Both the position numbers and the translations under genes were made by a program. Positions 1-64,000 of a stretch of DNA of 64,000 nucleotides are shown piece after piece (position 1 is the stretch's first letter; the number at the start of each line of letters is the position of its first letter). The notes under the pieces were generated by a model. That model was not told where the DNA came from, ran no database searches, and worked only from the letters and a program-made list of their open reading frames with translations. This DNA is from Spirochaetota bacterium (GTDB lineage Bacteria > Spirochaetota > UBA4802 > JAFGJZ01), in the NCBI GenBank assembly GCA_027858855.1, contig JAQIBV010000007.1, forward strand, positions 62,001 through 126,000. The letters are read 5' to 3'.

Positions 1-1368
1 GTTGAATTTATAGGTTTTCAATTCTTTAGAAAGCTTAAATACTGATACTGGCGAGTATGTTGCCCAGTCACGGGTTTCGTCACCGCTTATTTTTACCATT
101 ATTGAACGATCCTCACTTGCTTTTGCAATAAAACTGGCCTCATAGGTGTGCCCTTTAACAAGCGGAACATTCTGAATCAGCTGTACCGAGTAAAACTGTG
201 ATCCCTGCTCTTTGATTTCAATTTTCGCGAAATTTTTGCCATCAATTTTTTCTAAAGAAATGTTTCCATCTCCACCAAAGGCATCAAGATGTAAAAAATA
301 CCAGTAGGCACTGCCGGAAAGTCCATCGATTTTTTTATCCCCACCCGTAGAAACCGTGAAATTATTATTGTAGACCTCATTTCCATCTTCGCCTGCCGGT
401 CGGGCTTCTGAAGGTCTTGCTTCCATGTAGTCTCTTGGGTCAGGTTTAACAGGTTTTCGGTATTCTCTTCCAGTCAATTCGTAAACACGAACATAGTCAA
501 TCTTCATAGTAGCTGGAAAAGAGGTTGTTTCGTCTGACTCTCCATCATAAGAGCCACCCACTGCGAGGTTCATCAACAGGTAAAATTCTTTGTCAAAGGG
601 AGCCGGGTAGGGGTTGTCTTCAGAATTCCACATGTTTTTTGTCTGGTACAGTTTTCCGTCAACATACCAGCGTAATTCGCCAGGCTCCCATTCAAGTGAA
701 TAGATGTGCCATGTTGACGTATCCTGAGGGGGATCAGTAAAAGGAAATTCAAAGAAACCTCCACTGTAACGGTTTTCCGGCCAAACACCACCATAATGAA
801 TTGTTCCGTAAACTTTAAGAAAGTCGCTTCCGCGGGCTTCCATTATGTCAATCTCACCTGATGCAGCCCATGCGCCGTATTCATTATTCTGAGGCATCAT
901 CCATATCGCAGGCCAGAGCCCTTTACCGACCGGTAGTTTTGCCCGAATTTCAAAGCGTCCATATTTTTTACTGAAAAGACCATCGGTTTTCAGGCGTGCA
1001 GAGGTATAGTTGAATTTTTCAACAGTACCATCAACTACCCCTTTATGCGGCCCCTTAATTGCTGTAATATGCAGGGATCCACTTTTAATATAGCTATTCG
1101 AGTCTGAATCAGTGTAAAACTGTTTCTCGTCATTACCCCAGCCAGGAATATATTCCAGCTGATTATAGAAACCGTTTCCGAGGTCGTAGGTCCACTTGTC
1201 AGAATTTATAGAAAATCCGTTAAATTCATCATTCCAGACAAGAGACCACATACCATCTTTAGTTTGTGAAGGTGCTTTTGAACAAGAGGCTGGCAGGACA
1301 ATTAGATAAAGAAGTGTAAAAATCATAAAAAGTTGAGTAAGTTTAGATATAAATGCTGATTTATTCAT
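1..1368 (-). CDS. Glycoside hydrolase family 16 glucanase lipoprotein with C-terminal CBM4_9-like domain (3' end outside window)
   Basis: The frame runs leftward from ATG 1366-1368 (GGAG about 8 nt upstream) and is still open at base 1, giving 456 codons. The N-terminus is hydrophobic and ends in a lipobox-like LPASC, so an exported lipoprotein is likely. The GH16 core contains GEIDIMEARG, the family's catalytic signature: nucleophile E172, D174 and acid/base E177. Around it are WNDEF, GLWPAIWMMP and WHIYSLEW, typical of laminarinase/lichenase-type enzymes that hydrolyse beta-1,3 or mixed-linkage glucans. From about residue 330 the sequence resembles a CBM4_9 carbohydrate-binding jelly roll, cut by the window edge. 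The exact substrate cannot be assigned. The family call is secure. Confidence 0.93.
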   Translation of the reverse strand, partial: MNKSAFISKLTQLFMIFTLLYLIVLPASCSKAPSQTKDGMWSLVWNDEFNGFSINSDKWTYDLGNGFYNQLEYIPGWGNDEKQFYTDSDSNSYIKSGSLHITAIKGPHKGVVDGTVEKFNYTSARLKTDGLFSKKYGRFEIRAKLPVGKGLWPAIWMMPQNNEYGAWAASGEIDIMEARGSDFLKVYGTIHYGGVWPENRYSGGFFEFPFTDPPQDTSTWHIYSLEWEPGELRWYVDGKLYQTKNMWNSEDNPYPAPFDKEFYLLMNLAVGGSYDGESDETTSFPATMKIDYVRVYELTGREYRKPVKPDPRDYMEARPSEARPAGEDGNEVYNNNFTVSTGGDKKIDGLSGSAYWYFLHLDAFGGDGNISLEKIDGKNFAKIEIKEQGSQFYSVQLIQNVPLVKGHTYEASFIAKASEDRSIMVKISGDETRDWATYSPVSVFKLSKELKTYKFN

Positions 1369-1788
1369 AATGATATCTCCATTTTGGCAATAAGTTTACG
1401 ATAGCAACAAATGCCGGATTTGTCAACGAAAAAGGATTGTGTGAAGATAAAATACTGATAGTTACTTATAAATTTTTTTTTATTAAGCAAATTCTGTAAA
1501 ATTATCTATTATTATAAATATTGTGCTATCTTCAAACTGTTTTTTGGGCGTTTTCTCGAGAGTTAGGGAGAAAATTTTAAATAAGTTCTTCCGATGCATT
1601 TCAGAGTTACACATTGTATGTAGCTCTTTCCACCAAGATTGGGCTGGTGTTTACCCAATCTTGGTGGAAAGAAACACAATACGGGCAATATAGGTAATCT
1701 GAAGTAGTAATTTGCTGCCTTTAGACAGATTTACTGCGAAGTAAGCATAAGATAAAATTTTTTCCACAAATACAAAAGAGCTGAATAT
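1369..1788. other. AT-rich intergenic region, no gene seen
   Basis: This holds the upstream region of the leftward glucanase gene and the 3' side of the leftward small membrane gene. I found no credible ORF. Its only clear structure is the long inverted repeat at 1627-1670. Confidence 0.6.
1627..1670. repeat. Perfect 17-bp inverted repeat with 10-nt spacer
   Basis: The left arm TTTCCACCAAGATTGGG (1627-1643) and the right arm 1654-1670 are exact reverse complements around a 10-nt loop. Each arm also contains the small dyad CCAA-GA-TTGG. Neither strand shows a T-tract right after the stem, so a classical terminator is not well supported. It could be an operator, an RNA hairpin or a relic of a palindromic element. 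Confidence 0.85.
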
Positions 1789-2031
1789 TTAGTTGCGGGG
1801 TTTATTCTTAGGAGGAACAGCAAGCGCACCGGCAAGGATAAGGCCAATGCCTGTAATAATGAAGAATCCGCAAATAATCCAAACAAAGATGTTTCCCATC
1901 GCCGAAGGCAGAATCATGATTGGCATCTGAAAATCTATTAAGTGTGAGATACTAAGCAGCGTTCCGATTAGCAGAGTAAAAATTCCTGAAACTGCAAACA
2001 GTGATGATGTATGCTCTTTAGTTAAATTCAT
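1789..2031 (-). CDS. Small two-helix membrane protein, hypothetical
   Basis: An 80-residue protein with a short polar N-terminus (MNLTKEHTS), a hydrophobic segment at about residues 10-33, a second at about 45-70, and a basic tail (PPKNKPRN). A GGAG-type ribosome binding site lies about 8 nt upstream of the ATG. The layout predicts two membrane helices with a short connecting loop. I do not recognise the family. It stands alone, with long non-coding stretches on both sides. That it is a real gene rests on the start signal and the coherent membrane topology. Confidence 0.6.
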   Translation of the reverse strand: MNLTKEHTSSLFAVSGIFTLLIGTLLSISHLIDFQMPIMILPSAMGNIFVWIICGFFIITGIGLILAGALAVPPKNKPRN

Positions 2032-2636
2032 ATAGGGCTCCGTGAGGCAGCGGCGAGTAACAGGCCTGATTCAGTGATTAGTGATAAGTAAGAGGCAGAG
2101 ATTAGCGGATGATATTTATACAACTCTCTGATTTAAACGTCCTTAAACTGTCTCTTGCTTTTACTGATACAGATTACTGATCTTGCATCATTAGTTACTG
2201 CCTTTACCGTTGTGTATGTTCATAAATAATGATGATAGCGGTGGATACTCAAGATGTCAATAGGGAACTTCTAAAAATTACATAAGTATTTTGAAAAAAT
2301 TTTAAATTTGGAACGGCTATACCGTTTTAGCCACGTTTTTAAGTGGAGTGCCTTGCAGACGCAAATCTGAAAATCCGAAAGTTTTCACGCCATCCGCGTA
2401 TTAGGGTATGATGGATATAAATATTGTCTAAAGGATTTAAATTTCATCCAGAATTAGTTAAATTATCTGCACTTTTCGCAGATTTAAAAATTAATGCCTT
2501 TTTACACCAAACTGGTTTGGTTTAGCATGCTGTTTTGTCATATTTTTTCACCGATATACTGTGTCTTATGTGCTTCAACGACAATTTACCACAGTTCTCT
2601 CTTGACAAAAATTGCTTTTTTCTCTGTTGTGTATTT
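2032..2636. other. Intergenic region upstream of glyA riboswitch
   Basis: No convincing gene. It carries a short motif TAGGGAACTT with flanking similarity to two other intergenic places in the window (2262-2271; also near 54353, and inverted near 62350). A TTGACA hexamer at 2602-2607 could be the -35 element of the glyA leader promoter, but I could not place a good -10. Confidence 0.45.
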
Positions 2637-2710
2637 GAACTGTGTGACTGGCGTCTTGACGGGGATTACCCCGGGGGAGCATAGTTTTGTATAGCCGAAC
2701 GCCTGGGCAT
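2637..2710 (+). promoter_or_regulatory. ZTP/ZMP (pfl) riboswitch aptamer controlling glyA
   Basis: The sequence shows the hallmarks of the pfl motif: GACTGGCG at 2646-2653, a GGGG-ATTA-CCCC hairpin at 2661-2672, then GGGGAGC, and after a short linker the 3' box CGCCTGGGC (2700-2708). A P1 helix can be drawn between GAACTGTG (2637-2644) and CATAGTTT (2680-2687) with only G-U wobbles. Known pfl riboswitches sense ZTP/ZMP, a signal of 10-formyl-THF shortage, and often sit upstream of glyA. A GC-rich imperfect hairpin at about 2718-2741 lies between the aptamer and the ribosome binding site and is the likely expression platform. Confidence 0.9.
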
Positions 2711-2757
2711 AATTCTTGGGCCGGCTGTATCCTGCCGACCTGTTCTGGAGGTCACTC

Positions 2758-4002
2758 ATGAGCTTTTTATCACAATTTGATCCGCAAATATCCGAATTAA
2801 TCGACAAAGAGGCCGATCGTCAACATCAGAAGATCCGTTTAATTGCTTCAGAGAACTATGTATCTAAGGCTGTAATGGAAGCTACCGGTTCAATTCTGAC
2901 AAACAAATACTCTGAAGGTTATGCTGGTAAGCGCTACTACGAAGGGCAGCAGCTCATCGACGAAATTGAAACACTTGCAATTGAACGAGCCAAACAACTG
3001 TTCGGTGCTGAGCATGCTAATGTTCAGCCCTATTCAGGTTCACCGGCAAATTTGGCTGTTTACCTTGCCTTTATAAAACCGGGAGACACTATTCTCGGCA
3101 TGGCTCTTCCGCATGGTGGTCATCTTACCCATGGATCGAAGGTCAGTATTTCGGGAAAATATTTTAATGCTATATCCTATGGCCTTGATGAGGCTACGGG
3201 ATTGTTGAACTATGATACTATTCGTGAAATTGCATTAGAGCATAAACCTAAAATAATCGTTGCCGGTCATTCGGCATATTCACGTCAGCTCGATTTCAAA
3301 AAATTCCGTGAAATTGCCGATGAGTGTGGCTCGATTCTTTTTGTAGACATGGCACATTTTGCAGGCCTTGTTGCAGGTGGGGTGCATCCATCACCGATAC
3401 CCTATGCAGATGTTGTAACAACTACGACTCATAAAACACTTCGTGGTCCACGTGGTGGTATGATATTATGTAAATCTGAACATGCGGCTGCAATAGACAA
3501 AGCCGTATTCCCTGGATGTCAGGGCGGACCACATAATCATACAACTGCAGCCATCGCTGTAGCACTTAAAGAGGCTCTGACTCCTCAGTTTAAAGATTAT
3601 GCCGCACAAATTGTAAAAAATTCTGCGACTCTGGCTGAAAATCTTGTGGCGAACGGTTTTAATCTGGTAACAGGTGGAACTGAAAATCATCTGATGTTGA
3701 TAGATTTAAGAAACAAGGGTGTAACCGGTAAAGAGATGGCTAAAGCCATGGATAAGGCCGGTATTGTCTGCAATTATAATTCTGTGCCTAATGATGACAG
3801 AAAGCCCTTTGATCCAAGTGGGTTGAGAATTGGTTCAGCTGCTGTAACTAGCCGCGGTTTTAAAGAAAAAGAGATGGTGCAGATTGGGGAGTGGATGACT
3901 CGTATTGCTGCTAGTTGCAGTGATGAAGAGCTTTTGTCTTCCATCGCTGCCGAAGTTAAGGAATTGTGTGATTCATTACCAATTCCTGATCTTTTTGTCT
4001 GA
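2758..4002 (+). CDS. glyA: Serine hydroxymethyltransferase
   Basis: This PLP enzyme interconverts serine plus THF with glycine plus 5,10-methylene-THF and is the main source of cytosolic one-carbon units. I chose ATG 2758 because GGAGGT at 2747-2752 precedes it at good spacing and the product then starts MSFLSQFDPQ. The longer in-frame TTG at 2716 lies inside the riboswitch expression platform. The 414-residue length is normal. Recognisable blocks are RLIASENYVS, KYSEGYAGKRYYEG and TTTTHKTLRGPRGG, whose K226 is the PLP-binding lysine. The ZTP riboswitch just upstream fits folate one-carbon control. Confidence 0.97.
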   Translation: MSFLSQFDPQISELIDKEADRQHQKIRLIASENYVSKAVMEATGSILTNKYSEGYAGKRYYEGQQLIDEIETLAIERAKQLFGAEHANVQPYSGSPANLAVYLAFIKPGDTILGMALPHGGHLTHGSKVSISGKYFNAISYGLDEATGLLNYDTIREIALEHKPKIIVAGHSAYSRQLDFKKFREIADECGSILFVDMAHFAGLVAGGVHPSPIPYADVVTTTTHKTLRGPRGGMILCKSEHAAAIDKAVFPGCQGGPHNHTTAAIAVALKEALTPQFKDYAAQIVKNSATLAENLVANGFNLVTGGTENHLMLIDLRNKGVTGKEMAKAMDKAGIVCNYNSVPNDDRKPFDPSGLRIGSAAVTSRGFKEKEMVQIGEWMTRIAASCSDEELLSSIAAEVKELCDSLPIPDLFV

Positions 4003-4039
4003 TTTAAGCCCCCCCTGTATTTAGTATTTTATATCGCGT

Positions 4040-4079
4040 ATAAAATTAATGCCCTTTTTAGAAGGGGTATTAATTTTAT
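4040..4079. terminator. Stem-loop after glyA
   Basis: ATAAAATTAAT plus GCCC (from 4040) pairs with the complementary run ending at 4079 around a short AT-rich loop, with one G-U position. The stem is A-rich on one side and T-rich on the other, so it could end transcription in either direction. Confidence 0.6.
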
Positions 4080-4213
4080 CAGTTATGATGGCATTTAGTA
4101 TAAATTTGATGGTTGACTAAATCTTGAGTATTTGTAACAAAGATAGCATAAAATTAAAATTCAGATCCGCAGACCTGATGGTTTTATGGACTGAATATAA
4201 ACAGGATACAAAA

Positions 4214-4951
4214 ATGAAAAAAATTAGTCTTATGTTGTTTGTAGTAATTCTTTTCGGGGGTTGTGACTCGTTAAAAGAGTATTTTTCTTCTTCAGATAAA
4301 AAAGAAGCTAAAAAGGGAACAGCCTCTTCTACAGAGGATACCCTTTATACACTTGGTCTTGATATTGCCAGATCACTTCAGGTATTTTCTTTAACAGAGA
4401 AAGAGCTTGATATCGTTATGAAAGGTCTCAAAGATTATCATGAAAATGATAAGACCGAATATGATAAGCAACTGGAAGCGGGGCGTCAGGATATCCGAAA
4501 ACTTGCTACAGATCGAAAAGCAATTCAGGATAAGGAAAATATTAAAAAAGGTGCCGATTTTATTGAAAAATATTCAAAACAGAAAGGCGTTAAAACAACT
4601 GAAAGTGGTATAGCCTACAAGATTATTGAGGCTGGAAGTGCAGAACGACCTCTTCCAACAAGTACCATTACTGTAAACTATAAGGGAACTCTTATAGATG
4701 GAACAGTTTTTGATTCTAGTTATGACCGTGGTAAACCGGCAACATTTCAGTTAAACCGTGTAATCAAGGGCTGGGCCGAAGGAATGAAGCTTATCGGTAA
4801 AGGCGGTAAAGCAGAGCTTGTAATACCTTCTAAACTGGCTTATGGAGAGAGAGGAAACAGATCCATCCCGGGTAATTCAGTTTTGATTTTTGAGGTGGAA
4901 CTTCTTGAAATTGACAACACTCCACCACCAGCTCCAAAGAAAAAGAAGTAA
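4214..4951 (+). CDS. FKBP-type peptidyl-prolyl cis-trans isomerase, lipoprotein
   Basis: I placed the start at ATG 4214 (AGGAT 6 nt upstream). This gives 245 residues beginning MKKISLMLFVVILFGGC, a lipoprotein signal with lipobox cysteine C17; the longer upstream frame lacks a start signal. Residues about 35-130 are helical and charged, like the FKBP N-terminal dimerisation domain. Residues about 145-235 form an FKBP_C domain with VNYKGTLIDGTVFDSS, VIKGWAEGM and IPSKLAYGERG. The family (Mip/FkpA/FklB) catalyses proline isomerisation and acts as a chaperone for envelope proteins. Monocistronic by context. Confidence 0.92.
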   Translation: MKKISLMLFVVILFGGCDSLKEYFSSSDKKEAKKGTASSTEDTLYTLGLDIARSLQVFSLTEKELDIVMKGLKDYHENDKTEYDKQLEAGRQDIRKLATDRKAIQDKENIKKGADFIEKYSKQKGVKTTESGIAYKIIEAGSAERPLPTSTITVNYKGTLIDGTVFDSSYDRGKPATFQLNRVIKGWAEGMKLIGKGGKAELVIPSKLAYGERGNRSIPGNSVLIFEVELLEIDNTPPPAPKKKK

Positions 4952-4997
4952 TTATATCTGCTTTTATTTTTCATTATAGTGGGCAATATAAAAATGG

Positions 4998-5022
4998 CGA
5001 ATCCCCCTTTTCGGGGGATTCG
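4998..5022 (-). terminator. Rho-independent terminator on the minus strand
   Basis: CGAATCCCCC (4998-5007) pairs perfectly with GGGGGATTCG (5013-5022) around a 5-nt loop. Read leftward it is followed by CCATTTTTATA, a T-tract. Read rightward no T-tract follows. It would therefore end a leftward transcript coming from 5.0-5.2 kb, although it also lies 3' of the FKBP gene. Confidence 0.7.
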
Positions 5023-5098
5023 ATCAGATTAAGAAGGGAAATTAGGAGGTTTTTTGCGGAGAGTAGTTGCGGTTGTGTTACCAGTTTCTGTAATTCTA

Positions 5099-5149
5099 TT
5101 AGAAACATATACTATTATAAGCATAAACCATGCCTAAGTTTTCATTCAT
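5099..5149 (-). CDS. Possible 16-residue micro-ORF (tentative)
   Basis: Leftward ATG 5149 is preceded, 8 nt away, by GGAGGGG (minus strand, 5158-5164), one of the strongest ribosome binding sites in the window. The product would be MNENLGMVYAYNSICF. A minus-strand TATAAT lies at 5189-5194 and a hairpin terminator at 4998-5022, so promoter, ribosome binding site, ORF and terminator fit in about 190 nt. I do not recognise the peptide. It may instead be a leader peptide or a small RNA that happens to contain an ORF. Confidence 0.35.
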   Translation of the reverse strand: MNENLGMVYAYNSICF

Positions 5150-5188
5150 AACTAAATCCCCTCCTATTTTTAAAAAAAATCATGATTT

Positions 5189-5194
5189 ATTATA
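5189..5194 (-). promoter_or_regulatory. Candidate -10 hexamer TATAAT for the micro-ORF unit
   Basis: A perfect TATAAT read leftward, about 40 nt upstream of the micro-ORF start. No TTGACA-like -35 is evident at 16-18 nt, so this is only a candidate in a very AT-rich region. Confidence 0.3.
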
Positions 5195-5614
5195 AATTTT
5201 TTTAAAATTCTGGATAAATTTCATTTAATTTGACTCTCTTTAGCCCTTTAGTATGTCTCAAAAACCCTAATTTTCAAGATACGAACTCTATAAAGAGAGA
5301 AAAAGGTACAAAATTGTACTAAAGAGATCTGTTTTATACAAAAATGTAATTTCTTTCATGTTTGATAAATGTGTAGTTAACAGGTTTTCGATGGATATGA
5401 TCCAATAAATTAAGTTCATAATTAGAACTCCCTGACCAATTCTATTCTGGTTTCCAAAAAATCTTATTTATTTTCATTGAACTGTATAAATCTAATTAGT
5501 TCAGAATTGAGTCTAATTCAGTGTATCAGAATAACTATTAATTTGAGGCTAAACATTATTCTTAATGAATAGAATTAGGAATAGGCAAAACAATATGAAG
5601 CAGTTACATAGAAA

Positions 5615-5638
5615 AGGGATCAGCATATGCTGATCCCT
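5615..5638 (-). terminator. Perfect 24-bp palindrome, terminator-like on the minus strand
   Basis: AGGGATCAGCAT at 5615-5626 is followed immediately by its exact reverse complement (5627-5638). Read leftward it runs into TTTTC, so it resembles an intrinsic terminator for a leftward transcript. No gene is visible to its right on the minus strand before the alaA-like start. It may be the end of a small RNA, or a DNA-binding dyad. Confidence 0.5.
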
Positions 5639-5839
5639 AGTGTATTAATAGGAGGTTTGTTGTGTTCAATCAAATCACTGACTAATTATAATATCTGTTT
5701 CATTTGCCGTAATAAAGTTACAAAAAATGAATATTCTGAAATAATAACTTGCAAATTGCTTCTGTCGTATAAGGAATATGATTAATTTATGGTATTAACT
5801 GAATTTTTTTCAAAATTTAGGGTTTAAATTGGTAAAAAT

Positions 5840-7060
5840 ATGGAATTACGAAAATCAAATAAGCTTGATAATGTCTTTTATGATATCAGAGGGCCTGTTC
5901 TTGAAGCTGCTGATAAGCTAATCCGCGAAGGTCATTCGATAATTAAGTTGAATACAGGGAATCCGGCTGCCTTTGATATTTGTGCACCGGATGAGATAGT
6001 TCAGGATGTTAAGCGCAACCTTGTTTATGCTCAACCTTATGGTGATTCTAAGGGGCTTTTTTCGGCTCGTAAAGCGATTATGCAGGATTGCCAGTTAAAG
6101 GGAATTAAAGGCGTAGGTGTGGATGACATCTATATCGGAAATGGAGTAAGTGAACTAATTGTAATGTCTATGCAGGGTTTGTTGAATAACGGAGACGAGG
6201 TGCTTATTCCTATTCCGGACTATCCTTTATGGACGGGGGCAGTCAATCTTGCTGGAGGAAAAGCCGTTCATTACGTCTGTGATGAGTCATCTTCGTGGTA
6301 TCCTGATCTGGATGATCTTCGTTCAAAAGTGACTAGTCGAACTAAGGCTGTTGTAATAATAAACCCCAATAATCCGACCGGTGCTGTATATCCCCGTGAA
6401 GTACTGGAAGCTATCATTTCGATTGCTGCTGAAAATAAACTGGTTGTCATTGCAGATGAGATTTATGACAGAATTCTATATGAAGATGCCCGGCACTATT
6501 CCGCAGCATCGTTGTCTGAGGATGTGCTTTTTTTAACAATGAACGGCTTGTCAAAGTCTCATCGAATCTGTGGCTTCAGAACCGGCTGGATGATTGTAAG
6601 TGGCAGTCGCTCTCACGCGAAAGATTTTATTGAGGGCCTTGATATGCTGTCGTCAATGCGCTTGTGCAGTAATATGCCTTCACAGTATGCTATTCAGACT
6701 GCTTTAGGAGGTTATCAGAGCCTCACTGATCTCTTATCTCCCGGTGGGCGATTGTACGAACAGCGGGAACATGCTCATGCTATCTTCAATGATATTCCTG
6801 GAGTTTCATGTGTAAAGCCTGATGGTGCGATCTACCTATTTCCGAAACTGGACACTAAGCGTTTTAATATTAAAGATGACAGAAAGTTCGTTCTGGACTT
6901 TCTTTTAGAAAAAAAGATTCTACTGGTTCAGGGAACAGGTTTTAACTGGCCCGACCCCGATCATTTTAGAGTAGTCTTTCTGCCTACGGTTGAAGAGCTG
7001 AAAATGGTTGCCGACCGTTTCGCAGACTTTCTTTCAGGTTATTCACAGAAAGAAAATTAA
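5840..7060 (+). CDS. alaA: Pyridoxal-phosphate alanine aminotransferase, AlaA/YfbQ type
   Basis: A 406-residue class I aminotransferase that by memory aligns along its length with Escherichia coli AlaA, the glutamate-pyruvate aminotransferase. Shared blocks include NVFYDIRGPVLEAADKL, DIYIGNGVSELIV, INPNNPTGAVYPREVLE, ADEIYDRILY and SMRLCSNMPSQYAIQTALGG. The PLP lysine is K239 in NGLSKSHRICGFRTGW. The ATG is chosen for its AlaA-like N-terminus (MELRKSNKLDNV), but the ribosome binding site is weak. It makes or interconverts alanine in the cytosol. It stands alone, convergent with the next gene. Confidence 0.9.
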   Translation: MELRKSNKLDNVFYDIRGPVLEAADKLIREGHSIIKLNTGNPAAFDICAPDEIVQDVKRNLVYAQPYGDSKGLFSARKAIMQDCQLKGIKGVGVDDIYIGNGVSELIVMSMQGLLNNGDEVLIPIPDYPLWTGAVNLAGGKAVHYVCDESSSWYPDLDDLRSKVTSRTKAVVIINPNNPTGAVYPREVLEAIISIAAENKLVVIADEIYDRILYEDARHYSAASLSEDVLFLTMNGLSKSHRICGFRTGWMIVSGSRSHAKDFIEGLDMLSSMRLCSNMPSQYAIQTALGGYQSLTDLLSPGGRLYEQREHAHAIFNDIPGVSCVKPDGAIYLFPKLDTKRFNIKDDRKFVLDFLLEKKILLVQGTGFNWPDPDHFRVVFLPTVEELKMVADRFADFLSGYSQKEN

Positions 7061-7072
7061 AGTTTCAAGAAA

Positions 7073-8140
7073 TTATTTAATTTCGAATTCAAATATAAAT
7101 GGAAAATGATCTGAAATATCAAGAGTGTCTTTCGATCGAATGTAGTAGTTTACTGGTGTGACTGTTTCCGAAGTGATTATATAGTCAATTATGCGATCAG
7201 GTTTGTTTTGTCGGTTTGGAAAGTGTGTAAACCATTCAGTAATTTTATCTGCATCGATGTCTGATTTTTGTGGATATACCTGGAACAGGTTATACAGAAG
7301 AGCCATTTCGGTATCTCGTTGAAAATAACGTTTTTCATCTTCTGGTAACAGGCTATATGACTGCCCAGGGGGCACTAAATTAAAATCACCACCGATAACC
7401 CATTCTCTATTATCTGATTGAAGCGATTTTAGAAGTTCAGCTGTGTACTGAACCTGCTTTTGCATGGTGTCACTTCCCTGCGCAAAGGCATCAAGGTGTG
7501 TAGACATTACCGTAAAGGTTTTTCCTGAGACCGTCTCTATTTCTGCTTCAAGAATCGCGCGCTTAAAGTTCAAGCTTTCTACAATGAAATTATTGGGCAT
7601 CAGTGGTAGCTGGTGACGGCGTGCTGAGCTGATTTTGAATTTGGAAATTATTGCCAGTTTCAATCCGGCACGTCCCATAATTTTCGGGTGAGGGACAAAG
7701 AGTGCACGCCAATACCAGCATGAAGTATGTGATGTATATTCTGGCGATATCATTGATAGAAGTACCTCCAGTTGATCTTCATAGTCGGTCTTTTTAGAGT
7801 CAACATCAAGTTCCTGCAAAAGGATTATATCCGGATTTTCTGAAGAAATAATTTCGGCAACACGGGTAAAAGTCTTCTTTATTGCTTTTTTGTCAGGGCG
7901 TGTATCAGGTCCTGAACCATCCCATTCATCGTAAAAGAATAGATAGTCCTTTCCAGCCATGAATTGAACATTCCAAGAAAGTATTTTTATTGTTTCATTG
8001 ATTGGCATTGGTTGTGCTGTATTACTGTTCGAAACATCGAGCTGTTCAATCGCGTCTGGGTGATAGGTTGTAATACGAACCAAAATGAAAAATAGAAGAA
8101 TAGCAAGAATTGGTACTGCGATAAATAATATTTTTTTCAT
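7073..8140 (-). CDS. Membrane-anchored endonuclease/exonuclease/phosphatase (EEP) family protein
   Basis: The 355-residue product starts with a single hydrophobic helix (about residues 3-24), so the catalytic domain probably lies outside the cytoplasmic membrane. The DNase I-like EEP motifs appear in order: ILSWNVQFM, IILLQELDVDS (metal-binding Glu), STHLDAFAQG, GGDFNLVPPG and a terminal SDHFPFIFEF. The family cleaves phosphodiester or phosphate-ester bonds in nucleic acids, inositol phosphates or lipids. The sequence alone does not fix the substrate. The catalytic residues look intact. It is convergent with the aminotransferase, with a 12-nt gap. Confidence 0.85.
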   Translation of the reverse strand: MKKILFIAVPILAILLFFILVRITTYHPDAIEQLDVSNSNTAQPMPINETIKILSWNVQFMAGKDYLFFYDEWDGSGPDTRPDKKAIKKTFTRVAEIISSENPDIILLQELDVDSKKTDYEDQLEVLLSMISPEYTSHTSCWYWRALFVPHPKIMGRAGLKLAIISKFKISSARRHQLPLMPNNFIVESLNFKRAILEAEIETVSGKTFTVMSTHLDAFAQGSDTMQKQVQYTAELLKSLQSDNREWVIGGDFNLVPPGQSYSLLPEDEKRYFQRDTEMALLYNLFQVYPQKSDIDADKITEWFTHFPNRQNKPDRIIDYIITSETVTPVNYYIRSKDTLDISDHFPFIFEFEIK

Positions 8141-8367
8141 GTCTTTTCCGGTTTCTTAAAATAGAGAGTATGAAATTTGATTTCCGTTAGCATATGTCTT
8201 TTAAAAAGATATAGATCTGAGCATTTTCTCGGTCTCAGGCGGGTTGATATTTATTATTTCTGATTTATGCTACAATATTAAGCTGTTTTGTCTGTGTCAA
8301 GAATAGAATTTAATAATTGGGTTGTAAATTGTTCAATGATTAAATTTGTGTATTATACTGAACTACT

Positions 8368-8561
8368 AATAAATTTCTAAATTTCAGAAGGTAACATCGT
8401 TTAAGTGCCTATTAAGGACAGCGCAAAATTTTAGCTTATAAGAATTTTCGAAAGTTTCTTTGCTGGTCGCAAGATGACTCTTGCTGCTCGCATATGCAGC
8501 CTATGCTGGTCGCAAGTTGACTCTTGCTGCTCGCATATGCGACCTAGTTGAAAAGTTAATT
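8368..8561 (+). repeat. Dispersed intergenic repeat, copy R1
   Basis: The stretch from AATAAATTTCTAAATTTCAG (8368) to about TAGTTGAAAAGTTAAT (8561) recurs, with small changes, at 54379-54645 (same direction) and, for its first 80 bases, at 55041-55120 (inverted). The common core includes CCTATTAAGGACAGCGC and TTTTAGCTTATAA. This copy contains a 37-nt unit twice (8461-8497 and 8504-8540), with one base differing. The unit holds a GCAAGA-TGAC-TCTTGC hairpin and the palindrome GCATATGC. No coding potential seen. Confidence 0.85.
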
Positions 8562-8614
8562 AATAGACGTTCCTATTAATTAACGCAAGGGGTTGCCCCC
8601 TTACGTTAATTAAT
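8555..8614. terminator. Two overlapping alternative stem-loops at the 3' end of hcp
   Basis: GTTAATTAATAG (8555-8566) pairs perfectly with 8573-8584. The segment 8575-8592 instead pairs with 8597-8614 in an 18-bp stem with one mismatch and a 4-nt loop. The two stems share 8575-8584 and cannot form together. The right arm reaches the hcp stop codon (8614-8616), so this is the natural end of the leftward hcp transcript, though no strong T-tract follows. Confidence 0.6.
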
Positions 8615-10245
8615 TAGGCGGTAATGGCTTCAACATCACTATCTGCATCAGTGATTAGTTTAAGATCAAAATTTTGAATCAGCAAATCAACAACAGCTGG
8701 GCTTAAAAAGGCCGGAAGTGTAGGCCCTATACGTATTCCTTTGAACCCCAGAGCTAAAAGAGCAAGCAAAACAGCAACAGCTTTCTGCTCATACCAGGCA
8801 ATATCAAAATCAATTGGTAAATCATTGATATCGTCAAGTTCAAATACATCACGAAGTTTTAACGCAATAAGTGCAAGCGAGTAGGAGTCGTTACATTGCC
8901 CCGCATCCAGGACACGTGGAATTCCTCCAATATCACCAAGATCAAGTTTGTTGTAGCGGTATTTTGCACAACCGGCTGTTAAAATGATTGTATCATCTGG
9001 TAATTTTTGAGCTACATCTGTAAAATAATTTCGTGTCTTGTGTCGTCCATCGCATCCAGCCATTACAACGAATTTTTTAATCTGACCGGACTTAACAGCT
9101 TCGACAACTTTATCTGCAAGAGCAAGAACCTGGTTGTGCGCGAATCCTCCGGTTATTTCTCCCTTCTCAATTTGAAGGGGCGCCGGGCACTCTTTCGCAC
9201 GTGCGATTACTTCTGAAAAGTCTTTCTGTTCTCCTGGTTTACGGTCTGGAATATGAGGAATATCTGTGTATCCTGCCATACCAGTTGTAAAAATTCTATC
9301 CTTGTATGAATCTTTAACAGGTGTTATACAGTTGGTGGTCATAAGAATGGCACCGTTAAAAGAATCAAACTCTTCACCCTGTTTCCACCATGCATTTCCG
9401 TAGTTTCCAACCAGATGCTTGAATTTCTTCAGTTCAGGATAGTAGTGTGCCGGCAACATTTCACTGTGAGTGTAGACATCCACACCTGATCCTTCAGTCT
9501 GTTCAAGAAGCTCTTTAAGGTCTAAAAGATCGTGCCCAGAAATCAGTATGCCTGGAGCTGAACGGGTTCCAATTTGAACCTTTGTAATTTCGGGGTTGCC
9601 GAAGGTCTCGGTGTTCCCTTTATCAAGCAGAGCCATAGTCTTGACTGCATGTTCTCCAGTAGCAAGTGTTAATGCTATCAAATCATCAACACTGTTATTT
9701 TTGACAATCTGTGATAATGTATTTATTATGAAGTCATAAATATCTTTGTCTTCATAATCTAAAACAGCCGCATGATGAAGATATGCCGAAATACCTTTGA
9801 CTCCATAGGTAATCAGTTCTGTTAATGAGCGGATGTTTTCATCCTCAATCGCATTAACACCACATCCTTCGGGAATTCTATTCTCTCCGGTGACGGCTGG
9901 TTCACTCCATGATGCAAGAGGGCTTGTTTTTGACACATCGAGAGAGAACTTTTTAACCAGTTCCTGTTTTAACAGGATAGCCTCTGATATTTTCGCAATA
10001 ATCGCGTTATCATCAAAATTAGCATTGGTGATTGTCATAAAAAGAGACTCGGTAATGAAGCGTCCATACTTTTCATCATATGGCTGTGAAGCCGGACTAC
10101 TCGTTAGCAGTTCACAGATCCCTTTAAGGTGAGAAATAAGAAGATCCTGAAGGTTTGCAGTCGGGCCCTTTTTTCCACAGGCTCCATGAATAGTACAACC
10201 GCTGTTTTTTGCGGTTTCTTGACATTGAAAACAAAACATTGACAT
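8614..10245 (-). CDS. hcp: Hydroxylamine reductase (hybrid cluster protein, Prismane)
   Basis: The 543-residue protein has the N-terminal cysteine cluster of the anaerobe-type Hcp, [20 protein letters not shown] (C5, C8, C17, C23), which binds an Fe-S cubane. It also has the downstream residues of the hybrid cluster: [52 protein letters not shown] and [13 protein letters not shown]. Hcp reduces hydroxylamine in vitro and NO in vivo and serves nitrosative-stress defence in anaerobes. AAGGAGGA precedes the ATG. A CRP/FNR-type dyad about 100 nt upstream points to redox or NO control. No separate hcr reductase is next to it. Confidence 0.96.
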
Positions 10246-10321
10246 AATATCCTCCTTAAATTATTTAATATTTTTATTGTTGAAAACCGGAATCAATAAA
10301 TTATCACTAAAATTATGGTAT

Positions 10322-10356
10322 ATTATAAGCCTACTGTATTACTTGACACAAGTCAA
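10322..10356 (-). promoter_or_regulatory. hcp promoter region with CRP/FNR-type (HcpR-like) operator
   Basis: TTGAC-ACAA-GTCAA at 10343-10356 is a perfect dyad of the CRP/FNR type. It resembles the TTGAC-N4-GTCAA sites described for HcpR, a regulator of hcp genes. Leftward, a TATAAT (10322-10327, minus strand) starts 15 nt beyond it, so the dyad overlaps the expected -35 region of an hcp promoter. It could act on hcp, on the divergent transporter, or both. Regulator identity is inferred. Confidence 0.65.
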
Positions 10357-10426
10357 AGAAAGAGTGAGTAAGTTGAAAAATATGAGGAAATTTTGATTTA
10401 AGACTATTTGGTGAAAAGGTTAATAG

Positions 10427-12010
10427 ATGATTAGTTTTGCAGATGGTGCGGTTATTGTCGGTGGTGCGGGTCTCTTTTTGCTGGGAATGAACCTTATGAC
10501 TGAGGGATTGAAATCTCTTGCCGGTGATAATATAAAAACAATTCTGGCACGTTTTACCAAGGGGCGATTCTCTTCTGTTGCTCTTGGAACGATTGTAACA
10601 ACCCTTGTACAATCGTCGCATGTTACAACAATAGCCGCCATTGGATTTGTGGGTGCCGGTTTAATCTCTTTCCATAACTCTCTGGGTATTATTTTTGGGG
10701 CAAATCTGGGTACTACAACAATTGGTTGGATTGTTTCATTGTTGGGCTTGAAACTCAAGATTTCACTAATTGCATTGCCGATTGTAGCAATAGGGGCATT
10801 GTGTCGTCTGTTCTCGAATGACAGAGTGAATTACCTTGGTAATGTGCTTGCCGGTTTCGGACTTATTTTTGTCGGAGTCGATATTCTTCAAAATGGCATG
10901 GTTTCACTTGTTGAGTATATTGATTTGAGCTATTTCAGTGGATATACAATTGGTGGCCGGCTTATGCTGATTCTTGTCGGTGTTATAATGACACTGATAA
11001 TGCAGTCTTCTGGTGCTGCAATTACGATGACACTTGCAGCCCTGCATTCCGGTGGAATTACTATTGAACAGGGAGCCGCACTTGTTATTGGGCAGAATAT
11101 AGGTACTACAATAACTGCTGCCCTTGCTGGAATTGGGGGATCTACACAGGCAAAAAGAACAGCTGTTGCTCATGTTCTTTTTAATCTGTTTTCGGCCGGG
11201 ATAGCTTTTGCTATCCTTCCGTTTTTTTTAAAAATCCTGAAAGTATTTTTGGAGTATGGTAATATTTACGGGCCCACTTTCCATCTTTCAGCTTTTCATA
11301 CCTCCTTTAATATTCTGGGAGTAATAATATTCCTTCCAATTATTAAACAGTTTGCTTATGTAGTCGAAAAAATAATTCCGGAAAAACCTAATCGGTTTAC
11401 AAGTAATCTTGATTCCGGAGTTTCATCGATTCCATCTCTGGCTCTTGCATCGGTAAAGATTAGTCTTCAGAATTGTCTTCTGGATCTTGTTGTATCGTTG
11501 CGTACAGTTATCTCTTCAAACAAATTACATAACAGTCAACAGACCGTTTTAGAGGTGGAAGGGGGATTAACAGAAATTCGCTCATATCTTGGTATGATTA
11601 AAACCGGCAGAAAAAGTTCAAATGATTTATACAACATGCATATTCGGTTATTGCACGCTTTGGAACACATGGAATTTATTGTTGATGCTTCGCTTGAAAG
11701 TACAGTCATGTATATTAGTCGTAACGAGACGCAACTGGTGCAAGAGAGCAGTGAATTGATTGAAGATCTGGATTATATAATCAATTATCTTGAAAAACGA
11801 TCTGAAATTATAGATCTAAATTTGCTGGAAGAATCTGCTCATCATATAAATCAACTTCGTTATGATCGGAGGCATGCTATATTAAAGAAAACCGCACACG
11901 GAGAGATGAGTCCAGAGCAGGCTTTCAAGGAAATTGAATCAATAAGATGGTTGGATAAAGTATCCTACAGATTATGGAAAAGTATCTACTATCTTTTTGG
12001 TGAAGAATAG
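10427..12010 (+). CDS. Na/Pi cotransporter family protein with C-terminal PhoU-like domain
   Basis: The 527-residue protein begins with a membrane domain (about residues 1-310) holding the two inverted repeats of the SLC34/NptA family. Each carries the diagnostic QSS motif (TLVQSSHVTT and LIMQSSGAAITM) and a conserved GANLGTT or GQNIGTT block. After about residue 340 the protein is soluble and helical, consistent with the PhoU-like regulatory domain usual in bacterial members. It is expected to move sodium with phosphate or another anion across the inner membrane. It is divergent from hcp and shares its 180-bp intergenic region. Confidence 0.92.
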   Translation: MISFADGAVIVGGAGLFLLGMNLMTEGLKSLAGDNIKTILARFTKGRFSSVALGTIVTTLVQSSHVTTIAAIGFVGAGLISFHNSLGIIFGANLGTTTIGWIVSLLGLKLKISLIALPIVAIGALCRLFSNDRVNYLGNVLAGFGLIFVGVDILQNGMVSLVEYIDLSYFSGYTIGGRLMLILVGVIMTLIMQSSGAAITMTLAALHSGGITIEQGAALVIGQNIGTTITAALAGIGGSTQAKRTAVAHVLFNLFSAGIAFAILPFFLKILKVFLEYGNIYGPTFHLSAFHTSFNILGVIIFLPIIKQFAYVVEKIIPEKPNRFTSNLDSGVSSIPSLALASVKISLQNCLLDLVVSLRTVISSNKLHNSQQTVLEVEGGLTEIRSYLGMIKTGRKSSNDLYNMHIRLLHALEHMEFIVDASLESTVMYISRNETQLVQESSELIEDLDYIINYLEKRSEIIDLNLLEESAHHINQLRYDRRHAILKKTAHGEMSPEQAFKEIESIRWLDKVSYRLWKSIYYLFGEE

Positions 12011-12021
12011 GGCTGAAGGAT

Positions 12022-15000
12022 TTATTTAATATCAATAATTATCAGTGTTATATCATCATTCTGTGATTCACCCCATTTTGTAACAGCTTTAATTATCAGA
12101 TCAATCAGATCAGATTTATCTTTTTTGATATTTTTGAGAATTAACGATTTTATTCGCTCCATTCCGAACATTTCTCTTTTGTCATTAAATGCCTCATAGA
12201 TACCGTCTGTATAAAGGAAAATCCGATCTCCCGGTTCCAGATTGATGTAGATAAGCTCATTGTTCAGTGGTTTGTGGAACCCGATTATTCGTCCCGGAGG
12301 AGTATAAAATTCAAAATCGTTTCTCTTTTTCCGGTAAATCATCAGAGGCTCGTGACCTGCTCGACTGTAAAGCAGAGATCGGTTTGATGCGTTCAGATAT
12401 AATACTCCTGCTGTAAGAAAGATGTCTATTGAATTTTTAATAACAATCCGTTCCAGATCTTTCAGAAAATGTTCTGGTTGGTGAATTGTATGTTCGAGTG
12501 CTGTGAAGATTGCTTTGAGCATTGAGGCGACCAGAGCTGAATGGACGCCATGTCCGTTAACATCTGAAATCATTATTCCTATGTCATTATTGTCTTTCTG
12601 ATGAAAGTAGTAAAAGTCTCCACCGATTTTCCGTGAAGGACGGTATTCGGAGCATATCGAAAAAACCTCATTCTGAGGAGACGTGGCCGGTAAAATTCTT
12701 TTTTGAATGTCCCGTGCAATTTCAATATCATTTTCAATACTAATCAGGCGCTCTCTTTCAATAACTGACTTTTTGAGTGAAAGATGAGTCTCGATACGTG
12801 CTTGAAGCTCGTATGTGCTGAAAGGTTTTTTTAAATAATCGTTAACACCGGCGGCAAAGCCATTTACAATATCGTGAACACCCTCTTTTGTAGTTAGCAT
12901 AATAATTGGCAAATCAAATAGATTATATTCGTTTCTTAATATTTTTGTTACTTCTGTACCGGACAGTCCAGGTAACATAAGATCCATGATTATTAGATCA
13001 GGAAGCTGGTTTTCTTTAATTGAGTCCAGTAGTTCTTCACCACTGTGAAACGAAGATACATTAAAATTCATGTTCTGGAGCTGATTTTCAAGAACCCTGA
13101 CGTTAATTGGTTCATCATCAATAATTGAAATACAGGAACCTGCAAAATCATAGTTTGATTGTATTGAAATTGGTTCATATAGATTCTGCTCTTCCTCAGA
13201 GTATAAATTAGAATAATCAGAATCGGAAAAATCATGGATACCGGCTTGAATAGGTGTGTCAGTTATAACTTCATTATTGTTTACTGGTAGATAAACAGTA
13301 AAGCTGGAACCATTGTTAATAACCGATTCGACATCAATATAACCATTATGACACTCTATAAGTCTTTTGGTTATAGTCAGACCTATGCCTGTCCCGCTGT
13401 ATTTTCGCGACAAGGAGTTATGTAATTGTTCAAACGGAACGAAAATTGCTTCATATTTATCTGCAGGTATTCCAATACCCGTATCAGATATAGAAATTTT
13501 GATATACTCGATGTTATTTTCTTCGAGAGATTCGGTAGTAATTGTAATTACTCCGGAGTGTGTAAATTTATAGGCGTTATCCACCAGGTTGAAAACAATT
13601 TGATATAACCGTTTTCTGTCGGCAATGATGGTTTGAATTTTTGCGTAATCATGAGTAATAACTGAGACTTTTTTATTTCGATACAGTTGTTGCAGATTAT
13701 TTAAAACATTTGAAATAATCTCATTAACATTGACTTCTGTATATAGTAGGCGCAAGTCTCCCTGTTTTAGCTTCGAAAAATCTAGCAGATCATCAATTAA
13801 ACCCGAAAGTCTTTTGCCACTTGCAATGATGAGCTGAATATTTTCTACCGATGATTCACAAAGATCTTGTCGGTTATTTGTGATATCCTCGGCGATTTTA
13901 ATGATTCCAGTTACTGGGGATTTTAATTCGTGAGAGGTATTAGCAAGAAATTCATCTTTCATTGAGTCGATACTGTTAAGAACCTCATTCTTCTTAAAGA
14001 GTTCAGAGCTTAAAAATTCTTTTTTCCTAACAGTGCTGCTTAATCGAATTGAAAGCATATATGCCTGAGATAAGATAAAGATAAAGAATCCGTAAGTTGC
14101 ATAATAGCCAGTATTAATATAACGCATAGTATATAGAATGTCATTTGCAGTAAAGAAAATAACAATGCTGTAGCCTGTCAGCATTATCTCGGAGCCTGTT
14201 TTTTTTTCAACAATTGCCGAGATAGTGATATAAAATAAAAATAGAGATAAACAGATAAAAAATATGTGATAATAGTTCAAAATTGATGTGTACAAGTTTT
14301 GCGATGCAGTCAAAACAAGTATGATGAAAATAGTGGTAATGATATTAATGCAATAGATTAATATTCTGTGTTTTTTGTTGAAAAAAACATGATGCAAAAA
14401 ATTAGTAAAAACCATAGTCGCCAAATAGTAGGTTGCGTGCCAGATTCTAAGCATGAGTTCTGGTGAAAACGTTGGAAGTGTAAGCATAAAAATTCGCTCA
14501 CCCTGTACAGAAGTCCTTGTGGCAAGAACCATACAAAAGAGTGCAAAAAGTAGGTATGATGAACGGTCACTTTTGAGCATTATGAAAAGCATAAGATGGT
14601 ATAAACTTAGTGTTAAAAGAACCGCGGTAACAAAATACTCAAAGCTCATTTTTTTAAGAGTGTTGCTGATCACACCCTTTTTTGATCCCAGTAAAATTGG
14701 ATATGCCAATCCGCCATTGCGATTATTATATGATGCGCACTGAAGAGTGAGCGAATAAATCCGTTTTAGTGGAACAAATTCAGCTGTTTCTCTCATGAAG
14801 GTGTAAGAGAAAGAGTCTGAACTTTTAGTAACATTTCCTGATGACATAATTAATAGATCATCAAGATATAGATTATAAGCAGTACTTGTCCCGGGAATTT
14901 TAAAAAGAAGTTTTTTGCCGATTGCATTTTGTGGAAGAACTAGTTTAAGCTGATAAGTTGCATAACCTGATTTTGTAATTGTAGCATCATTGAGTCCATG

Positions 15001-15297
15001 AGCATTCCACCATCCTGGTAAATACACGAATTTGGCTTCTTCAGCTGGAATTATGTCGGTTGGCGAGTATAATTTTTTCCAATAAAAACGCCAGTTTCCG
15101 TTAAGTTTAACAATCCTGTTTTCAGCTATTGTTGAAGATGAAATATTTATGATCCCATTATATGCTTCGCTTTCCTCCTGAACCATTAGTTGTAAACTGA
15201 CAAAAATTATAACAGTTATTATTGCAAGGGCAGTGCAGAACAGTGCTGTAAACGATAGTTCCTGGATTTTAGAATAGATTTTAGATATGCTAATCAC
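12022..15297 (-). CDS. 7TM sensor histidine kinase fused to receiver and SpoIIE-type PP2C phosphatase
   Basis: The 1091-residue protein has a signal/TM helix (about 15-35), an extracytoplasmic jelly-roll-like domain with GNWRFYWKKL (about 60-205), and seven predicted TM helices (about 215-420), a 7TMR-DISM layout. Then come HisKA with phospho-acceptor H456 (ANTSHELKSP), HATPase_c (NLVDNAYKF, DTGIGIPAD, GTGIGLTI), a receiver with D772 (IIMDLMLPGLSG, lysine in YLKKPF), and a PP2C domain with GGDFYYF, ISDVNGHG and DDITLI. All catalytic motifs look intact. The start is GTG with GGGAG upstream. Inferred role: an extracellular cue controls a phosphorelay whose output is dephosphorylation of a partner such as a STAS antagonist. 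Confidence 0.93.
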   Translation of the reverse strand: MISISKIYSKIQELSFTALFCTALAIITVIIFVSLQLMVQEESEAYNGIINISSSTIAENRIVKLNGNWRFYWKKLYSPTDIIPAEEAKFVYLPGWWNAHGLNDATITKSGYATYQLKLVLPQNAIGKKLLFKIPGTSTAYNLYLDDLLIMSSGNVTKSSDSFSYTFMRETAEFVPLKRIYSLTLQCASYNNRNGGLAYPILLGSKKGVISNTLKKMSFEYFVTAVLLTLSLYHLMLFIMLKSDRSSYLLFALFCMVLATRTSVQGERIFMLTLPTFSPELMLRIWHATYYLATMVFTNFLHHVFFNKKHRILIYCINIITTIFIILVLTASQNLYTSILNYYHIFFICLSLFLFYITISAIVEKKTGSEIMLTGYSIVIFFTANDILYTMRYINTGYYATYGFFIFILSQAYMLSIRLSSTVRKKEFLSSELFKKNEVLNSIDSMKDEFLANTSHELKSPVTGIIKIAEDITNNRQDLCESSVENIQLIIASGKRLSGLIDDLLDFSKLKQGDLRLLYTEVNVNEIISNVLNNLQQLYRNKKVSVITHDYAKIQTIIADRKRLYQIVFNLVDNAYKFTHSGVITITTESLEENNIEYIKISISDTGIGIPADKYEAIFVPFEQLHNSLSRKYSGTGIGLTITKRLIECHNGYIDVESVINNGSSFTVYLPVNNNEVITDTPIQAGIHDFSDSDYSNLYSEEEQNLYEPISIQSNYDFAGSCISIIDDEPINVRVLENQLQNMNFNVSSFHSGEELLDSIKENQLPDLIIMDLMLPGLSGTEVTKILRNEYNLFDLPIIMLTTKEGVHDIVNGFAAGVNDYLKKPFSTYELQARIETHLSLKKSVIERERLISIENDIEIARDIQKRILPATSPQNEVFSICSEYRPSRKIGGDFYYFHQKDNNDIGIMISDVNGHGVHSALVASMLKAIFTALEHTIHQPEHFLKDLERIVIKNSIDIFLTAGVLYLNASNRSLLYSRAGHEPLMIYRKKRNDFEFYTPPGRIIGFHKPLNNELIYINLEPGDRIFLYTDGIYEAFNDKREMFGMERIKSLILKNIKKDKSDLIDLIIKAVTKWGESQNDDITLIIIDIK

Positions 15298-15337
15298 TGA
15301 TACACTACTCCCATAGGAAAAAACATTAAAATTGTTA

Positions 15338-15370
15338 AAGACTTTTAAAGACTTTTAAAGATTCTTTAAT
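15338..15370. repeat. Short tandem repeat
   Basis: The decamer ACTTTTAAAG occurs twice in direct succession (15341-15360), flanked by partial copies. It lies in the 100-bp gap between the kinase start and the symporter stop. It may be replication slippage; no function is evident. Confidence 0.6.
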
Positions 15371-15396
15371 ATACAGAAAAATGGGTAATGCAGTAT

Positions 15397-16749
15397 CTAC
15401 TTCTCAATTTTTTGCAGGTTTTTAGGATATTTTACTAATATGATCATTCCCCCAAGTGATACCAAGGCTCCGAGTATTAAGGATAAACGGATGCCAAGCG
15501 GGTTCGCAATGTCTTTTCCAAAAAAAACGTATAGCGCAGCGGCAGCGGCTGTGGATATACCCAGATTCAGTTTCAAAAAAAGACCGTTTACTCCGAAATA
15601 GATTCCTTCACGGTTTTCGCCGGTTATTTTGTAGTCGTAATCACATAGTTCTGCTATGAAAACATTAGGCAGAATAAGAAAAATTGCCGTGGGAAATCCC
15701 AAAAGTCCCCAGAAGATTTTTCCATAAATATTGGGGTTCACGGGTAATAAACCTGTTGCAGACAAACAAATAGACAACAATGCAAAAAGTAAAAGTCCTA
15801 ATAACATAATGCGTCTTTTGCCAAATATTCGTGTCAAATACATCACTAAAACAAATGAAAAACCGGCCGCCACGAAAAGAATTATAAAATTCAGACCAGA
15901 CTCTTCTATTTCAAGATTCATCATTGTTTCACCGACATGAATTGCAGAAGAGCGGAGGATATTGAAAACAAACCAGCCGGCCATATAGCTGATTAAAAAG
16001 ATGACAAAATATCTGTTTGATAATGTTTTTTTTATAGATGTGAAAATGTCCAGGGAGGAGGGGACAGAACGAGTGAAACGTTTTTCATTAATCGCAAAGA
16101 TTGATGCTAATAAGAAAAGAAATCCAACAGCACTCAGTAGTATAATCATATACTGATATGATTGAGTTAATGAAAAGTGTTTTCTGAATAATCCAATAAG
16201 TGCAGACCCTCCGATCATGGCGATAGCTCCACCTATCAATGCGAAGTACCCCTGGGCTGTCGTTATTGATAACCGGTCTTTTTCGCTGTTCGCCAGTTCG
16301 GGTATCAGTGCTATGTAGGGCGCAACATACATTGTGTAAAACAGAAAGAAAAGAGAAAACATGCACGAAAGATATATTACGTTAATTATCGAGACTCCTG
16401 CTACAGGAGGGAAGAAGACCAAGGCTGTTGTAAGGGTGAATGGTATAACTGATATTATCAGAAAAAATCTTCTTCTACCAAATCGTGATCGTGATTTATC
16501 AGAAGCAGAGGCAATGAGAGGGTCTGAAATTGCATCAATTATTCTGCCAGCAAACATAATGAAACCAATAGTCGGGATAATGTAAAAAATGGTGTCAGGC
16601 AGGTACTGTATCATCTGTCCGGATTGAATGCTTTCAGCTGGGGGCAATAAAAAATTCATATAGAACGCAAGAATCAAGGAGTCAAATAGTGCGTGGCCTG
16701 CTGACGAGACATTATATAAAAACAAACGGAATCCTTTAATCTGTTCCAT
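15397..16749 (-). CDS. MFS sugar:cation symporter, GPH (MelB-like) family
   Basis: The 450-residue membrane protein has about 12 hydrophobic segments. The GPH signature DAISDPLIASASDKSRSRFG followed by RRRFF lies between TM2 and TM3, where MelB/XylP-type glycoside-pentoside-hexuronide symporters carry cation-binding aspartates. A second family-like region is TRIFGKRRIMLLG in the second half. CAAGGAGAA precedes the ATG at good spacing. It probably imports a sugar or glycoside with Na+ or H+, which fits a host that secretes a glucanase (start of the window), but the substrate is unknown. Downstream of nothing obvious in the same direction. Confidence 0.87.
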   Translation of the reverse strand: MEQIKGFRLFLYNVSSAGHALFDSLILAFYMNFLLPPAESIQSGQMIQYLPDTIFYIIPTIGFIMFAGRIIDAISDPLIASASDKSRSRFGRRRFFLIISVIPFTLTTALVFFPPVAGVSIINVIYLSCMFSLFFLFYTMYVAPYIALIPELANSEKDRLSITTAQGYFALIGGAIAMIGGSALIGLFRKHFSLTQSYQYMIILLSAVGFLFLLASIFAINEKRFTRSVPSSLDIFTSIKKTLSNRYFVIFLISYMAGWFVFNILRSSAIHVGETMMNLEIEESGLNFIILFVAAGFSFVLVMYLTRIFGKRRIMLLGLLLFALLSICLSATGLLPVNPNIYGKIFWGLLGFPTAIFLILPNVFIAELCDYDYKITGENREGIYFGVNGLFLKLNLGISTAAAAALYVFFGKDIANPLGIRLSLILGALVSLGGMIILVKYPKNLQKIEK

Positions 16750-17109
16750 TTATATTCTCCTTGATTTCTATTATATCTCAGAATTGTAGATAATCAGAAT
16801 AAGTCAATCTTTCTTTTAAAGATGAGAGATAGAGGGCTACAAAAACCTTAAATACATGTGACAATGTTTTTTGATAATTAAAATTAGATTTTTTAAGCTG
16901 TCTGTGTGAAACAATTTTCCATTCTTTTAACCACACAAGAAGTGTCTGATATTATCGCTATATAGAATTTCCTAATACTAATTCGCAATTGAAAGCAGAT
17001 ATTCTTGAATGCAATAAAAATTGCCTATTTGGCGTATGATAATAAAAAAGAGATGACTTCTTTCTTGGTTCAGATCATTATTTCCAAAAATAATAAAAAT
17101 GGATTGTCT
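16750..17109. other. Divergent intergenic region, no gene seen
   Basis: AT-rich spacer between the leftward symporter and the rightward TPR gene, expected to carry both promoters. Only a tiny hairpin, GCAAT-AAAA-ATTGC, near 17021-17034 stands out. Confidence 0.5.
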
Positions 17110-18972
17110 ATGAAATTAACATTAATCCTCTCACTTACTCTTTGTTTGTCTTTCTTCTGTTTTGGTAATGAACTTAATGCTCAGGAAACAGTTGTTTCCC
17201 ATGAATATAGTCGGGCTCTTCACTACATTACAGAAAAAAAATACAATGATGCTCTCGAAATATTAAAAAAACTTGAAGTCAGCGAAAATCAGGCCGAACA
17301 ACAATCGCATATCTATTATCAGATCGCCTTATGCTACAGTTTCCTGAACAGAACTGATGATGCAATTCAATACGCTGAAAAATCAATCAGAAAGATGCGA
17401 AGTTTTGAAAAGCCCTATCTTTTACTTTTTGATTTATATAACGATAGTAACAGATTCGATGATTCCACATATGTTCTTCACAATCTGGTAGAATTTGATC
17501 GATCACATTACGAGCACTATTTTACGCTCGGTATTATGTATGGTAAATATATTAAAAATAACTATTTGTCCCGTTATTGCTTTGAACATATTATTAAAAT
17601 TTCCAAAAAGAAACCCGTTCCTTCACAATATCTTGAAAACAGTTATCTGTATTTATCAAGCATCTATTTTGAAGAAGAGGAGAATGTGAAGGCAATTGAT
17701 GCATTAAACATGGCTGCGAAATATAATCCTGACCATAATAGTCGGTTTTATAATGTAGCCAATTACTATATTTCAAAAAATATGCTTCATGAAGCTGTTT
17801 TAACGATACGGTATTTTGTTGATAATTTAACAGAAGATCAGAAGAAAGAGGGCTTTATATATAAGATATATGCTTTTTTGGGAAGAATGTACTACTTGCA
17901 GGATAAAAAGGAGGCTATGTATTATCTTCGCTTAGGAGCACGGGACACCAGTTTTGATGGTACTATCTGCAGAGCACTTTTTGAAGAGCTTGCCGGCAAT
18001 AATAGACGTGCAGAGGAGGAATTACTGAAAATTGTCGAAAAAAACGATGGTTATATAAGCCCTTACTATGCTCTGGCTAAAATCATGGACAAAAAAGGGA
18101 AAAAAGCCGAAGCCCACGACTATTATATTACAACATCCCTTATGCTTTATAATTCAGGTTTAACCGGCAGTGCGAAGGGTTCGCTGCTTAAGGCTCTTTC
18201 AATTAAGCCTGCGGAGCCTAAAACCCATGAGTTACTTGCACGATTATATGAAGCCGAGAATAAGTATGCATCGGCACTCTATCATTATAAAAAATCTGAT
18301 CCTGAGTTAAAAGATATCGATAAAATTATTCATATAGCATTTCTTTATTATTATATCGACAATCATTCTTTGGCTCGTGAAATGGTTAAGAAGGGATACT
18401 CGGTCGATCAAAATAACGACCGCCTCTATTTTATCGATGGGATAGTGCTATACAATCAAAATGAGTATAAAGATTCCATACAGCAGCTTGAAAAGGCCAT
18501 AAGTATTTCTGCAGAGAATCCCGAGTACTATTTTTATCTCGCTATGAGCCAGGATAAGATGGATCTGTACGATGAAACAGTTGTATCTATTAAACGAGCC
18601 ATGGAACTTGATGATAAAAATCCTGATTACTATAACTATCTTGGTTATCTGTATGCCGATAAGAATATTAATTTAGAAGAGTCTGAAAAGCTGCTCAATA
18701 CAGCATTAAGAGCTAAGCCATTTAATGGGGCTTATCTGGATTCTATGGGGTGGCTCAAATTCAGACAGGGTGACTATAAGAATGCCGAGAGATATTTAGT
18801 ACGGGCATATCGCAATTTAAGGGCTGTTGGGATGCGTGATTCCGTTGTTTATGACCATTTGGGTGACATCTACGAAAAAACCGGAGATAAAAGGATGGCT
18901 CTTCGCTTTTGGAAAATGGCTCTTTCTTTAGATAAGCAAAACGAACAGATAAGAAAAAAAATTGAGGACTAA
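17110..18972 (+). CDS. Exported tetratricopeptide-repeat protein
   Basis: I prefer ATG 17110, which gives a clean signal peptide (MKLTLILSLTLCLSFFCFG, probable cleavage after ELNA) and 620 residues. The ORF extends upstream to 17005 but without a signal-like sequence. The mature protein is almost entirely TPR-like helical pairs; clear units include AIQYAEKSIRKM, YKDSIQQLEKAISISAENPE, VVSIKRAMELDDKNPDYYNYL and AERYLVRAYRNL. It would act as a periplasmic or outer-membrane scaffold. It precedes a LolA/LolB-like lipoprotein by 9 nt, suggesting an operon and possibly a joint role in lipoprotein or envelope assembly. Confidence 0.82.
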   Translation: MKLTLILSLTLCLSFFCFGNELNAQETVVSHEYSRALHYITEKKYNDALEILKKLEVSENQAEQQSHIYYQIALCYSFLNRTDDAIQYAEKSIRKMRSFEKPYLLLFDLYNDSNRFDDSTYVLHNLVEFDRSHYEHYFTLGIMYGKYIKNNYLSRYCFEHIIKISKKKPVPSQYLENSYLYLSSIYFEEEENVKAIDALNMAAKYNPDHNSRFYNVANYYISKNMLHEAVLTIRYFVDNLTEDQKKEGFIYKIYAFLGRMYYLQDKKEAMYYLRLGARDTSFDGTICRALFEELAGNNRRAEEELLKIVEKNDGYISPYYALAKIMDKKGKKAEAHDYYITTSLMLYNSGLTGSAKGSLLKALSIKPAEPKTHELLARLYEAENKYASALYHYKKSDPELKDIDKIIHIAFLYYYIDNHSLAREMVKKGYSVDQNNDRLYFIDGIVLYNQNEYKDSIQQLEKAISISAENPEYYFYLAMSQDKMDLYDETVVSIKRAMELDDKNPDYYNYLGYLYADKNINLEESEKLLNTALRAKPFNGAYLDSMGWLKFRQGDYKNAERYLVRAYRNLRAVGMRDSVVYDHLGDIYEKTGDKRMALRFWKMALSLDKQNEQIRKKIED

Positions 18973-18981
18973 TACATCTAT

Positions 18982-19755
18982 ATGAAAAAAAATAAATTCC
19001 TGTTACTTCTTTTATTAGTATTTATTCTTGTTCTTTCATCTTGTGGAACAGCACAAAAAAAAGAGACCATTTCTTCAGATGATACTCTTGATATAATCAG
19101 GAATATTAACGATCGAAAGCCGGAAACTGTCAGGGCTAATGTTGCCGTTAATCTTACTATGGAGCGGATGAGCAGTGTGCATTTAGGAGGTACAGCATAT
19201 TTGCAGAATTCACCGACCAAGGTGCGCATCAGGTTAAATGAGCCTGTTTTTAACAGTCCGGTTATGGAGCTGTTTGCTGATGAAAGAGGTGTTACAATCT
19301 ATTATCCTATTGATAAACGTGCTCAGAAAATATCCGGTGGAATAAGTGATGACAGTTTTTCTGATTCATTTGATTCCCGGTTGTTTATAGCCTATGCTTT
19401 TACCTGTAAAATCCCTGTAATACCGGATTATTCGGTATCGAAACATTCAATTAATGGAAAATCGCGTAGTTTAACCCTTGAAAATAGTAATTTTATCGAA
19501 GAGATATCTATATACGCTAATGATATAAAGAAAATCATCATTACCGATAAAAAATCTGATAAAATTTATACCATTGAGTATAGGCAAATGTTTGAACAGG
19601 ACGGGTATATCTTTTTTAAATCTATTCAAGCATACATTCCAGGGGCCAATGAAAAGATAACCGTTCACTATATGTCTGTTTTTTCAAACCCATCTTTCAA
19701 TAAAGCACGAATTTTTAATCTTGCAATCCCTGAGGGAACCACAATAATCAGATAA
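18982..19755 (+). CDS. Lipoprotein, LolA/LolB-like (tentative)
   Basis: The 257-residue protein starts MKKNKFLLLLLLVFILVLSS followed by the lipobox Cys. The body has a pattern reminiscent of the half-barrel lipoprotein carriers LolA/LolB and DUF4292: RANVAVNLTMERMSSVHLGG, VRIRLNEPVFNSPVMELFAD, GVTIYYPIDKRAQKISGG. In that fold a conserved arginine-rich strand and a hydrophobic cavity hold lipid or acyl chains. The assignment rests on pattern only, not on an invariant motif. It is 9 nt downstream of the TPR gene and probably cotranscribed. A role in outer-membrane lipoprotein insertion is an inference. Confidence 0.6.
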   Translation: MKKNKFLLLLLLVFILVLSSCGTAQKKETISSDDTLDIIRNINDRKPETVRANVAVNLTMERMSSVHLGGTAYLQNSPTKVRIRLNEPVFNSPVMELFADERGVTIYYPIDKRAQKISGGISDDSFSDSFDSRLFIAYAFTCKIPVIPDYSVSKHSINGKSRSLTLENSNFIEEISIYANDIKKIIITDKKSDKIYTIEYRQMFEQDGYIFFKSIQAYIPGANEKITVHYMSVFSNPSFNKARIFNLAIPEGTTIIR

Positions 19756-19821
19756 ATGTCGCCCTTTTTTTCATTTTTTGCGTTTTATTTATTAAGATGT
19801 AAAAAAGGAGGGTGATTACCC

Positions 19822-20229
19822 ATGATTAATTCTACATTAAATGTTTCAAAACGTAACATTTCTTATCTTCAGAAAATGAAATCAGATAAACAGATTTTAT
19901 TTTCTGAAATCTTAATCTGTTACATTGACCATTCATTAGTTTTTGTGAAAAATATTCGTGACGGTGCTGTTCGGTATCAAAGCAGGGTTGATGAAGATTC
20001 CTGGAATATTGTTCATGTTTCCTTTGAAGAGAGTCGTTATAATCTTTTTACAGCTGCCCGTTTTTTTTTAAAGATGTCTCTTTCTCTTATTTTTGCCAAT
20101 GCAATTGAATATTACATGTCATTGAGTAATGAGGATAATGAGTCAGATAACTATTTTGAATTTTGTGCTGTTTCTTGCTTTGATGAGATGTTAGAGTTAC
20201 TAAAACAAAGATTTTACGGAAAAACATAG
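19822..20229 (+). CDS. Small soluble protein, hypothetical
   Basis: A 135-residue protein preceded by an excellent AAAGGAGGG ribosome binding site. It is not a membrane or exported protein. The middle, DEDSWNIVHVSFEESRYNLF followed by TAARFFLKMSLSLIF, faintly recalls DUF1564-type spirochaete proteins, but I would not assign it on that basis. The C-terminus has two cysteines (FCAVSCFDEM). It lies 66 nt after the lipoprotein gene and may be the last gene of that transcript. I do not recognise a function. Confidence 0.6.
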   Translation: MINSTLNVSKRNISYLQKMKSDKQILFSEILICYIDHSLVFVKNIRDGAVRYQSRVDEDSWNIVHVSFEESRYNLFTAARFFLKMSLSLIFANAIEYYMSLSNEDNESDNYFEFCAVSCFDEMLELLKQRFYGKT

Positions 20230-20493
20230 CAACTTAGCACCACTATAGACTGATAACAAATATAAGCATAAGACAGAGTTGATTTGTTGAACAAGTCAGC
20301 TCTTTGGGTAATTAATAACCGGCTCTTAATTCTGCAATATTTGCTGATTTATAATAAATTATAGAGGAAAAGTGAGGTATTTGTTTATATTTCTCTGGTA
20401 TTATCTCGACAGTAAGTCTTTCAATCAGCTTTGAGTAAAGGAAACTCAAGGAAATAAGTATTTTTTGGATAACTATTCGTATTTTATGGTATT

Positions 20494-20525
20494 AAAAAGC
20501 CCCCACCAGCAGAACCGGTGAGGGC
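20494..20525 (-). terminator. Rho-independent terminator of the porin gene
   Basis: Read leftward, GCCCTCACCGG and CTGGTGGGGGC pair around TTCTG with one or two imperfect positions, followed by six T residues. It is 54 nt beyond the porin stop codon. Confidence 0.85.
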
Positions 20526-20578
20526 CGAAAAAACTAAACATAATAAACATAAGTAACAGTTAAGTTACAATGTTATAA

Positions 20579-21856
20579 TTAGAACCAGTACTCAACACGA
20601 ACAGGTATCATCCATGCCATTGCATCAGCTTCTTTTTTATCAAGTCCATTTGCAGTTTCACGATAAACAGAGAAATCACAATTAGCAAACTGAATACCAG
20701 TACCGATTAGACCATTGCTGAATCCTTTTTTAACACCAAGAAGAGCAGACCAAGCTGTAGCTGCTTTTCCATCTTTATCAGCAAGACCAGAACCTGCAGC
20801 ATTTGCAAAACGGAAGTCTGTATCAAGTGCAAGACCGCTACCAAGATCCATACCGAATCCTAGACCAGCTTTAATAGCCATGCCTTCTTCACCTTCTGCA
20901 TCTACCTGATCCATCTTAACGTCTGATGAAACATTGATAGTCATTGTACCCATGTTATAACGAATATAAGCAGCAAAAGACATCTTGTCTTGCTCATCAT
21001 CAGTTGGAATGTATGTTCCAAGATCAATATAAAGATTAGGAACAAGCTGATCCAACTTGACAGCAGCATTGATTAAAGACCAGTCTTTAGTGTCTTCGCC
21101 ATCAACGTAAGAACGGCCGATATACTGTGCACGAATTTGACCAACACCAGCGATATCATATCCAGCTCCATACTGACCACGGGTAAACATCATAGCAGTT
21201 GTGTATTGTTCATTAACTGCATCAGCAGCTTCAACAGTCTCATCTACATCTGCAGTCGCTGGATCGTCTTCAACAGCAGCAATAGCAGCAACTACTTCAG
21301 CATCAGTTGTTTTTTTTGTGTCCCATGCTGCGAAAACATGAACACCAGACATGTCATAGCTAAGCATTGCTCCAGCATTACCAGTAGAAACCGGTGCGCC
21401 ATTACTGTTTTTTCCAGCTACACCACGAGTAAAAACATTGTCCTCACCTGTGATAATAGTTGGGCGAACCCAGTCCCAAGAACCATAAGCAGAGTTTCCA
21501 CGAAGTGCATCATAGAAAATAGTTGTTCCTACTGCAACGCGGAATCCATCAACTGGTTTTACCCAAACGAACTGCTGATCATGTGCGCCGAAATTAGCAC
21601 CATCGTCAACATTAACATCGGCTTGGAAACCAACATTATCGCTGTTACCGGCAATAGTCATGCCAATTCGCTGAATTCCCCAGCCCCAAGAAGTGGTATT
21701 TGTTGGAACTACTTCTTCATCAGCACCAGCGGGAGATGCCATTGGTACGAACATAGTACGACCCCAAGCGCCGATAGTAACTTCAGCAAGTGCAGTCGAA
21801 GAAAATGCAGTAGCAACAACTGCAAAAACTAAAAATAACTTTAAAGCTTTCTTCAT
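20579..21856 (-). CDS. Major outer-membrane porin-like beta-barrel protein
   Basis: The 425-residue protein has a classical signal peptide (MKKALKLFLVFAVVATAFSS, probable cleavage after TALA), then a long run of alternating short amphipathic strands such as VTIGAWGRTMFVP and GVGQIRAQYIG. It ends in VRVEYWF, the C-terminal aromatic residue recognised by the BAM machinery. A 40-residue very acidic Ala/Asp/Glu-rich insert at about residues 185-225 is probably a surface loop. The gene has a near-consensus promoter, a strong TAGGAGG site and its own terminator, so it is likely an abundant monocistronic porin. Solute specificity is unknown. Confidence 0.85.
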   Translation of the reverse strand: MKKALKLFLVFAVVATAFSSTALAEVTIGAWGRTMFVPMASPAGADEEVVPTNTTSWGWGIQRIGMTIAGNSDNVGFQADVNVDDGANFGAHDQQFVWVKPVDGFRVAVGTTIFYDALRGNSAYGSWDWVRPTIITGEDNVFTRGVAGKNSNGAPVSTGNAGAMLSYDMSGVHVFAAWDTKKTTDAEVVAAIAAVEDDPATADVDETVEAADAVNEQYTTAMMFTRGQYGAGYDIAGVGQIRAQYIGRSYVDGEDTKDWSLINAAVKLDQLVPNLYIDLGTYIPTDDEQDKMSFAAYIRYNMGTMTINVSSDVKMDQVDAEGEEGMAIKAGLGFGMDLGSGLALDTDFRFANAAGSGLADKDGKAATAWSALLGVKKGFSNGLIGTGIQFANCDFSVYRETANGLDKKEADAMAWMIPVRVEYWF

Positions 21857-21882
21857 TAAGAATTCCTCCTAATAATTTTTCC

Positions 21883-21904
21883 GAGTAATAAAAAAATATT
21901 ACTC
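21883..21904 (-). other. Hairpin in the porin 5' untranslated region
   Basis: GAGTAATA (21883-21890) pairs perfectly with 21897-21904 around six A residues. It lies between the predicted transcription start and the ribosome binding site. Its place suggests mRNA stabilisation, as in other porin leaders, but this is inference. Confidence 0.5.
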
Positions 21905-21922
21905 TCGTGTTTGATTTATATC

Positions 21923-21951
21923 ATTATGCTGACCGTTTTATTTACTGTCAA
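21923..21951 (-). promoter_or_regulatory. Sigma70-type promoter of the porin gene
   Basis: Minus-strand TTGACA (21946-21951) and CATAAT (21923-21928) are separated by exactly 17 nt, close to consensus. The transcript would start near 21916, giving a leader of about 60 nt. Confidence 0.8.
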
Positions 21952-22508
21952 TACTAAATTTAAAAAATCGAGTTATTTGTACTTAATTTTTCGCTAAATT
22001 TTCATTAAAAAATTATATCTGCGCGTTGTATGGATAACTGAAAACAGGTGCTTAATATTAAAAGATCGTGTTCACGGCCTTATATTCAGATTCATCCATT
22101 TGAATTCTTCAATTAATCACTTTTCATATTACGTCATCAGGACAGGCGCTTGTCGACGCAATTTCATAAGTCTATCAGAAACTTTGGAATAATTTCTTAA
22201 TTATTAATCTGTAAAAGCATAAACTTTCAGAAATCTGGAACGTTTGAAAAGTTTTCCGGTAATTTAACCAGTTTCTTTGTGCTTTATGAGAAAATTACTT
22301 AGGGTTATACGTTTAGATTTCCCAGACTTCCGCCTGTAGTTTGTGGGGGGCTGTTTTTGTTGCTCATGAAGAATTTTTGGATTTTATAACAATAAAATCA
22401 GTATTGCGGTGAAGGTTTTAATGAGGTTTTTTACAGTATCTCTTCTCTATTTTCATCATGAAGTTGTGTTGTTTGGTTATCAAATTTAAAAAATCTGAAT
22501 TAATACAC
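21952..22508. other. Long intergenic region between porin and csp, no gene seen
   Basis: About 550 bases, AT-rich. No ORF with a start signal and no strong stem-loop was found. It may hold regulatory sites for the two divergent, probably highly expressed genes. Confidence 0.5.
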
Positions 22509-22537
22509 TTGACAAAAAATATGTGCACGAATTACTA
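22509..22537 (+). promoter_or_regulatory. Candidate promoter of the cold-shock gene
   Basis: TTGACA at 22509-22514, then 17 nt, then TTACTA at 22532-22537 as a weak -10. The resulting leader is about 45-50 nt. The -35 is perfect; the -10 is poor. Confidence 0.5.
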
Positions 22538-22590
22538 AAGACAGATGCCGTTAAGTACGGTGTCGAATAAAAAGTGGAGTATTATGACGT

Positions 22591-22791
22591 ATGGAAAAAG
22601 GTGTAGTTAAGTGGTTTAATGAGCAGAAGGGTTTCGGCTTCATTACAAAAGACGGTGGAGAGGACATTTTTGTTCACCACACAGGTATCGTAGGAGAGGG
22701 TTTCCGTACTCTTAACGATGGCGACAATGTAGAATTTGATGTAGAGGAAACCGAGAAAGGTCAGCGTGCCGTTTCTGTGTCTCGTATATAA
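22591..22791 (+). CDS. Cold-shock domain protein (CspA family)
   Basis: The 66-residue protein is a complete cold-shock OB fold with RNP1 KGFGFIT and RNP2 DIFVHHT. Such proteins bind single-stranded RNA and DNA and melt mRNA structure. Start ATG 22591 matches the family N-terminus ([17 protein letters not shown]). The GTGGAG site is about 11 nt upstream of it, but only 4 nt upstream of another ATG at 22584 in a different frame, which would make a 8-residue overlapping peptide. A strong terminator follows. Length is normal for the family. Confidence 0.97.
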
Positions 22792-22822
22792 CAAGTCATA
22801 AGAAATTACGTAGATGTATCAA

Positions 22823-22873
22823 AAACTACAAAAAAATCCGCCTACGGGCGGTTTTTTTTGTAGTTTTTTTTAT
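22823..22873. terminator. Bidirectional intrinsic terminator of csp
   Basis: CCGCC-TACG-GGCGG (22838-22851) followed by eight T residues. The stem extends outward through A-rich and T-rich flanks containing ACTACA and TGTAGT. Read leftward it also gives a hairpin followed by T residues. It overlaps the 3' end of the BASS-like gene. Confidence 0.92.
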
Positions 22874-23755
22874 CGCCAGTGAATACAGTAATCCGTTAAT
22901 TAAATGATGAGAGATAATATAAAGAATCAGGGGGACTGCACTCTCTTTAGGCAGATAGGCAACTGTTAGCCATAAAGAGAGGCCCGTATTTTTATGTCCA
23001 AACATCAGGGCTCCGGTAATTTTCTCCCCTCCACCTCCTTCTCCTCCTGTTTTTCTGCCGCACAAGTAGCCGCTTAAATACAGAATAACCGCACTCAGAA
23101 AAACTATGATGAATAATCGGGCTACGGTTTCGATGGGGTATGCCGAAACACGATCGGAGGCGCTTGAAACAGCACTGAATACAAGAAGAAAGAAAAGTCC
23201 CTTCTTGATGCTTTCTGCGTGATTTATTGAACGGTTTTTAAATAGTGTACAGAAAATTCGAGATAATAAAAAAGGAACAATTATCATTGTGAAGACTTTT
23301 ATGCCAATCATGATATAGGGAATGGTGAAATTTTCGCATTTCAGGGTGAAAAAGAGGTGAAAACCGTAGCTGAGTGGAGCCAACAGGTGTAAAAAAAGAA
23401 TATGAGAAATAAGCCGGCTGCTGTTTGCTCCCGTTAGCGAGGCAATAACCGGAGAGCTGAGTGCAACCGGCGAGATAATCGCTAAAATGAGTCCGTTATA
23501 AAAGGCATCAGGCAGGCCCAGTGGCAGCTGTGAAATTGCAAAGGGATAGACTCCCAGTACAAGAATAAGGTAGGCGATACCGGGGCGATCGGCTAAATTC
23601 TCTTTCTTAATATCAACAGTAATAAAGTTAACAAACATAACTGCACCCAGAATAAAGGGGAGAGCTGTCTCAAGAAACGGGAACGAGGGTAGTAGCAGCG
23701 CAGCTCCAAGAACGATGAAAATGGTGAATCGGCTGTTTAACAAAAGATCTGCCAT
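22826..23755 (-). CDS. Bile acid:sodium symporter (BASS)-like membrane transporter
   Basis: The protein is about 309 residues from ATG 23755 (MADLLLNSRF). An in-frame TTG at 23800 would add 15 residues but has no start signal. It has nine to ten hydrophobic segments. The pattern FILGAVMFVNFITVDI, ILAIISPVALSSPVIASL and FGHKNTGLSLWL recalls the BASS/ArsB-ACR3/PanS superfamily, where the crossover helices hold paired polar residues. The substrate is unknown. A glycine-rich loop (KTGGEGGGGEK) precedes the second half. The last 14 codons run through the cold-shock terminator, so the tail KKTTKKTARRRIFL is shaped by that sequence. Confidence 0.75.
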   Translation of the reverse strand: MADLLLNSRFTIFIVLGAALLLPSFPFLETALPFILGAVMFVNFITVDIKKENLADRPGIAYLILVLGVYPFAISQLPLGLPDAFYNGLILAIISPVALSSPVIASLTGANSSRLISHILFLHLLAPLSYGFHLFFTLKCENFTIPYIMIGIKVFTMIIVPFLLSRIFCTLFKNRSINHAESIKKGLFFLLVFSAVSSASDRVSAYPIETVARLFIIVFLSAVILYLSGYLCGRKTGGEGGGGEKITGALMFGHKNTGLSLWLTVAYLPKESAVPLILYIISHHLINGLLYSLAIKKTTKKTARRRIFL

Positions 23756-24014
23756 AATAGGTTTGATTATTCCTCTGTTTTGTCGATATTTAAAGCACAA
23801 TCGACAAATAAAACAGTCGGTCGTGACTCATTCAGCCTGTTTTATAACCGCTCTTTCTGAATTCAACTGTTTTATTGCAGATGAGCATTACTAAATGTTC
23901 TTGATTTTCACTCCTGTTAGTCTTAATTTAGGGAATTAATTTTAAAACAGGTCCCAATAAACTGAAAATCCACATTTTTCATCGGCAGGCGGGTAATCGG
24001 GAATAACTGATATA

Positions 24015-24878
24015 ATGGAATGTGAAATGATACCAGGTGTGCCAAAAAAATTCTTTATTAAATGTTCCCTGTTAAGAGCAATCTCTCTTTTTTGTTATCT
24101 CTTCCTGCTTTGTTTTCTTTTTACGGGTAGCAGAGCTCTTTTGGCAACCAAGGCGAGCGCCAGTATCAATGCCGGTGAACAGAAAAAAGCCGAAAAGGGC
24201 CTTAAAGATAATAAAAAGTTCCTCTATTATATCGACTCATCCATATCCAACACTGGAACCGAAGATGATAAAAAGCTCTATACTCGTGCCATCAAACATG
24301 ATATCGTAGCTCGTTTTTACTACTTAAGATTCTCCTTTTCCAGCTCTTTCGCTCAGATACGTACAGCCCAACAGTTGCTGATTGAGCTTTACCAGTCAAA
24401 CATTGATGCTGAAATTGCTCAGGCCATGGATTATCTGAATGATGTTGCTCCCGATGTTGTGCATTCCCGTGATCCACGAGCTAGGCTCTATTTGCGACTT
24501 GCCTATCGCAATGCCGAGCACGCGCGTATTTATAAAAACATGTCCGATCACTATAAACCGACTCTTTTTTCAATGCGCCTTTATAAATATGTTCAAGCAA
24601 TGAAGAAGGCCAAGGAGGCTAAGCGCTATGCGGTTTGCGCCATGTTACAGCTTCGATTGAAGGATAAGCACCATCTAGAACGCACTTATCAGAGTTTTGA
24701 TGATATTGTACAGCTGGTAAACGAAAATGTCGAATCTGATTTAAAGGATAAATCACTCCATTTCCATACCGATTCGTATTATAAATTCATCGAGCAGAGT
24801 CTCTATAAACAGGTCTGGGACGAGCCGGATCTTGAAACCTTTGATCCTTTTCAAAAATATCTTGAACTTACTGATTAA
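24015..24878 (+). CDS. Exported or membrane-anchored helical protein, hypothetical
   Basis: A 287-residue protein with a hydrophobic segment at about residues 18-42, then a mostly alpha-helical, charged, Tyr/Lys/Ala-rich domain (for example KKAKEAKRYAVCAMLQLRLK). A GGGAA motif lies 11 nt upstream of ATG 24015; ATG 24027 is an alternative. I do not recognise the family. The helical pattern and lengths resemble the exported protein at 28060-28785, so the two may be distant paralogues. It sits at the head of the transglycosylase gene group, 96 nt upstream, and may function in the same envelope process. Confidence 0.6.
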   Translation: MECEMIPGVPKKFFIKCSLLRAISLFCYLFLLCFLFTGSRALLATKASASINAGEQKKAEKGLKDNKKFLYYIDSSISNTGTEDDKKLYTRAIKHDIVARFYYLRFSFSSSFAQIRTAQQLLIELYQSNIDAEIAQAMDYLNDVAPDVVHSRDPRARLYLRLAYRNAEHARIYKNMSDHYKPTLFSMRLYKYVQAMKKAKEAKRYAVCAMLQLRLKDKHHLERTYQSFDDIVQLVNENVESDLKDKSLHFHTDSYYKFIEQSLYKQVWDEPDLETFDPFQKYLELTD

Positions 24879-24974
24879 ATACAGGATTATTGAAGCGAAT
24901 CGGCTCAAATTTACTCAAATCATAATCTTGTAGAAGTTTTTGCTGAAAAACCATATTTTAGGGAATTATTTTTG

Positions 24975-27260
24975 ATGATGAAAATGTTTACTACTGCGAA
25001 AAAATCTTTAATCAATGTTTTCTGTCTTATTACTGTTCTGCTTGTTACCTGCTCTCCTGAGGCCGCTGGCACTAATCTGACGGGACTTCGTTTCAGTAAC
25101 AGCTCTTCACAGATAATTAAGGAACTTTCTAACCGGCAGAAGTTAAATCCGGCAGAGAGCTTTCTTCTCGCAGAGACCTATTATAATGAAGGCGATTATA
25201 AAAAAGCTCTATTCAATTATGCAGGCGCCGCTTTTATTAACCGTGAACCAGGTGATCTCAAGCTGTATGCCCAGCCTATACACTCCTATCTTGGCCGTTC
25301 GTTTTTTCGCTCCGACTATTTTGATGCTGCATCGTTCAGAATCGCATCCATATTTTACAAATATAAAGAGTATGATTATGTTGTAAAATTCTGTGATTAC
25401 GTTTCAAAAGATGACCCGGCGCTGTTCTTTGAAGCTGTAAAACAGGCTATGGCGGCCTATTCGCAGCTTGAAGAGTACTCTCAGGCGCTTGAATACTCGG
25501 AAAAAATTGATACAGTTGTGTATAATAACGATTTTCACAAAATAATTCAGATACAGCGAGCATCGCTTTACAGTAAAACTATGGATTATGGTATGGCCAA
25601 AGATCTTTACTTGTCTGTTATAAAAGATAACAGCTTCTCTTGGCATGCACACACCTCGGCAATGCAGCTCAGCTCTCTTTTTACGTCAAACCAGATAACT
25701 CTGACAGATGAAGATCGGGCGATTATTGTACCGCCTCTTGTTGATTCAAAAAAAATCAAGGAGGCGGAGGAGGTTGTCGCTACATCTTCTGATTCTTTCG
25801 AAATAGACTATTCCCGAATGTTAATTCATCTTCACAGAAAGCAGACTTCAAAGGCTCGTGAAATTCGCCAGAAATATCAAAAGCAGAAACCGCTCTATGC
25901 ACGCATGCTTCTTGGTGAGGCCGATTTTCTCTGGTCAGGTAATAGGGCAGGGGCTGTTCAACTTTATCGACAGTTGATAGAGCTTAATCAGGAGAGTGAA
26001 CGTGAATTTGCACGGGTTTGCAGGTATCTGTACCAGCGAAAACGGTCACAGGCCTTTGACTATTTGCGACGTTACCGGTTAAAATATCCGGATACCAAAA
26101 ACAGCCAACAGTTTGAGTGGTACCAGGCTCGTCTGCAAATTCTTGACGGAAACTTAAATGCGGCGCTGCCTTTATTAAAATCAATAGTTTCTGATAAAAC
26201 ACATCAGTATTATGGAAATGGTGCCTGCTGGCTTTATCACTACTACCGTGTTAATGATACAAAAATGGCTTTGAGCTATTTTAAACAAGCTGTTACGTAC
26301 AGTCCTGATTCCTGGTATGTCTGGATACTGGCTGACCAGCTGAAAAATAACTACAATGTTCAGAAGCTAAATGATCAGTTTGCAACTGCTATTGCAGAAA
26401 AAGACTATGAGTCTGCCCATTTCGCCCATTTTATGCTCTATCTGTTACAAAAAGACGGCGTCTTAAAAGATCAGCGACTGGCTACACTTAAAAGCGCATT
26501 TCTGTATCCGCATACTGACCTTGATGATTATCTGACGACACCTCATGAGAGTATCTTCGTTGGTTTGCTGAGTACCTATTTTGATGCCGGATTCAGTGAT
26601 GGAATCAGTTCACTGCTTCACTACATGGACGAGACTGAAGAGAACCGTAAACTTAAGTATTTGATGCTGTCACGTTTAGGTGAGATCTATTCGCACTCTC
26701 ACTATGCTTTTCTTGGGACAATCCGTCTGCTTCGTGAATTTGAAATTGGTGAAGATATCACCCTGCTTGATGATTCGCTGGTTAAACGACTCTTTCCAAG
26801 GCCCTATTCTGAAATTGTTGCTGCTGTTTCAAAAAAATATCCGTCTGTTTTGCCGCATCAGATATATTCGGTCATGAAGTCTGAATCTGCATTCAGGCAC
26901 GATGCGGTCTCTTTCGTGGGAGCTTCTGGTTTGATGCAGGTGATGCCGGCAACAGGTCGTGGAATTGCGAATTCCTTGAAATTGAAGGAGTATGATCTGA
27001 GAGACCCACGGGTCTCAATTCTTTTCGGCTTTTATTATATGAACTGGCTCTCGGGACTCTATAATGGGGAGTTCGATCAGATGTTAGGTGGTTATAATGC
27101 CGGCCCCGGGAATATGAATAAGTGGAGAAAACGTTTTGATGTAACGGATAAGATCCCCTTTGCCGAACAGGTTCCTTTTGATGAAACAAGATTCTATATG
27201 TTTAAAACCCAGAAATATTTTATACAGTATAACACTGTTTATGGAGTAACGAATGAGTAG
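24975..27260 (+). CDS. Lytic transglycosylase lipoprotein with helical-repeat domain (Slt70-like)
   Basis: The 761-residue protein has a lipobox-type signal (LITVLLVTC), a long TPR-like superhelix (about 50-600), and a C-terminal SLT domain. That domain carries the catalytic glutamate at about position 637 in SVMKSESAFRHDAVS, the GLMQVMPATG motif and the GGYNAGPGN motif, all diagnostic for family 1 lytic transglycosylases. These cleave peptidoglycan glycan strands to 1,6-anhydro ends. The layout resembles soluble Slt70, with a membrane anchor added. The ATG at 24975 follows AGGGA; neighbouring ATGs at 24978 and 24984 are alternatives. The 3' end overlaps the HEAT gene by 8 nt, implying coupled translation. 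Confidence 0.93.
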   Translation: MMKMFTTAKKSLINVFCLITVLLVTCSPEAAGTNLTGLRFSNSSSQIIKELSNRQKLNPAESFLLAETYYNEGDYKKALFNYAGAAFINREPGDLKLYAQPIHSYLGRSFFRSDYFDAASFRIASIFYKYKEYDYVVKFCDYVSKDDPALFFEAVKQAMAAYSQLEEYSQALEYSEKIDTVVYNNDFHKIIQIQRASLYSKTMDYGMAKDLYLSVIKDNSFSWHAHTSAMQLSSLFTSNQITLTDEDRAIIVPPLVDSKKIKEAEEVVATSSDSFEIDYSRMLIHLHRKQTSKAREIRQKYQKQKPLYARMLLGEADFLWSGNRAGAVQLYRQLIELNQESEREFARVCRYLYQRKRSQAFDYLRRYRLKYPDTKNSQQFEWYQARLQILDGNLNAALPLLKSIVSDKTHQYYGNGACWLYHYYRVNDTKMALSYFKQAVTYSPDSWYVWILADQLKNNYNVQKLNDQFATAIAEKDYESAHFAHFMLYLLQKDGVLKDQRLATLKSAFLYPHTDLDDYLTTPHESIFVGLLSTYFDAGFSDGISSLLHYMDETEENRKLKYLMLSRLGEIYSHSHYAFLGTIRLLREFEIGEDITLLDDSLVKRLFPRPYSEIVAAVSKKYPSVLPHQIYSVMKSESAFRHDAVSFVGASGLMQVMPATGRGIANSLKLKEYDLRDPRVSILFGFYYMNWLSGLYNGEFDQMLGGYNAGPGNMNKWRKRFDVTDKIPFAEQVPFDETRFYMFKTQKYFIQYNTVYGVTNE

Positions 27261-28038
27261 ATTTATAACCATTCTGATTGTTGTTTTTTCACTTACTTCA
27301 TGTACAACTGGTATGTCGCGTAAAAAAGTTGATGCTGCTGTCGATTCCGCAGGAAAGGACTATCATGCTGCTGCAAGATGGCAGGAGAGGGAGGTTGCAA
27401 TTAAAACAGTTACTGCGTTTGTAACTGCCGAGGCTGTTGCGTTAAAGCTGGAAGCTCTTGAAGATACACACTCCCGTGTACGGGTTGCTGCGGCAAATGG
27501 ATTGTCTGCTGCTATTAGTAATGCTGAAATTCGTGAAAAGCTTGCTGAAAAAGCCAGGCGTGATCGGGAAGCATCTGTTCGGTATTCTGCCCTAAAAACA
27601 TTGGTACCCTCCGACGCCCCTGAGCTTTATCCTCTGTTTATTTTTTATGCAAACAGTCGTGATTGGCTGTTTCGAGAAATAGCATTTAAGGGGCTTATTG
27701 CCATAAATGATACAGATATTGTAGAAAAATCGGTTCCAACCATTGTAAAGGGTTTAAGAGATGAAAACGAAAGTGTGAAAGTTGCCATTCTTGAATCCAT
27801 AGAAGTTAAAAAAAGTGAGTATTACGAAGAGATCAGAAAAATATTTTTTACAGAAGGATACGAGACACAGATAACACTCCTATGTGCAACCTTAAAGGCT
27901 TTGTCGGGCTATAATTTAGATATTCGTGTCAGGGAAAGAGTTGAAAGGTTGATTTTGCATCCAAACAAGAGGGTGAGGATTTTAGCGCTTCGGGTTCTGA
28001 AATCAGAACCCGATTATATGGAAAAGCGCTCTAACTAA
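27253..28038 (+). CDS. HEAT-repeat lipoprotein
   Basis: A 261-residue protein starting MSRFITILIVVFSLTSCTTG with a lipobox cysteine at about position 17. The rest is a series of HEAT/armadillo-like helical pairs, for example ALEDTHSRVRVAAANGLSAA, ARRDREASVRYSALKTL, GLRDENESVKVAILESI and ILHPNKRVRILALRVLKSEP. HEAT arrays serve as protein-binding scaffolds. Its ATG overlaps the end of the transglycosylase gene (GGAG upstream), so it probably acts with that enzyme at the membrane, perhaps as an adaptor. The partner is inferred from overlap only. Confidence 0.85.
   Translation: MSRFITILIVVFSLTSCTTGMSRKKVDAAVDSAGKDYHAAARWQEREVAIKTVTAFVTAEAVALKLEALEDTHSRVRVAAANGLSAAISNAEIREKLAEKARRDREASVRYSALKTLVPSDAPELYPLFIFYANSRDWLFREIAFKGLIAINDTDIVEKSVPTIVKGLRDENESVKVAILESIEVKKSEYYEEIRKIFFTEGYETQITLLCATLKALSGYNLDIRVRERVERLILHPNKRVRILALRVLKSEPDYMEKRSN
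27991..28012. repeat. Near-perfect inverted repeat inside the 3' end of the HEAT gene
   Basis: CGGGTTCTGA (27991-28000), two bases, then its exact complement (28003-28012). It lies within codons about 10 from the stop. No T-tract follows, so it is more likely an mRNA 3'-end stabiliser or chance than a terminator. Confidence 0.55.
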
Positions 28039-28059
28039 AAGTAAGCTTTTTATCTGGAA

Positions 28060-28785
28060 TTATTTGGCTTTTTCTTTTGAGATATAGACTTTACTGTCAT
28101 TGTCAGAAATTATTTTTTCATAACGTTCGCGAATTTCAACTCGACGTTTCTCTTTTGCGTCGTTCAGACATTTTTCTCTATCAAATCTTAGTTTGCGGCA
28201 CTCATTTACAGTCTCTTCGGGCAGGTCATCCGCTTCGATGTACATATATGTAAGCATTCTGTCTTTAGAAATGCGGTAAGATTCGATAGCCTGTATCGGA
28301 CGGGTACGTACAAAGTAGTCGTTTGCCTGTAATATTGCAGCAGTCGACTGTGACATCATCTTTTCTTTTGTTTCGTTGTTTTTTTTGCCCCGAAGTGATT
28401 TTTTTATTCTTACCCGGACATCTCTCTCAATAAGCTCTTTTTGCATCGCCTCTGAATCTTCCTTGTATATCTTCGCAATATTCATTGCCGTTTCGCGAAT
28501 TTCAAGTTCGTTTTCTTCGAATTGTTTTGCAGATCTCTCATATTCACGTGAAAAATAGAGCGAGGAGGCTTCTGAATAGCTTTGAACAAGTTTATCGAAT
28601 TCGGCATCTCCGCCACCGTAGTTAAAAATAGCAGCTGTTAAAAGTTTAATGTTTCTGAAGTTTTCATAGCTTAAGCGTTTTATAACTGCTTTGGGGTCAT
28701 GATCAGGGCCATCAACTGCCTGGGCAAAAGCTAAAAATGATAGCGTAAATGCCAAAAAAACTGAGATAACGAATCCTTTCTTCAT
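28060..28785 (-). CDS. Exported alpha-helical protein, hypothetical
   Basis: The 241-residue protein has a clear signal peptide (MKKGFVISVFLAFTLSFLAF, cleavage after AQA) and a charged, coiled-coil-like mature part (AKQFEENELEIRETAMNIAK, EKMMSQSTAAILQANDYFV). TTAAGGAG precedes the ATG. It is convergent with the HEAT gene across 21 nt. The arrangement of helices and the Tyr-rich segments resemble the protein at 24015-24878, suggesting a spirochaete-type periplasmic helical family. No catalytic motif is seen and I do not recognise a named function. Confidence 0.65.
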   Translation of the reverse strand: MKKGFVISVFLAFTLSFLAFAQAVDGPDHDPKAVIKRLSYENFRNIKLLTAAIFNYGGGDAEFDKLVQSYSEASSLYFSREYERSAKQFEENELEIRETAMNIAKIYKEDSEAMQKELIERDVRVRIKKSLRGKKNNETKEKMMSQSTAAILQANDYFVRTRPIQAIESYRISKDRMLTYMYIEADDLPEETVNECRKLRFDREKCLNDAKEKRRVEIRERYEKIISDNDSKVYISKEKAK

Positions 28786-28895
28786 AATCCGGGCTCCTTA
28801 AAGAAAAACTATTAATTTATAATCAAATTACCGATACATTAAGTAAACTCTCTGTATAGGCAGACAACAGCCATGTTTCGACTGGTTTTACTGAT

Positions 28896-28925
28896 GCGTT
28901 ACCCTATTTCAGTTCAGGGTTACGC
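28896..28925. repeat. Inverted repeat between divergent genes
   Basis: GCGTTACCCT (28896-28905) and AGGGTTACGC (28916-28925) pair with one mismatch around 10 nt. It lies in the 245-bp divergent region between the helical protein and the NlpC/P60-like gene and could be an operator. Confidence 0.5.
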
Positions 28926-29030
28926 GATACATAGCGGGAAAATCCATTTCAGTGTCACATAGAGAATGGGTATATATATTTAAAAAAGTCAAGGAAAATT
29001 AGTATCTGTTATATCTTATGGAGGATTCAG

Positions 29031-29606
29031 ATGAGAAAAGTCTTTCCCGTCGTTATTTTTATAATTACGGTTGCAACATTCCTTATAGCTTCTGCAACGC
29101 CTGTCTCACAGGAGGAGAAAACTGTCAGAATGTCCATTATTATGGTTGCCAACAAATGCGTTGGAATTGGCTATCTGTTTAACGGCACAACTCCAAAGGG
29201 ATTTGATAATACGGGTTTTGTTCTTTATGTTTATTATAAAAATGGTATAGAGCTTCCCCGAACTGTTCTTTCAATGTTCAGAGCCGGTGAATATGTTGAT
29301 CCGAAAAACGCTAAACCGGGAGACCTGCTCTTTTTTCTCGAAGATCCGGTCGATACCTCTTCTATAAATCATGTTGGCCTCTATCTTGGTAAAGATAAGT
29401 TCATTCACATGCCTGGGGAGGGCTCTTATGTTCGGATCGATCGTCTGGTAAAAGATTCAAAGTGGAGCGCCCGTTTTGCCGGTGTTAAATCATATGCCAA
29501 GTTATTTTCATCATCATCTTCTTCATCGAAGGATTCCGAGCCTGTAACCAAACAGACTGTTTATGGTTCTTCGAGTGTTGAGTTTGAGACATCAGAGATG
29601 GAGTAG
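29031..29606 (+). CDS. NlpC/P60-fold exported protein lacking the catalytic cysteine
   Basis: The 191-residue protein has a signal sequence (VVIFIITVATFLIASA) and an NlpC/P60 domain at about residues 40-165. The family active site is normally D-C-S-G-hydrophobic in the first helix; here it reads GFDNTGFVLYVY, with N60 in place of cysteine. The later histidines are kept: H114 in INHVGLYLG and H126 in FIHMPGEG. The only nearby cysteine (VANKCVGIGY) is about 15 residues earlier and not at the catalytic place. The fold normally cuts peptidoglycan peptides; this member is probably a non-catalytic binder. The tail is Ser-rich (SSSSSSSKDSE). TGGAGG precedes the ATG. Confidence 0.85.
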   Translation: MRKVFPVVIFIITVATFLIASATPVSQEEKTVRMSIIMVANKCVGIGYLFNGTTPKGFDNTGFVLYVYYKNGIELPRTVLSMFRAGEYVDPKNAKPGDLLFFLEDPVDTSSINHVGLYLGKDKFIHMPGEGSYVRIDRLVKDSKWSARFAGVKSYAKLFSSSSSSSKDSEPVTKQTVYGSSSVEFETSEME

Positions 29607-29612
29607 TTCTGT

Positions 29613-31373
29613 TTAGAGTATACGGGTGATAAGTATTGACAGATCGTCTTCGGGTTCACTGTTTCCGGTGTAGTCATATATTTTCTGAAGTACAAATTCA
29701 GAAAGATCATCCGGTGAGAGTTCGCAGTTCTCTTTCAGTATTTCCATCAACTGCGGTTTGCCCAGAAAATTACCCTTTTTATCCTTCGACTCGACAATAC
29801 CGTCTGTATAAAGAATGAGTATGTCTCCTGGGTGTATCGGGCATGAGCTCGATACATACTCCTCCTCAGGAAACATGCCGACTATTGGGTTTAATGAACA
29901 TAATTCGGTATATGTGCCGTCTTTATGTAATAGTAGTACTTCGTTATGACCACCGTTTGAGTATATCAGCTCATTGATAGAAAGATCGATTATACCATAA
30001 AAGGCTGTTAGAAACATTCCTGCACCACCTACAGTTTTTAAAAGAGATGCGTTAATCTCATCAAGAACATAAAAAGGTGGGTTATGAGGTTTTGCAAGGT
30101 TAGCGAATGACATTTTCGCCATCGTTGTAATCAGGGCTGCAGAAATTCCGTGGCCACTGACATCCACAATTGCAATGCCCATAGAGTTGTCTGTAAATGG
30201 GAAAACATCATAATAGTCACCCCCCAGGTTCTGCATTGGGTGATATCGCCCTCCAATTTCGAAATACTCCGATTTCGGGAAGGTTCGGGGAATAATTATC
30301 TGTTGAACGGAACGAGCCATGAACAATTCACGTTCAAATGTCATATTTTTGATGTTAAGCTCATCATTTGCATGTTTTAACTGACGGGTTCGGTTATCAA
30401 CGAGATTCTCTAGTTCCTGATTAAGGTAGATGTTTTCGAATGCAATAGAGACATTTGTACAGAATATGTCTATCATATCACGTTCCCACTCCTGAAGAGC
30501 CTCGTTACGCTCAAGGTAGATGATGTTTTCACTGTTGTTTTGTGTCTTAAAAAATGCTATATAGTGGTATTCGTCATAAATATTTCGTTTTTCAGCGAAT
30601 GCGCGAGTTAACAGTTCATACTGTTTTGGCTCAAGAACCTCTTCAACCCTTGTGTTAATAGTGCTTTCACCGTATTTGCCGGTTGCGGCAAGTATAACCG
30701 GGTGGCCGTTTCTGTTGATTGCTGTTAATCCTGATGTTTGACAGTAGAAGGCATTGTCACTGTAACGCAATATTGATGTGAACTGGTCAAGAATACCGGC
30801 AACAAAATTCTGCAGAGAACGGACTTCAAAGATATGTGCAGTCGCTTCGATTATTCTTTCGAGGGCTTTCTTGTTCTTTTCAATTGTTATGATGTCACGG
30901 TATGAACGGAGCGCAGTAATTACAGTGCTGTAAAGACGTTCAGTTGTAAGCTCTGTCTTTGATTTGTAGTCATTGATGTCATATTCAACAATGACCCTCT
31001 TTTCTGGAGCCTGACCTGGTTGGCCGGTGCGAAGAATTATGCGTATAAGATTGTTTTTTATATCTTCGCGGATATAACGTGTCAGAAGAAGACCAGAGTT
31101 TTCCTGTTCCATGACAACATCAAGGAGGATAACCGCAATATCATCACGTTCCAGTAAAATTGATTTGGCTTCAGCTTCTGAAAATGCACTTATAAATTCA
31201 AGCTTTCTTCCCGAAAATTCCAGGTCAGATAGAACAAGCTTGGTGACTTTGTGCACATCCTGCTCGTCATCAACTATCAGTATTTTCCATGTTTCCCGGA
31301 TGCGGGAGTCTTGATTTTCATCGCATGTCTCTGCAAAAAAGATCAGATCTTCAGTGTCTTGCTTCGTCCCCAG
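29613..31373 (-). CDS. Receiver-DUF3369-PP2C (SpoIIE-type) phosphatase regulator, apparent CTG start
   Basis: The domain order is a CheY-like receiver (phospho-acceptor D85 in VILLDVVME), a DUF3369 region (LRTGQPGQAPE, DINDYKSKTELT), a coiled linker, and a C-terminal PP2C with GGDYYDVF, IVDVSGHGISAAL, YSNGGHNEV, YTDGIVESKD and DDLSIL. The only usual start, GTG 31256, would delete the receiver's first strand and acidic pair. Upstream the same frame encodes the expected EDLIFFAET and WKILIVDDEQDVH, back to CTG 31373 with AAAGAGG 6 nt before it. No in-frame ATG, GTG or TTG lies between. I therefore annotate CTG, 586 residues. It is an aspartate-switched Ser/Thr phosphatase. Convergent with the NlpC/P60 gene. 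Confidence 0.88.
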   Translation of the reverse strand: MGTKQDTEDLIFFAETCDENQDSRIRETWKILIVDDEQDVHKVTKLVLSDLEFSGRKLEFISAFSEAEAKSILLERDDIAVILLDVVMEQENSGLLLTRYIREDIKNNLIRIILRTGQPGQAPEKRVIVEYDINDYKSKTELTTERLYSTVITALRSYRDIITIEKNKKALERIIEATAHIFEVRSLQNFVAGILDQFTSILRYSDNAFYCQTSGLTAINRNGHPVILAATGKYGESTINTRVEEVLEPKQYELLTRAFAEKRNIYDEYHYIAFFKTQNNSENIIYLERNEALQEWERDMIDIFCTNVSIAFENIYLNQELENLVDNRTRQLKHANDELNIKNMTFERELFMARSVQQIIIPRTFPKSEYFEIGGRYHPMQNLGGDYYDVFPFTDNSMGIAIVDVSGHGISAALITTMAKMSFANLAKPHNPPFYVLDEINASLLKTVGGAGMFLTAFYGIIDLSINELIYSNGGHNEVLLLHKDGTYTELCSLNPIVGMFPEEEYVSSSCPIHPGDILILYTDGIVESKDKKGNFLGKPQLMEILKENCELSPDDLSEFVLQKIYDYTGNSEPEDDLSILITRIL

Positions 31374-31386
31374 AGTATACCTCTTT

Positions 31387-31935
31387 ACACCATTTTTGTT
31401 GTTCTGGCTGGATAAAAATATCTACCGTTCATGCTAAGGTAATAAACTATACGGAAAATTGCAACAAAATCATTAATGTTCATTAATGTTAAAAAAATAA
31501 AAAACCCAGAAAAATATTGAGAATATCATAATTCTGACTCGAAAAAAGCAATTATTCTTCGCCTTCGGCGGGGAATAATAATTTCTAAGAATATGTGCGT
31601 TTGAAAATTTAAAGCGAAAAACGTTGCACATAAGTTACTTTGTAATTTGTTAACCTGTTTAAATGTCACAAACTATTCAAAATGATCTATTTTTTTGTAT
31701 CGTTTCTGATCGGTTATCTGTTAAAGAGTGTAATAGTCGTTGGGGTGGTTAAACAGGCTGTTTGTAACTGCTTTGAGCTTTGTGCATCAGAATCTGTTTG
31801 ACAACCGGTCAGTACTTAATACAGTGCGGGACGTTGTCATGATGGCTTTTAATGCGATCCCGAAAGTTATCGTAATTTGATCTTAAAAACAATTTTTTGG
31901 GGATTTATATCATATTAAGAATTGAAGGAGATAGT
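31387..31935. other. Divergent intergenic region
   Basis: About 550 bases between the PP2C regulator and the outer-membrane barrel gene. No ORF seen. It contains one strong hairpin at 31551-31579. AT-rich, presumably carrying both promoters. Confidence 0.5.
31551..31579 (-). terminator. Stem-loop with leftward T-tract
   Basis: ATTATTCTTCGCC (31551-31563) pairs with GGCGGGGAATAAT (31567-31579), with two G-U wobbles and a 3-nt loop. Read leftward it is followed by TTGCTTTTTTC, as in an intrinsic terminator. The only upstream leftward sequence is non-coding, so it may end an unrecognised RNA or insulate the PP2C gene. Confidence 0.45.
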
Positions 31936-32604
31936 ATGAAAAAAATAGTAAGGTTATTTCTGTTGATATCAGTTATTGCCGGTTTTTCAGCGAATGGATT
32001 TGCGGGTAATGTGTCGGAACTTTCGATAGGAGGCACACAATCAGATGCTGTCGGTGATAAATGGGGTATGAACCTGAGTGCAGTGTGGTGGAATGAGATC
32101 AACTATTTGTTTGCATTGGGTTTTAATCCACAGTTTGTCTGGTTCAGATGGGATAAATATGTAACCGATCAGAGCGGTGATCGTGTCTATGAGCAGCGCG
32201 AAGTCGGAGGGGTTTTGGATGACTACCCAGTTATTGAGACAGCGAATGCCTACATGATTCCCTTGCATGTGGTCGCCAAACTGCAGTTTCCTCTTACAGA
32301 AACTATAACTCCTTTTATCAAAGGTGGTGGCGGTTATACCTTTATGCCTTTGACCTACACAAATGCTGAAACAGAGATGTATTCGGGACTCAGCTGGACT
32401 GCAGGTATTGGTTGTCAGTTTCGAGTGAAGGATATTCCCAATTTCAGGTTTTTTGTATCAGCTGATTATCGTGGATCACGTCTGACCGATTCTGATAATG
32501 TCCGAATCGACATGAGTGGAATAGCGGTTCATGCAGGTGTTCAGTATGGTTTAACACGTGAAAAGTCACGCCCGGCAACTGTTGATAGTGGTATTGTCTG
32601 GTAA
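31936..32604 (+). CDS. Small outer-membrane beta-barrel protein
   Basis: I start at ATG 31936 (GAAGGAGA upstream), giving 222 residues with a signal peptide MKKIVRLFLLISVIAGFSA, cleaved after FAG or nearby. The mature part has alternating strands with glycine and aromatic residues, such as WGMNLSAVWWNEINYLFALG, ITPFIKGGGGYTFMP, LSWTAGIGCQF, NFRFFVSADYRG and GIAVHAGVQYGL, typical of 8-strand OmpA/OmpW-like barrels. It lacks a final aromatic residue (it ends in SGIVW). No enzymatic motif. Function unknown; likely an outer-membrane structural or binding protein. Confidence 0.75.
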   Translation: MKKIVRLFLLISVIAGFSANGFAGNVSELSIGGTQSDAVGDKWGMNLSAVWWNEINYLFALGFNPQFVWFRWDKYVTDQSGDRVYEQREVGGVLDDYPVIETANAYMIPLHVVAKLQFPLTETITPFIKGGGGYTFMPLTYTNAETEMYSGLSWTAGIGCQFRVKDIPNFRFFVSADYRGSRLTDSDNVRIDMSGIAVHAGVQYGLTREKSRPATVDSGIVW

Positions 32605-32628
32605 AATTAGAAAAGTTGAAATTTGTAT

Positions 32629-32650
32629 CGCCTCATTTTAACATGAGGCG
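32629..32650. terminator. Convergent-gene hairpin
   Basis: CGCCTCAT (32629-32636) and ATGAGGCG (32643-32650) pair perfectly around 6 nt. The stem includes the stop codon of the leftward DUF4416 gene and follows the rightward barrel gene by 25 nt. Neither side has a strong T-tract. Confidence 0.55.
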
Positions 32651-33154
32651 GTACTTCTCTCGAAGCATCATGAAGTAGTTTAAATACTCCGGTTTTCGGT
32701 AATCGGGGTAGGTCCAGTCGAAAAAGACGAATTTTCCTCCCGTGTAGTAGTATTCATTCTCAAGATGTACCCCCTTATCAAGATAGACTCGATGGTAATA
32801 CTCTTTGCAACTGGCTAAACAGACATTTGATAGTGTGAGGTAACCTGGATCAATGTTAATCTTACGTGTGTTGTCGGGCAGGGAGAGTTTTGTCTCCAGT
32901 TTGTTTGTAAATAGTTTAATGTCAGTTATTCTGTTTCTTTCGATAAGGTTAGTAAAAGAGAAGAATAGCTTGAAAAGTTTTTCACCAATTTCTTCATAAT
33001 ATGACGAAAGTAAAAAGGGGATTGGTTCAGAAATAGTATCAACCGGCCCGAAGGTTTTATTCATTTCAATCATTGCACTCTTTGCCAGATCTTCCGATTC
33101 AGTCAGTACACCTGCAAAAAGCAGTGCAGGTTTTGGCAAGCGGGGTGCTGCCAC
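32633..33154 (-). CDS. DUF4416 family protein
   Basis: A 173-residue soluble protein with GTG start, its ribosome binding site (AAGGTG) lying over the end of mlaE one base upstream. Features that I associate with DUF4416 are the start PKPALLFAGVLTESEDLAKS, the middle INIDPGYLTLSNVCLASCKE and the end KFVFFDWTYPDYRKPEYLNYF. The family is frequent in spirochaetes and deltaproteobacteria and its function is not known. Tight coupling to mlaE suggests a link to envelope lipid transport, but this is context only. Confidence 0.82.
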   Translation of the reverse strand: MAAPRLPKPALLFAGVLTESEDLAKSAMIEMNKTFGPVDTISEPIPFLLSSYYEEIGEKLFKLFFSFTNLIERNRITDIKLFTNKLETKLSLPDNTRKINIDPGYLTLSNVCLASCKEYYHRVYLDKGVHLENEYYYTGGKFVFFDWTYPDYRKPEYLNYFMMLREKYRLMLK

Positions 33155-33155
33155 C

Positions 33156-33929
33156 TTACCCGACCATCTGTAAAATATAGGTGAAGAAGTAGTCAGAGAT
33201 TAAAATAACCATAGAAGACTTAACAACCGCAGTAATGGTAGACTTACCGACGCCCTCGGCTCCACCTGTGGTTTTAAATCCTTCAAATGTCGCAATTATT
33301 GATATCTCAATTCCAAAGAAGAATGATTTTATTATTCCCGACAAAAAATCCATGGATGATGTATATTTGATTACATTAGTCAGATACTGCTCTAACGATA
33401 TGTCTAAGGCGAAATATCCAATAAAGGCTCCACCTGACACTCCAACAAAGTCGGATATAACTGTCAGAGCTGGTGTCATAATTATGCATGAAAGAAAACG
33501 GGGTACTGAAAGATACTGTACAGGATTGGCTGAGAGGGTGATGAGTGCATCAATTTGTTCTGTTACTTTCATCGTACCAATTTGCGCTGCAATGGCCGAT
33601 CCGACACGTCCAGCGAGAAGGAGTGCTGTAAGTACAGGTGCCAGCTCGCGAAACATTGCGATGGTAACTGCTGAACCAATATAGATGGAAGATCCCGGCA
33701 TTTGCGCTTCCATCGCATTACCGATTTGAAGTGCCATTACCATTCCGGTAAAGAAGATAGTTATCGATGTTACTGGGATAGATTTATAACCGATTTCGAG
33801 AAGGTTATGCATCAGGTTACGAAAATCAAATGGAGTTTTAAATATCCAGCGGATCGTCTCTTTGAAGAAAATGGCATACTGACCAAACTCTTCAAAGAAG
33901 TGCATTGTTCCCTTTAAAAACGAATTCAT
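33156..33929 (-). CDS. mlaE: MlaE-family ABC transporter permease (phospholipid trafficking)
   Basis: The 257-residue integral membrane protein is a typical MlaE/YrbE permease. After an N-terminal amphipathic helix come the conserved IPVTSITIFFTGMVMALQ, AMFRELAPVLTALLLAGRVG and SAIAAQIGTMKVTEQIDAL blocks and further TM segments with GGAFIGYFALD. MlaE forms the core of the inner-membrane complex that moves phospholipid between membranes of diderm bacteria. The ATPase mlaF and substrate-binding mlaD partners are not adjacent here; upstream is dnaB and downstream DUF4416. Start ATG 33929 has GGAG about 11 nt away. Confidence 0.92.
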   Translation of the reverse strand: MNSFLKGTMHFFEEFGQYAIFFKETIRWIFKTPFDFRNLMHNLLEIGYKSIPVTSITIFFTGMVMALQIGNAMEAQMPGSSIYIGSAVTIAMFRELAPVLTALLLAGRVGSAIAAQIGTMKVTEQIDALITLSANPVQYLSVPRFLSCIIMTPALTVISDFVGVSGGAFIGYFALDISLEQYLTNVIKYTSSMDFLSGIIKSFFFGIEISIIATFEGFKTTGGAEGVGKSTITAVVKSSMVILISDYFFTYILQMVG

Positions 33930-33970
33930 AATTCGTGTTTCTCCACTCTGTTATTTAATCCACAAGTCTA

Positions 33971-35314
33971 TTAATCAGGATAGGTGTGAATAGTCTCAAC
34001 ATTGTTGAATTTTGTAAATTTGTCCCAAAATAGCAGTTCAACATCACCAATCGGACCATTACGCTGTTTAGCAATTATTATATCGGCATATCCCTTTCTT
34101 TCAGAATCCCGATTAACACGATCTTCGCGGAAAATGAACATGACTACGTCGGCATCCTGCTCAATTGAACCTGATTCACGAAGATCAGAGAGAATTGGTT
34201 TCTGATCTGATCGCGATTCGACGGCACGTGACAGCTGTGAAAGTGCCAGAATAGGGCAGTCCAGTTCGCGAGCAAGCAGCTTTAATCCACGTGAAATTTC
34301 GGCAACCTGTTGCTGGCGATCAACACGGGATGTCGAAGATATCAGCTGGATGTAATCTATGATAATCATTCCCAGTTTTTGTTTCTGTGTAGCCCGTCGT
34401 GCTTTTGCGCGGATGTCGGTTATGGTAACTCCCGGTGTATCATCAATGAGAATAGGAGCATTTCTGAACTTTTCAGCTACCTGGTTAATTGTACGCATCT
34501 CATCAGAGCTAAGATGGCCGGTTCTTAATCGTTGTGCGTCGATTAGTCCTTCTACACAGATTAGTCGTTGCAGGAGGTGCGTAGATGGCATCTCAAGAGA
34601 AAAGAAAAACACCGGTTTATTCTGTTCAAGAACTATGTGGTTCATGAAGTTCAATGCCAGTGCGGTCTTACCCATAGAAGGACGGGCAGCTAGAATAAGC
34701 AGTTCAGATTCATGAAAACCGGTAAGCATCTTGTCGATATCTGTAAAACCGCAGGAGAGACCGGTAACAGCTCTCTTGTTTTCATGAAGAAAATTTATCT
34801 GCTCAAGGGTCTTTTTTACAATCTCTTCAATAGTCTCGATGTCAGATGTTATACGACGTTCTGTCACACGGAAGATATCACGTTCCGCTTCATCAAGCAT
34901 TGTTGGTGTATCAACGGCAAGATCGTGACACCTTACAGCTACATCACGAGAAACGTTTATTAGCATTCGTCGTAATGAGAGCTCTTTGATGCGTTTTGCA
35001 TAGTATTCGGCATTGGCTGAGGTTGAAACGGTCTGGTACAATTCTGCAAGATAGGCGTCTCCACCTGCACGCTCAAATTGCTTATTATCCAGCAAGTTCT
35101 GTTTTACGGTTAAAAGGTCTATAGGGCTGTTTGATCGGTCAAGATTTGCTACTGCATCGAATATAATTCGATGTTTTTCCAGATAAAAATCATCAGGGGC
35201 GAGCACGTCAAGAACCTTGACGAGCGCTTCCCTGCTGATTGTTATAGCAGCGATACATGAAGCTTCGGCTTCCAGATCATGAGGAGGTACCTGCTGCATG
35301 TTATGCTGTTGCAT
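33971..35314 (-). CDS. dnaB: Replicative DNA helicase
   Basis: This hexameric 5'-3' helicase unwinds the fork. I start at ATG 35314 (AGGAG about 9 nt upstream), giving 447 residues. The longer frame from TTG 35335 overlaps rplI. The N-terminal primase-binding domain begins PHDLEAEASCIAAI; the RecA-like domain has Walker A ARPSMGKTALALN, MIIIDYIQLI as Walker B, and DLRESGSIEQDADVVMFIFR. No intein is present. It lies 7 nt after rplI in the common rpsF-ssb-rpsR-rplI-dnaB order. A possible loader is encoded at 52090. Confidence 0.97.
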   Translation of the reverse strand: MQQHNMQQVPPHDLEAEASCIAAITISREALVKVLDVLAPDDFYLEKHRIIFDAVANLDRSNSPIDLLTVKQNLLDNKQFERAGGDAYLAELYQTVSTSANAEYYAKRIKELSLRRMLINVSRDVAVRCHDLAVDTPTMLDEAERDIFRVTERRITSDIETIEEIVKKTLEQINFLHENKRAVTGLSCGFTDIDKMLTGFHESELLILAARPSMGKTALALNFMNHIVLEQNKPVFFFSLEMPSTHLLQRLICVEGLIDAQRLRTGHLSSDEMRTINQVAEKFRNAPILIDDTPGVTITDIRAKARRATQKQKLGMIIIDYIQLISSTSRVDRQQQVAEISRGLKLLARELDCPILALSQLSRAVESRSDQKPILSDLRESGSIEQDADVVMFIFREDRVNRDSERKGYADIIIAKQRNGPIGDVELLFWDKFTKFNNVETIHTYPD

Positions 35315-35321
35315 ATTGTGA

Positions 35322-35765
35322 TTACTCCTGCTCAACGGTCACTTTAACTTCAGAAATAATTCCTTCGTCAAGTTTGACTGAAACTGTGTATTCACCAATT
35401 TTTCTGATAGGTTGCTCGAGTTCAATCTTACGCTTATCAATCTCAAAACCCGCTTCAGAAAGTTTTTTAGCTATGTCAATTGAAGTGACTGCACCAAAGA
35501 GTTTTCCATCTTCTCCGACCTTTGCCTTGAAAACGAGTGATAGCTCCTTAAGTTTATCCGAAACAGAGTCGCTGATTTTCTTCCGCTTCTCTTTCTTGAC
35601 CTTAATGAGGTGTTTCTGCTGTTCAATAGCAGCTTTGCTTGATTCATTAAATTTTATAACAATTTTTTTAGGAATCAGATAGTTGCGGGCATATCCATCG
35701 GCGACATCCTTAACATCGCCTGCATCACCCAGGTTAGCAACATCCTTTTGAAGTATTACTTTCAT
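35322..35765 (-). CDS. rplI: 50S ribosomal protein L9
   Basis: 147 residues from ATG 35765 (GGAGAGA upstream), starting MKVILQKDVANLGDAGDVKD, the conserved rRNA-binding N-domain. VADGYARNYLIPK follows, then a long central helix and the C-domain (FGAVTSIDIAKKL). L9 binds 23S rRNA and helps keep the reading frame. The upstream ORF extension of 11 codons lacks a start signal. It sits between the DUF2232 gene and dnaB. Its last bases serve as the dnaB ribosome binding site. Confidence 0.97.
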   Translation of the reverse strand: MKVILQKDVANLGDAGDVKDVADGYARNYLIPKKIVIKFNESSKAAIEQQKHLIKVKKEKRKKISDSVSDKLKELSLVFKAKVGEDGKLFGAVTSIDIAKKLSEAGFEIDKRKIELEQPIRKIGEYTVSVKLDEGIISEVKVTVEQE

Positions 35766-35842
35766 TGTTCTCTCCAGCCTTAATATTAGGCGTATCAAAA
35801 TTTGATTATTTCTGCGTGATAGTTAATTTTTATGCAATCACG

Positions 35843-36733
35843 CTATTTTTTTTCACTATCAGTTGTTCTGTTAAAACCTCTGAAATCGGTCCATACGTCA
35901 AGCAGGCCCAGCCCGGCAAGCATAACGGCAATAACCGGAAAGTAGCTTGCGTTAAATATCAGTGTCATTGCAATTCCAAGAGGAAGAATAAACAAAGGGA
36001 GCTTTTTCCGCATAAGAAAGTGGCGGATTATCCCCATCGACTGAATAAAATAGAGCGTTATCAGCATAAACAGCCCATTTATACAGATAGTGAACAGTAT
36101 CTGTGACATCTCCGGTTTAATAAAGATGAAACCGGCTAAGAAAGCGATGAGCAGCAAAACGATCCTTTCATCCAGTTTGAAAAATTCAATTCCTTTCATA
36201 ATGATGACCTTTTTAATAACATAAAAGGTGTATATTAGCCGTAAAAAAAAGTAGGTAATAACCGTCATGAAAAGACTGTTCAAAAACAGGTAGTAGGGTT
36301 CGATGTGATACTCTTTAATGGTATTAATATAAAAAGCAATCGCTTCAACATTTGCTTCCATAGCTTCGGTCTGCTCGGGTAACTGTGAGACCTGTTTTTT
36401 TAACTGGCCCAACAGTTCTAAAAAAACATCGCTTCCTGTAAAGTAAAGCATGTAATAATAGTGAATGCACAGCATAGCCGCCAACGAAAACGAGGTGGTT
36501 AAGATGTAAAACTGCACCGAAAGGCGGTAGCGGAATGTTAAACCGGCAACAGTTGCTATTGTCAGAAGAGTCAATACCGTTGAAAGACTCACAAATGAAT
36601 CTCCAATGGTAAAAATAGCAGCTAAAGTGACGATAAAAATTCCAGAGAGCACCTTATAGCCCCATTTATAGACGGGAAGAGATATCCCGGCAATAAGCAG
36701 GCTGCCGAAAACTATTATTACACCAGTAGACAT
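35843..36733 (-). CDS. DUF2232 family membrane protein
   Basis: A 296-residue protein with about eight hydrophobic segments in two clusters, separated by an extracytoplasmic or cytoplasmic helix (LGQLKKQVSQLPEQTEAMEA). The second cluster with FFKLDERIVLLLIAFLAGF and YFIQSMGIIRHFLMRKK matches the pattern of DUF2232 (YybS-like) proteins, which often lie between rpsR and rplI, exactly as here. The function is unknown. It starts 6 nt after the rpsR stop and is certainly part of the ribosomal/replication operon. Confidence 0.85.
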   Translation of the reverse strand: MSTGVIIVFGSLLIAGISLPVYKWGYKVLSGIFIVTLAAIFTIGDSFVSLSTVLTLLTIATVAGLTFRYRLSVQFYILTTSFSLAAMLCIHYYYMLYFTGSDVFLELLGQLKKQVSQLPEQTEAMEANVEAIAFYINTIKEYHIEPYYLFLNSLFMTVITYFFLRLIYTFYVIKKVIIMKGIEFFKLDERIVLLLIAFLAGFIFIKPEMSQILFTICINGLFMLITLYFIQSMGIIRHFLMRKKLPLFILPLGIAMTLIFNASYFPVIAVMLAGLGLLDVWTDFRGFNRTTDSEKK

Positions 36734-36739
36734 AAACTT

Positions 36740-37132
36740 TTATAACTCGACGAATGGTAAAAGAGCAATCATTCGAGCACGTTTGACTTCTGAGGCAAGT
36801 CGTCTCTGATGCTTTGAGCATGTTCCGGTTATTCTGCGTGGCAATATTTTTCCACGTTCAGTAAGAAAGCGTTCCAGAACATCCGGTTTTTTGTAATCAA
36901 TTGCAACATCTTTATTGTGGCAAAATTTGCATACTTTTTTACGAAAGCGTGGGACTCGGCGCGGTTTGCGATCAGATTGGTTAGAACCTGGACGGCTGTT
37001 GCGCTGATCACCTCTTTGATCACTTCGTTGAGCAGGTCTTCTCTCTTCGGGTTTTGCATCCTCTTTCGGTGCTTCACTTTTCTGAGCAGGCTCGGAAGAG
37101 GGTTCTTCAACTTTTTTTATCTCGTCAGACAT
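36740..37132 (-). CDS. rpsR: 30S ribosomal protein S18 with long N-terminal extension
   Basis: I start at ATG 37132, preceded by AAGGAGATAAAT, giving 130 residues. The C-terminal 75 residues are standard S18 ([40 protein letters not shown]) with a Zn-type cysteine set (CKFCHNK plus CSKH). The first 50 or so residues are a hydrophilic low-complexity extension rich in Glu/Lys/Ser/Pro/Arg/Gln ([20 protein letters not shown]), absent from ordinary S18. S18 pairs with S6 on the small-subunit platform, and rpsF and ssb lie upstream as usual. Confidence 0.94.
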
Positions 37133-37280
37133 ATTTATCTCCTTAAGTAACCACCTGCGTGGTTGTGGATTTGTGCGGTAGCACAAAAATTCTTCTTGGA
37201 TATCCACTAATGTTGCGTGTTCGCTATGCGAATGTGGTATCCATATATACTACGAAAGAGCGGTGGCTTTTCTGATCAAC

Positions 37281-37736
37281 CTAAAAAGGAATATCATCAT
37301 CGTTAAGAAATGTCTCTGATGAACCTTCAGATTGTGAGTATTGGTCGCCTTTGTCGGATGTTGAATCCGGCATAGGGTAACCGTCACCCCCCTGATTTTC
37401 CTGATTAAATGAAAGAAATTGAAAATTATCAGTCACGATCTCGACAGTGTTACGGTTATTACCTTCGTTATCCTGCCAACGTCGCTGCTGCAATCTTCCA
37501 TCGATAGCTATGCGCTGTCCTTTTTTTGCAAACCGAGCCAGAGCTTCGGCCGCTTTTCCCCAGATTAAGCAGTTGAAATATGACACTTCCTCTCTGCGTT
37601 CATTGTTAACAACATAGATTCTGTTATTAGCTATTGAAAATGTTGTTATTGAAGTACCGCTTGGAATCTGTCGGATTTCAGGATCGCGTGTTAACCGTCC
37701 GATTACATTAACCCGGTTGATATCAGATGATGCCAT
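37281..37736 (-). CDS. ssb: Single-stranded DNA-binding protein
   Basis: The 151-residue protein has an N-terminal OB fold (NRVNVIGRLTRDPEIRQIPS, FNCLIWGKAAEALARFAKKG, IDGRLQQRRWQD), a flexible Gly/Gln/Asp/Ser-rich linker, and the acidic tip DDDIPF that recruits replication and repair proteins. GAGGGG precedes the ATG. It lies between rpsF and rpsR, as is usual, so replication and ribosomal genes share expression. Confidence 0.97.
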   Translation of the reverse strand: MASSDINRVNVIGRLTRDPEIRQIPSGTSITTFSIANNRIYVVNNERREEVSYFNCLIWGKAAEALARFAKKGQRIAIDGRLQQRRWQDNEGNNRNTVEIVTDNFQFLSFNQENQGGDGYPMPDSTSDKGDQYSQSEGSSETFLNDDDIPF

Positions 37737-37863
37737 TGTATCCCCTCATGTTTTGATTTCTTTGAGAACTGATATACGGCAGTTCTCTGACCGGCGACTA
37801 TAACAAAACGGACCATCCTGCAGGCTTCGTTTAGTAAGACGATTTACCCGCATTTAGTCTGTT

Positions 37864-38151
37864 TTATGAAGCCTGTTTTTCGTCGACTAGAACAAACATC
37901 GATCGAAGAAAAACTTCATTCAGGCCGATTTCATTAGCAACTTTTTCAACAGCTTCAGGTAGTGCTTCCACAATCTTAAATATGTAGTAGGCTTCTTTCT
38001 GATCGTTGATAGGGTAGGCGAGTTTTTTTTGACCCCAGTCTTCGTCTGATTTGATTGTAACGCCGTGTTTTGTTAGTATAGAGGCAAAAGCTTCTTTTCC
38101 CTCTTCAAGTTTGTTAGAGCGTACAACAGTGGTAAGTTCGTATGTTCTCAT
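37864..38151 (-). CDS. rpsF: 30S ribosomal protein S6
   Basis: 95 residues with the S6 ferredoxin-like fold: MRTYELTTVVRSNKLEEGKE, EDWGQKKLAYPINDQKEAYY and NEVFLRSMFVLVDEK. It binds with S18 on 16S rRNA. AAGGAGGA precedes the ATG. It is the first gene of the leftward rpsF-ssb-rpsR-DUF2232-rplI-dnaB-mlaE-DUF4416 block, and the 510-bp region upstream should carry the operon promoter and leader. Confidence 0.97.
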   Translation of the reverse strand: MRTYELTTVVRSNKLEEGKEAFASILTKHGVTIKSDEDWGQKKLAYPINDQKEAYYIFKIVEALPEAVEKVANEIGLNEVFLRSMFVLVDEKQAS

Positions 38152-38674
38152 TGTTCCTCCTTCCTATGGAATTTTTGCTAAAATACATAATGGAAACCCC
38201 ACGGGACCTGTTAAACAGCAGTTTTAAAAGAGTCACCTGTTTGAAAAACCGTAGAACAGGATTTTCAAGATGCAACGTCTCTTAGACTGCGGTTTTAGCA
38301 ATCTCCCTCTGTAAATAAACATTTGCAAGAATACTCATTCCTGGTGGAATAATTCTTTGGGTAACACATAAAGTCCTTAACAAACAGGCTTTTATCAGAT
38401 TACCAATGCAAATAGTGCAATTTACCGAAGCTCCTTAAAGTTTTTAGCAGAAAGGCATATTTCAAAACAATAGTCCGGATTACAGCTCATTTGAGCAACA
38501 ATAATTTTTTTATCTTAGCAAGAAACCTCCTTTTTTAGTTGTGAATAGGTCAAAAACCTATATTTAAGATTGAAGTGTGTAAGCAGGTGTAATAGTATTT
38601 CGCTTGACTGTTAAAAGTGCTCTCAGTAAAGTCGGGCGGGTAGATATAGTTATTCGAAAAGGGTGAAAATTGTT
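38152..38674. other. rpsF operon upstream region with potential leader structures
   Basis: Read leftward it offers several alternative stems. AAAACCG (minus, near 38295) pairs with CGGTTTT near 38250, with T residues following. CCTGTT and AACAGG copies also occur at more than one place (around 38212-38262). This could be an attenuator or an S6/S18-type autoregulatory leader, but I could not match the known S6:S18 motif. No ORF seen. The plus-strand end carries the STAS gene's ribosome binding site. Confidence 0.35.
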
Positions 38675-39025
38675 ATGAGTGGAAATTACAGTGTACGTTT
38701 TGAGCTTATCAGCGATGTACCGGTTATATACATTGTCGGAGATATGACTTCTGATGCGGATAGTGCTGTTGTTAAGGTTTTTCGTGAAATTAAGACAAAA
38801 CATGGTTTGAAAAGAATTATTTTCAACTTTTCCGAGACAAACTATATAAATTCGGCGGGGCTTGCAACTCTGATAAACATTATCCAGGAGATGGAGAAGG
38901 TAGAGGGCCAAGTTGTCTTTGCCGGTTTGACGACTCATTTTCAGAAGGTAATGGACATTGTAGGAATAACCGAATTTGTAAAAATTGTGGATACCAATGA
39001 GGGTGCGGTTTCTCTTTTGAGTTAG
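38675..39025 (+). CDS. STAS-domain anti-sigma factor antagonist
   Basis: A 116-residue single STAS domain starting MSGNYSVRFELISDVPVIYI, from ATG 38675 with AAAAGGG about 11 nt upstream (a GTG at 38663 is less likely). The site that is phosphorylated in SpoIIAA/RsbV reads NYINSAGLATLI, with the serine in place. Such proteins bind an anti-sigma kinase when unphosphorylated, and SpoIIE-type phosphatases reactivate them. Three PP2C-type proteins are encoded in this window, so this is a plausible substrate. No kinase or sigma gene is adjacent; dinG converges 6 nt downstream. Confidence 0.9.
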   Translation: MSGNYSVRFELISDVPVIYIVGDMTSDADSAVVKVFREIKTKHGLKRIIFNFSETNYINSAGLATLINIIQEMEKVEGQVVFAGLTTHFQKVMDIVGITEFVKIVDTNEGAVSLLS

Positions 39026-39031
39026 TACCTT

Positions 39032-41062
39032 TCAGTCTGCTTGGGGCTCTGTGCTACCTGTAATAATTTTTTGCTTCTTTGATCTTTCTTCATACATCTG
39101 CCTTAGTTCATCCATCGATTCTGCACGTCTGTGTTCGGGTAACGAGTTTAAAAAGAGTGATCCGTATGATTTATTTATAATTCGACTGTCCAGAACTATT
39201 AATGCTCCGTACTCGTTCTCTCCACGAAGCAGGCGTCCTGTTCCCTGACGGAATTTTATCACAGCTGTTGGAATGTGTAATTGCTCAAAGGCTCGGCCCC
39301 CCTGTTTTTCTATCTGTTCTGATCGTGCTGCTACATCGGGGCGATCAGGTGGTGAAAAAGGAAGTTGGGTAATAATTACTGCACGCAAAAGATCTCCCTG
39401 AAGGTCTATGCCCTGCCAGAAGGAGTGGGTTCCAAAAAGCAGGGCTCCGTTTTCTTTCTTATAGAGTGTAACTGCTTCTATTGCCGAAAATTCACTCTGC
39501 GAAATCAGTGGATAGTCACTCTGCTCTACCGTTTTTTCTTCACATAGATTAAGAAGTCGATACGAGTTAAACAGAACAAGGATATTGCCCTTCGTTATTG
39601 CGGCACATTCAATAATTGTGCGCGTAATATAATCGGCATAATGTGGCTGTGAAGGGTTATTGGTCGGGTGTGCTACATGGAAGATTAAATTATTCTTATA
39701 ATCAAATTCTGATTCCAGCTTTAAAAGCATAATCTCGTTTGCCTCATCGGTTGTTAAGCGCGAAACGAAAAAGTCGAATGAGTCGCCTACTGTAAGAGTT
39801 GCAGATGAAAATATAAGAGATGAATAGAAAGAGAAAATTTCTGAATTAAAAATTTTGGCCGGATCTATCGGTTGGCCATTAAAGGTGATATACGAACTGT
39901 TTTCTATCCAGAAAACCCAGTCGCTGGTTGGAGTTCGGGAGATCATTCCGAGGCTGGAGTGCAGTGATAACATTCGGGCCCGTATTCCATCGAGCAGGAA
40001 AAGCGTGTACTCATCACCATCCTTTTCATCTACAGTATTTGCACAGTCAATAAAACGCCCAAGGCTCGCTGTCAGATAGTCGGCACTCACGATGGGCCTA
40101 GTTACACGGAATGAGCTGTTTGAACCTGTAATTGCTGCAAGAAGTGTAAAAAAATAGGTGTACTCGTCCAGGATTGTGGCGAAAATATCCAGTAACTGCT
40201 CCCTTTTCTCGCCTTTGTTCAGTGCCAGCAGGGTTTTTCGTATTTCATCATCACTTAAGTCCTGTTTAAAAAAGTGTGCATCAATCGAGAACCCCAGTTG
40301 CTTGCAGCAGATGTCCGGAATGGCATGTGCTTCATCAAAGACTACGAAGTCAAAATAGGGGAGGTATGTTTTCCCAGTGTTGATGTGAGTAAAGAACAGG
40401 TAGTGGTTCATTATCAGAATATCGGCACTGTTCCATCGCAGGCGAGCCTGCTGCAGCATGCAATAACCGAAGTGTGGGCATTTTGAGCTTAAACAGAAGT
40501 CTTTGTCGCGGTGAATGTGTTTCCACATCGATTCAGGAAGAATTCCATCAATGCGGGTAAAGATGGAATTTTTTTCAATTGCTTCATTAATCAATGGAAC
40601 CTTTTTCATCTCATGTTTTGAAAAAAGACCAGCCGTAACTGCGTTTTCAAATTTACGGATGCACATATAGTTGCGGCTTCCAAGACATAGCTCGATTTTT
40701 ATTTCGCGACCGGCAATTGGTGTAAGTGCTTTTTGCAGAATTGGAATCTCTTTGGTGATGAGCTGGTTTTGTAGTGTTCGTGTCTCGGTTGAGAGGGCGC
40801 CGCGTTTGCCTTCTGCAACAGCATAGAGCAGTGAGGGTACAAGATAGGCGAGAGATTTGCCTATACCTGTGCCGGCTTCGACAGCAGCGTTTTTTTCAGA
40901 AAATAGTGCTTCAGCGATACTGTGGGCCATTTTTATCTGAGAGGGGCGGGTTCGATACCCCTTAAGAAGAGTTGCAAGCGGCCCGTTTTCAGAAAATATG
41001 GAGTCGATCTGCTCAGAATGCTCTTTAGTCAAATCTGAAGCTCGGGTAGCTGTCGACGACAC
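39032..41062 (-). CDS. DinG/XPD-family ATP-dependent DNA helicase
   Basis: The 676-residue protein has Walker A (EAGTGIGKSLAYLVP), the DEAH box (VVFDEAHAIPDICC) and the late motif FRQGTGRLLRGENEYGALIV. Four cysteines suited to the XPD-type 4Fe-4S cluster are placed in CLGSRNYMCIRKF and CLSSKCPHFGYCML. These helicases unwind 5'-3', resolving R-loops or damage structures. No N-terminal exonuclease domain is present. The assigned GTG start lies inside the previous gene (38-nt overlap) and lacks a clear ribosome binding site; a start slightly later (TTG in SDLTKE) is possible. Confidence 0.93.
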   Translation of the reverse strand: MSSTATRASDLTKEHSEQIDSIFSENGPLATLLKGYRTRPSQIKMAHSIAEALFSEKNAAVEAGTGIGKSLAYLVPSLLYAVAEGKRGALSTETRTLQNQLITKEIPILQKALTPIAGREIKIELCLGSRNYMCIRKFENAVTAGLFSKHEMKKVPLINEAIEKNSIFTRIDGILPESMWKHIHRDKDFCLSSKCPHFGYCMLQQARLRWNSADILIMNHYLFFTHINTGKTYLPYFDFVVFDEAHAIPDICCKQLGFSIDAHFFKQDLSDDEIRKTLLALNKGEKREQLLDIFATILDEYTYFFTLLAAITGSNSSFRVTRPIVSADYLTASLGRFIDCANTVDEKDGDEYTLFLLDGIRARMLSLHSSLGMISRTPTSDWVFWIENSSYITFNGQPIDPAKIFNSEIFSFYSSLIFSSATLTVGDSFDFFVSRLTTDEANEIMLLKLESEFDYKNNLIFHVAHPTNNPSQPHYADYITRTIIECAAITKGNILVLFNSYRLLNLCEEKTVEQSDYPLISQSEFSAIEAVTLYKKENGALLFGTHSFWQGIDLQGDLLRAVIITQLPFSPPDRPDVAARSEQIEKQGGRAFEQLHIPTAVIKFRQGTGRLLRGENEYGALIVLDSRIINKSYGSLFLNSLPEHRRAESMDELRQMYEERSKKQKIITGSTEPQAD

Positions 41063-43628
41063 CAGTTATAAAGGCAACAATATTGGTATAGTATCTAAAA
41101 AAGCGTACCATGAAGTCAAAGAAAAATGATGGCCATTTTCGTGTAAATATAACCGATATCAGCCCAACTATGTGAAAAAACAGAACTGCACAGGATAGTA
41201 TTGAAAGAATAATTATGTGAGGAGCAGTCAATAACATAATGCCGACGCCCGAGAGTCTCATTAATGCCAGAAATTTGGAGAATTTAACTGGAGGGTGGGC
41301 GTGCAGCTGCAACTGGTAGTCTATATCTGTCGCACCTGCATAGGGTGGCAACTCTTCGGTAATGTTGAAGACTGAAAGAGAAAGACCAACACCACAGCGC
41401 AGTGTCTTTTCCTGAAATGCTGTAAAATCTTTTTCGGTATGAGATGTAAAAAGAATAATAATGCTATTAATGTATGTCAGTACCGATGCTACAATGAAGT
41501 ATAATGTAAAAACCAGAAAGTGAGGAATATATAACAGGTAATAGACACCCAGCAATTTTAATAGAGCTTTGATTCTTGAGTATCGAAGTGAGTAGTCGAC
41601 TGAGAATTGAATATATCCCGGACCTGCGACCCCATTTTGACTGTCAGTTGCAGTTTCGGGAGTTGCAATGTCAAAAATGTCTGTTTCAGTGCGAACCGGA
41701 GCCTGTTCTGGTAAGATGTCATCTAATCGATCAAGATCCAACTCTGGAAGTTCGTCTGCGGGAATATCATCCAGGGTCTGATAATCATCCTGATAATCTT
41801 TATCTTCATAGTTTTCATCTTCATCTGTAATATCGTCCAGGTTTATGTTGACCTCGTCGGCAGTCAGATGAAGTTCCTCTTCATCATCGTCTTCAAGCCC
41901 GGAAAAATCGTCAGTCAAACTATCTGATAGATTATTCTGTCCGGTTTCAATTTCTATTTCATCCAGAGTCAGTCCTGCATCCGATAGGGAAAGTCGTGCT
42001 TCATCGTCTTCGCCTGTGGCATCTTCCGGTTCGTCAGTATCAAGATCAAGAGTGTCAAGATCTATAGATATGGTCTCATCTTCATCGAAGAGTTCTTCCC
42101 CTGTGCTCAGGGTGTTGCTCTCTTCGAATTCAGCATTCAGGCTGTTTAGGTCTATTGTCTCGTCATTGCTGACAGGTTCTTCGGCAGGTACTGGTTTTGT
42201 CTTCGGGAAAGAGTCCTCCTCGTCCAGGTCGGCATTCAGAGAGTCAAGGTCGATGGTAATATCATCATCATAGTCTTCAGCCGGAAGAGGTATTGGGGAA
42301 CCAGAAAGGGGTTCATCATCATCGTTGTCGTCATAAGGTAGGTCATCAAACAGATCGTCGTCTGTTAGATCAGTTGAATCATCATCGGTATCCATTGAAA
42401 AACGGGGTGTACCGATATCATCATCGGGTGTAAAAGGTTCAATGTCATCTTCTTCGAGTTCGATATCAAGCGAGTCGAGGTCTATGTTGATGTCGTCTTC
42501 AGTATCTGCCGAGATATCGTCTTCTTCTGTGAAACTTGTAGGAGTTTCTTCACGCACGGGCTTTTCAGAGGGTGCAGAGTCTTCAATCTGATCCGAATCA
42601 GGAATTTCATCAAGGTCTATATCCAGGTTGTCAATGTCGATTGAGAGGTCGTTATCAAAGTCTTCTGCCTCAAGGTCGGTCTCTTCAATGTCAAAAGAGA
42701 GCTCTTCGGGTTCTGAAGCGGGATCTAAAGTATCAATTGACTCTTTATCATCAGTAAGTGTATTTTCTATTACGGATGTTCCGGGTTCATCTTCTTCAAG
42801 ATCGATGGCAAGACTATCCAGGTCTATAGTGAAGTCATCTTCAACTTCTTCAAGAGGGGGCGACAACAGATCACTGTCATCTTCCGAATCAAAGTCTTTT
42901 ACACTGTTTGAAATGTTATCAGTATTGTCAGAGAATATTTCAGATTCCTCATTAAAATCATAGTCATCATCAGCAAGAGAGGGGGCTGCTTCATCAGCCT
43001 TGATAGTTGGGAGTGCAGGGCTGTCATTATCAGATTCCAGGTCAATTTCAAGAGAATCAAGGTCTACTGTTATTTCATCATCGAGTGAGTCGTCTTCCGT
43101 ATCGAGTGTTTGTGTGGTTTCATCGGAATAATCCGAAGAGGGGAGTACCGAAAGATCAATTTCCGGTTCTACCTCGTAGTCTATGTTGTCATAGTTGTTT
43201 GAATCGGGTGTAGATACATCTTCAGATAATTCAGTGCCTGTATCTGCTTCATCCGGCGCATCGAAATTAAAGTCATTGTCTTCAGGTAAATCTGAGTCTT
43301 CAAAGGTGGAAAGATCTGCGTCGGTATCGCTCATGTCATCGAAATTGAAGTCGTCATCCTCAGTTTCAGGGTCATCATATCCAGAATTACCGGTTTGGTT
43401 ATCCGAAGGTGGCGAGGCAGGCTCTTGCATATATCCAAGGTCGCCCGGATCTTCAGACATCGCAGTTTGCCCGGCGGCAGGGGTGGTCGCGGGGGTAACA
43501 GAGGATTCTCTGTTATCGATAATATTGTTATGTGAACAGTTAGGACAGCCGAAGGCAAATTTTTTCCCATTTACCTTCTCGTCGCTCACAGTAAACGCTG
43601 ATTCACAATTACTGCATTTAACAATCAT
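41025..43628 (-). CDS. Zinc-ribbon, acidic-repeat, DUF4389-type membrane protein
   Basis: The 867-residue protein has three parts. Residues 1-38 form an MJ0042-type zinc ribbon (CSNCESAF, CPNCSHNN). Residues about 45-660 are extremely acidic and repetitive, with at least seven versions of a unit such as ITIDLDSLNADLDEED, FTIDLDSLAIDLEEDE and INIDLDSLDIELEEDD. The last 200 residues have about four TM helices in two DUF4389-like copies (LFTSHTEKDFTAFQEK; IFTRKWPSFFFDFM) and end VVDSYPSFRFD. It overlaps dinG. Function unknown; the acidic region may be a disordered tether or cation-binding stretch facing the cytosol. Confidence 0.8.
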   Translation of the reverse strand: MIVKCSNCESAFTVSDEKVNGKKFAFGCPNCSHNNIIDNRESSVTPATTPAAGQTAMSEDPGDLGYMQEPASPPSDNQTGNSGYDDPETEDDDFNFDDMSDTDADLSTFEDSDLPEDNDFNFDAPDEADTGTELSEDVSTPDSNNYDNIDYEVEPEIDLSVLPSSDYSDETTQTLDTEDDSLDDEITVDLDSLEIDLESDNDSPALPTIKADEAAPSLADDDYDFNEESEIFSDNTDNISNSVKDFDSEDDSDLLSPPLEEVEDDFTIDLDSLAIDLEEDEPGTSVIENTLTDDKESIDTLDPASEPEELSFDIEETDLEAEDFDNDLSIDIDNLDIDLDEIPDSDQIEDSAPSEKPVREETPTSFTEEDDISADTEDDINIDLDSLDIELEEDDIEPFTPDDDIGTPRFSMDTDDDSTDLTDDDLFDDLPYDDNDDDEPLSGSPIPLPAEDYDDDITIDLDSLNADLDEEDSFPKTKPVPAEEPVSNDETIDLNSLNAEFEESNTLSTGEELFDEDETISIDLDTLDLDTDEPEDATGEDDEARLSLSDAGLTLDEIEIETGQNNLSDSLTDDFSGLEDDDEEELHLTADEVNINLDDITDEDENYEDKDYQDDYQTLDDIPADELPELDLDRLDDILPEQAPVRTETDIFDIATPETATDSQNGVAGPGYIQFSVDYSLRYSRIKALLKLLGVYYLLYIPHFLVFTLYFIVASVLTYINSIIILFTSHTEKDFTAFQEKTLRCGVGLSLSVFNITEELPPYAGATDIDYQLQLHAHPPVKFSKFLALMRLSGVGIMLLTAPHIIILSILSCAVLFFHIVGLISVIFTRKWPSFFFDFMVRFFRYYTNIVAFITGVVDSYPSFRFD

Positions 43629-43727
43629 AATGTACTCCCGCTTTAAATAGATAGATACCGGCTATGGCTTGTGGCAACCTTTTTTTGCTTAAAAGGCGTT
43701 TTAAAAGTTTTATTTTAAAAGGCCTTT

Positions 43728-43750
43728 CCGATGCAATCCTGTTGCATCGG
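43728..43750 (-). terminator. Stem-loop after the DUF4234-like gene
   Basis: CCGATGCAA (43728-43736) and TTGCATCGG (43742-43750) pair perfectly around 5 nt, 12 nt beyond the leftward stop codon. Downstream leftward sequence is AAAGGCCTTTTAAAA, a weak T-tract. Probably a terminator. Confidence 0.6.
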
Positions 43751-43761
43751 GTTTGAGCTGA

Positions 43762-44070
43762 TTATTTCTGATAATACTCATTAATATTGTTCTGAATTAT
43801 TAATACAGCAAACGGTAAAAAGAAAATTATATACCATTGCACTGATCGACCGTTCATCTCTTCAGATTTTTGAAGATACCGTATATTCAGATAGAGTGCC
43901 CATAGGCCAAATGTTGCAAAAACGAGCAGAATGTTTGTAACCGGATTGTCATTAAAGAGCCGGCTTGCCCGTGAAAGCCACCAGAGATAGTAGAGACCAC
44001 CACTGAAAAGAAGCAGAAGCATCAGAATAAAGGTGTTATCTTCCGGAATTTGTTTATACTGTGTGTTCAT
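43762..44070 (-). CDS. Small membrane protein, DUF4234-like
   Basis: A 102-residue protein with three hydrophobic segments (about 12-32, 44-60, 78-95). The segment LVFATFGLWALYLNIRYLQK after NDNPVTNILL resembles the pattern of DUF4234, where a turn with Gly and aromatic residues joins the helices. GAAGGAGCA precedes the ATG. It is cotranscribable with the downstream leftward zinc-ribbon/DUF4389 gene, another small-domain membrane protein, though a hairpin lies between them. Function unknown. Confidence 0.65.
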   Translation of the reverse strand: MNTQYKQIPEDNTFILMLLLLFSGGLYYLWWLSRASRLFNDNPVTNILLVFATFGLWALYLNIRYLQKSEEMNGRSVQWYIIFFLPFAVLIIQNNINEYYQK

Positions 44071-44355
44071 GACTGCTCCTTCTACTTAGTGATGCTTAAA
44101 AAAGGCTACTCTTTTACAGTATCGGTGAGGTTCCCCGATTCTTTAAATACTAATTTCCTGTATCTATTCCTAAAAGCTATAAATATAAGTGTTAATCATA
44201 ATTCTCATCATATTTTGTCTGAGATTATATATCTGTTAAAGCACGTTTTTTTCTTCTTTAAAAAATTGTTGTCATAATAGAGTCAATAATATACAGGAAA
44301 AGGTGTGTTGGTGATTTTCCCAACCCCTAAAAGTGACTACTTCCAGGATTAATCA

Positions 44356-47300
44356 ATGAGTGAACTTAAACAGTATCATTATAAAAGTCGGTCTCAACGA
44401 ATAATTGCGCTTTTCATGGCCTTTTTGGTAAATTTTTCGGTTGGTATGTCGGTTACTCTTGTATTTGTCGATGCCAAAACCGTTTTCTTTTACCGCTCTA
44501 TCTTCAATAATGTAGTAATCTATATGCTTTTTTTCCATCTTGTGGGAATTATTTTAGGCTCTATTCTTTTTAAACGGCTGAAACGATCACGAGTGAGTTT
44601 TACTGTTTCGGTTTTACTGTTTATTATTCTAGTGGTTCTGACTTTTACAGTAAAAAGTGTTCTTGGTGATTATTATCAGCGTTTGATTATTGCATATATT
44701 GAACATACTCCGCTTCTGGTGGTCATAATATCTTCTGTTCCTTTTCTTGGTGGTGTTATTAATAATTACCTTCTACGCGTTTTGTGTGGAAAGTTTTTTG
44801 ATGAGAAGCGGGGAGGGCATTTTTTCGTAATGCTTATGCTTCTGGGTGTCATGGCGGGTGGTGTTTGGTTCACTGCTATGCAGCTTGGTTTCATTCATGA
44901 ATTTGTGATCTTTCTTCCTCTTATTCCTTTGGTGGTTTTCGCCTTTCTTTTCAAGCTTGAGTATAACCCTGATCCGTTTTTTGCAAGAGAGGTTAAGTAC
45001 AGTAGCGAGACGGTTCCCGCACAAGAGCAGCGTCGTCAGAAGGATGATCTGATTTTTAATTATCTCAATTTTTTCTATATCGTAATCTACACCGTCCTGG
45101 GCTTTCTTACATTTATCCGGTTTTATGGAGATATTCTTTATCTTAAACTTTTCTTTTTAGCAGTAATATTTTTGTGCATTACTCTGGGTTTTTTACTTTC
45201 ATTTGTAATGAAGAGCCGGTACTGGCATATCTATTCTGAAATGTATTACCCCTTCTTTTTTCTCTTTTTCTTTGTTATGCTTTTCCGGTTTTCTGAATTG
45301 CTCCCTTTTTCTCTTGGCGCGCTCTTTATTATTCCACTCGCTTTCAGTTTCGGAATGACACTCTATCACACTACTCATTTCATTGTAACTAAATATGATC
45401 AGCCGCGTGCTCATTTGATTCTCCGCTTCGGGGTATTTCTTATTCCGATTCCAATAATAATTGCACTATCGTTTGTTGTATTCTCAAACAGACTCTTTTT
45501 TATATTCTTTTATCTCCTCGCTACACTCAATATTCTTCTTCCGGGTATACATCTTGCCCAAAGACGTGGTAATGAATACCGAAAGGGGCTCTATCTTCTT
45601 CTTTTTATTATTGTTGTACCCGCATTTATAATGATGCACCTATATTTTAACATACGGCTCGATTCTGGACTTTATGTGACTTATACTCGCAACTATGACG
45701 CTGTCTATGATGTGAATTCAAATGCGGACTATTTTGATGTTAATTCGGATATAATGTATAATAATACCCGTGTAATGAAAATTTCAGATCAATTTATTCG
45801 TAATTTGCGCCGTTCGATTCTCTCACTTTCTCTGTTTATAGATAACGCCCGTGATGAAGTTCTATTCATTGATGGTAATCGTAAATTTTTCGAGAATAAT
45901 GTTTATGAGATTTATGAAAACGGTGAGTGTCTCGATTACATGCTTGATTCACAGGTCGATTATAACACGATTCCTGTTTCTGGTCGTAAGAGCATGGTTA
46001 CTTTTAATTCTGATATCTTCTCATTCTTTAAGAACCGTGATCGCAGGTATGATGCAATTGTAGATATACCAAACATTTACGATCAGAACTATAATAGCAT
46101 CCGCTTTTCAGATACCTACTATGAGGTTGTTAAGCGTTACTTAAAGGGTAAAAATATTTTTTTCCAACTGATTCAACCAGCTAGTGCCAATGCCTGCCAG
46201 GTAAATGCTGCTGTAGCCGGTTTTAAAAAAAGTTTTTCAAATCATCTGATATTCTATTTCGGTGAGACTCTTGTACTGGCCGGTAGTACTGATAACCGTT
46301 TTGTTATCAGTCGTGAAAATGTAGAGAATCTTAATTATCAGATTTCGCGTTCAAAAAAGTATAAATCTCTCTTTTATCGGGAGGTTCACTGTCTGGCATA
46401 TATTTTCGGTTCCCAATTGCCAGCAGTCGAATTGGCGTCACATCATATTGATTATCTTTCGTCCCCATTCAAGAATAGTTGTACCGGAGTATTTTCAGAC
46501 ATGGAAAAATTCCAATCCTTTCACTCAATTCATGATGAGGTCTTTAATCTTGAATTTGCTTCTGATACCGATAATTTACGTTCCACTCTTAAGATTATGA
46601 TTGAAGAGAACAGTGAAATATTGACACTACTTAAAAAAACAGAGTCGGCTGCACTTAAGAACGATTACCGGGAAGAGGCAAGAAATCTGGCTCTTCTTCA
46701 AAAGAAGGCGGAATATGATTATGATATACGTCATTATATTGATGGAATTCTTACTATTAAAGAGCTGACGTATATACGTGCTGCAACCGAGCTTGAAGAG
46801 GGGCGTAACTGGATAGGCGCTAAAGAGATATATGAGAGCATTCTGATATTAAACGATAATAATTTTGAAGCTCATTACAGACTGGGGCTGATTCATATTA
46901 CCCTTCAGCAGATAGATAAGGCTTTCGTACATTTTGACCGGGCATTACAACTTGAACCGAATAACCCCCAGGTGCTCTATCAGGTTGGTGTTTTGATGTA
47001 TATGGTCGGAGAGTACCGTTACTCGTTGGAATACCTGCGCAGGGCAATTAACTATAATCTGACACATTCGATGGTTTTTCTTTATACTGGGCTTGCAAAT
47101 GAGAGTATTGGAAAATATCGTGATGCGAAGCATTATTATGAGAGAGCTTTACTTGCTGATCCGAATAATCCTGATATTAAGGCCTCTATTAGCCGTATAG
47201 ATAATAAAATTGACAGCAGTGTTGTTGATTATTCCCTGCCTGAGCGTCGTAATCAGAATGAGGTTGAGGAGGGAGAGTATATTCCGCTTCCGATAAACAA

Positions 47301-47481
47301 GAATGCCATAGAGAAGCGATTGTCTGAAGACGAGTTGAAATTTTTCTCACAACGGGCGAAACCCGACGGAAGTGAGAGTAAATATGGTGATAAGTATGAT
47401 TCTCCCCCTGGGGAAAAACCAGTCGAGGAGAAAGAGTCTTCACCTGGCTTTTTTGATCTGTTTAAAGGATCCGAGCGGTGA
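44356..47481 (+). CDS. Multi-pass membrane protein with spermidine-synthase-like domain and C-terminal TPR repeats
   Basis: The 1041-residue protein has about 12-14 TM helices (20-440), then a soluble region (about 450-710) whose order recalls membrane-fused spermidine synthase (SpeE-like) domains: DEVLFIDGNRKFF, YDAIVDIPNIYDQNY, ANACQVNAAVAGFKKSFSNH, IFYFGETLVLAGS. The glycine-rich SAM-binding motif (GGGDG type) is missing, so methyltransferase-like chemistry is unlikely as written. Residues about 830-960 hold three to four TPRs (AKEIYESILILNDNNFEAHY; SLEYLRRAINY). The tail is charged. It heads a three-gene rightward operon with a PP2C-like and an ATP-grasp gene (gaps of 34 and 17 nt). Confidence 0.78.
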   Translation: MSELKQYHYKSRSQRIIALFMAFLVNFSVGMSVTLVFVDAKTVFFYRSIFNNVVIYMLFFHLVGIILGSILFKRLKRSRVSFTVSVLLFIILVVLTFTVKSVLGDYYQRLIIAYIEHTPLLVVIISSVPFLGGVINNYLLRVLCGKFFDEKRGGHFFVMLMLLGVMAGGVWFTAMQLGFIHEFVIFLPLIPLVVFAFLFKLEYNPDPFFAREVKYSSETVPAQEQRRQKDDLIFNYLNFFYIVIYTVLGFLTFIRFYGDILYLKLFFLAVIFLCITLGFLLSFVMKSRYWHIYSEMYYPFFFLFFFVMLFRFSELLPFSLGALFIIPLAFSFGMTLYHTTHFIVTKYDQPRAHLILRFGVFLIPIPIIIALSFVVFSNRLFFIFFYLLATLNILLPGIHLAQRRGNEYRKGLYLLLFIIVVPAFIMMHLYFNIRLDSGLYVTYTRNYDAVYDVNSNADYFDVNSDIMYNNTRVMKISDQFIRNLRRSILSLSLFIDNARDEVLFIDGNRKFFENNVYEIYENGECLDYMLDSQVDYNTIPVSGRKSMVTFNSDIFSFFKNRDRRYDAIVDIPNIYDQNYNSIRFSDTYYEVVKRYLKGKNIFFQLIQPASANACQVNAAVAGFKKSFSNHLIFYFGETLVLAGSTDNRFVISRENVENLNYQISRSKKYKSLFYREVHCLAYIFGSQLPAVELASHHIDYLSSPFKNSCTGVFSDMEKFQSFHSIHDEVFNLEFASDTDNLRSTLKIMIEENSEILTLLKKTESAALKNDYREEARNLALLQKKAEYDYDIRHYIDGILTIKELTYIRAATELEEGRNWIGAKEIYESILILNDNNFEAHYRLGLIHITLQQIDKAFVHFDRALQLEPNNPQVLYQVGVLMYMVGEYRYSLEYLRRAINYNLTHSMVFLYTGLANESIGKYRDAKHYYERALLADPNNPDIKASISRIDNKIDSSVVDYSLPERRNQNEVEEGEYIPLPINKNAIEKRLSEDELKFFSQRAKPDGSESKYGDKYDSPPGEKPVEEKESSPGFFDLFKGSER

Positions 47482-47515
47482 GTACTGATAAATTATACAG
47501 AAATGGATCTCTGAT

Positions 47516-49675
47516 TTGAAACATAATTCTGTTTTGCATTTTACTGGACTGCTGTTGTTATTGATAACAGGAACTATTCGGGCACAGACTGTTCCGATTG
47601 ATATGACAAGTCGGACTTTTTATGTGAAACAGGGATTCTATCTTGAAGAGACAACACAGTTTCCAGTCGGCGAAGGTTGGAAAAAAACTGTCACGGCAGG
47701 GTATGATCGTGCATTGATGGGGGATGTTCTGTTTGATTTTGATCAGAGAGATGATTCGCTGTATCAGTATATGCTTATAACAACAATACATGTTGATTCT
47801 CATGTTGCATTAAGACGCGCACTTGCTCTCTCTATACCGAGAATAGGAACGCATTGGGAGCTTTATTTAAACGGAAAACTTGTCGAGTCCTGTTTTTTTA
47901 TTGGTCCTGATGGAAGCCGAATAGAATCGCTGCAGCGCAATGTAATTGTCGAGTTTCCTGACTATCTTTTGAACGACGGATTCAATGTTATCTGTTTTCG
48001 TATTGCGGGTACTAAAATGTCACGCTCTACGGGTATTTTGCTGGGATCTTTTCCCTTTTCCGTCGATTCATTAGAACGGTTGAACAGTCTTAAAATCAGG
48101 GATTTTCTTCCAAATCTGATGTTTTTTATTGGCGGGGCCGTCGTTTTTTTGATTATGCTTTTTTTTATTTTTGTTATACCGGCCAAAATACATAAGAGCT
48201 CGGGACGAGCCGGAAGAAGGGAGGTCTATGTTGCCCTTTTGATGGTCGGCATTTCTCTTCTGTTGCAATTGGCAAATTCTCATTTGCTCTATCAGCTTAT
48301 TGGAAACAGTCGGTTTGATATGCAGCTTCTACGTCTCTGTTCTGTTTCCATTCCGCTTCTGATGATTCCCCTTTTTGCTATTAGGCTTCAGTACAAATAT
48401 ATTTTGTGGGTAATTCTTTATACCTTAGTGGGGCTTCTTTTTTGTGGTTCTATGATTGGTTTTACCGTTTATTCAGATCGTGTAGTTGCAACTATGCTGC
48501 TTCTTGTAATGGTTTTTTCTCTGCTTATCAATGCACCGGCTGTACGCAACAGTCTGCAGTCTTTGAAAATGGAAACTTTTTTTGAGCGCATATTTCCCTT
48601 TTCTATCCTGTTTAATCACAATATTCAGTCTTTGACGCTCTATTTTGTCTCTTTTGCGGTAGTGATTTATATGGTTGTACGCGGTAACATGGTTACGCCG
48701 TCAATTGTTCTGACCTATTTAACTGCTGTCGGAGTGATAATCTCTACAATTAGAGTGTTGCGCCGTGAGATGTTTATACGTAAAAGAGATCATGGCCGGA
48801 CTAATTCTCTTTTTAAAGAGATCAAAGATATAGATATGGAGCTTGTATCGGCACGTAAAAACTGCGATGAAACAAAAGACGAGAATGTGACACTAATTTC
48901 AAAAATTAACGTGATGGAAGAAAATAATCGAACCGATTCGCAGGTATTGGGAGTTGTACAAAGTTATATTTTCCCTCGGCGTGTTCCGGATACAGACAAC
49001 TATGAAGCTGCTTTTATAACAGAAAAACAGAGTGAGGTCAGCGGAGACATGTATGACTTTTATACCGAAGGGCGTAGCCTGCTGGGTGTCTCCCTCTTCG
49101 AGACTACTTCGCACGGACTTGCCCCGGGGCTTGTTACAATCCTGATGCGTTCCATCATTTATCGCAGGTTTGTACAGCTTTGGGATCATAAGTTATCGGT
49201 ATTGTTTGAAAAGATACAGAAAGACCTGTCGACCGAGCTTGGGGGAATGAATATTTTTTTAGCAGGTAAGATTCTGAAATTTGATGCTAACAGAGTAGAG
49301 TATGTGAACGCTGGACATACGGACATTTTGTTTAGAAGCTCGCACAACGGCTTAGTTAGGCTTGTTGCACCGTCTGATAGAAGTTTCAAATCACAGAAAC
49401 TGGGGGGTAAGTCGGGAATAAATGAGTTTAATATGCTTTCGTTTTCAGTGAAACCCGGGGATATGTTTCTATTATTTACTGATGGATACGAAAGATGTCA
49501 TAATCGGGCTTCTATTAAATATGGTCTCCCCAGGATTATGGAAACTCTGGAAAACATACCCGATCAGCGTGATTTGACCGAAGTGCTGGATTATCTTGTA
49601 AAAAACCTTAATAATCATCGTGATAGCGCCCCGCTTGAAGATGACTATACCCTGATATTGATTCGAAAATTATAA
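47516..49675 (+). CDS. 7TM-type membrane protein with divergent SpoIIE/PP2C domain
   Basis: A 719-residue protein, TTG start, with signal sequence (LLLLLITGTIRAQ), an extracytoplasmic beta domain with SIPRIGTHWELYLNGKLVE (a 7TMR-DISM-like sensor), about seven to eight TM helices (205-420), a coiled linker, and a PP2C domain (about 475-719). Compared with active SpoIIE phosphatases, the first metal motif reads VSGDMYDFY and the second reads SLFETTSHGLAPGLV: the usual D-V-S-G-H-G is now E-T-T-S-H-G. Later parts (YVNAGHTDIL, LLFTDGYERC, LEDDYTLILI) are kept. Activity may be altered or lost. Middle gene of the 44-51 kb operon. Confidence 0.85.
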   Translation: MKHNSVLHFTGLLLLLITGTIRAQTVPIDMTSRTFYVKQGFYLEETTQFPVGEGWKKTVTAGYDRALMGDVLFDFDQRDDSLYQYMLITTIHVDSHVALRRALALSIPRIGTHWELYLNGKLVESCFFIGPDGSRIESLQRNVIVEFPDYLLNDGFNVICFRIAGTKMSRSTGILLGSFPFSVDSLERLNSLKIRDFLPNLMFFIGGAVVFLIMLFFIFVIPAKIHKSSGRAGRREVYVALLMVGISLLLQLANSHLLYQLIGNSRFDMQLLRLCSVSIPLLMIPLFAIRLQYKYILWVILYTLVGLLFCGSMIGFTVYSDRVVATMLLLVMVFSLLINAPAVRNSLQSLKMETFFERIFPFSILFNHNIQSLTLYFVSFAVVIYMVVRGNMVTPSIVLTYLTAVGVIISTIRVLRREMFIRKRDHGRTNSLFKEIKDIDMELVSARKNCDETKDENVTLISKINVMEENNRTDSQVLGVVQSYIFPRRVPDTDNYEAAFITEKQSEVSGDMYDFYTEGRSLLGVSLFETTSHGLAPGLVTILMRSIIYRRFVQLWDHKLSVLFEKIQKDLSTELGGMNIFLAGKILKFDANRVEYVNAGHTDILFRSSHNGLVRLVAPSDRSFKSQKLGGKSGINEFNMLSFSVKPGDMFLLFTDGYERCHNRASIKYGLPRIMETLENIPDQRDLTEVLDYLVKNLNNHRDSAPLEDDYTLILIRKL

Positions 49676-49692
49676 GCGAATTAGACTAAATC

Positions 49693-50817
49693 ATGCTCTA
49701 TTATTGTAACACAGATTTTGATATACAGCGGATGCAGACCTCATCTGTGTTTAGAGCACATGTGTATCAGATGAATCTCTTGCCAATGGCTCTTTCCCGT
49801 ACGGGGGATGTCGTTGTCTCACAGACAACGCCTGATTCTGGTTACTTTGAATATCTCCGCCTTGTCGGATCAGGAGGTGGGGCTTTAATATTGCATAGTG
49901 ATGTTGGCGCGACTTCAAGTCTCGATTCGTATATTTGGGGCGTTAACTCCGATTCGTTAACACTCATATCTGATTTTAACAGTTACCCTGATCCGATTAT
50001 TGTATCATCTGTGAATAGACGGGATTTTTCGCTGGATGTATCCATTAAATGCAAATCGCAGCTTAAACGTTCAGTTGTCACGAGTAAAAAGGAGGTTGCC
50101 CAAACATTTAGTCAGTGGGGTGGCAAGTCTGTTGTGTTAAAACCTCTATATGGCAGCTCGGCATTCGGTTTTCAGATAATCCGCAATGAGAAAGATCTGG
50201 CGCAATGTGTAATTACCAGCCCTGTGGTCTGTGAAGAGTGGTGTGTTCGTCATTCGGATTTCTCTTATGGATTCAGTTTGTCAAAAGAGGGTGGGGTTTC
50301 TGATTTTACAATCCGTACACTCAATAATACACCACGGGGAATATTCAGTTCAGTATGCCTTCCGGCTGTTGCGAGTATCGGTTTGTTGACCGATTCTATT
50401 GTGAATTGCTGTATACCTGTTATTTCACAGAGCCTGCATTCGGCTGGATATTTCGGTCCGGTAAACTGTGACGGATTCGTATATAGAGAAGATGGTGCTT
50501 TAAAAATCGAATATTGCTGTGAAATTAATGCGCGTCGTTCAATAGCTGATATAATGTTGATGTATGGTCGTTTAGCCGGAGTTTCACACAGTGCTATTGT
50601 AAGCACTCAGCAGAAACAACGCAATGGCAGTCTTTATGAGGCACTTTTGAATAGGTTTCCAGAGGGGCATGGTGTTGTTCTTTTGACTCCGTCTCGGTTT
50701 GATTATAAAGGAACTGTATATCGTGCTCGTAGGCTTCTATATTTTGTTGGTGCTCAATCAGAAGCTGAGCTTGAAAGACGTTGCAGTGCGGTTCACGGGT
50801 TGTCAGTTGTAAGATAA
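49693..50817 (+). CDS. ATP-grasp domain protein, ligase of unknown substrate
   Basis: The 374-residue cytosolic protein starts 17 nt after the PP2C-like gene. The N-terminal 110 residues resemble the pre-ATP-grasp alpha/beta lobe. The ATP-grasp core follows: VVLKPLYGSSAFGFQII (nucleotide-binding Lys and Gly loop) and GYFGPVNCDGFVYREDGALK leading to EYCCEINARRS, the ExNxR metal-binding motif. ATP-grasp enzymes join a carboxylate, through an acyl phosphate, to an amine or thiol. Possible roles are peptide, amino-acid or polyamine ligation. No ribosome binding site is obvious, suggesting translational coupling. A terminator follows, closing the operon. Confidence 0.8.
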   Translation: MLYYCNTDFDIQRMQTSSVFRAHVYQMNLLPMALSRTGDVVVSQTTPDSGYFEYLRLVGSGGGALILHSDVGATSSLDSYIWGVNSDSLTLISDFNSYPDPIIVSSVNRRDFSLDVSIKCKSQLKRSVVTSKKEVAQTFSQWGGKSVVLKPLYGSSAFGFQIIRNEKDLAQCVITSPVVCEEWCVRHSDFSYGFSLSKEGGVSDFTIRTLNNTPRGIFSSVCLPAVASIGLLTDSIVNCCIPVISQSLHSAGYFGPVNCDGFVYREDGALKIEYCCEINARRSIADIMLMYGRLAGVSHSAIVSTQQKQRNGSLYEALLNRFPEGHGVVLLTPSRFDYKGTVYRARRLLYFVGAQSEAELERRCSAVHGLSVVR

Positions 50818-50845
50818 GTTCTTTAGATTGTTAAATAATGAAAAG

Positions 50846-50873
50846 AAAGAGCTGCCGGTTGGCAGCTCTTTTT
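50846..50873. terminator. Intrinsic terminator, end of 44-51 kb operon
   Basis: AAAGAGCTGCC (50846-50856) pairs with GGCAGCTCTTT (50861-50871) around GGTT, with a run of T residues on the plus strand and A residues before it, so it works in both directions for the two convergent genes. Confidence 0.93.
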
Positions 50874-50899
50874 GGATAATCGGAGAATATCTTGAAGAA

Positions 50900-51736
50900 T
50901 TAACGGAAGTTATTTATTCGTTCAGATTGAATTTCATCAATTTCTACAATGTCTTTAAGTTTTCGGTATTCGATTGATTCGATACCAAATTCTATTTCAG
51001 TTGCCATAAGTAATGCCTGATTTTTTTTCTGCTTGTATTCGATTATTCGCTCTTCACTGATTGATGAGTTATATCTTGAAAGCGATTTTTCCATGTATCC
51101 ATAAGAGCTTGCAAGATATTTATAGGCTTGAACATCCTGTTTTGTCTCGCTATTAATAGCAATATAGCGTTCAAGAATAGGTATGCATGGTTTCAGGTTG
51201 TGAATATCGTACTGAGCCGAGACATAGGCTTTATAGAGACGTATTTGAAACTCTACAAACTTGGGATCTTTTCGAACCTCTTCAGACTGAATCTTATCAA
51301 GATTGTTTATGCTTCTTGTGAAATAGGTAACTGAGCGTAATTTTGCAGAATATTTCATTATACCCTTTTGACGCTTAAGCTGGTTTTCGCGGTCAATCTC
51401 CTGCCAGTACCAGCGTTCATTCAGGTTGTTCTGTTTGTCATATCTCTTTTGCAGGTTAGACAGGTTTGCGTCCATGTCGCGAAGGATATCCATGCCTATT
51501 GAATATTCATCTATGGCCTGGGTCAGTATTAATTCGGAATATTCTTTAGAGAGTTTTTTAAGGTCATTAAGAGCTTTCGCATATGGGTGAAAATCGTCAA
51601 CTCTCCACTGACCTCCCATTTCTGATGGTACACTGTCGCCATCTGCAGCGGCGTCCTGAGCAGGTAGTGATATAATCAGACAAAGGGCTGCAATAAGGGA
51701 TATGAGGCTTATTAACAGACACTGTTTACTTTTCAT
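50900..51736 (-). CDS. Exported helical (TPR-like) protein, possibly flagellar-sheath related
   Basis: I start at ATG 51736 (AGAGGAA 6 nt upstream), giving 278 residues with a signal peptide (LLISLISLIAALCLIISLPA). The mature protein is alpha-helical: RVDDFHPYAKALNDLKKLSK near the N-terminus, then YVSAQYDIHNLKPCIPILER and DVQAYKYLASSYGYMEKSL, a TPR-like pair. The general layout reminds me of exported spirochaete TPR-type motility proteins (BB0236/FcpA-like), but that is a weak recollection and I do not assign it. Convergent with the ATP-grasp gene. Confidence 0.6.
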   Translation of the reverse strand: MKSKQCLLISLISLIAALCLIISLPAQDAAADGDSVPSEMGGQWRVDDFHPYAKALNDLKKLSKEYSELILTQAIDEYSIGMDILRDMDANLSNLQKRYDKQNNLNERWYWQEIDRENQLKRQKGIMKYSAKLRSVTYFTRSINNLDKIQSEEVRKDPKFVEFQIRLYKAYVSAQYDIHNLKPCIPILERYIAINSETKQDVQAYKYLASSYGYMEKSLSRYNSSISEERIIEYKQKKNQALLMATEIEFGIESIEYRKLKDIVEIDEIQSERINNFR

Positions 51737-52089
51737 AGAGATTCCTCTTTTATAGATATTTCCGGTTATTGGGTGCTTTCTATTTGTATCGGTTTTCCAG
51801 TTGAATCTAATACATCGCACGAAACCTATAAATAGAGTCGGTTTCAGAACTATTAATGTTTAGTATTTAATAATTGACAGAATAAATATATAAAAAAAAT
51901 CTAATAATTGCAATAGGGTTTATGAAAATTATATTTTTATAAGTGGCTATGTTTTTAAAGGCTCATTTTCATAAAATATATTTCTTATGTTCTTGCGTAG
52001 GGCTGTTTGCTCTGAAATTTCGTAAAATGGTAAATTATAAGAATTTACCAAGTTCTCTTTCTTTAAAATTATTCTATCCTGGCGGTACT
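51737..52089. other. Divergent intergenic region
   Basis: AT-rich spacer between the exported helical protein and the helicase-loader gene. The ORF of the latter extends back to 51943, but that extension is Phe/Lys-rich, without a start signal, and I treat it as non-coding. No other feature seen. Confidence 0.5.
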
Positions 52090-52905
52090 ATGACTCAACA
52101 TCCTGCAGAAAAGACCCGAACGATTAAATTTTGTCAGTTTTGTGAGGGAACCGGAATAATCAAAAATCCGGATGCCTATATCACAGGGGAAAACCCCATA
52201 ACACCATGTCCAAAATGTGTTTTGCCTCATTGTAAATGCGGGGGAGAGAGCCCCTATCTGTATATAAAAGAGGGTAAGGTTGCCGAGTGTCCCTGTAATC
52301 CGGTACGTTATCGCATTAACAAAATAACACATCTTTTTGCGCAATCTGATATTGACAAAAAATTCAGATGGCTTTTCCTTAACGATTTTAATGTAAAAAC
52401 ACAGACAGATAACCGTGTCAAATCGGCTGCTTACAAAATTATTCATAATTTTCCGGATGTTACCAAGGGGCTTTTCTTATGGGGGAACCCGGGTACCGGA
52501 AAGACGATGATTTCGGCAATAATACTGACTGAATTAATCAGCCGGTATGCTATTTCGGGAAAATTTCTAAAAATATCACGAAATTTTTTCGGTAAACTGC
52601 GATCGACCTTTGTTGAGGGTAGTAGTCTGTATGGTATGTCGTCTCAGATAGAGCGTGATCTTGCAACTTTGGATGTTCTGATTGTCGATGATTTCGGTGT
52701 TCAGCGTGATTCGCCATGGGAGCAGGAGACTCTTTATAATCTGGTTGATTCGCGGTATGATGCCGAAAAGTTTACTATTTTTACTTCGAATAATAACCCT
52801 GTCGAGTCTATGAAAGAGATGGGCGGGGGGCGAATTCTTTCCCGAATCAAAGAGATGTGCTATATTATGGAGCTTTCGGGCGTTGATCATCGTGATGAAA
52901 AATGA
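52090..52905 (+). CDS. DnaC/DnaI-type helicase loader ATPase with Cys-rich N-terminus
   Basis: From ATG 52090 the protein has 271 residues. Residues 1-75 are cysteine-rich: CQFCEGTG, CPKC, CKCGG and CPC, a DnaJ-like zinc-finger pattern like the N-terminal zinc domain of DnaI-type loaders. The AAA+ core has Walker A LWGNPGTGKTMIS, Walker B VLIVDDFG and an arginine-rich C-terminus (GRILSRIKEMC). It is expected to load the DnaB hexamer (encoded at 34-35 kb) onto DNA. IstB-like transposon ATPases are the alternative, but no transposase is near. Its last 4 nt overlap folK. Confidence 0.85.
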   Translation: MTQHPAEKTRTIKFCQFCEGTGIIKNPDAYITGENPITPCPKCVLPHCKCGGESPYLYIKEGKVAECPCNPVRYRINKITHLFAQSDIDKKFRWLFLNDFNVKTQTDNRVKSAAYKIIHNFPDVTKGLFLWGNPGTGKTMISAIILTELISRYAISGKFLKISRNFFGKLRSTFVEGSSLYGMSSQIERDLATLDVLIVDDFGVQRDSPWEQETLYNLVDSRYDAEKFTIFTSNNNPVESMKEMGGGRILSRIKEMCYIMELSGVDHRDEK

Positions 52906-53384
52906 TTGAAGATGTTTATATTGGAATTGGCACAAACCTGGGTGACAGGGAGGGCAATATTGCTCGTGCCTGTCGAGAACTTACAGCAGACGATATTATC
53001 ATAGTAAGACAAAGTTCGGTTCTAAATACCAGTGCCGTAGACTATGTTGATCAGCCCGATTTTCTGAATACCATTGTTCATGTTCGTACAGATCTTTCTG
53101 CTGAAAATCTGCTTGAGAGACTTAAATTGATAGAAAACCGGATGGGGCGTGAGCGTACATTTTTAAAAGGACCTCGAATTATTGATCTTGATATGCTGAT
53201 TTATGGAAAAAGGGTCATTATAACGGAAGGACTTGTAATACCGCACCCTGGAATTATTCACCGTGATTTTATATTGTATCATCTGATCGAGTTGGATGAA
53301 GATATGCGTGATCCTGAAATTGGAAAACTTTACAAAGAGGTCTATTATGACAAGAAAGGGCATGACTGTTCAAGCCTTTCGTGA
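52902..53384 (+). CDS. folK: 2-amino-4-hydroxy-6-hydroxymethyldihydropteridine diphosphokinase
   Basis: The 160-residue HPPK transfers pyrophosphate from ATP to 6-hydroxymethyl-dihydropterin in folate synthesis. The family blocks are present: YIGIGTNLGDREGNI, QPDFLNTIVHVRT and the catalytic stretch GRERTFLKGPRIIDLDMLIY, followed by IPHPGIIHRDFIL. The ATG overlaps the loader's stop (ATGA), so translation is coupled. panB begins inside its last 38 nt. Its grouping with panB links two pterin/pantoate pathways that both use one-carbon folates. Confidence 0.95.
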   Translation: MIEDVYIGIGTNLGDREGNIARACRELTADDIIIVRQSSVLNTSAVDYVDQPDFLNTIVHVRTDLSAENLLERLKLIENRMGRERTFLKGPRIIDLDMLIYGKRVIITEGLVIPHPGIIHRDFILYHLIELDEDMRDPEIGKLYKEVYYDKKGHDCSSLS

Positions 53385-54153
53385 AATGAAGTCGGCAGGA
53401 GAGAAGATATCCATGGTGACATGCTATGACTTCTCGATGGCTCGCTTGGTAGCTCGTTCCTCAGTTGATGTAATCCTGGTGGGTGACAGCTCTGGTATGA
53501 TTCATGCCGGATACGATAACACTCTGCCGGTAACAGTTGACGAGATGATTTATCATTCACGTTCTGTAAAGCGCGGGGCGCCGGATTCATTCATTATCAC
53601 GGATCTCCCATTTTTGTCATATCATGTTTCGAAAGAAGATGCGATTAAAAATGCTGGAAAGTTAGTTAAAGAGGGGCAGGCTAACAGTGTGAAGCTGGAG
53701 GGTGGTGCCTATTTTTGTGATATTATATCGCACCTGCAGGCCTGTTCGATTCCTGTTTGCGGACATTTGGGTATGACGCCGCAGTCAATTAATAGTTTTG
53801 GTGGATTCAGAATACAGGGCCGCACAGAAACTGATGCGAGCCGTATGATTGATGATGCCAAAAGAATAGAAGATGCCGGAGTTTTTGCACTAGTGCTTGA
53901 GCTGGTTCCCGAAGAGCTTGCTGCCAGAATTACAGAGGCCTTAGAGATACCGACAATTGGAATTGGAGCCGGTGTTCACTGTGACGGCCAGGTTCTTGTT
54001 TTAAACGACATTCTCGGGATGGACGATTCGTTTAAACCTAAAATGGTCAAAAGATATGCGGAGCTCTGCACCCTTATTCCAGAAGCTCTGAGTTCATACA
54101 GCAGGGATGTAAAATCGTCTGCCTTTCCCGATGCTGAACACTCGTTTAAGTAG
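53347..54153 (+). CDS. panB: 3-methyl-2-oxobutanoate hydroxymethyltransferase
   Basis: I start at ATG 53347 (AGAGG 7 nt upstream), giving 268 residues. The product MTRKGMTVQAFREMKSAGEK is normal for PanB. Motifs include VTCYDFSMARL, ILVGDSSGM, SVKLEGG, CGHLGMTPQSINSFGGFRIQ and IGIGAGVHCDGQVLVLNDIL. PanB makes ketopantoate from alpha-ketoisovalerate using 5,10-methylene-THF, the first committed step to pantothenate and CoA. It overlaps folK by 38 nt. panC and panD are not next to it; non-coding repeats follow. Confidence 0.96.
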   Translation: MTRKGMTVQAFREMKSAGEKISMVTCYDFSMARLVARSSVDVILVGDSSGMIHAGYDNTLPVTVDEMIYHSRSVKRGAPDSFIITDLPFLSYHVSKEDAIKNAGKLVKEGQANSVKLEGGAYFCDIISHLQACSIPVCGHLGMTPQSINSFGGFRIQGRTETDASRMIDDAKRIEDAGVFALVLELVPEELAARITEALEIPTIGIGAGVHCDGQVLVLNDILGMDDSFKPKMVKRYAELCTLIPEALSSYSRDVKSSAFPDAEHSFK

Positions 54154-54349
54154 AAGTTATTTACACTGAAAATTTAGCTTATTTTAACCCCTGCCAGTAA
54201 GCGTCCCTGTGCATAATCTAGCATTCAGAAAAAAAGAAAAATGCTTAAATTTTCGGAAGCCCCTCTGTTCTAAACTCTATTCGGTATTAGATATGGACTG
54301 TTATAGTCATTCAAAACAAAAAAGTTTGCATGAATGTGCTTATATAACA
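54154..54349. other. Intergenic, no feature seen
   Basis: Non-coding spacer after panB. No terminator hairpin was found at its expected place. Confidence 0.4.
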
Positions 54350-54645
54350 GTAGGGAACTTCGAAAAATCACCATGTTCCAGAAGGAACCTCGTTTAAGTG
54401 CCTATTAAGGATAATTTTTCTCGCAGGGCTCGAAAAAACGCAGAAATCTTTCGCTTTAAGTATAGCGCAAATATTTCTGCTTATTGATAATTTTTCTCGC
54501 AACGCTCGAAAAAGCGCTAAAATATTTGCGCTTTAAGGACAGCGCAAATATTTTAGCTTATAAGAATTTTTCGCAAGTTCCTTTGCTGGTCGCAAGATGA
54601 CTCTTGCTGCTCGCATATGCGGCCTAGTTGAAAAGTTAATTATTA
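54350..54645 (+). repeat. Dispersed intergenic repeat, copy R2 with internal tandem duplication
   Basis: It begins with TAGGGAACTTCGAAAAATC (54352-54370; the motif also occurs near 2262 and, inverted, near 62350) and continues as an R element like 8368-8561, from about 54379 onward. Here the CCTATTAAGGA core is followed by an insert of two 76-nt units (54410-54485 and 54486-54561), each with TTTTTCTCGCA and a hairpin. The 37-nt unit found twice in R1 appears once (54584-54620). It ends near TAGTTGAAAAGTTAAT. No ORF. Confidence 0.82.
54516..54557. repeat. Perfect 17-bp hairpin inside R2
   Basis: GCTAAAATATTTGCGCT (54516-54532) and its exact complement (54541-54557) around an 8-nt loop (TTAAGGAC). 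A degenerate version is at 54440-54480. Confidence 0.85.
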
Positions 54646-55040
54646 GAGATACCCAGTAGCAATAACAGTGTAACTGTAAATTTGCATCATTTATTAGATC
54701 ATTTTCGATATAATATAATTATTTGCATTTATGTAATTTATTAATAATGGTTTTACTTATTTGAGTAAAATGATTGTAGTTTTTCACAGCTTCAAGGAGT
54801 AATACTTCAATAATGATCCTTTTTTATTATAAAAATAAAACTTATATCAATATTTAATTGACGTTAGGCGGGGGGTGATACAGGGTGGGGGAAATTTTTT
54901 AGAAAATTCTAAAAAAAATGATTATTCAAAACACTTGCGCAAAAATTTATGCATGATATCGGTTGCATATGCTGGACTACCAGCAACGGAGCTTGTCCTT
55001 GTAGGTTATTCTTGGCAGAATAATCCCATGGGTAATAGGA
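54646..55040. other. AT-rich segment between R2 and R3
   Basis: About 400 bases bounded by repeat copies in opposite orientation. A hairpin TGCTGG-ACTA-CCAGCA lies near 54969-54984. It carries a chance-looking 60-codon frame that I do not annotate. Possibly the inside of a non-autonomous palindromic element. Confidence 0.5.
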
Positions 55041-55120
55041 AAATTATTATAAGCTAAAATTTTGCGCTGTCCTTAATAGGAACTTAAACAGTGTTGCCTT
55101 CTGAAATTTAGAAATTTATT
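55041..55120 (-). repeat. Dispersed intergenic repeat, copy R3 (inverted, partial)
   Basis: Reverse complement of the first 80 bases of the R element: it holds AGCTAAAATTTTGCGCTG and CCTTAATAGGAACTTAAAC, and ends in the AAATTTAGAAATTTATT arm (to 55120). Small substitutions compared with R1. It lies in inverted orientation to R2, 395 bases away. Confidence 0.8.
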
Positions 55121-55195
55121 CAAATTTCTTTGGTAATTTTTCGAAGTTCTTTATTGTCAAAAATATTTTCTGGTAAGTGTTTAACTGAGGATTTT

Positions 55196-55777
55196 ATGAG
55201 AAATACAACAAAAACAAAAAAAACAGCAAAAACAATCAAACCAACAAAAGTGACTTTTTCTGAAAAGCAGATTCTTAATTCTAAAACTCCGGATGAATAT
55301 ATTCATCGGTCGCTTAATAGTGATGTTTCGCGAGGACAGAAAACAGTGCTATGTCGACAGTGGAAAGAGAAGACAGGTTTTACTAGTGAAGATATTCAGT
55401 ATGCGCGAAATCGTCATCCATACTGGAAGCAGAAAAAGATGTCGGGATGGCAGGACCGTAATCAAAAGCGGTGGAGTGAACACGATTATCGAACAGTTAA
55501 GAAAAATCGGGTAGAGGCTTTCGAAGCTGATATTATTGAACAGTTTTGTGAGCTCAATAAAAAAGACAAAAAAGGTAATTATCTTATGAAGGACTGGGAG
55601 ATAGCCAAAGAGTTACAGCTCTCTATTCCTTCGGTGCAGCACTGGCGTCGCAAGTATCTTCTTGTATTACGACTAGCAGATGCAATTGGGAAAAAACCAA
55701 CCAGGAAATTTATCTTGAAATATATGACCCGTCATGAAAACGGTTTAAGGCGAGAGTATAATGAACTCGTATCTTAA
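55196..55777 (+). CDS. Basic protein with Lys/Thr-rich tail and HTH-like C-terminus, hypothetical
   Basis: From ATG 55196 (GAGG 7 nt upstream), 193 residues. The first 20 are Lys/Thr-rich (MRNTTKTKKTAKTIKPTKV). The middle is Arg/Lys/Trp-rich (QYARNRHPYWKQKKMSGWQD). The C-terminal third has a likely helix-turn-helix, WEIAKELQLSIPSVQHWRRK. This points to DNA or RNA binding, but I do not recognise a family. It sits 17 nt before the DUF115 gene and next to the inverted repeat cluster, so it may belong to the DUF115-flbD transcript or be an accessory insertion. Confidence 0.6.
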   Translation: MRNTTKTKKTAKTIKPTKVTFSEKQILNSKTPDEYIHRSLNSDVSRGQKTVLCRQWKEKTGFTSEDIQYARNRHPYWKQKKMSGWQDRNQKRWSEHDYRTVKKNRVEAFEADIIEQFCELNKKDKKGNYLMKDWEIAKELQLSIPSVQHWRRKYLLVLRLADAIGKKPTRKFILKYMTRHENGLRREYNELVS

Positions 55778-55794
55778 TTCTTAGGCGGGATTTT

Positions 55795-56706
55795 TTGAAC
55801 AAATCAGAAGTTTATGCCTCTTTGAACAGAGGTGTTCTCAGTGAGCGCTTAATGGCGTTCAGTCGTAATCTGACAAAAAACAGAGCCCTGATCACTGATC
55901 AGGGCGGATTGGCCTCTGTTGTACGGTTTTTTTCCGGTGTTCACGTTGTGATTGTAGGTGCAGGTGAATCTCTTGACCGCTCGATTCCGCTTTTAAAGAA
56001 GGTACATCAACGTGATGATGTTGTACTGCTTGCGGTTGATATGGCTCTGGGTGCTCTGTATGAGAATGGAATTGTTCCAGATTTTGCGATTACCTGTGAG
56101 ACTTCTCCACGTGACTTTTTCTCTCCTTATGATACTTCCCGGACAACGCTTCTTGCTTTTTCGTGCTCATCTAACAGTAATCTGAGAAGCTGGAGAGGGC
56201 CTGTTGCCTTCTATAACTGGCTTATCAGAGAAGAGCCTTATGAGTCCCTATGGAAGCGGGCTGGTCTTGATCTGGGCTTTGTGGCCACCGGTAGTACCGT
56301 AACAACACAGGCGCTGTCTATCATTATGGCCCTTCCGTCTTTATCAATAACTGTTATGGGTAACGATCTGGCCTTTGCCAACTACCCCTATTGCCGTGGT
56401 GTATCGTGGTATAAGAGTGTATTACCTGTTATTAACCGCTTTGTACCTGCCGAAACTGCGGCTCGTAACAGTATCCGCCGGGCTCGTCATTTTGATATTA
56501 AGCGCGATGATAAAACCTATTGTACCAATAACCAGTTTTTGGGAGCAAAGTACTGGATTGAGGATTTACTTAGTGTGTCAAAACGAAAGGTTTGTGACAT
56601 GAGTGAACCCGGTGTTTCCGGAAAATATATAAGTAAAATATCTTCGAAGCAGTTTGAAACACTGATTTTTGGAGAGCGTGCCAACAGGAAAAGAAGGAGG
56701 CGATAA
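55795..56706 (+). CDS. DUF115/MptE-like motility-accessory protein
   Basis: A 303-residue protein, TTG start with GGCGGGA upstream. The Rossmann-like core with VVIVGAGESLDRSIPLL, LLAVDMALGALYENGIVPDF, ITCETSPRDFF, FVATGSTVTTQAL and ITVMGNDLAFA matches the DUF115 (6-hydroxymethylpterin pyrophosphokinase MptE-like) family. Its members in flagellated bacteria (Maf, motility accessory factors) act in flagellin glycosylation. Here the start of flbD overlaps its stop, supporting a motility role. The C-terminus ends in a very basic run (ANRKRRRR). Confidence 0.85.
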   Translation: MNKSEVYASLNRGVLSERLMAFSRNLTKNRALITDQGGLASVVRFFSGVHVVIVGAGESLDRSIPLLKKVHQRDDVVLLAVDMALGALYENGIVPDFAITCETSPRDFFSPYDTSRTTLLAFSCSSNSNLRSWRGPVAFYNWLIREEPYESLWKRAGLDLGFVATGSTVTTQALSIIMALPSLSITVMGNDLAFANYPYCRGVSWYKSVLPVINRFVPAETAARNSIRRARHFDIKRDDKTYCTNNQFLGAKYWIEDLLSVSKRKVCDMSEPGVSGKYISKISSKQFETLIFGERANRKRRRR

Positions 56707-56903
56707 TGATAGAGGTGCACAGGTTGAACGGTTCACCGTTTTATATTAATTGTGATCATATTGAAACCATGGAAGAGACGCCTGATACGGTGGTTCATTT
56801 AACAAATGACCGGACTTATGTTGTTACCGAAAAGGCCGAAGAGATAATCAATAAAATAGTCAGCTACAAAAGCCGGATAAGCCTGCCTTCCATTAACCGG
56901 TAA
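56706..56903 (+). CDS. flbD: Flagellar protein FlbD
   Basis: A 65-residue protein with the FlbD pattern: MIEVHRLNGSPFYINCDHIE, METPDT-type turn, LTNDRTYVVTEKAEEIINKI. Its ATG shares one base with the stop of the DUF115 gene (TAATG), indicating coupled translation. In many spirochaetes flbD precedes motA-motB-fliL in the main flagellar operon. Here it is followed by a possible terminator and then by paaK, so the gene appears relocated. The role of FlbD is not well defined; it is consistently flagellum-linked. Confidence 0.9.
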   Translation: MIEVHRLNGSPFYINCDHIETMEETPDTVVHLTNDRTYVVTEKAEEIINKIVSYKSRISLPSINR

Positions 56904-56949
56904 ATTCGCAGGAATTCTTAAAACACCTATAGACAGCTTTGGCCTTGTT

Positions 56950-56988
56950 GCCACTGCGCCGGCGGCAGCGGTATTCGCTGTTTTTATT
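56950..56988 (+). terminator. Possible terminator after flbD
   Basis: GCCACTGCGCC (56950-56960) pairs with GGCGGCAGCGGT (56961-56972) with one mismatch and one bulge and almost no loop. TGTTTTTATT follows after about 7 nt. It is GC-rich in an AT-rich context. The same bases also read as a hydrophobic peptide frame; see findings. Confidence 0.45.
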
Positions 56989-57259
56989 CTGCGTGGAAAA
57001 TCATCGTAAAATTTATATTGACACTTCAGGTTCGATACTGTTTTTTTGGAGTATCCAGATAAGTAACCTAATAAAACTATTTGTTCCTGTTTGAAAAATA
57101 TTAGGGTGCTATTGGTTAAAAAACAGATATTTAGCGGGGCAACTTCCAAAAATATTATTTAAAGACCATTACCAATTGTCTGAATTCATTTTTGGATGTT
57201 CCTTGGAAGCAGTAATCTGATTTCGCAACTTCAGGTCTCTGTAAAAGATGGAGTGTTCT
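56989..57259. other. Intergenic upstream of paaK
   Basis: Non-coding by inspection. It should contain the promoter for the PaaK-ACT transcript; I see no strong consensus. A TTGACA hexamer occurs near 57016. Confidence 0.4.
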
Positions 57260-58561
57260 ATGTTTAATAAAGAATTCGAAGCGATGCCTGTTGCTGAGAT
57301 TAAAAAACTACAGCTTGAGCGATTAAAGTGGTCTTTGAGTCATGCTTACAAAAACAACCGTTTCTATGCCCGGCAGTTTGATGCCGCAGGTTTTAATCCC
57401 GCCGATTTTAAAAGCCTGGACGATATGAGGCGCGTTCCATTCTTAAACAAACAGAATATGCGTGATAATTATCCTTACGGTCTTTTTGCAACTCCTTTGA
57501 AGGACGTTGTGCGAGTACACTCTTCATCAGGTACTACCGGTAACGCGACAGTAGTCGGATATACAGCAAGTGACATTAATGTTTTTGCCGAGGTTGTTGC
57601 TCGTTCGCTTGCCTCATATGGCGCTACTCCTGATGATATATTACAGGTAGCCTATGGTTATGGACTCTTTACCGGTGGTTTAGGGCTGCACTATGGCGGT
57701 GAAAAGTTGGGCTGTTTAACGGTGCCAATTTCTGGTGGTAATACTGAACGGCAATTGATGCTTATAAAAGATTTTGGAACATCAATCCTTGCATGTACTC
57801 CATCCTATGCTTTGAATATTGCAGATTATTTAGAGAAAAAACGTCCTGATTACGATATGAAAAAGACCTCTCTGAGAATCGGTGTTCTTGGAGCAGAACC
57901 ATGGTCTGAAGCGATGCGCGGCGAGATCGAACAACGCCTTGGTATTCAGGCCTATGATATTTATGGTTTGAGTGAGGTAATCGGCCCTGGTGTCTCTTCA
58001 GAGTGTGAGGCAAAAAGCGGATTGCATGTCTTTGAGGATCATTTTTATGTAGAGATTATTGACCCTGATACAGGCGAGGTTCTTCCCGAAGGTGAAAAGG
58101 GCGAGATCGTCTATACTTCACTGACTAAACAGGCTTGTCCGGTAATTCGTTACCGTTCGCGGGATATAACCCGTTTATATCGTGACAGTTGTTCGTGCGG
58201 GCGCACCATGATCAAGATGGAAAAAGTGACTGGACGCTCTGATGATATGCTTATCATCAGAGGTGTAAATATTTTTCCTTCTCAGATAGAATCTGTGTTA
58301 ATGGAAGTTGAAGGAACAGAACCTCATTATCAGATCATTGTCGACCGTTCTGGTGCTCTTGATGATGTAGAGGTGAAGGTCGAAGTTGCCGAAGACTTGT
58401 TTTCGGACGAGTTAAAGGTTCTGGATAATTTAAAGACAAAAATAATGGAGCGTTTTCGCAATGTTCTTGGAATTAGTGCGAAGATAACACTTGTTGAACC
58501 GTTGAGTATTGCGCGCAGTGAGGGCAAGGCTATACGAGTCGTTGATAAACGTCATTTATAG
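57260..58561 (+). CDS. paaK: Phenylacetate-CoA ligase family (PaaK-like) aryl-acid CoA ligase
   Basis: From ATG 57260 (GGAG 7 nt upstream), 433 residues. The family start MFNKEFEAMPVAEIKKLQLE is present, with P-loop-like adenylate motif VHSSSGTTGNATVV, DIYGLSEVIGPGVSSEC and GRSDDMLIIRGVNIFPSQIE. It activates phenylacetate or another aryl-acetate to its CoA ester via an acyl-AMP. In anaerobes these ligases often pair with indolepyruvate ferredoxin oxidoreductase (iorAB) and an ACT protein in amino-acid fermentation. Here the ACT gene follows but iorAB is not visible nearby. Confidence 0.92.
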   Translation: MFNKEFEAMPVAEIKKLQLERLKWSLSHAYKNNRFYARQFDAAGFNPADFKSLDDMRRVPFLNKQNMRDNYPYGLFATPLKDVVRVHSSSGTTGNATVVGYTASDINVFAEVVARSLASYGATPDDILQVAYGYGLFTGGLGLHYGGEKLGCLTVPISGGNTERQLMLIKDFGTSILACTPSYALNIADYLEKKRPDYDMKKTSLRIGVLGAEPWSEAMRGEIEQRLGIQAYDIYGLSEVIGPGVSSECEAKSGLHVFEDHFYVEIIDPDTGEVLPEGEKGEIVYTSLTKQACPVIRYRSRDITRLYRDSCSCGRTMIKMEKVTGRSDDMLIIRGVNIFPSQIESVLMEVEGTEPHYQIIVDRSGALDDVEVKVEVAEDLFSDELKVLDNLKTKIMERFRNVLGISAKITLVEPLSIARSEGKAIRVVDKRHL

Positions 58562-58594
58562 GTAGTCATAAAGTTATTAAGTGAAAAGGAGAAT

Positions 58595-59032
58595 ATGGAT
58601 ATGAATGTAATGCAACTTTCGGTTTTTATAGAGAATCACCCGGGGCATCTTCAGAATGTGTTGAAAATTCTTGGCGAAGCTTCAATTAACATTATCACCT
58701 TAACAATTGCCGAGACCTCGGATTTTGGAATATTACGTGTTATTTGTAACAAGCCGGATGAGGCGCTTGCTATATTGAAAAAAGAGCATGTCATCTGTTC
58801 GGCGACAGATGTCCTTGCCATAGAGATTGAGGATAAACCGGGAGAGTTGTGCCGAGCTGTGACAATTTTTGCTCAGCAGGGACTTAATATAGAGTATATG
58901 TATGCTTTCACAGAAAAACGTGAAGGAAAGGCTGTGATGATCTTCCGCTTTGATGATATTGAAGTTGCTAAGGAAGCTTTGTCGTCTCAGGGGTATCGCA
59001 TTGTTAAAAAGATTGAGATAATCGGAGAGTAG
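58595..59032 (+). CDS. Tandem ACT-domain regulatory protein, partner of PaaK
   Basis: A 145-residue protein with two ACT domains. The first starts QLSVFIENHPGHLQNVLKIL; the second starts LAIEIEDKPGELCRAVTIFA. ACT domains bind amino acids and modulate enzymes. Tandem-ACT proteins of this length are regularly encoded next to aryl-acid CoA ligases, so it may adjust the ligase according to aromatic amino-acid level. AAAGGAGAA precedes the ATG, 33 nt after paaK. Confidence 0.9.
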   Translation: MDMNVMQLSVFIENHPGHLQNVLKILGEASINIITLTIAETSDFGILRVICNKPDEALAILKKEHVICSATDVLAIEIEDKPGELCRAVTIFAQQGLNIEYMYAFTEKREGKAVMIFRFDDIEVAKEALSSQGYRIVKKIEIIGE

Positions 59033-59056
59033 GTATCAGGTTTTACCCTGATACCT
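59031..59056. terminator. Hairpin between convergent ACT and guaA genes
   Basis: AGGTATCAGG (59031-59040) and CCTGATACCT (59047-59056) pair perfectly around 6 nt. The left arm overlaps the ACT stop codon. No strong T-tract either way; likely a shared 3' end for the two converging transcripts. Confidence 0.65.
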
Positions 59057-59066
59057 GGTAATACAC

Positions 59067-62445
<3,379 letters not shown>

Positions 62446-62796
62446 ATGGCTAAACGTGATAACAAAAGAGACAGGTATGGTAACCGCATAAAGAGTGATG
62501 AACTGTTTCATTTTACTGAAATGATGCCGGTGAATGTTGAAGAGGAGAAACAGAAGGCGCGAAAGTTGCGCAGCAGCTCTTGGTGGAAGAGAAAAATGGG
62601 TGACGGACATTGTTATTACTGCCGTGAACAGTTCAAGCCATCCGAATTGACTATGGATCATCTGATTCCACTTGCGCGTGGTGGCCGTTCTGAGAAGAAT
62701 AACCTTGTTCCCTGTTGTAAAGAGTGTAATAGTAAAAAGAAATATATGATGCCGTTTGAATGGGATGAATATTTACAGTTGATATCAGAAAAGTAG
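62446..62796 (+). CDS. HNH endonuclease family protein
   Basis: A 116-residue protein with an HNH/McrA-type zinc-bound nuclease domain in its second half. CYYCREQF is the first Cys pair, MDHLIPLARGG holds the H of the catalytic motif, and NNLVPCCKECNSKKKYMMP gives the asparagine and second Cys pair. The N-terminal half is basic and polar (AKRDNKRDRYGNRIKSDE). Such proteins cut DNA; family members include restriction, phage and repair-linked nucleases. No phage or restriction partner is near, so the role is open. GGTGAG precedes the ATG. Confidence 0.87.
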   Translation: MAKRDNKRDRYGNRIKSDELFHFTEMMPVNVEEEKQKARKLRSSSWWKRKMGDGHCYYCREQFKPSELTMDHLIPLARGGRSEKNNLVPCCKECNSKKKYMMPFEWDEYLQLISEK

Positions 62797-62879
62797 GTCA
62801 ACTGATCTTTCTGTATTATTCATGTGCCCCCAAAACCCTTTTATTGGGTAAAATATGAGTCAGTCAAGGAGAATCGTTT

Positions 62880-64000
62880 ATGTCCCAAAAACAGGAAAAG
62901 CTCTCTCCGGAAGCCGTTATTTCTCTCCAGGGGAATGATAGGGGCTGTTTTTGTTCTTTGGTGGCGGGTTCAGTCGAGATGCTTTTGGCGCCAGATGAAT
63001 ATACCGGTTTAGATGAGTCTATACTGTTGAAGCACAGTGTACGGGTTGGCTTTTTTGAAGCGAAGAATCACTTTTTTTTACTGCCAGAGGCATCGTATCG
63101 CACTACCTCTGAATCAGTTATTCAGCGCTGTTCTGTGACTGCTCAGTCTTTTGAAAAGATGGCAGCCTCGGATCCGGGCTTTGCTATAACAGCCTTGTCA
63201 TACACTTTTCTAAATACAGAGTCTGCTTATAAAGAGCTGATAAGATGTTCAAAGGTTAAGAAGAATCTTGAGCAGATATCCGATAATATGATGATTCTTT
63301 TCAGGGAGTTGTCTGGAAGGGATATTTCGCCCGATCTTCAGGGGATGGTGGATGAGCTTCATCAGAAGATGACTGAATCAGGTGGTGGCTTCCCGGCCGA
63401 GATTGGAGTCTCTTTCCTCATGAGCGACAATGGATCGCTTCTACAGAAAAACTATAATGATAATTCTCTGGAATTCAGCAATTTTTGCGATAAGAGTCAT
63501 TATGACTTTTATAAGCGGATCTGTAAGTTGAATTCAAATGTTTTAGCACATGTGGTGAAAGGTGATACTGGTATTCCAGGGTTTATGTTTTCACGAACAT
63601 CTGATGTTTATAAAAAAATTATTAACAAAATTCTGGTTCAACAAACAGCGATTGAAACTGTCATGAAGAACCTTTTTGCAGAAAGTGACAGTATTACCTC
63701 TGTTTTGATTGATGAAGGCGCAATTAATGATTTTATAGCAAGTGGACGTCTGGCTAAAAAATTCCTTTCTGATTTTTCAACACTTATTAAGAAGATCTAT
63801 TCTATGTATAAAGAAGTTTCCGGTAATGAGCCTGTTCAGCTATATTCTGGGCATGCCAAAGTTGCAGGGTTTGTTGCCACAAATCAGCAGATGGCAGCAC
63901 CTGTAGTAAATAGTGGTTCCGGATCAGATTCCGGTACGAATGTTGTTGTTTCACAGGTATCGCATCTATATAATAATTCACTTCAGCAGATTTTTGAGTT
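62880..64000 (+). CDS. Large protein, possibly cyclic-nucleotide-binding-like N-terminus (3' end outside window)
   Basis: From ATG 62880 (AAGGAG 9 nt upstream) the frame is open to the window edge, 373 codons. The N-terminus (VISLQGNDRGCFCSLVAGSV, VRVGFFEAKNHFFLLPEASY, RTTSESVIQRCSVTAQSFEK) has a layout a cNMP-binding beta-roll could fit, though the phosphate-binding cassette is not clear. The rest seen is helical with ELSGRDISPDLQGMVDELHQ. No membrane segment. Probably a conserved spirochaete regulator, but I cannot name it. Confidence 0.5.
   Translation, partial: MSQKQEKLSPEAVISLQGNDRGCFCSLVAGSVEMLLAPDEYTGLDESILLKHSVRVGFFEAKNHFFLLPEASYRTTSESVIQRCSVTAQSFEKMAASDPGFAITALSYTFLNTESAYKELIRCSKVKKNLEQISDNMMILFRELSGRDISPDLQGMVDELHQKMTESGGGFPAEIGVSFLMSDNGSLLQKNYNDNSLEFSNFCDKSHYDFYKRICKLNSNVLAHVVKGDTGIPGFMFSRTSDVYKKIINKILVQQTAIETVMKNLFAESDSITSVLIDEGAINDFIASGRLAKKFLSDFSTLIKKIYSMYKEVSGNEPVQLYSGHAKVAGFVATNQQMAAPVVNSGSGSDSGTNVVVSQVSHLYNNSLQQIFE

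Follow-up and report, generated by a model that had tools for sequence, protein, structure and literature searches.

The window, a 64,000-nucleotide stretch of contig JAQIBV010000007.1 from a member of the Spirochaetota, contains an intact 576-base open reading frame that runs without an internal stop and encodes a protein of 191 residues (Table 1). This gene is divergent from the one at 28060–28785 (− strand) and convergent with the phosphatase gene at 29613–31256 (− strand), which lies six bases past its end. From the orientation of these neighbours, the gene is probably transcribed alone. A sequence scan, given no weight here, returned 6 promoter-like sites, versus 2.5 in shuffles, and no terminators. 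An SLT lytic transglycosylase gene (24972–27260) lies ∼1.8 kb upstream. The product of 28060–28785 is itself probably exported and matches nothing in Pfam or NCBIfam at E up to 0.001. Also upstream, 24015–24878 (+ strand) encodes a protein that matches a leptospiral adhesin family of surface proteins (NCBIfam NF047447, Lepto_OmpL37; 2.8e-51, with 174.2 bits where the cut-off is 150) and has no Pfam match at E up to 0.001.

Table 1. Features of the Asn60 gene and its product, in window coordinates
Feature	Positions	Strand	Basis
Gene for a probably exported, putative NlpC/P60 pseudo-endopeptidase, 191 aa	29031–29606	+	Open frame; Pfam NLPC_P60; AlphaFold2 model
GGAGGA, probable ribosome-binding site	29020–29025	+	Sequence reading
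NlpC/P60 domain, residues 31–156	29121–29498	+	Pfam; congener comparison; AlphaFold2
Cys43, sole Cys of the window protein, present in the orthologue too; Tyr or His in 45/54 homologues	29157–29159	+	Alignment
AAT, Asn60, replaces the nucleophilic Cys	29208–29210	+	Sequence; Cys in all 54 homologues aligned besides the gene and its orthologue
ACG, Thr61 (Ala in the orthologue), replaces Ser of DCSG	29211–29213	+	Ser in 54/54 homologues
His114, catalytic-type, kept; preceded by Asn113, where homologues have Ser (51) or Thr (3)	29370–29372	+	Alignment
His126, third triad residue, kept; followed by Met127, where homologues have Ala (44) or Ser (10)	29406–29408	+	Alignment
Ser-rich variable linker (residues 157–182) and C-terminal peptide VEFETSEME / VQFETSDM	29499–29603	+	Orthologue comparison

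The encoded protein matches Pfam NLPC_P60 (PF00877) with an E-value of 2.4e-20 and a score of 72.9 bits, where the cut-off is 23, over residues 47–152 and positions 3–103 of the 105-position profile. This is the sole Pfam match at E up to 0.001; a degenerate LytM/M23 domain was not found. The N-terminus is charged and hydrophobic, which suggests that the protein is probably exported. Its active-site motif reads F58-D59-N60-T61-G62. When PDB chains were searched with phmmer, 39 distinct sequences were recovered at E up to 0.001, mostly named as NlpC/P60 proteins or cell-wall hydrolases, and the two alignments printed place D-N-T-G opposite D-C-S-G. Matches among the PHROGs are to phage tail proteins with an NlpC/P60 domain. 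An AlphaFold2 model, for which the input alignment consisted of 36 viral-contig relatives, has a mean pLDDT of 83.6; ten-residue blocks across residues 31–160 score 86–98, and the N-terminus and tail score low. Residue 60 opens the central helix of this model, and residues 114 and 126 lie in strands. Structural comparison ranks NlpC/P60 peptidases highest (7cfl; Z 21.5, rmsd 1.6, 125 aligned). The model thus confidently predicts a canonical papain-like NlpC/P60 fold for the Asn60 protein.

The genus is represented by two genomes, both drafts (97 and 89% complete). The congener holds a syntenic, full-length orthologue that is 69% identical overall and has AAT at the same codon. The earlier note had described an NlpC/P60 fold with asparagine in place of the catalytic cysteine, and this description is confirmed by the Pfam match, the AAT codon of the gene and the AAT codon of the orthologue. 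Aligning homologues to see whether the asparagine is conserved, as that note proposed, places Asn in the orthologue of the sole congener examined. Both downstream histidines were also said to be kept, and the columns of H114 and H126 are indeed His in all 54 aligned Cys-bearing homologues. Compared with an active NlpC/P60 enzyme, the pair of Asn proteins (hereafter the Asn pair) lacks the Cys nucleophile of DCSG in both species and has the His-His; Tyr48, Asp59 and Arg77 are retained along with His114 and His126.

The substitution is accompanied by other changes in the conserved core. At 36 near-invariant columns, defined by one residue reaching at least 90% among 53 Cys homologues, each Asn protein carries seven changes (G51N, C60N, S61T/A, Q82M, S113N, K132S/A and Y144K/R), against a median of one and a maximum of five in the Cys homologues (n = 53). 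The maximum belongs to the paralogue pair L003/L035, which retains the Cys, the Ser and both His and has a mean identity to the homologue set of 0.42, versus 0.40 for the Asn pair. Q82M occurs in this Cys-bearing pair too and is thus not tied to the loss of the cysteine. Further changes common to the Asn pair are A127M, in a column that is A or S in 54/54 homologues, and two to three extra residues inserted ahead of H114. RipA offers a guide to these positions: Ser384 and Gln431, neighbours of Cys383 and His432, are described as contacting the muropeptide, and Asp382 as contacting gamma-D-Glu (PMC6628586). Asp59 occupies the same place in the motif as Asp382, and T/A61 and N113 correspond to Ser384 and Gln431; all three correspondences are by adjacency alone. 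We read this pattern as a cleft that was remodelled rather than stripped of a single residue, with a putative placement of K132 and Y144 in it. S61T/A and S113N lie beside catalytic sites, and the cleft may accordingly take another ligand or dock a protein.

Since the Cys nucleophile is lost, hydrolysis by the family mechanism is very unlikely. Mutating each residue of the RipA triad to Ala is described as suppressing activity (PMC6628586). The protein could still be an enzyme if it used another nucleophile, most plausibly Cys43, or turned the His pair to other chemistry. Cys43 is common to the Asn pair and is the only cysteine of the window protein, and both His are retained; however, two of the 54 homologues (L010 and L100) have Cys43 together with a normal Cys60, showing that its presence does not depend on the loss of Cys60, and the model places residue 43 just past the first domain helix whereas residue 60 begins the central helix. 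We therefore regard a surviving enzyme as improbable. Thr61 was also considered as a substitute nucleophile and was rejected because the orthologue has Ala.

Asparagine at this site is rare. A PF00877 search across 46 genomes of the order gives 61 places, 60 of them readable at the nucleophile site; the 61st is a contig-edge fragment (G028) that stops short of it. Cys occupies 58 of the 60 readable domains, including a weak match with DCVG (G023), and Asn the remaining two, which are the gene and its orthologue. Cys is also present at L112, the one locus read beyond the order, and in 80/80 of the best 80 of 258 confirmed viral-contig relatives, for which the pattern permitted C or N at the nucleophile site. 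This complete domain search was made at the level of the order, and the phylum was covered by a degenerate DNA pattern. The latter matched in 11 of 392 genomes; two are the Asn pair, and the frames in the other nine, judged by eye, do not resemble NlpC/P60. Besides G-x-D-N-x-G, the pattern sets the type of the flanking residue at either end, and Asn forms in other contexts would escape it. With a similar pattern, viral contigs yielded 13 stretches, none of which matched the Asn60 protein (tblastn, 1e-3), and a contig scan of the genomes gave one distant, Cys-bearing relative (L033). The literature titles and abstract openings listed, with few subscription journals covered, contained no Asn-substituted NlpC/P60 protein and no spirochaete case.

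Each genome of the genus has three NlpC/P60 genes detected by PF00877, one with Asn and two with Cys. Homologues restoring Cys had been named in the earlier note as counter-evidence. Cys is found in 54/54 of them; at 31–45% identity, however, they are paralogues or relatives of unresolved standing and not the orthologue at the same locus. Because Cys is present in all other homologues examined, the loss is restricted to this genus among the genomes examined, and the putative pseudo-endopeptidase has so far been found in one genus, of which two genomes were examined.

Phylogenetic trees differ over which active gene gave rise to the Asn gene. The first tree joined the Asn pair to the long-branched paralogues L003/L035, with a long-branch warning. 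Without L003, L035, L111 and L112, the Asn pair instead joined four sequences from family f6 (85/77), and the data did not reject a clade uniting it with L002/L034, the paralogue pair of its own genus (p-AU 0.364). The Asn pair has a long stem branch of 1.78 or 2.24 changes per column.

Identity within the Asn pair is unevenly distributed along the protein. The domain is 82% identical (103/126) and linker residues 157–182 only 27% (7/26), and the C-terminal peptide matches at 6/8 positions. Two pairs of Cys-bearing paralogues from the same genomes are identical at 76/123 and 108/118 positions of the same domain; these values bracket the Asn pair, placing its constraint within the range of Cys-bearing relatives. 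Neighbouring genes compare between the congeners at 83% for the exported protein of 28060–28785, 84% for the response-regulator/SpoIIE phosphatase, 50% for the HEAT protein and 61% for the SLT. Synonymous distances were saturated, and thus undefined, in 9/11 gene pairs, the Asn pair included; the contrast between domain and linker was therefore used in place of a dN/dS ratio. Judged by this contrast, the NlpC/P60 domain of the Asn pair is under selective constraint.

Constraint also bears on the reading that the asparagine is an artefact of base calling or assembly, or the mark of a decaying duplicate. Cys in all other homologues examined and the long stem branch would fit such a history. However, a sequencing error (AAT for TGT), which the earlier note had raised, is excluded by AAT in a full-length syntenic orthologue from a separate genome. 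Moreover, the step from TGT or TGC to AAT takes at least two base changes, and the domain has held its sequence between species where the linker has not. Artefact or decay is thus the most improbable of the readings weighed here.

Relatives of the 28060–28785 protein occur in 44/46 genomes of the order (E up to 0.001), which marks it as conserved though unnamed. Around these relatives, 28 loci outside the genus (L038–L065) were sampled with ∼1.5 kb of flank each. A HEAT match was found in 25 and an SLT match was reached in 6, and within these flanks 0/28 had an NlpC/P60 match to the Asn60 protein and 0/28 the 29613–31256 phosphatase. The envelope gene group proposed in the earlier note is thus borne out only in part: the HEAT gene, 28060–28785 and, where the loci reach, the SLT gene form an order-wide block, but the Asn gene adjoins this block only in this genus and is apparently transcribed apart from it. 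As an argument for the role of the protein, the gene group is weak. Two genomes of the same family (G002 and G003, genus g2; 96 and 66% complete) have no PF00877 match. G003 retains relatives of the OmpL37-like, HEAT and 28060–28785 genes adjoining each other (L048).

We favour the view that the Asn60 protein is a non-cutting NlpC/P60 relative and most likely a non-catalytic peptidoglycan binder, with a probability of about 0.55. On this view, Asn60 replaced the nucleophilic Cys in an NlpC/P60 gene of this lineage and several other conserved residues changed, while the fold, Tyr48, Asp59, Arg77 and both His were retained. The protein would sit outside the cytoplasm, and its old substrate cleft could hold a peptidoglycan stem peptide, or its product, uncut. 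It might then act as a wall binder, anchor or competitor beside the two Cys-bearing paralogues. Of the earlier suggestion of a peptidoglycan-binding pseudoenzyme or regulator, the pseudoenzyme part is well supported by Asn in the congener, the altered conserved sites and the constrained domain; binding or regulation is what we infer beyond these observations. This would be an apparently independent case, outside mycobacteria, of a nucleophile-less NlpC/P60 protein kept by selection, and its Asn-His-His loss pattern differs from the known one. One Asn protein and two Cys paralogues in the same genome also provide a natural comparison of binding and cutting on one fold. The reach is modest because inactive NlpC/P60 proteins are already known and the gene is confined to one genus among the genomes examined.

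Alternatively, the pseudo-domain may regulate autolysins: the degenerate cleft would dock the SLT or the active paralogues and activate, inhibit or localise them. This is the main rival, though less probable than wall binding. DipM is a precedent for an inactive LytM domain as an autolysin regulator, an SLT gene lies nearby, changes in the conserved core go beyond the nucleophile, and a conserved C-terminal peptide follows the variable linker. However, the envelope block is order-wide and the Asn gene was found in this genus only, implying that the SLT is generally independent of the Asn protein, and there is no sign of co-transcription. Somewhat less probable still is a genus-specific wall-growth regulator in which the remodelled cleft and conserved C-terminal peptide would dock and control active autolysins (the SLT or the two paralogues), as inactive LytM domains do in proteobacteria.

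The inactive LytM regulators DipM, EnvC and NlpD may share with the Asn60 protein a role in which an inactive peptidoglycan-peptidase domain regulates autolysins. LytM is a different, metallopeptidase fold. These regulators carry a LytM domain, whereas Pfam shows NLPC_P60 alone here. DipM is described as binding several autolysins through its inactive LytM domain and as stimulating the soluble lytic transglycosylase SdpA and the amidase AmiC; its predicted and mutation-supported interface is the groove around the degenerate site (PMC10336132).

MepS/Spr and other exported NlpC/P60 endopeptidases resemble the Asn60 protein in fold and in the positions of the triad (7v6s, Z 18.5, rmsd 2.2, 122 aligned; 2k1g, Z 16.9, rmsd 2.8, 128 aligned). 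However, MepS/Spr have a Cys nucleophile where Asn stands here, and the NF008096 model scores 49.6 bits against a cut-off of 186. A precedent for a peptidoglycan-binding role is RipD (Rv1566c) of M. tuberculosis, whose NlpC/P60 domain lacks the catalytic residues (Ala83-Ser132-Glu144) and is described as a non-catalytic peptidoglycan binder (PMC12067865). Together with the loss of the cysteine, this precedent favours wall binding over DipM-like docking of autolysins. The folds are alike (RipD structure 4jxb, Z 18.5, rmsd 1.4, 116 aligned; 4lj1 is a second RipD entry), but both His survive in the Asn60 protein. The RipD model NF033743 scores 49.9 bits against a cut-off of 215, so the protein is not a RipD, and its tail differs from the pentapeptide repeat described in the RipD C-terminus (PMC12067865). 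By analogy, the Asn60 protein would be RipD-like in logic, not in family.
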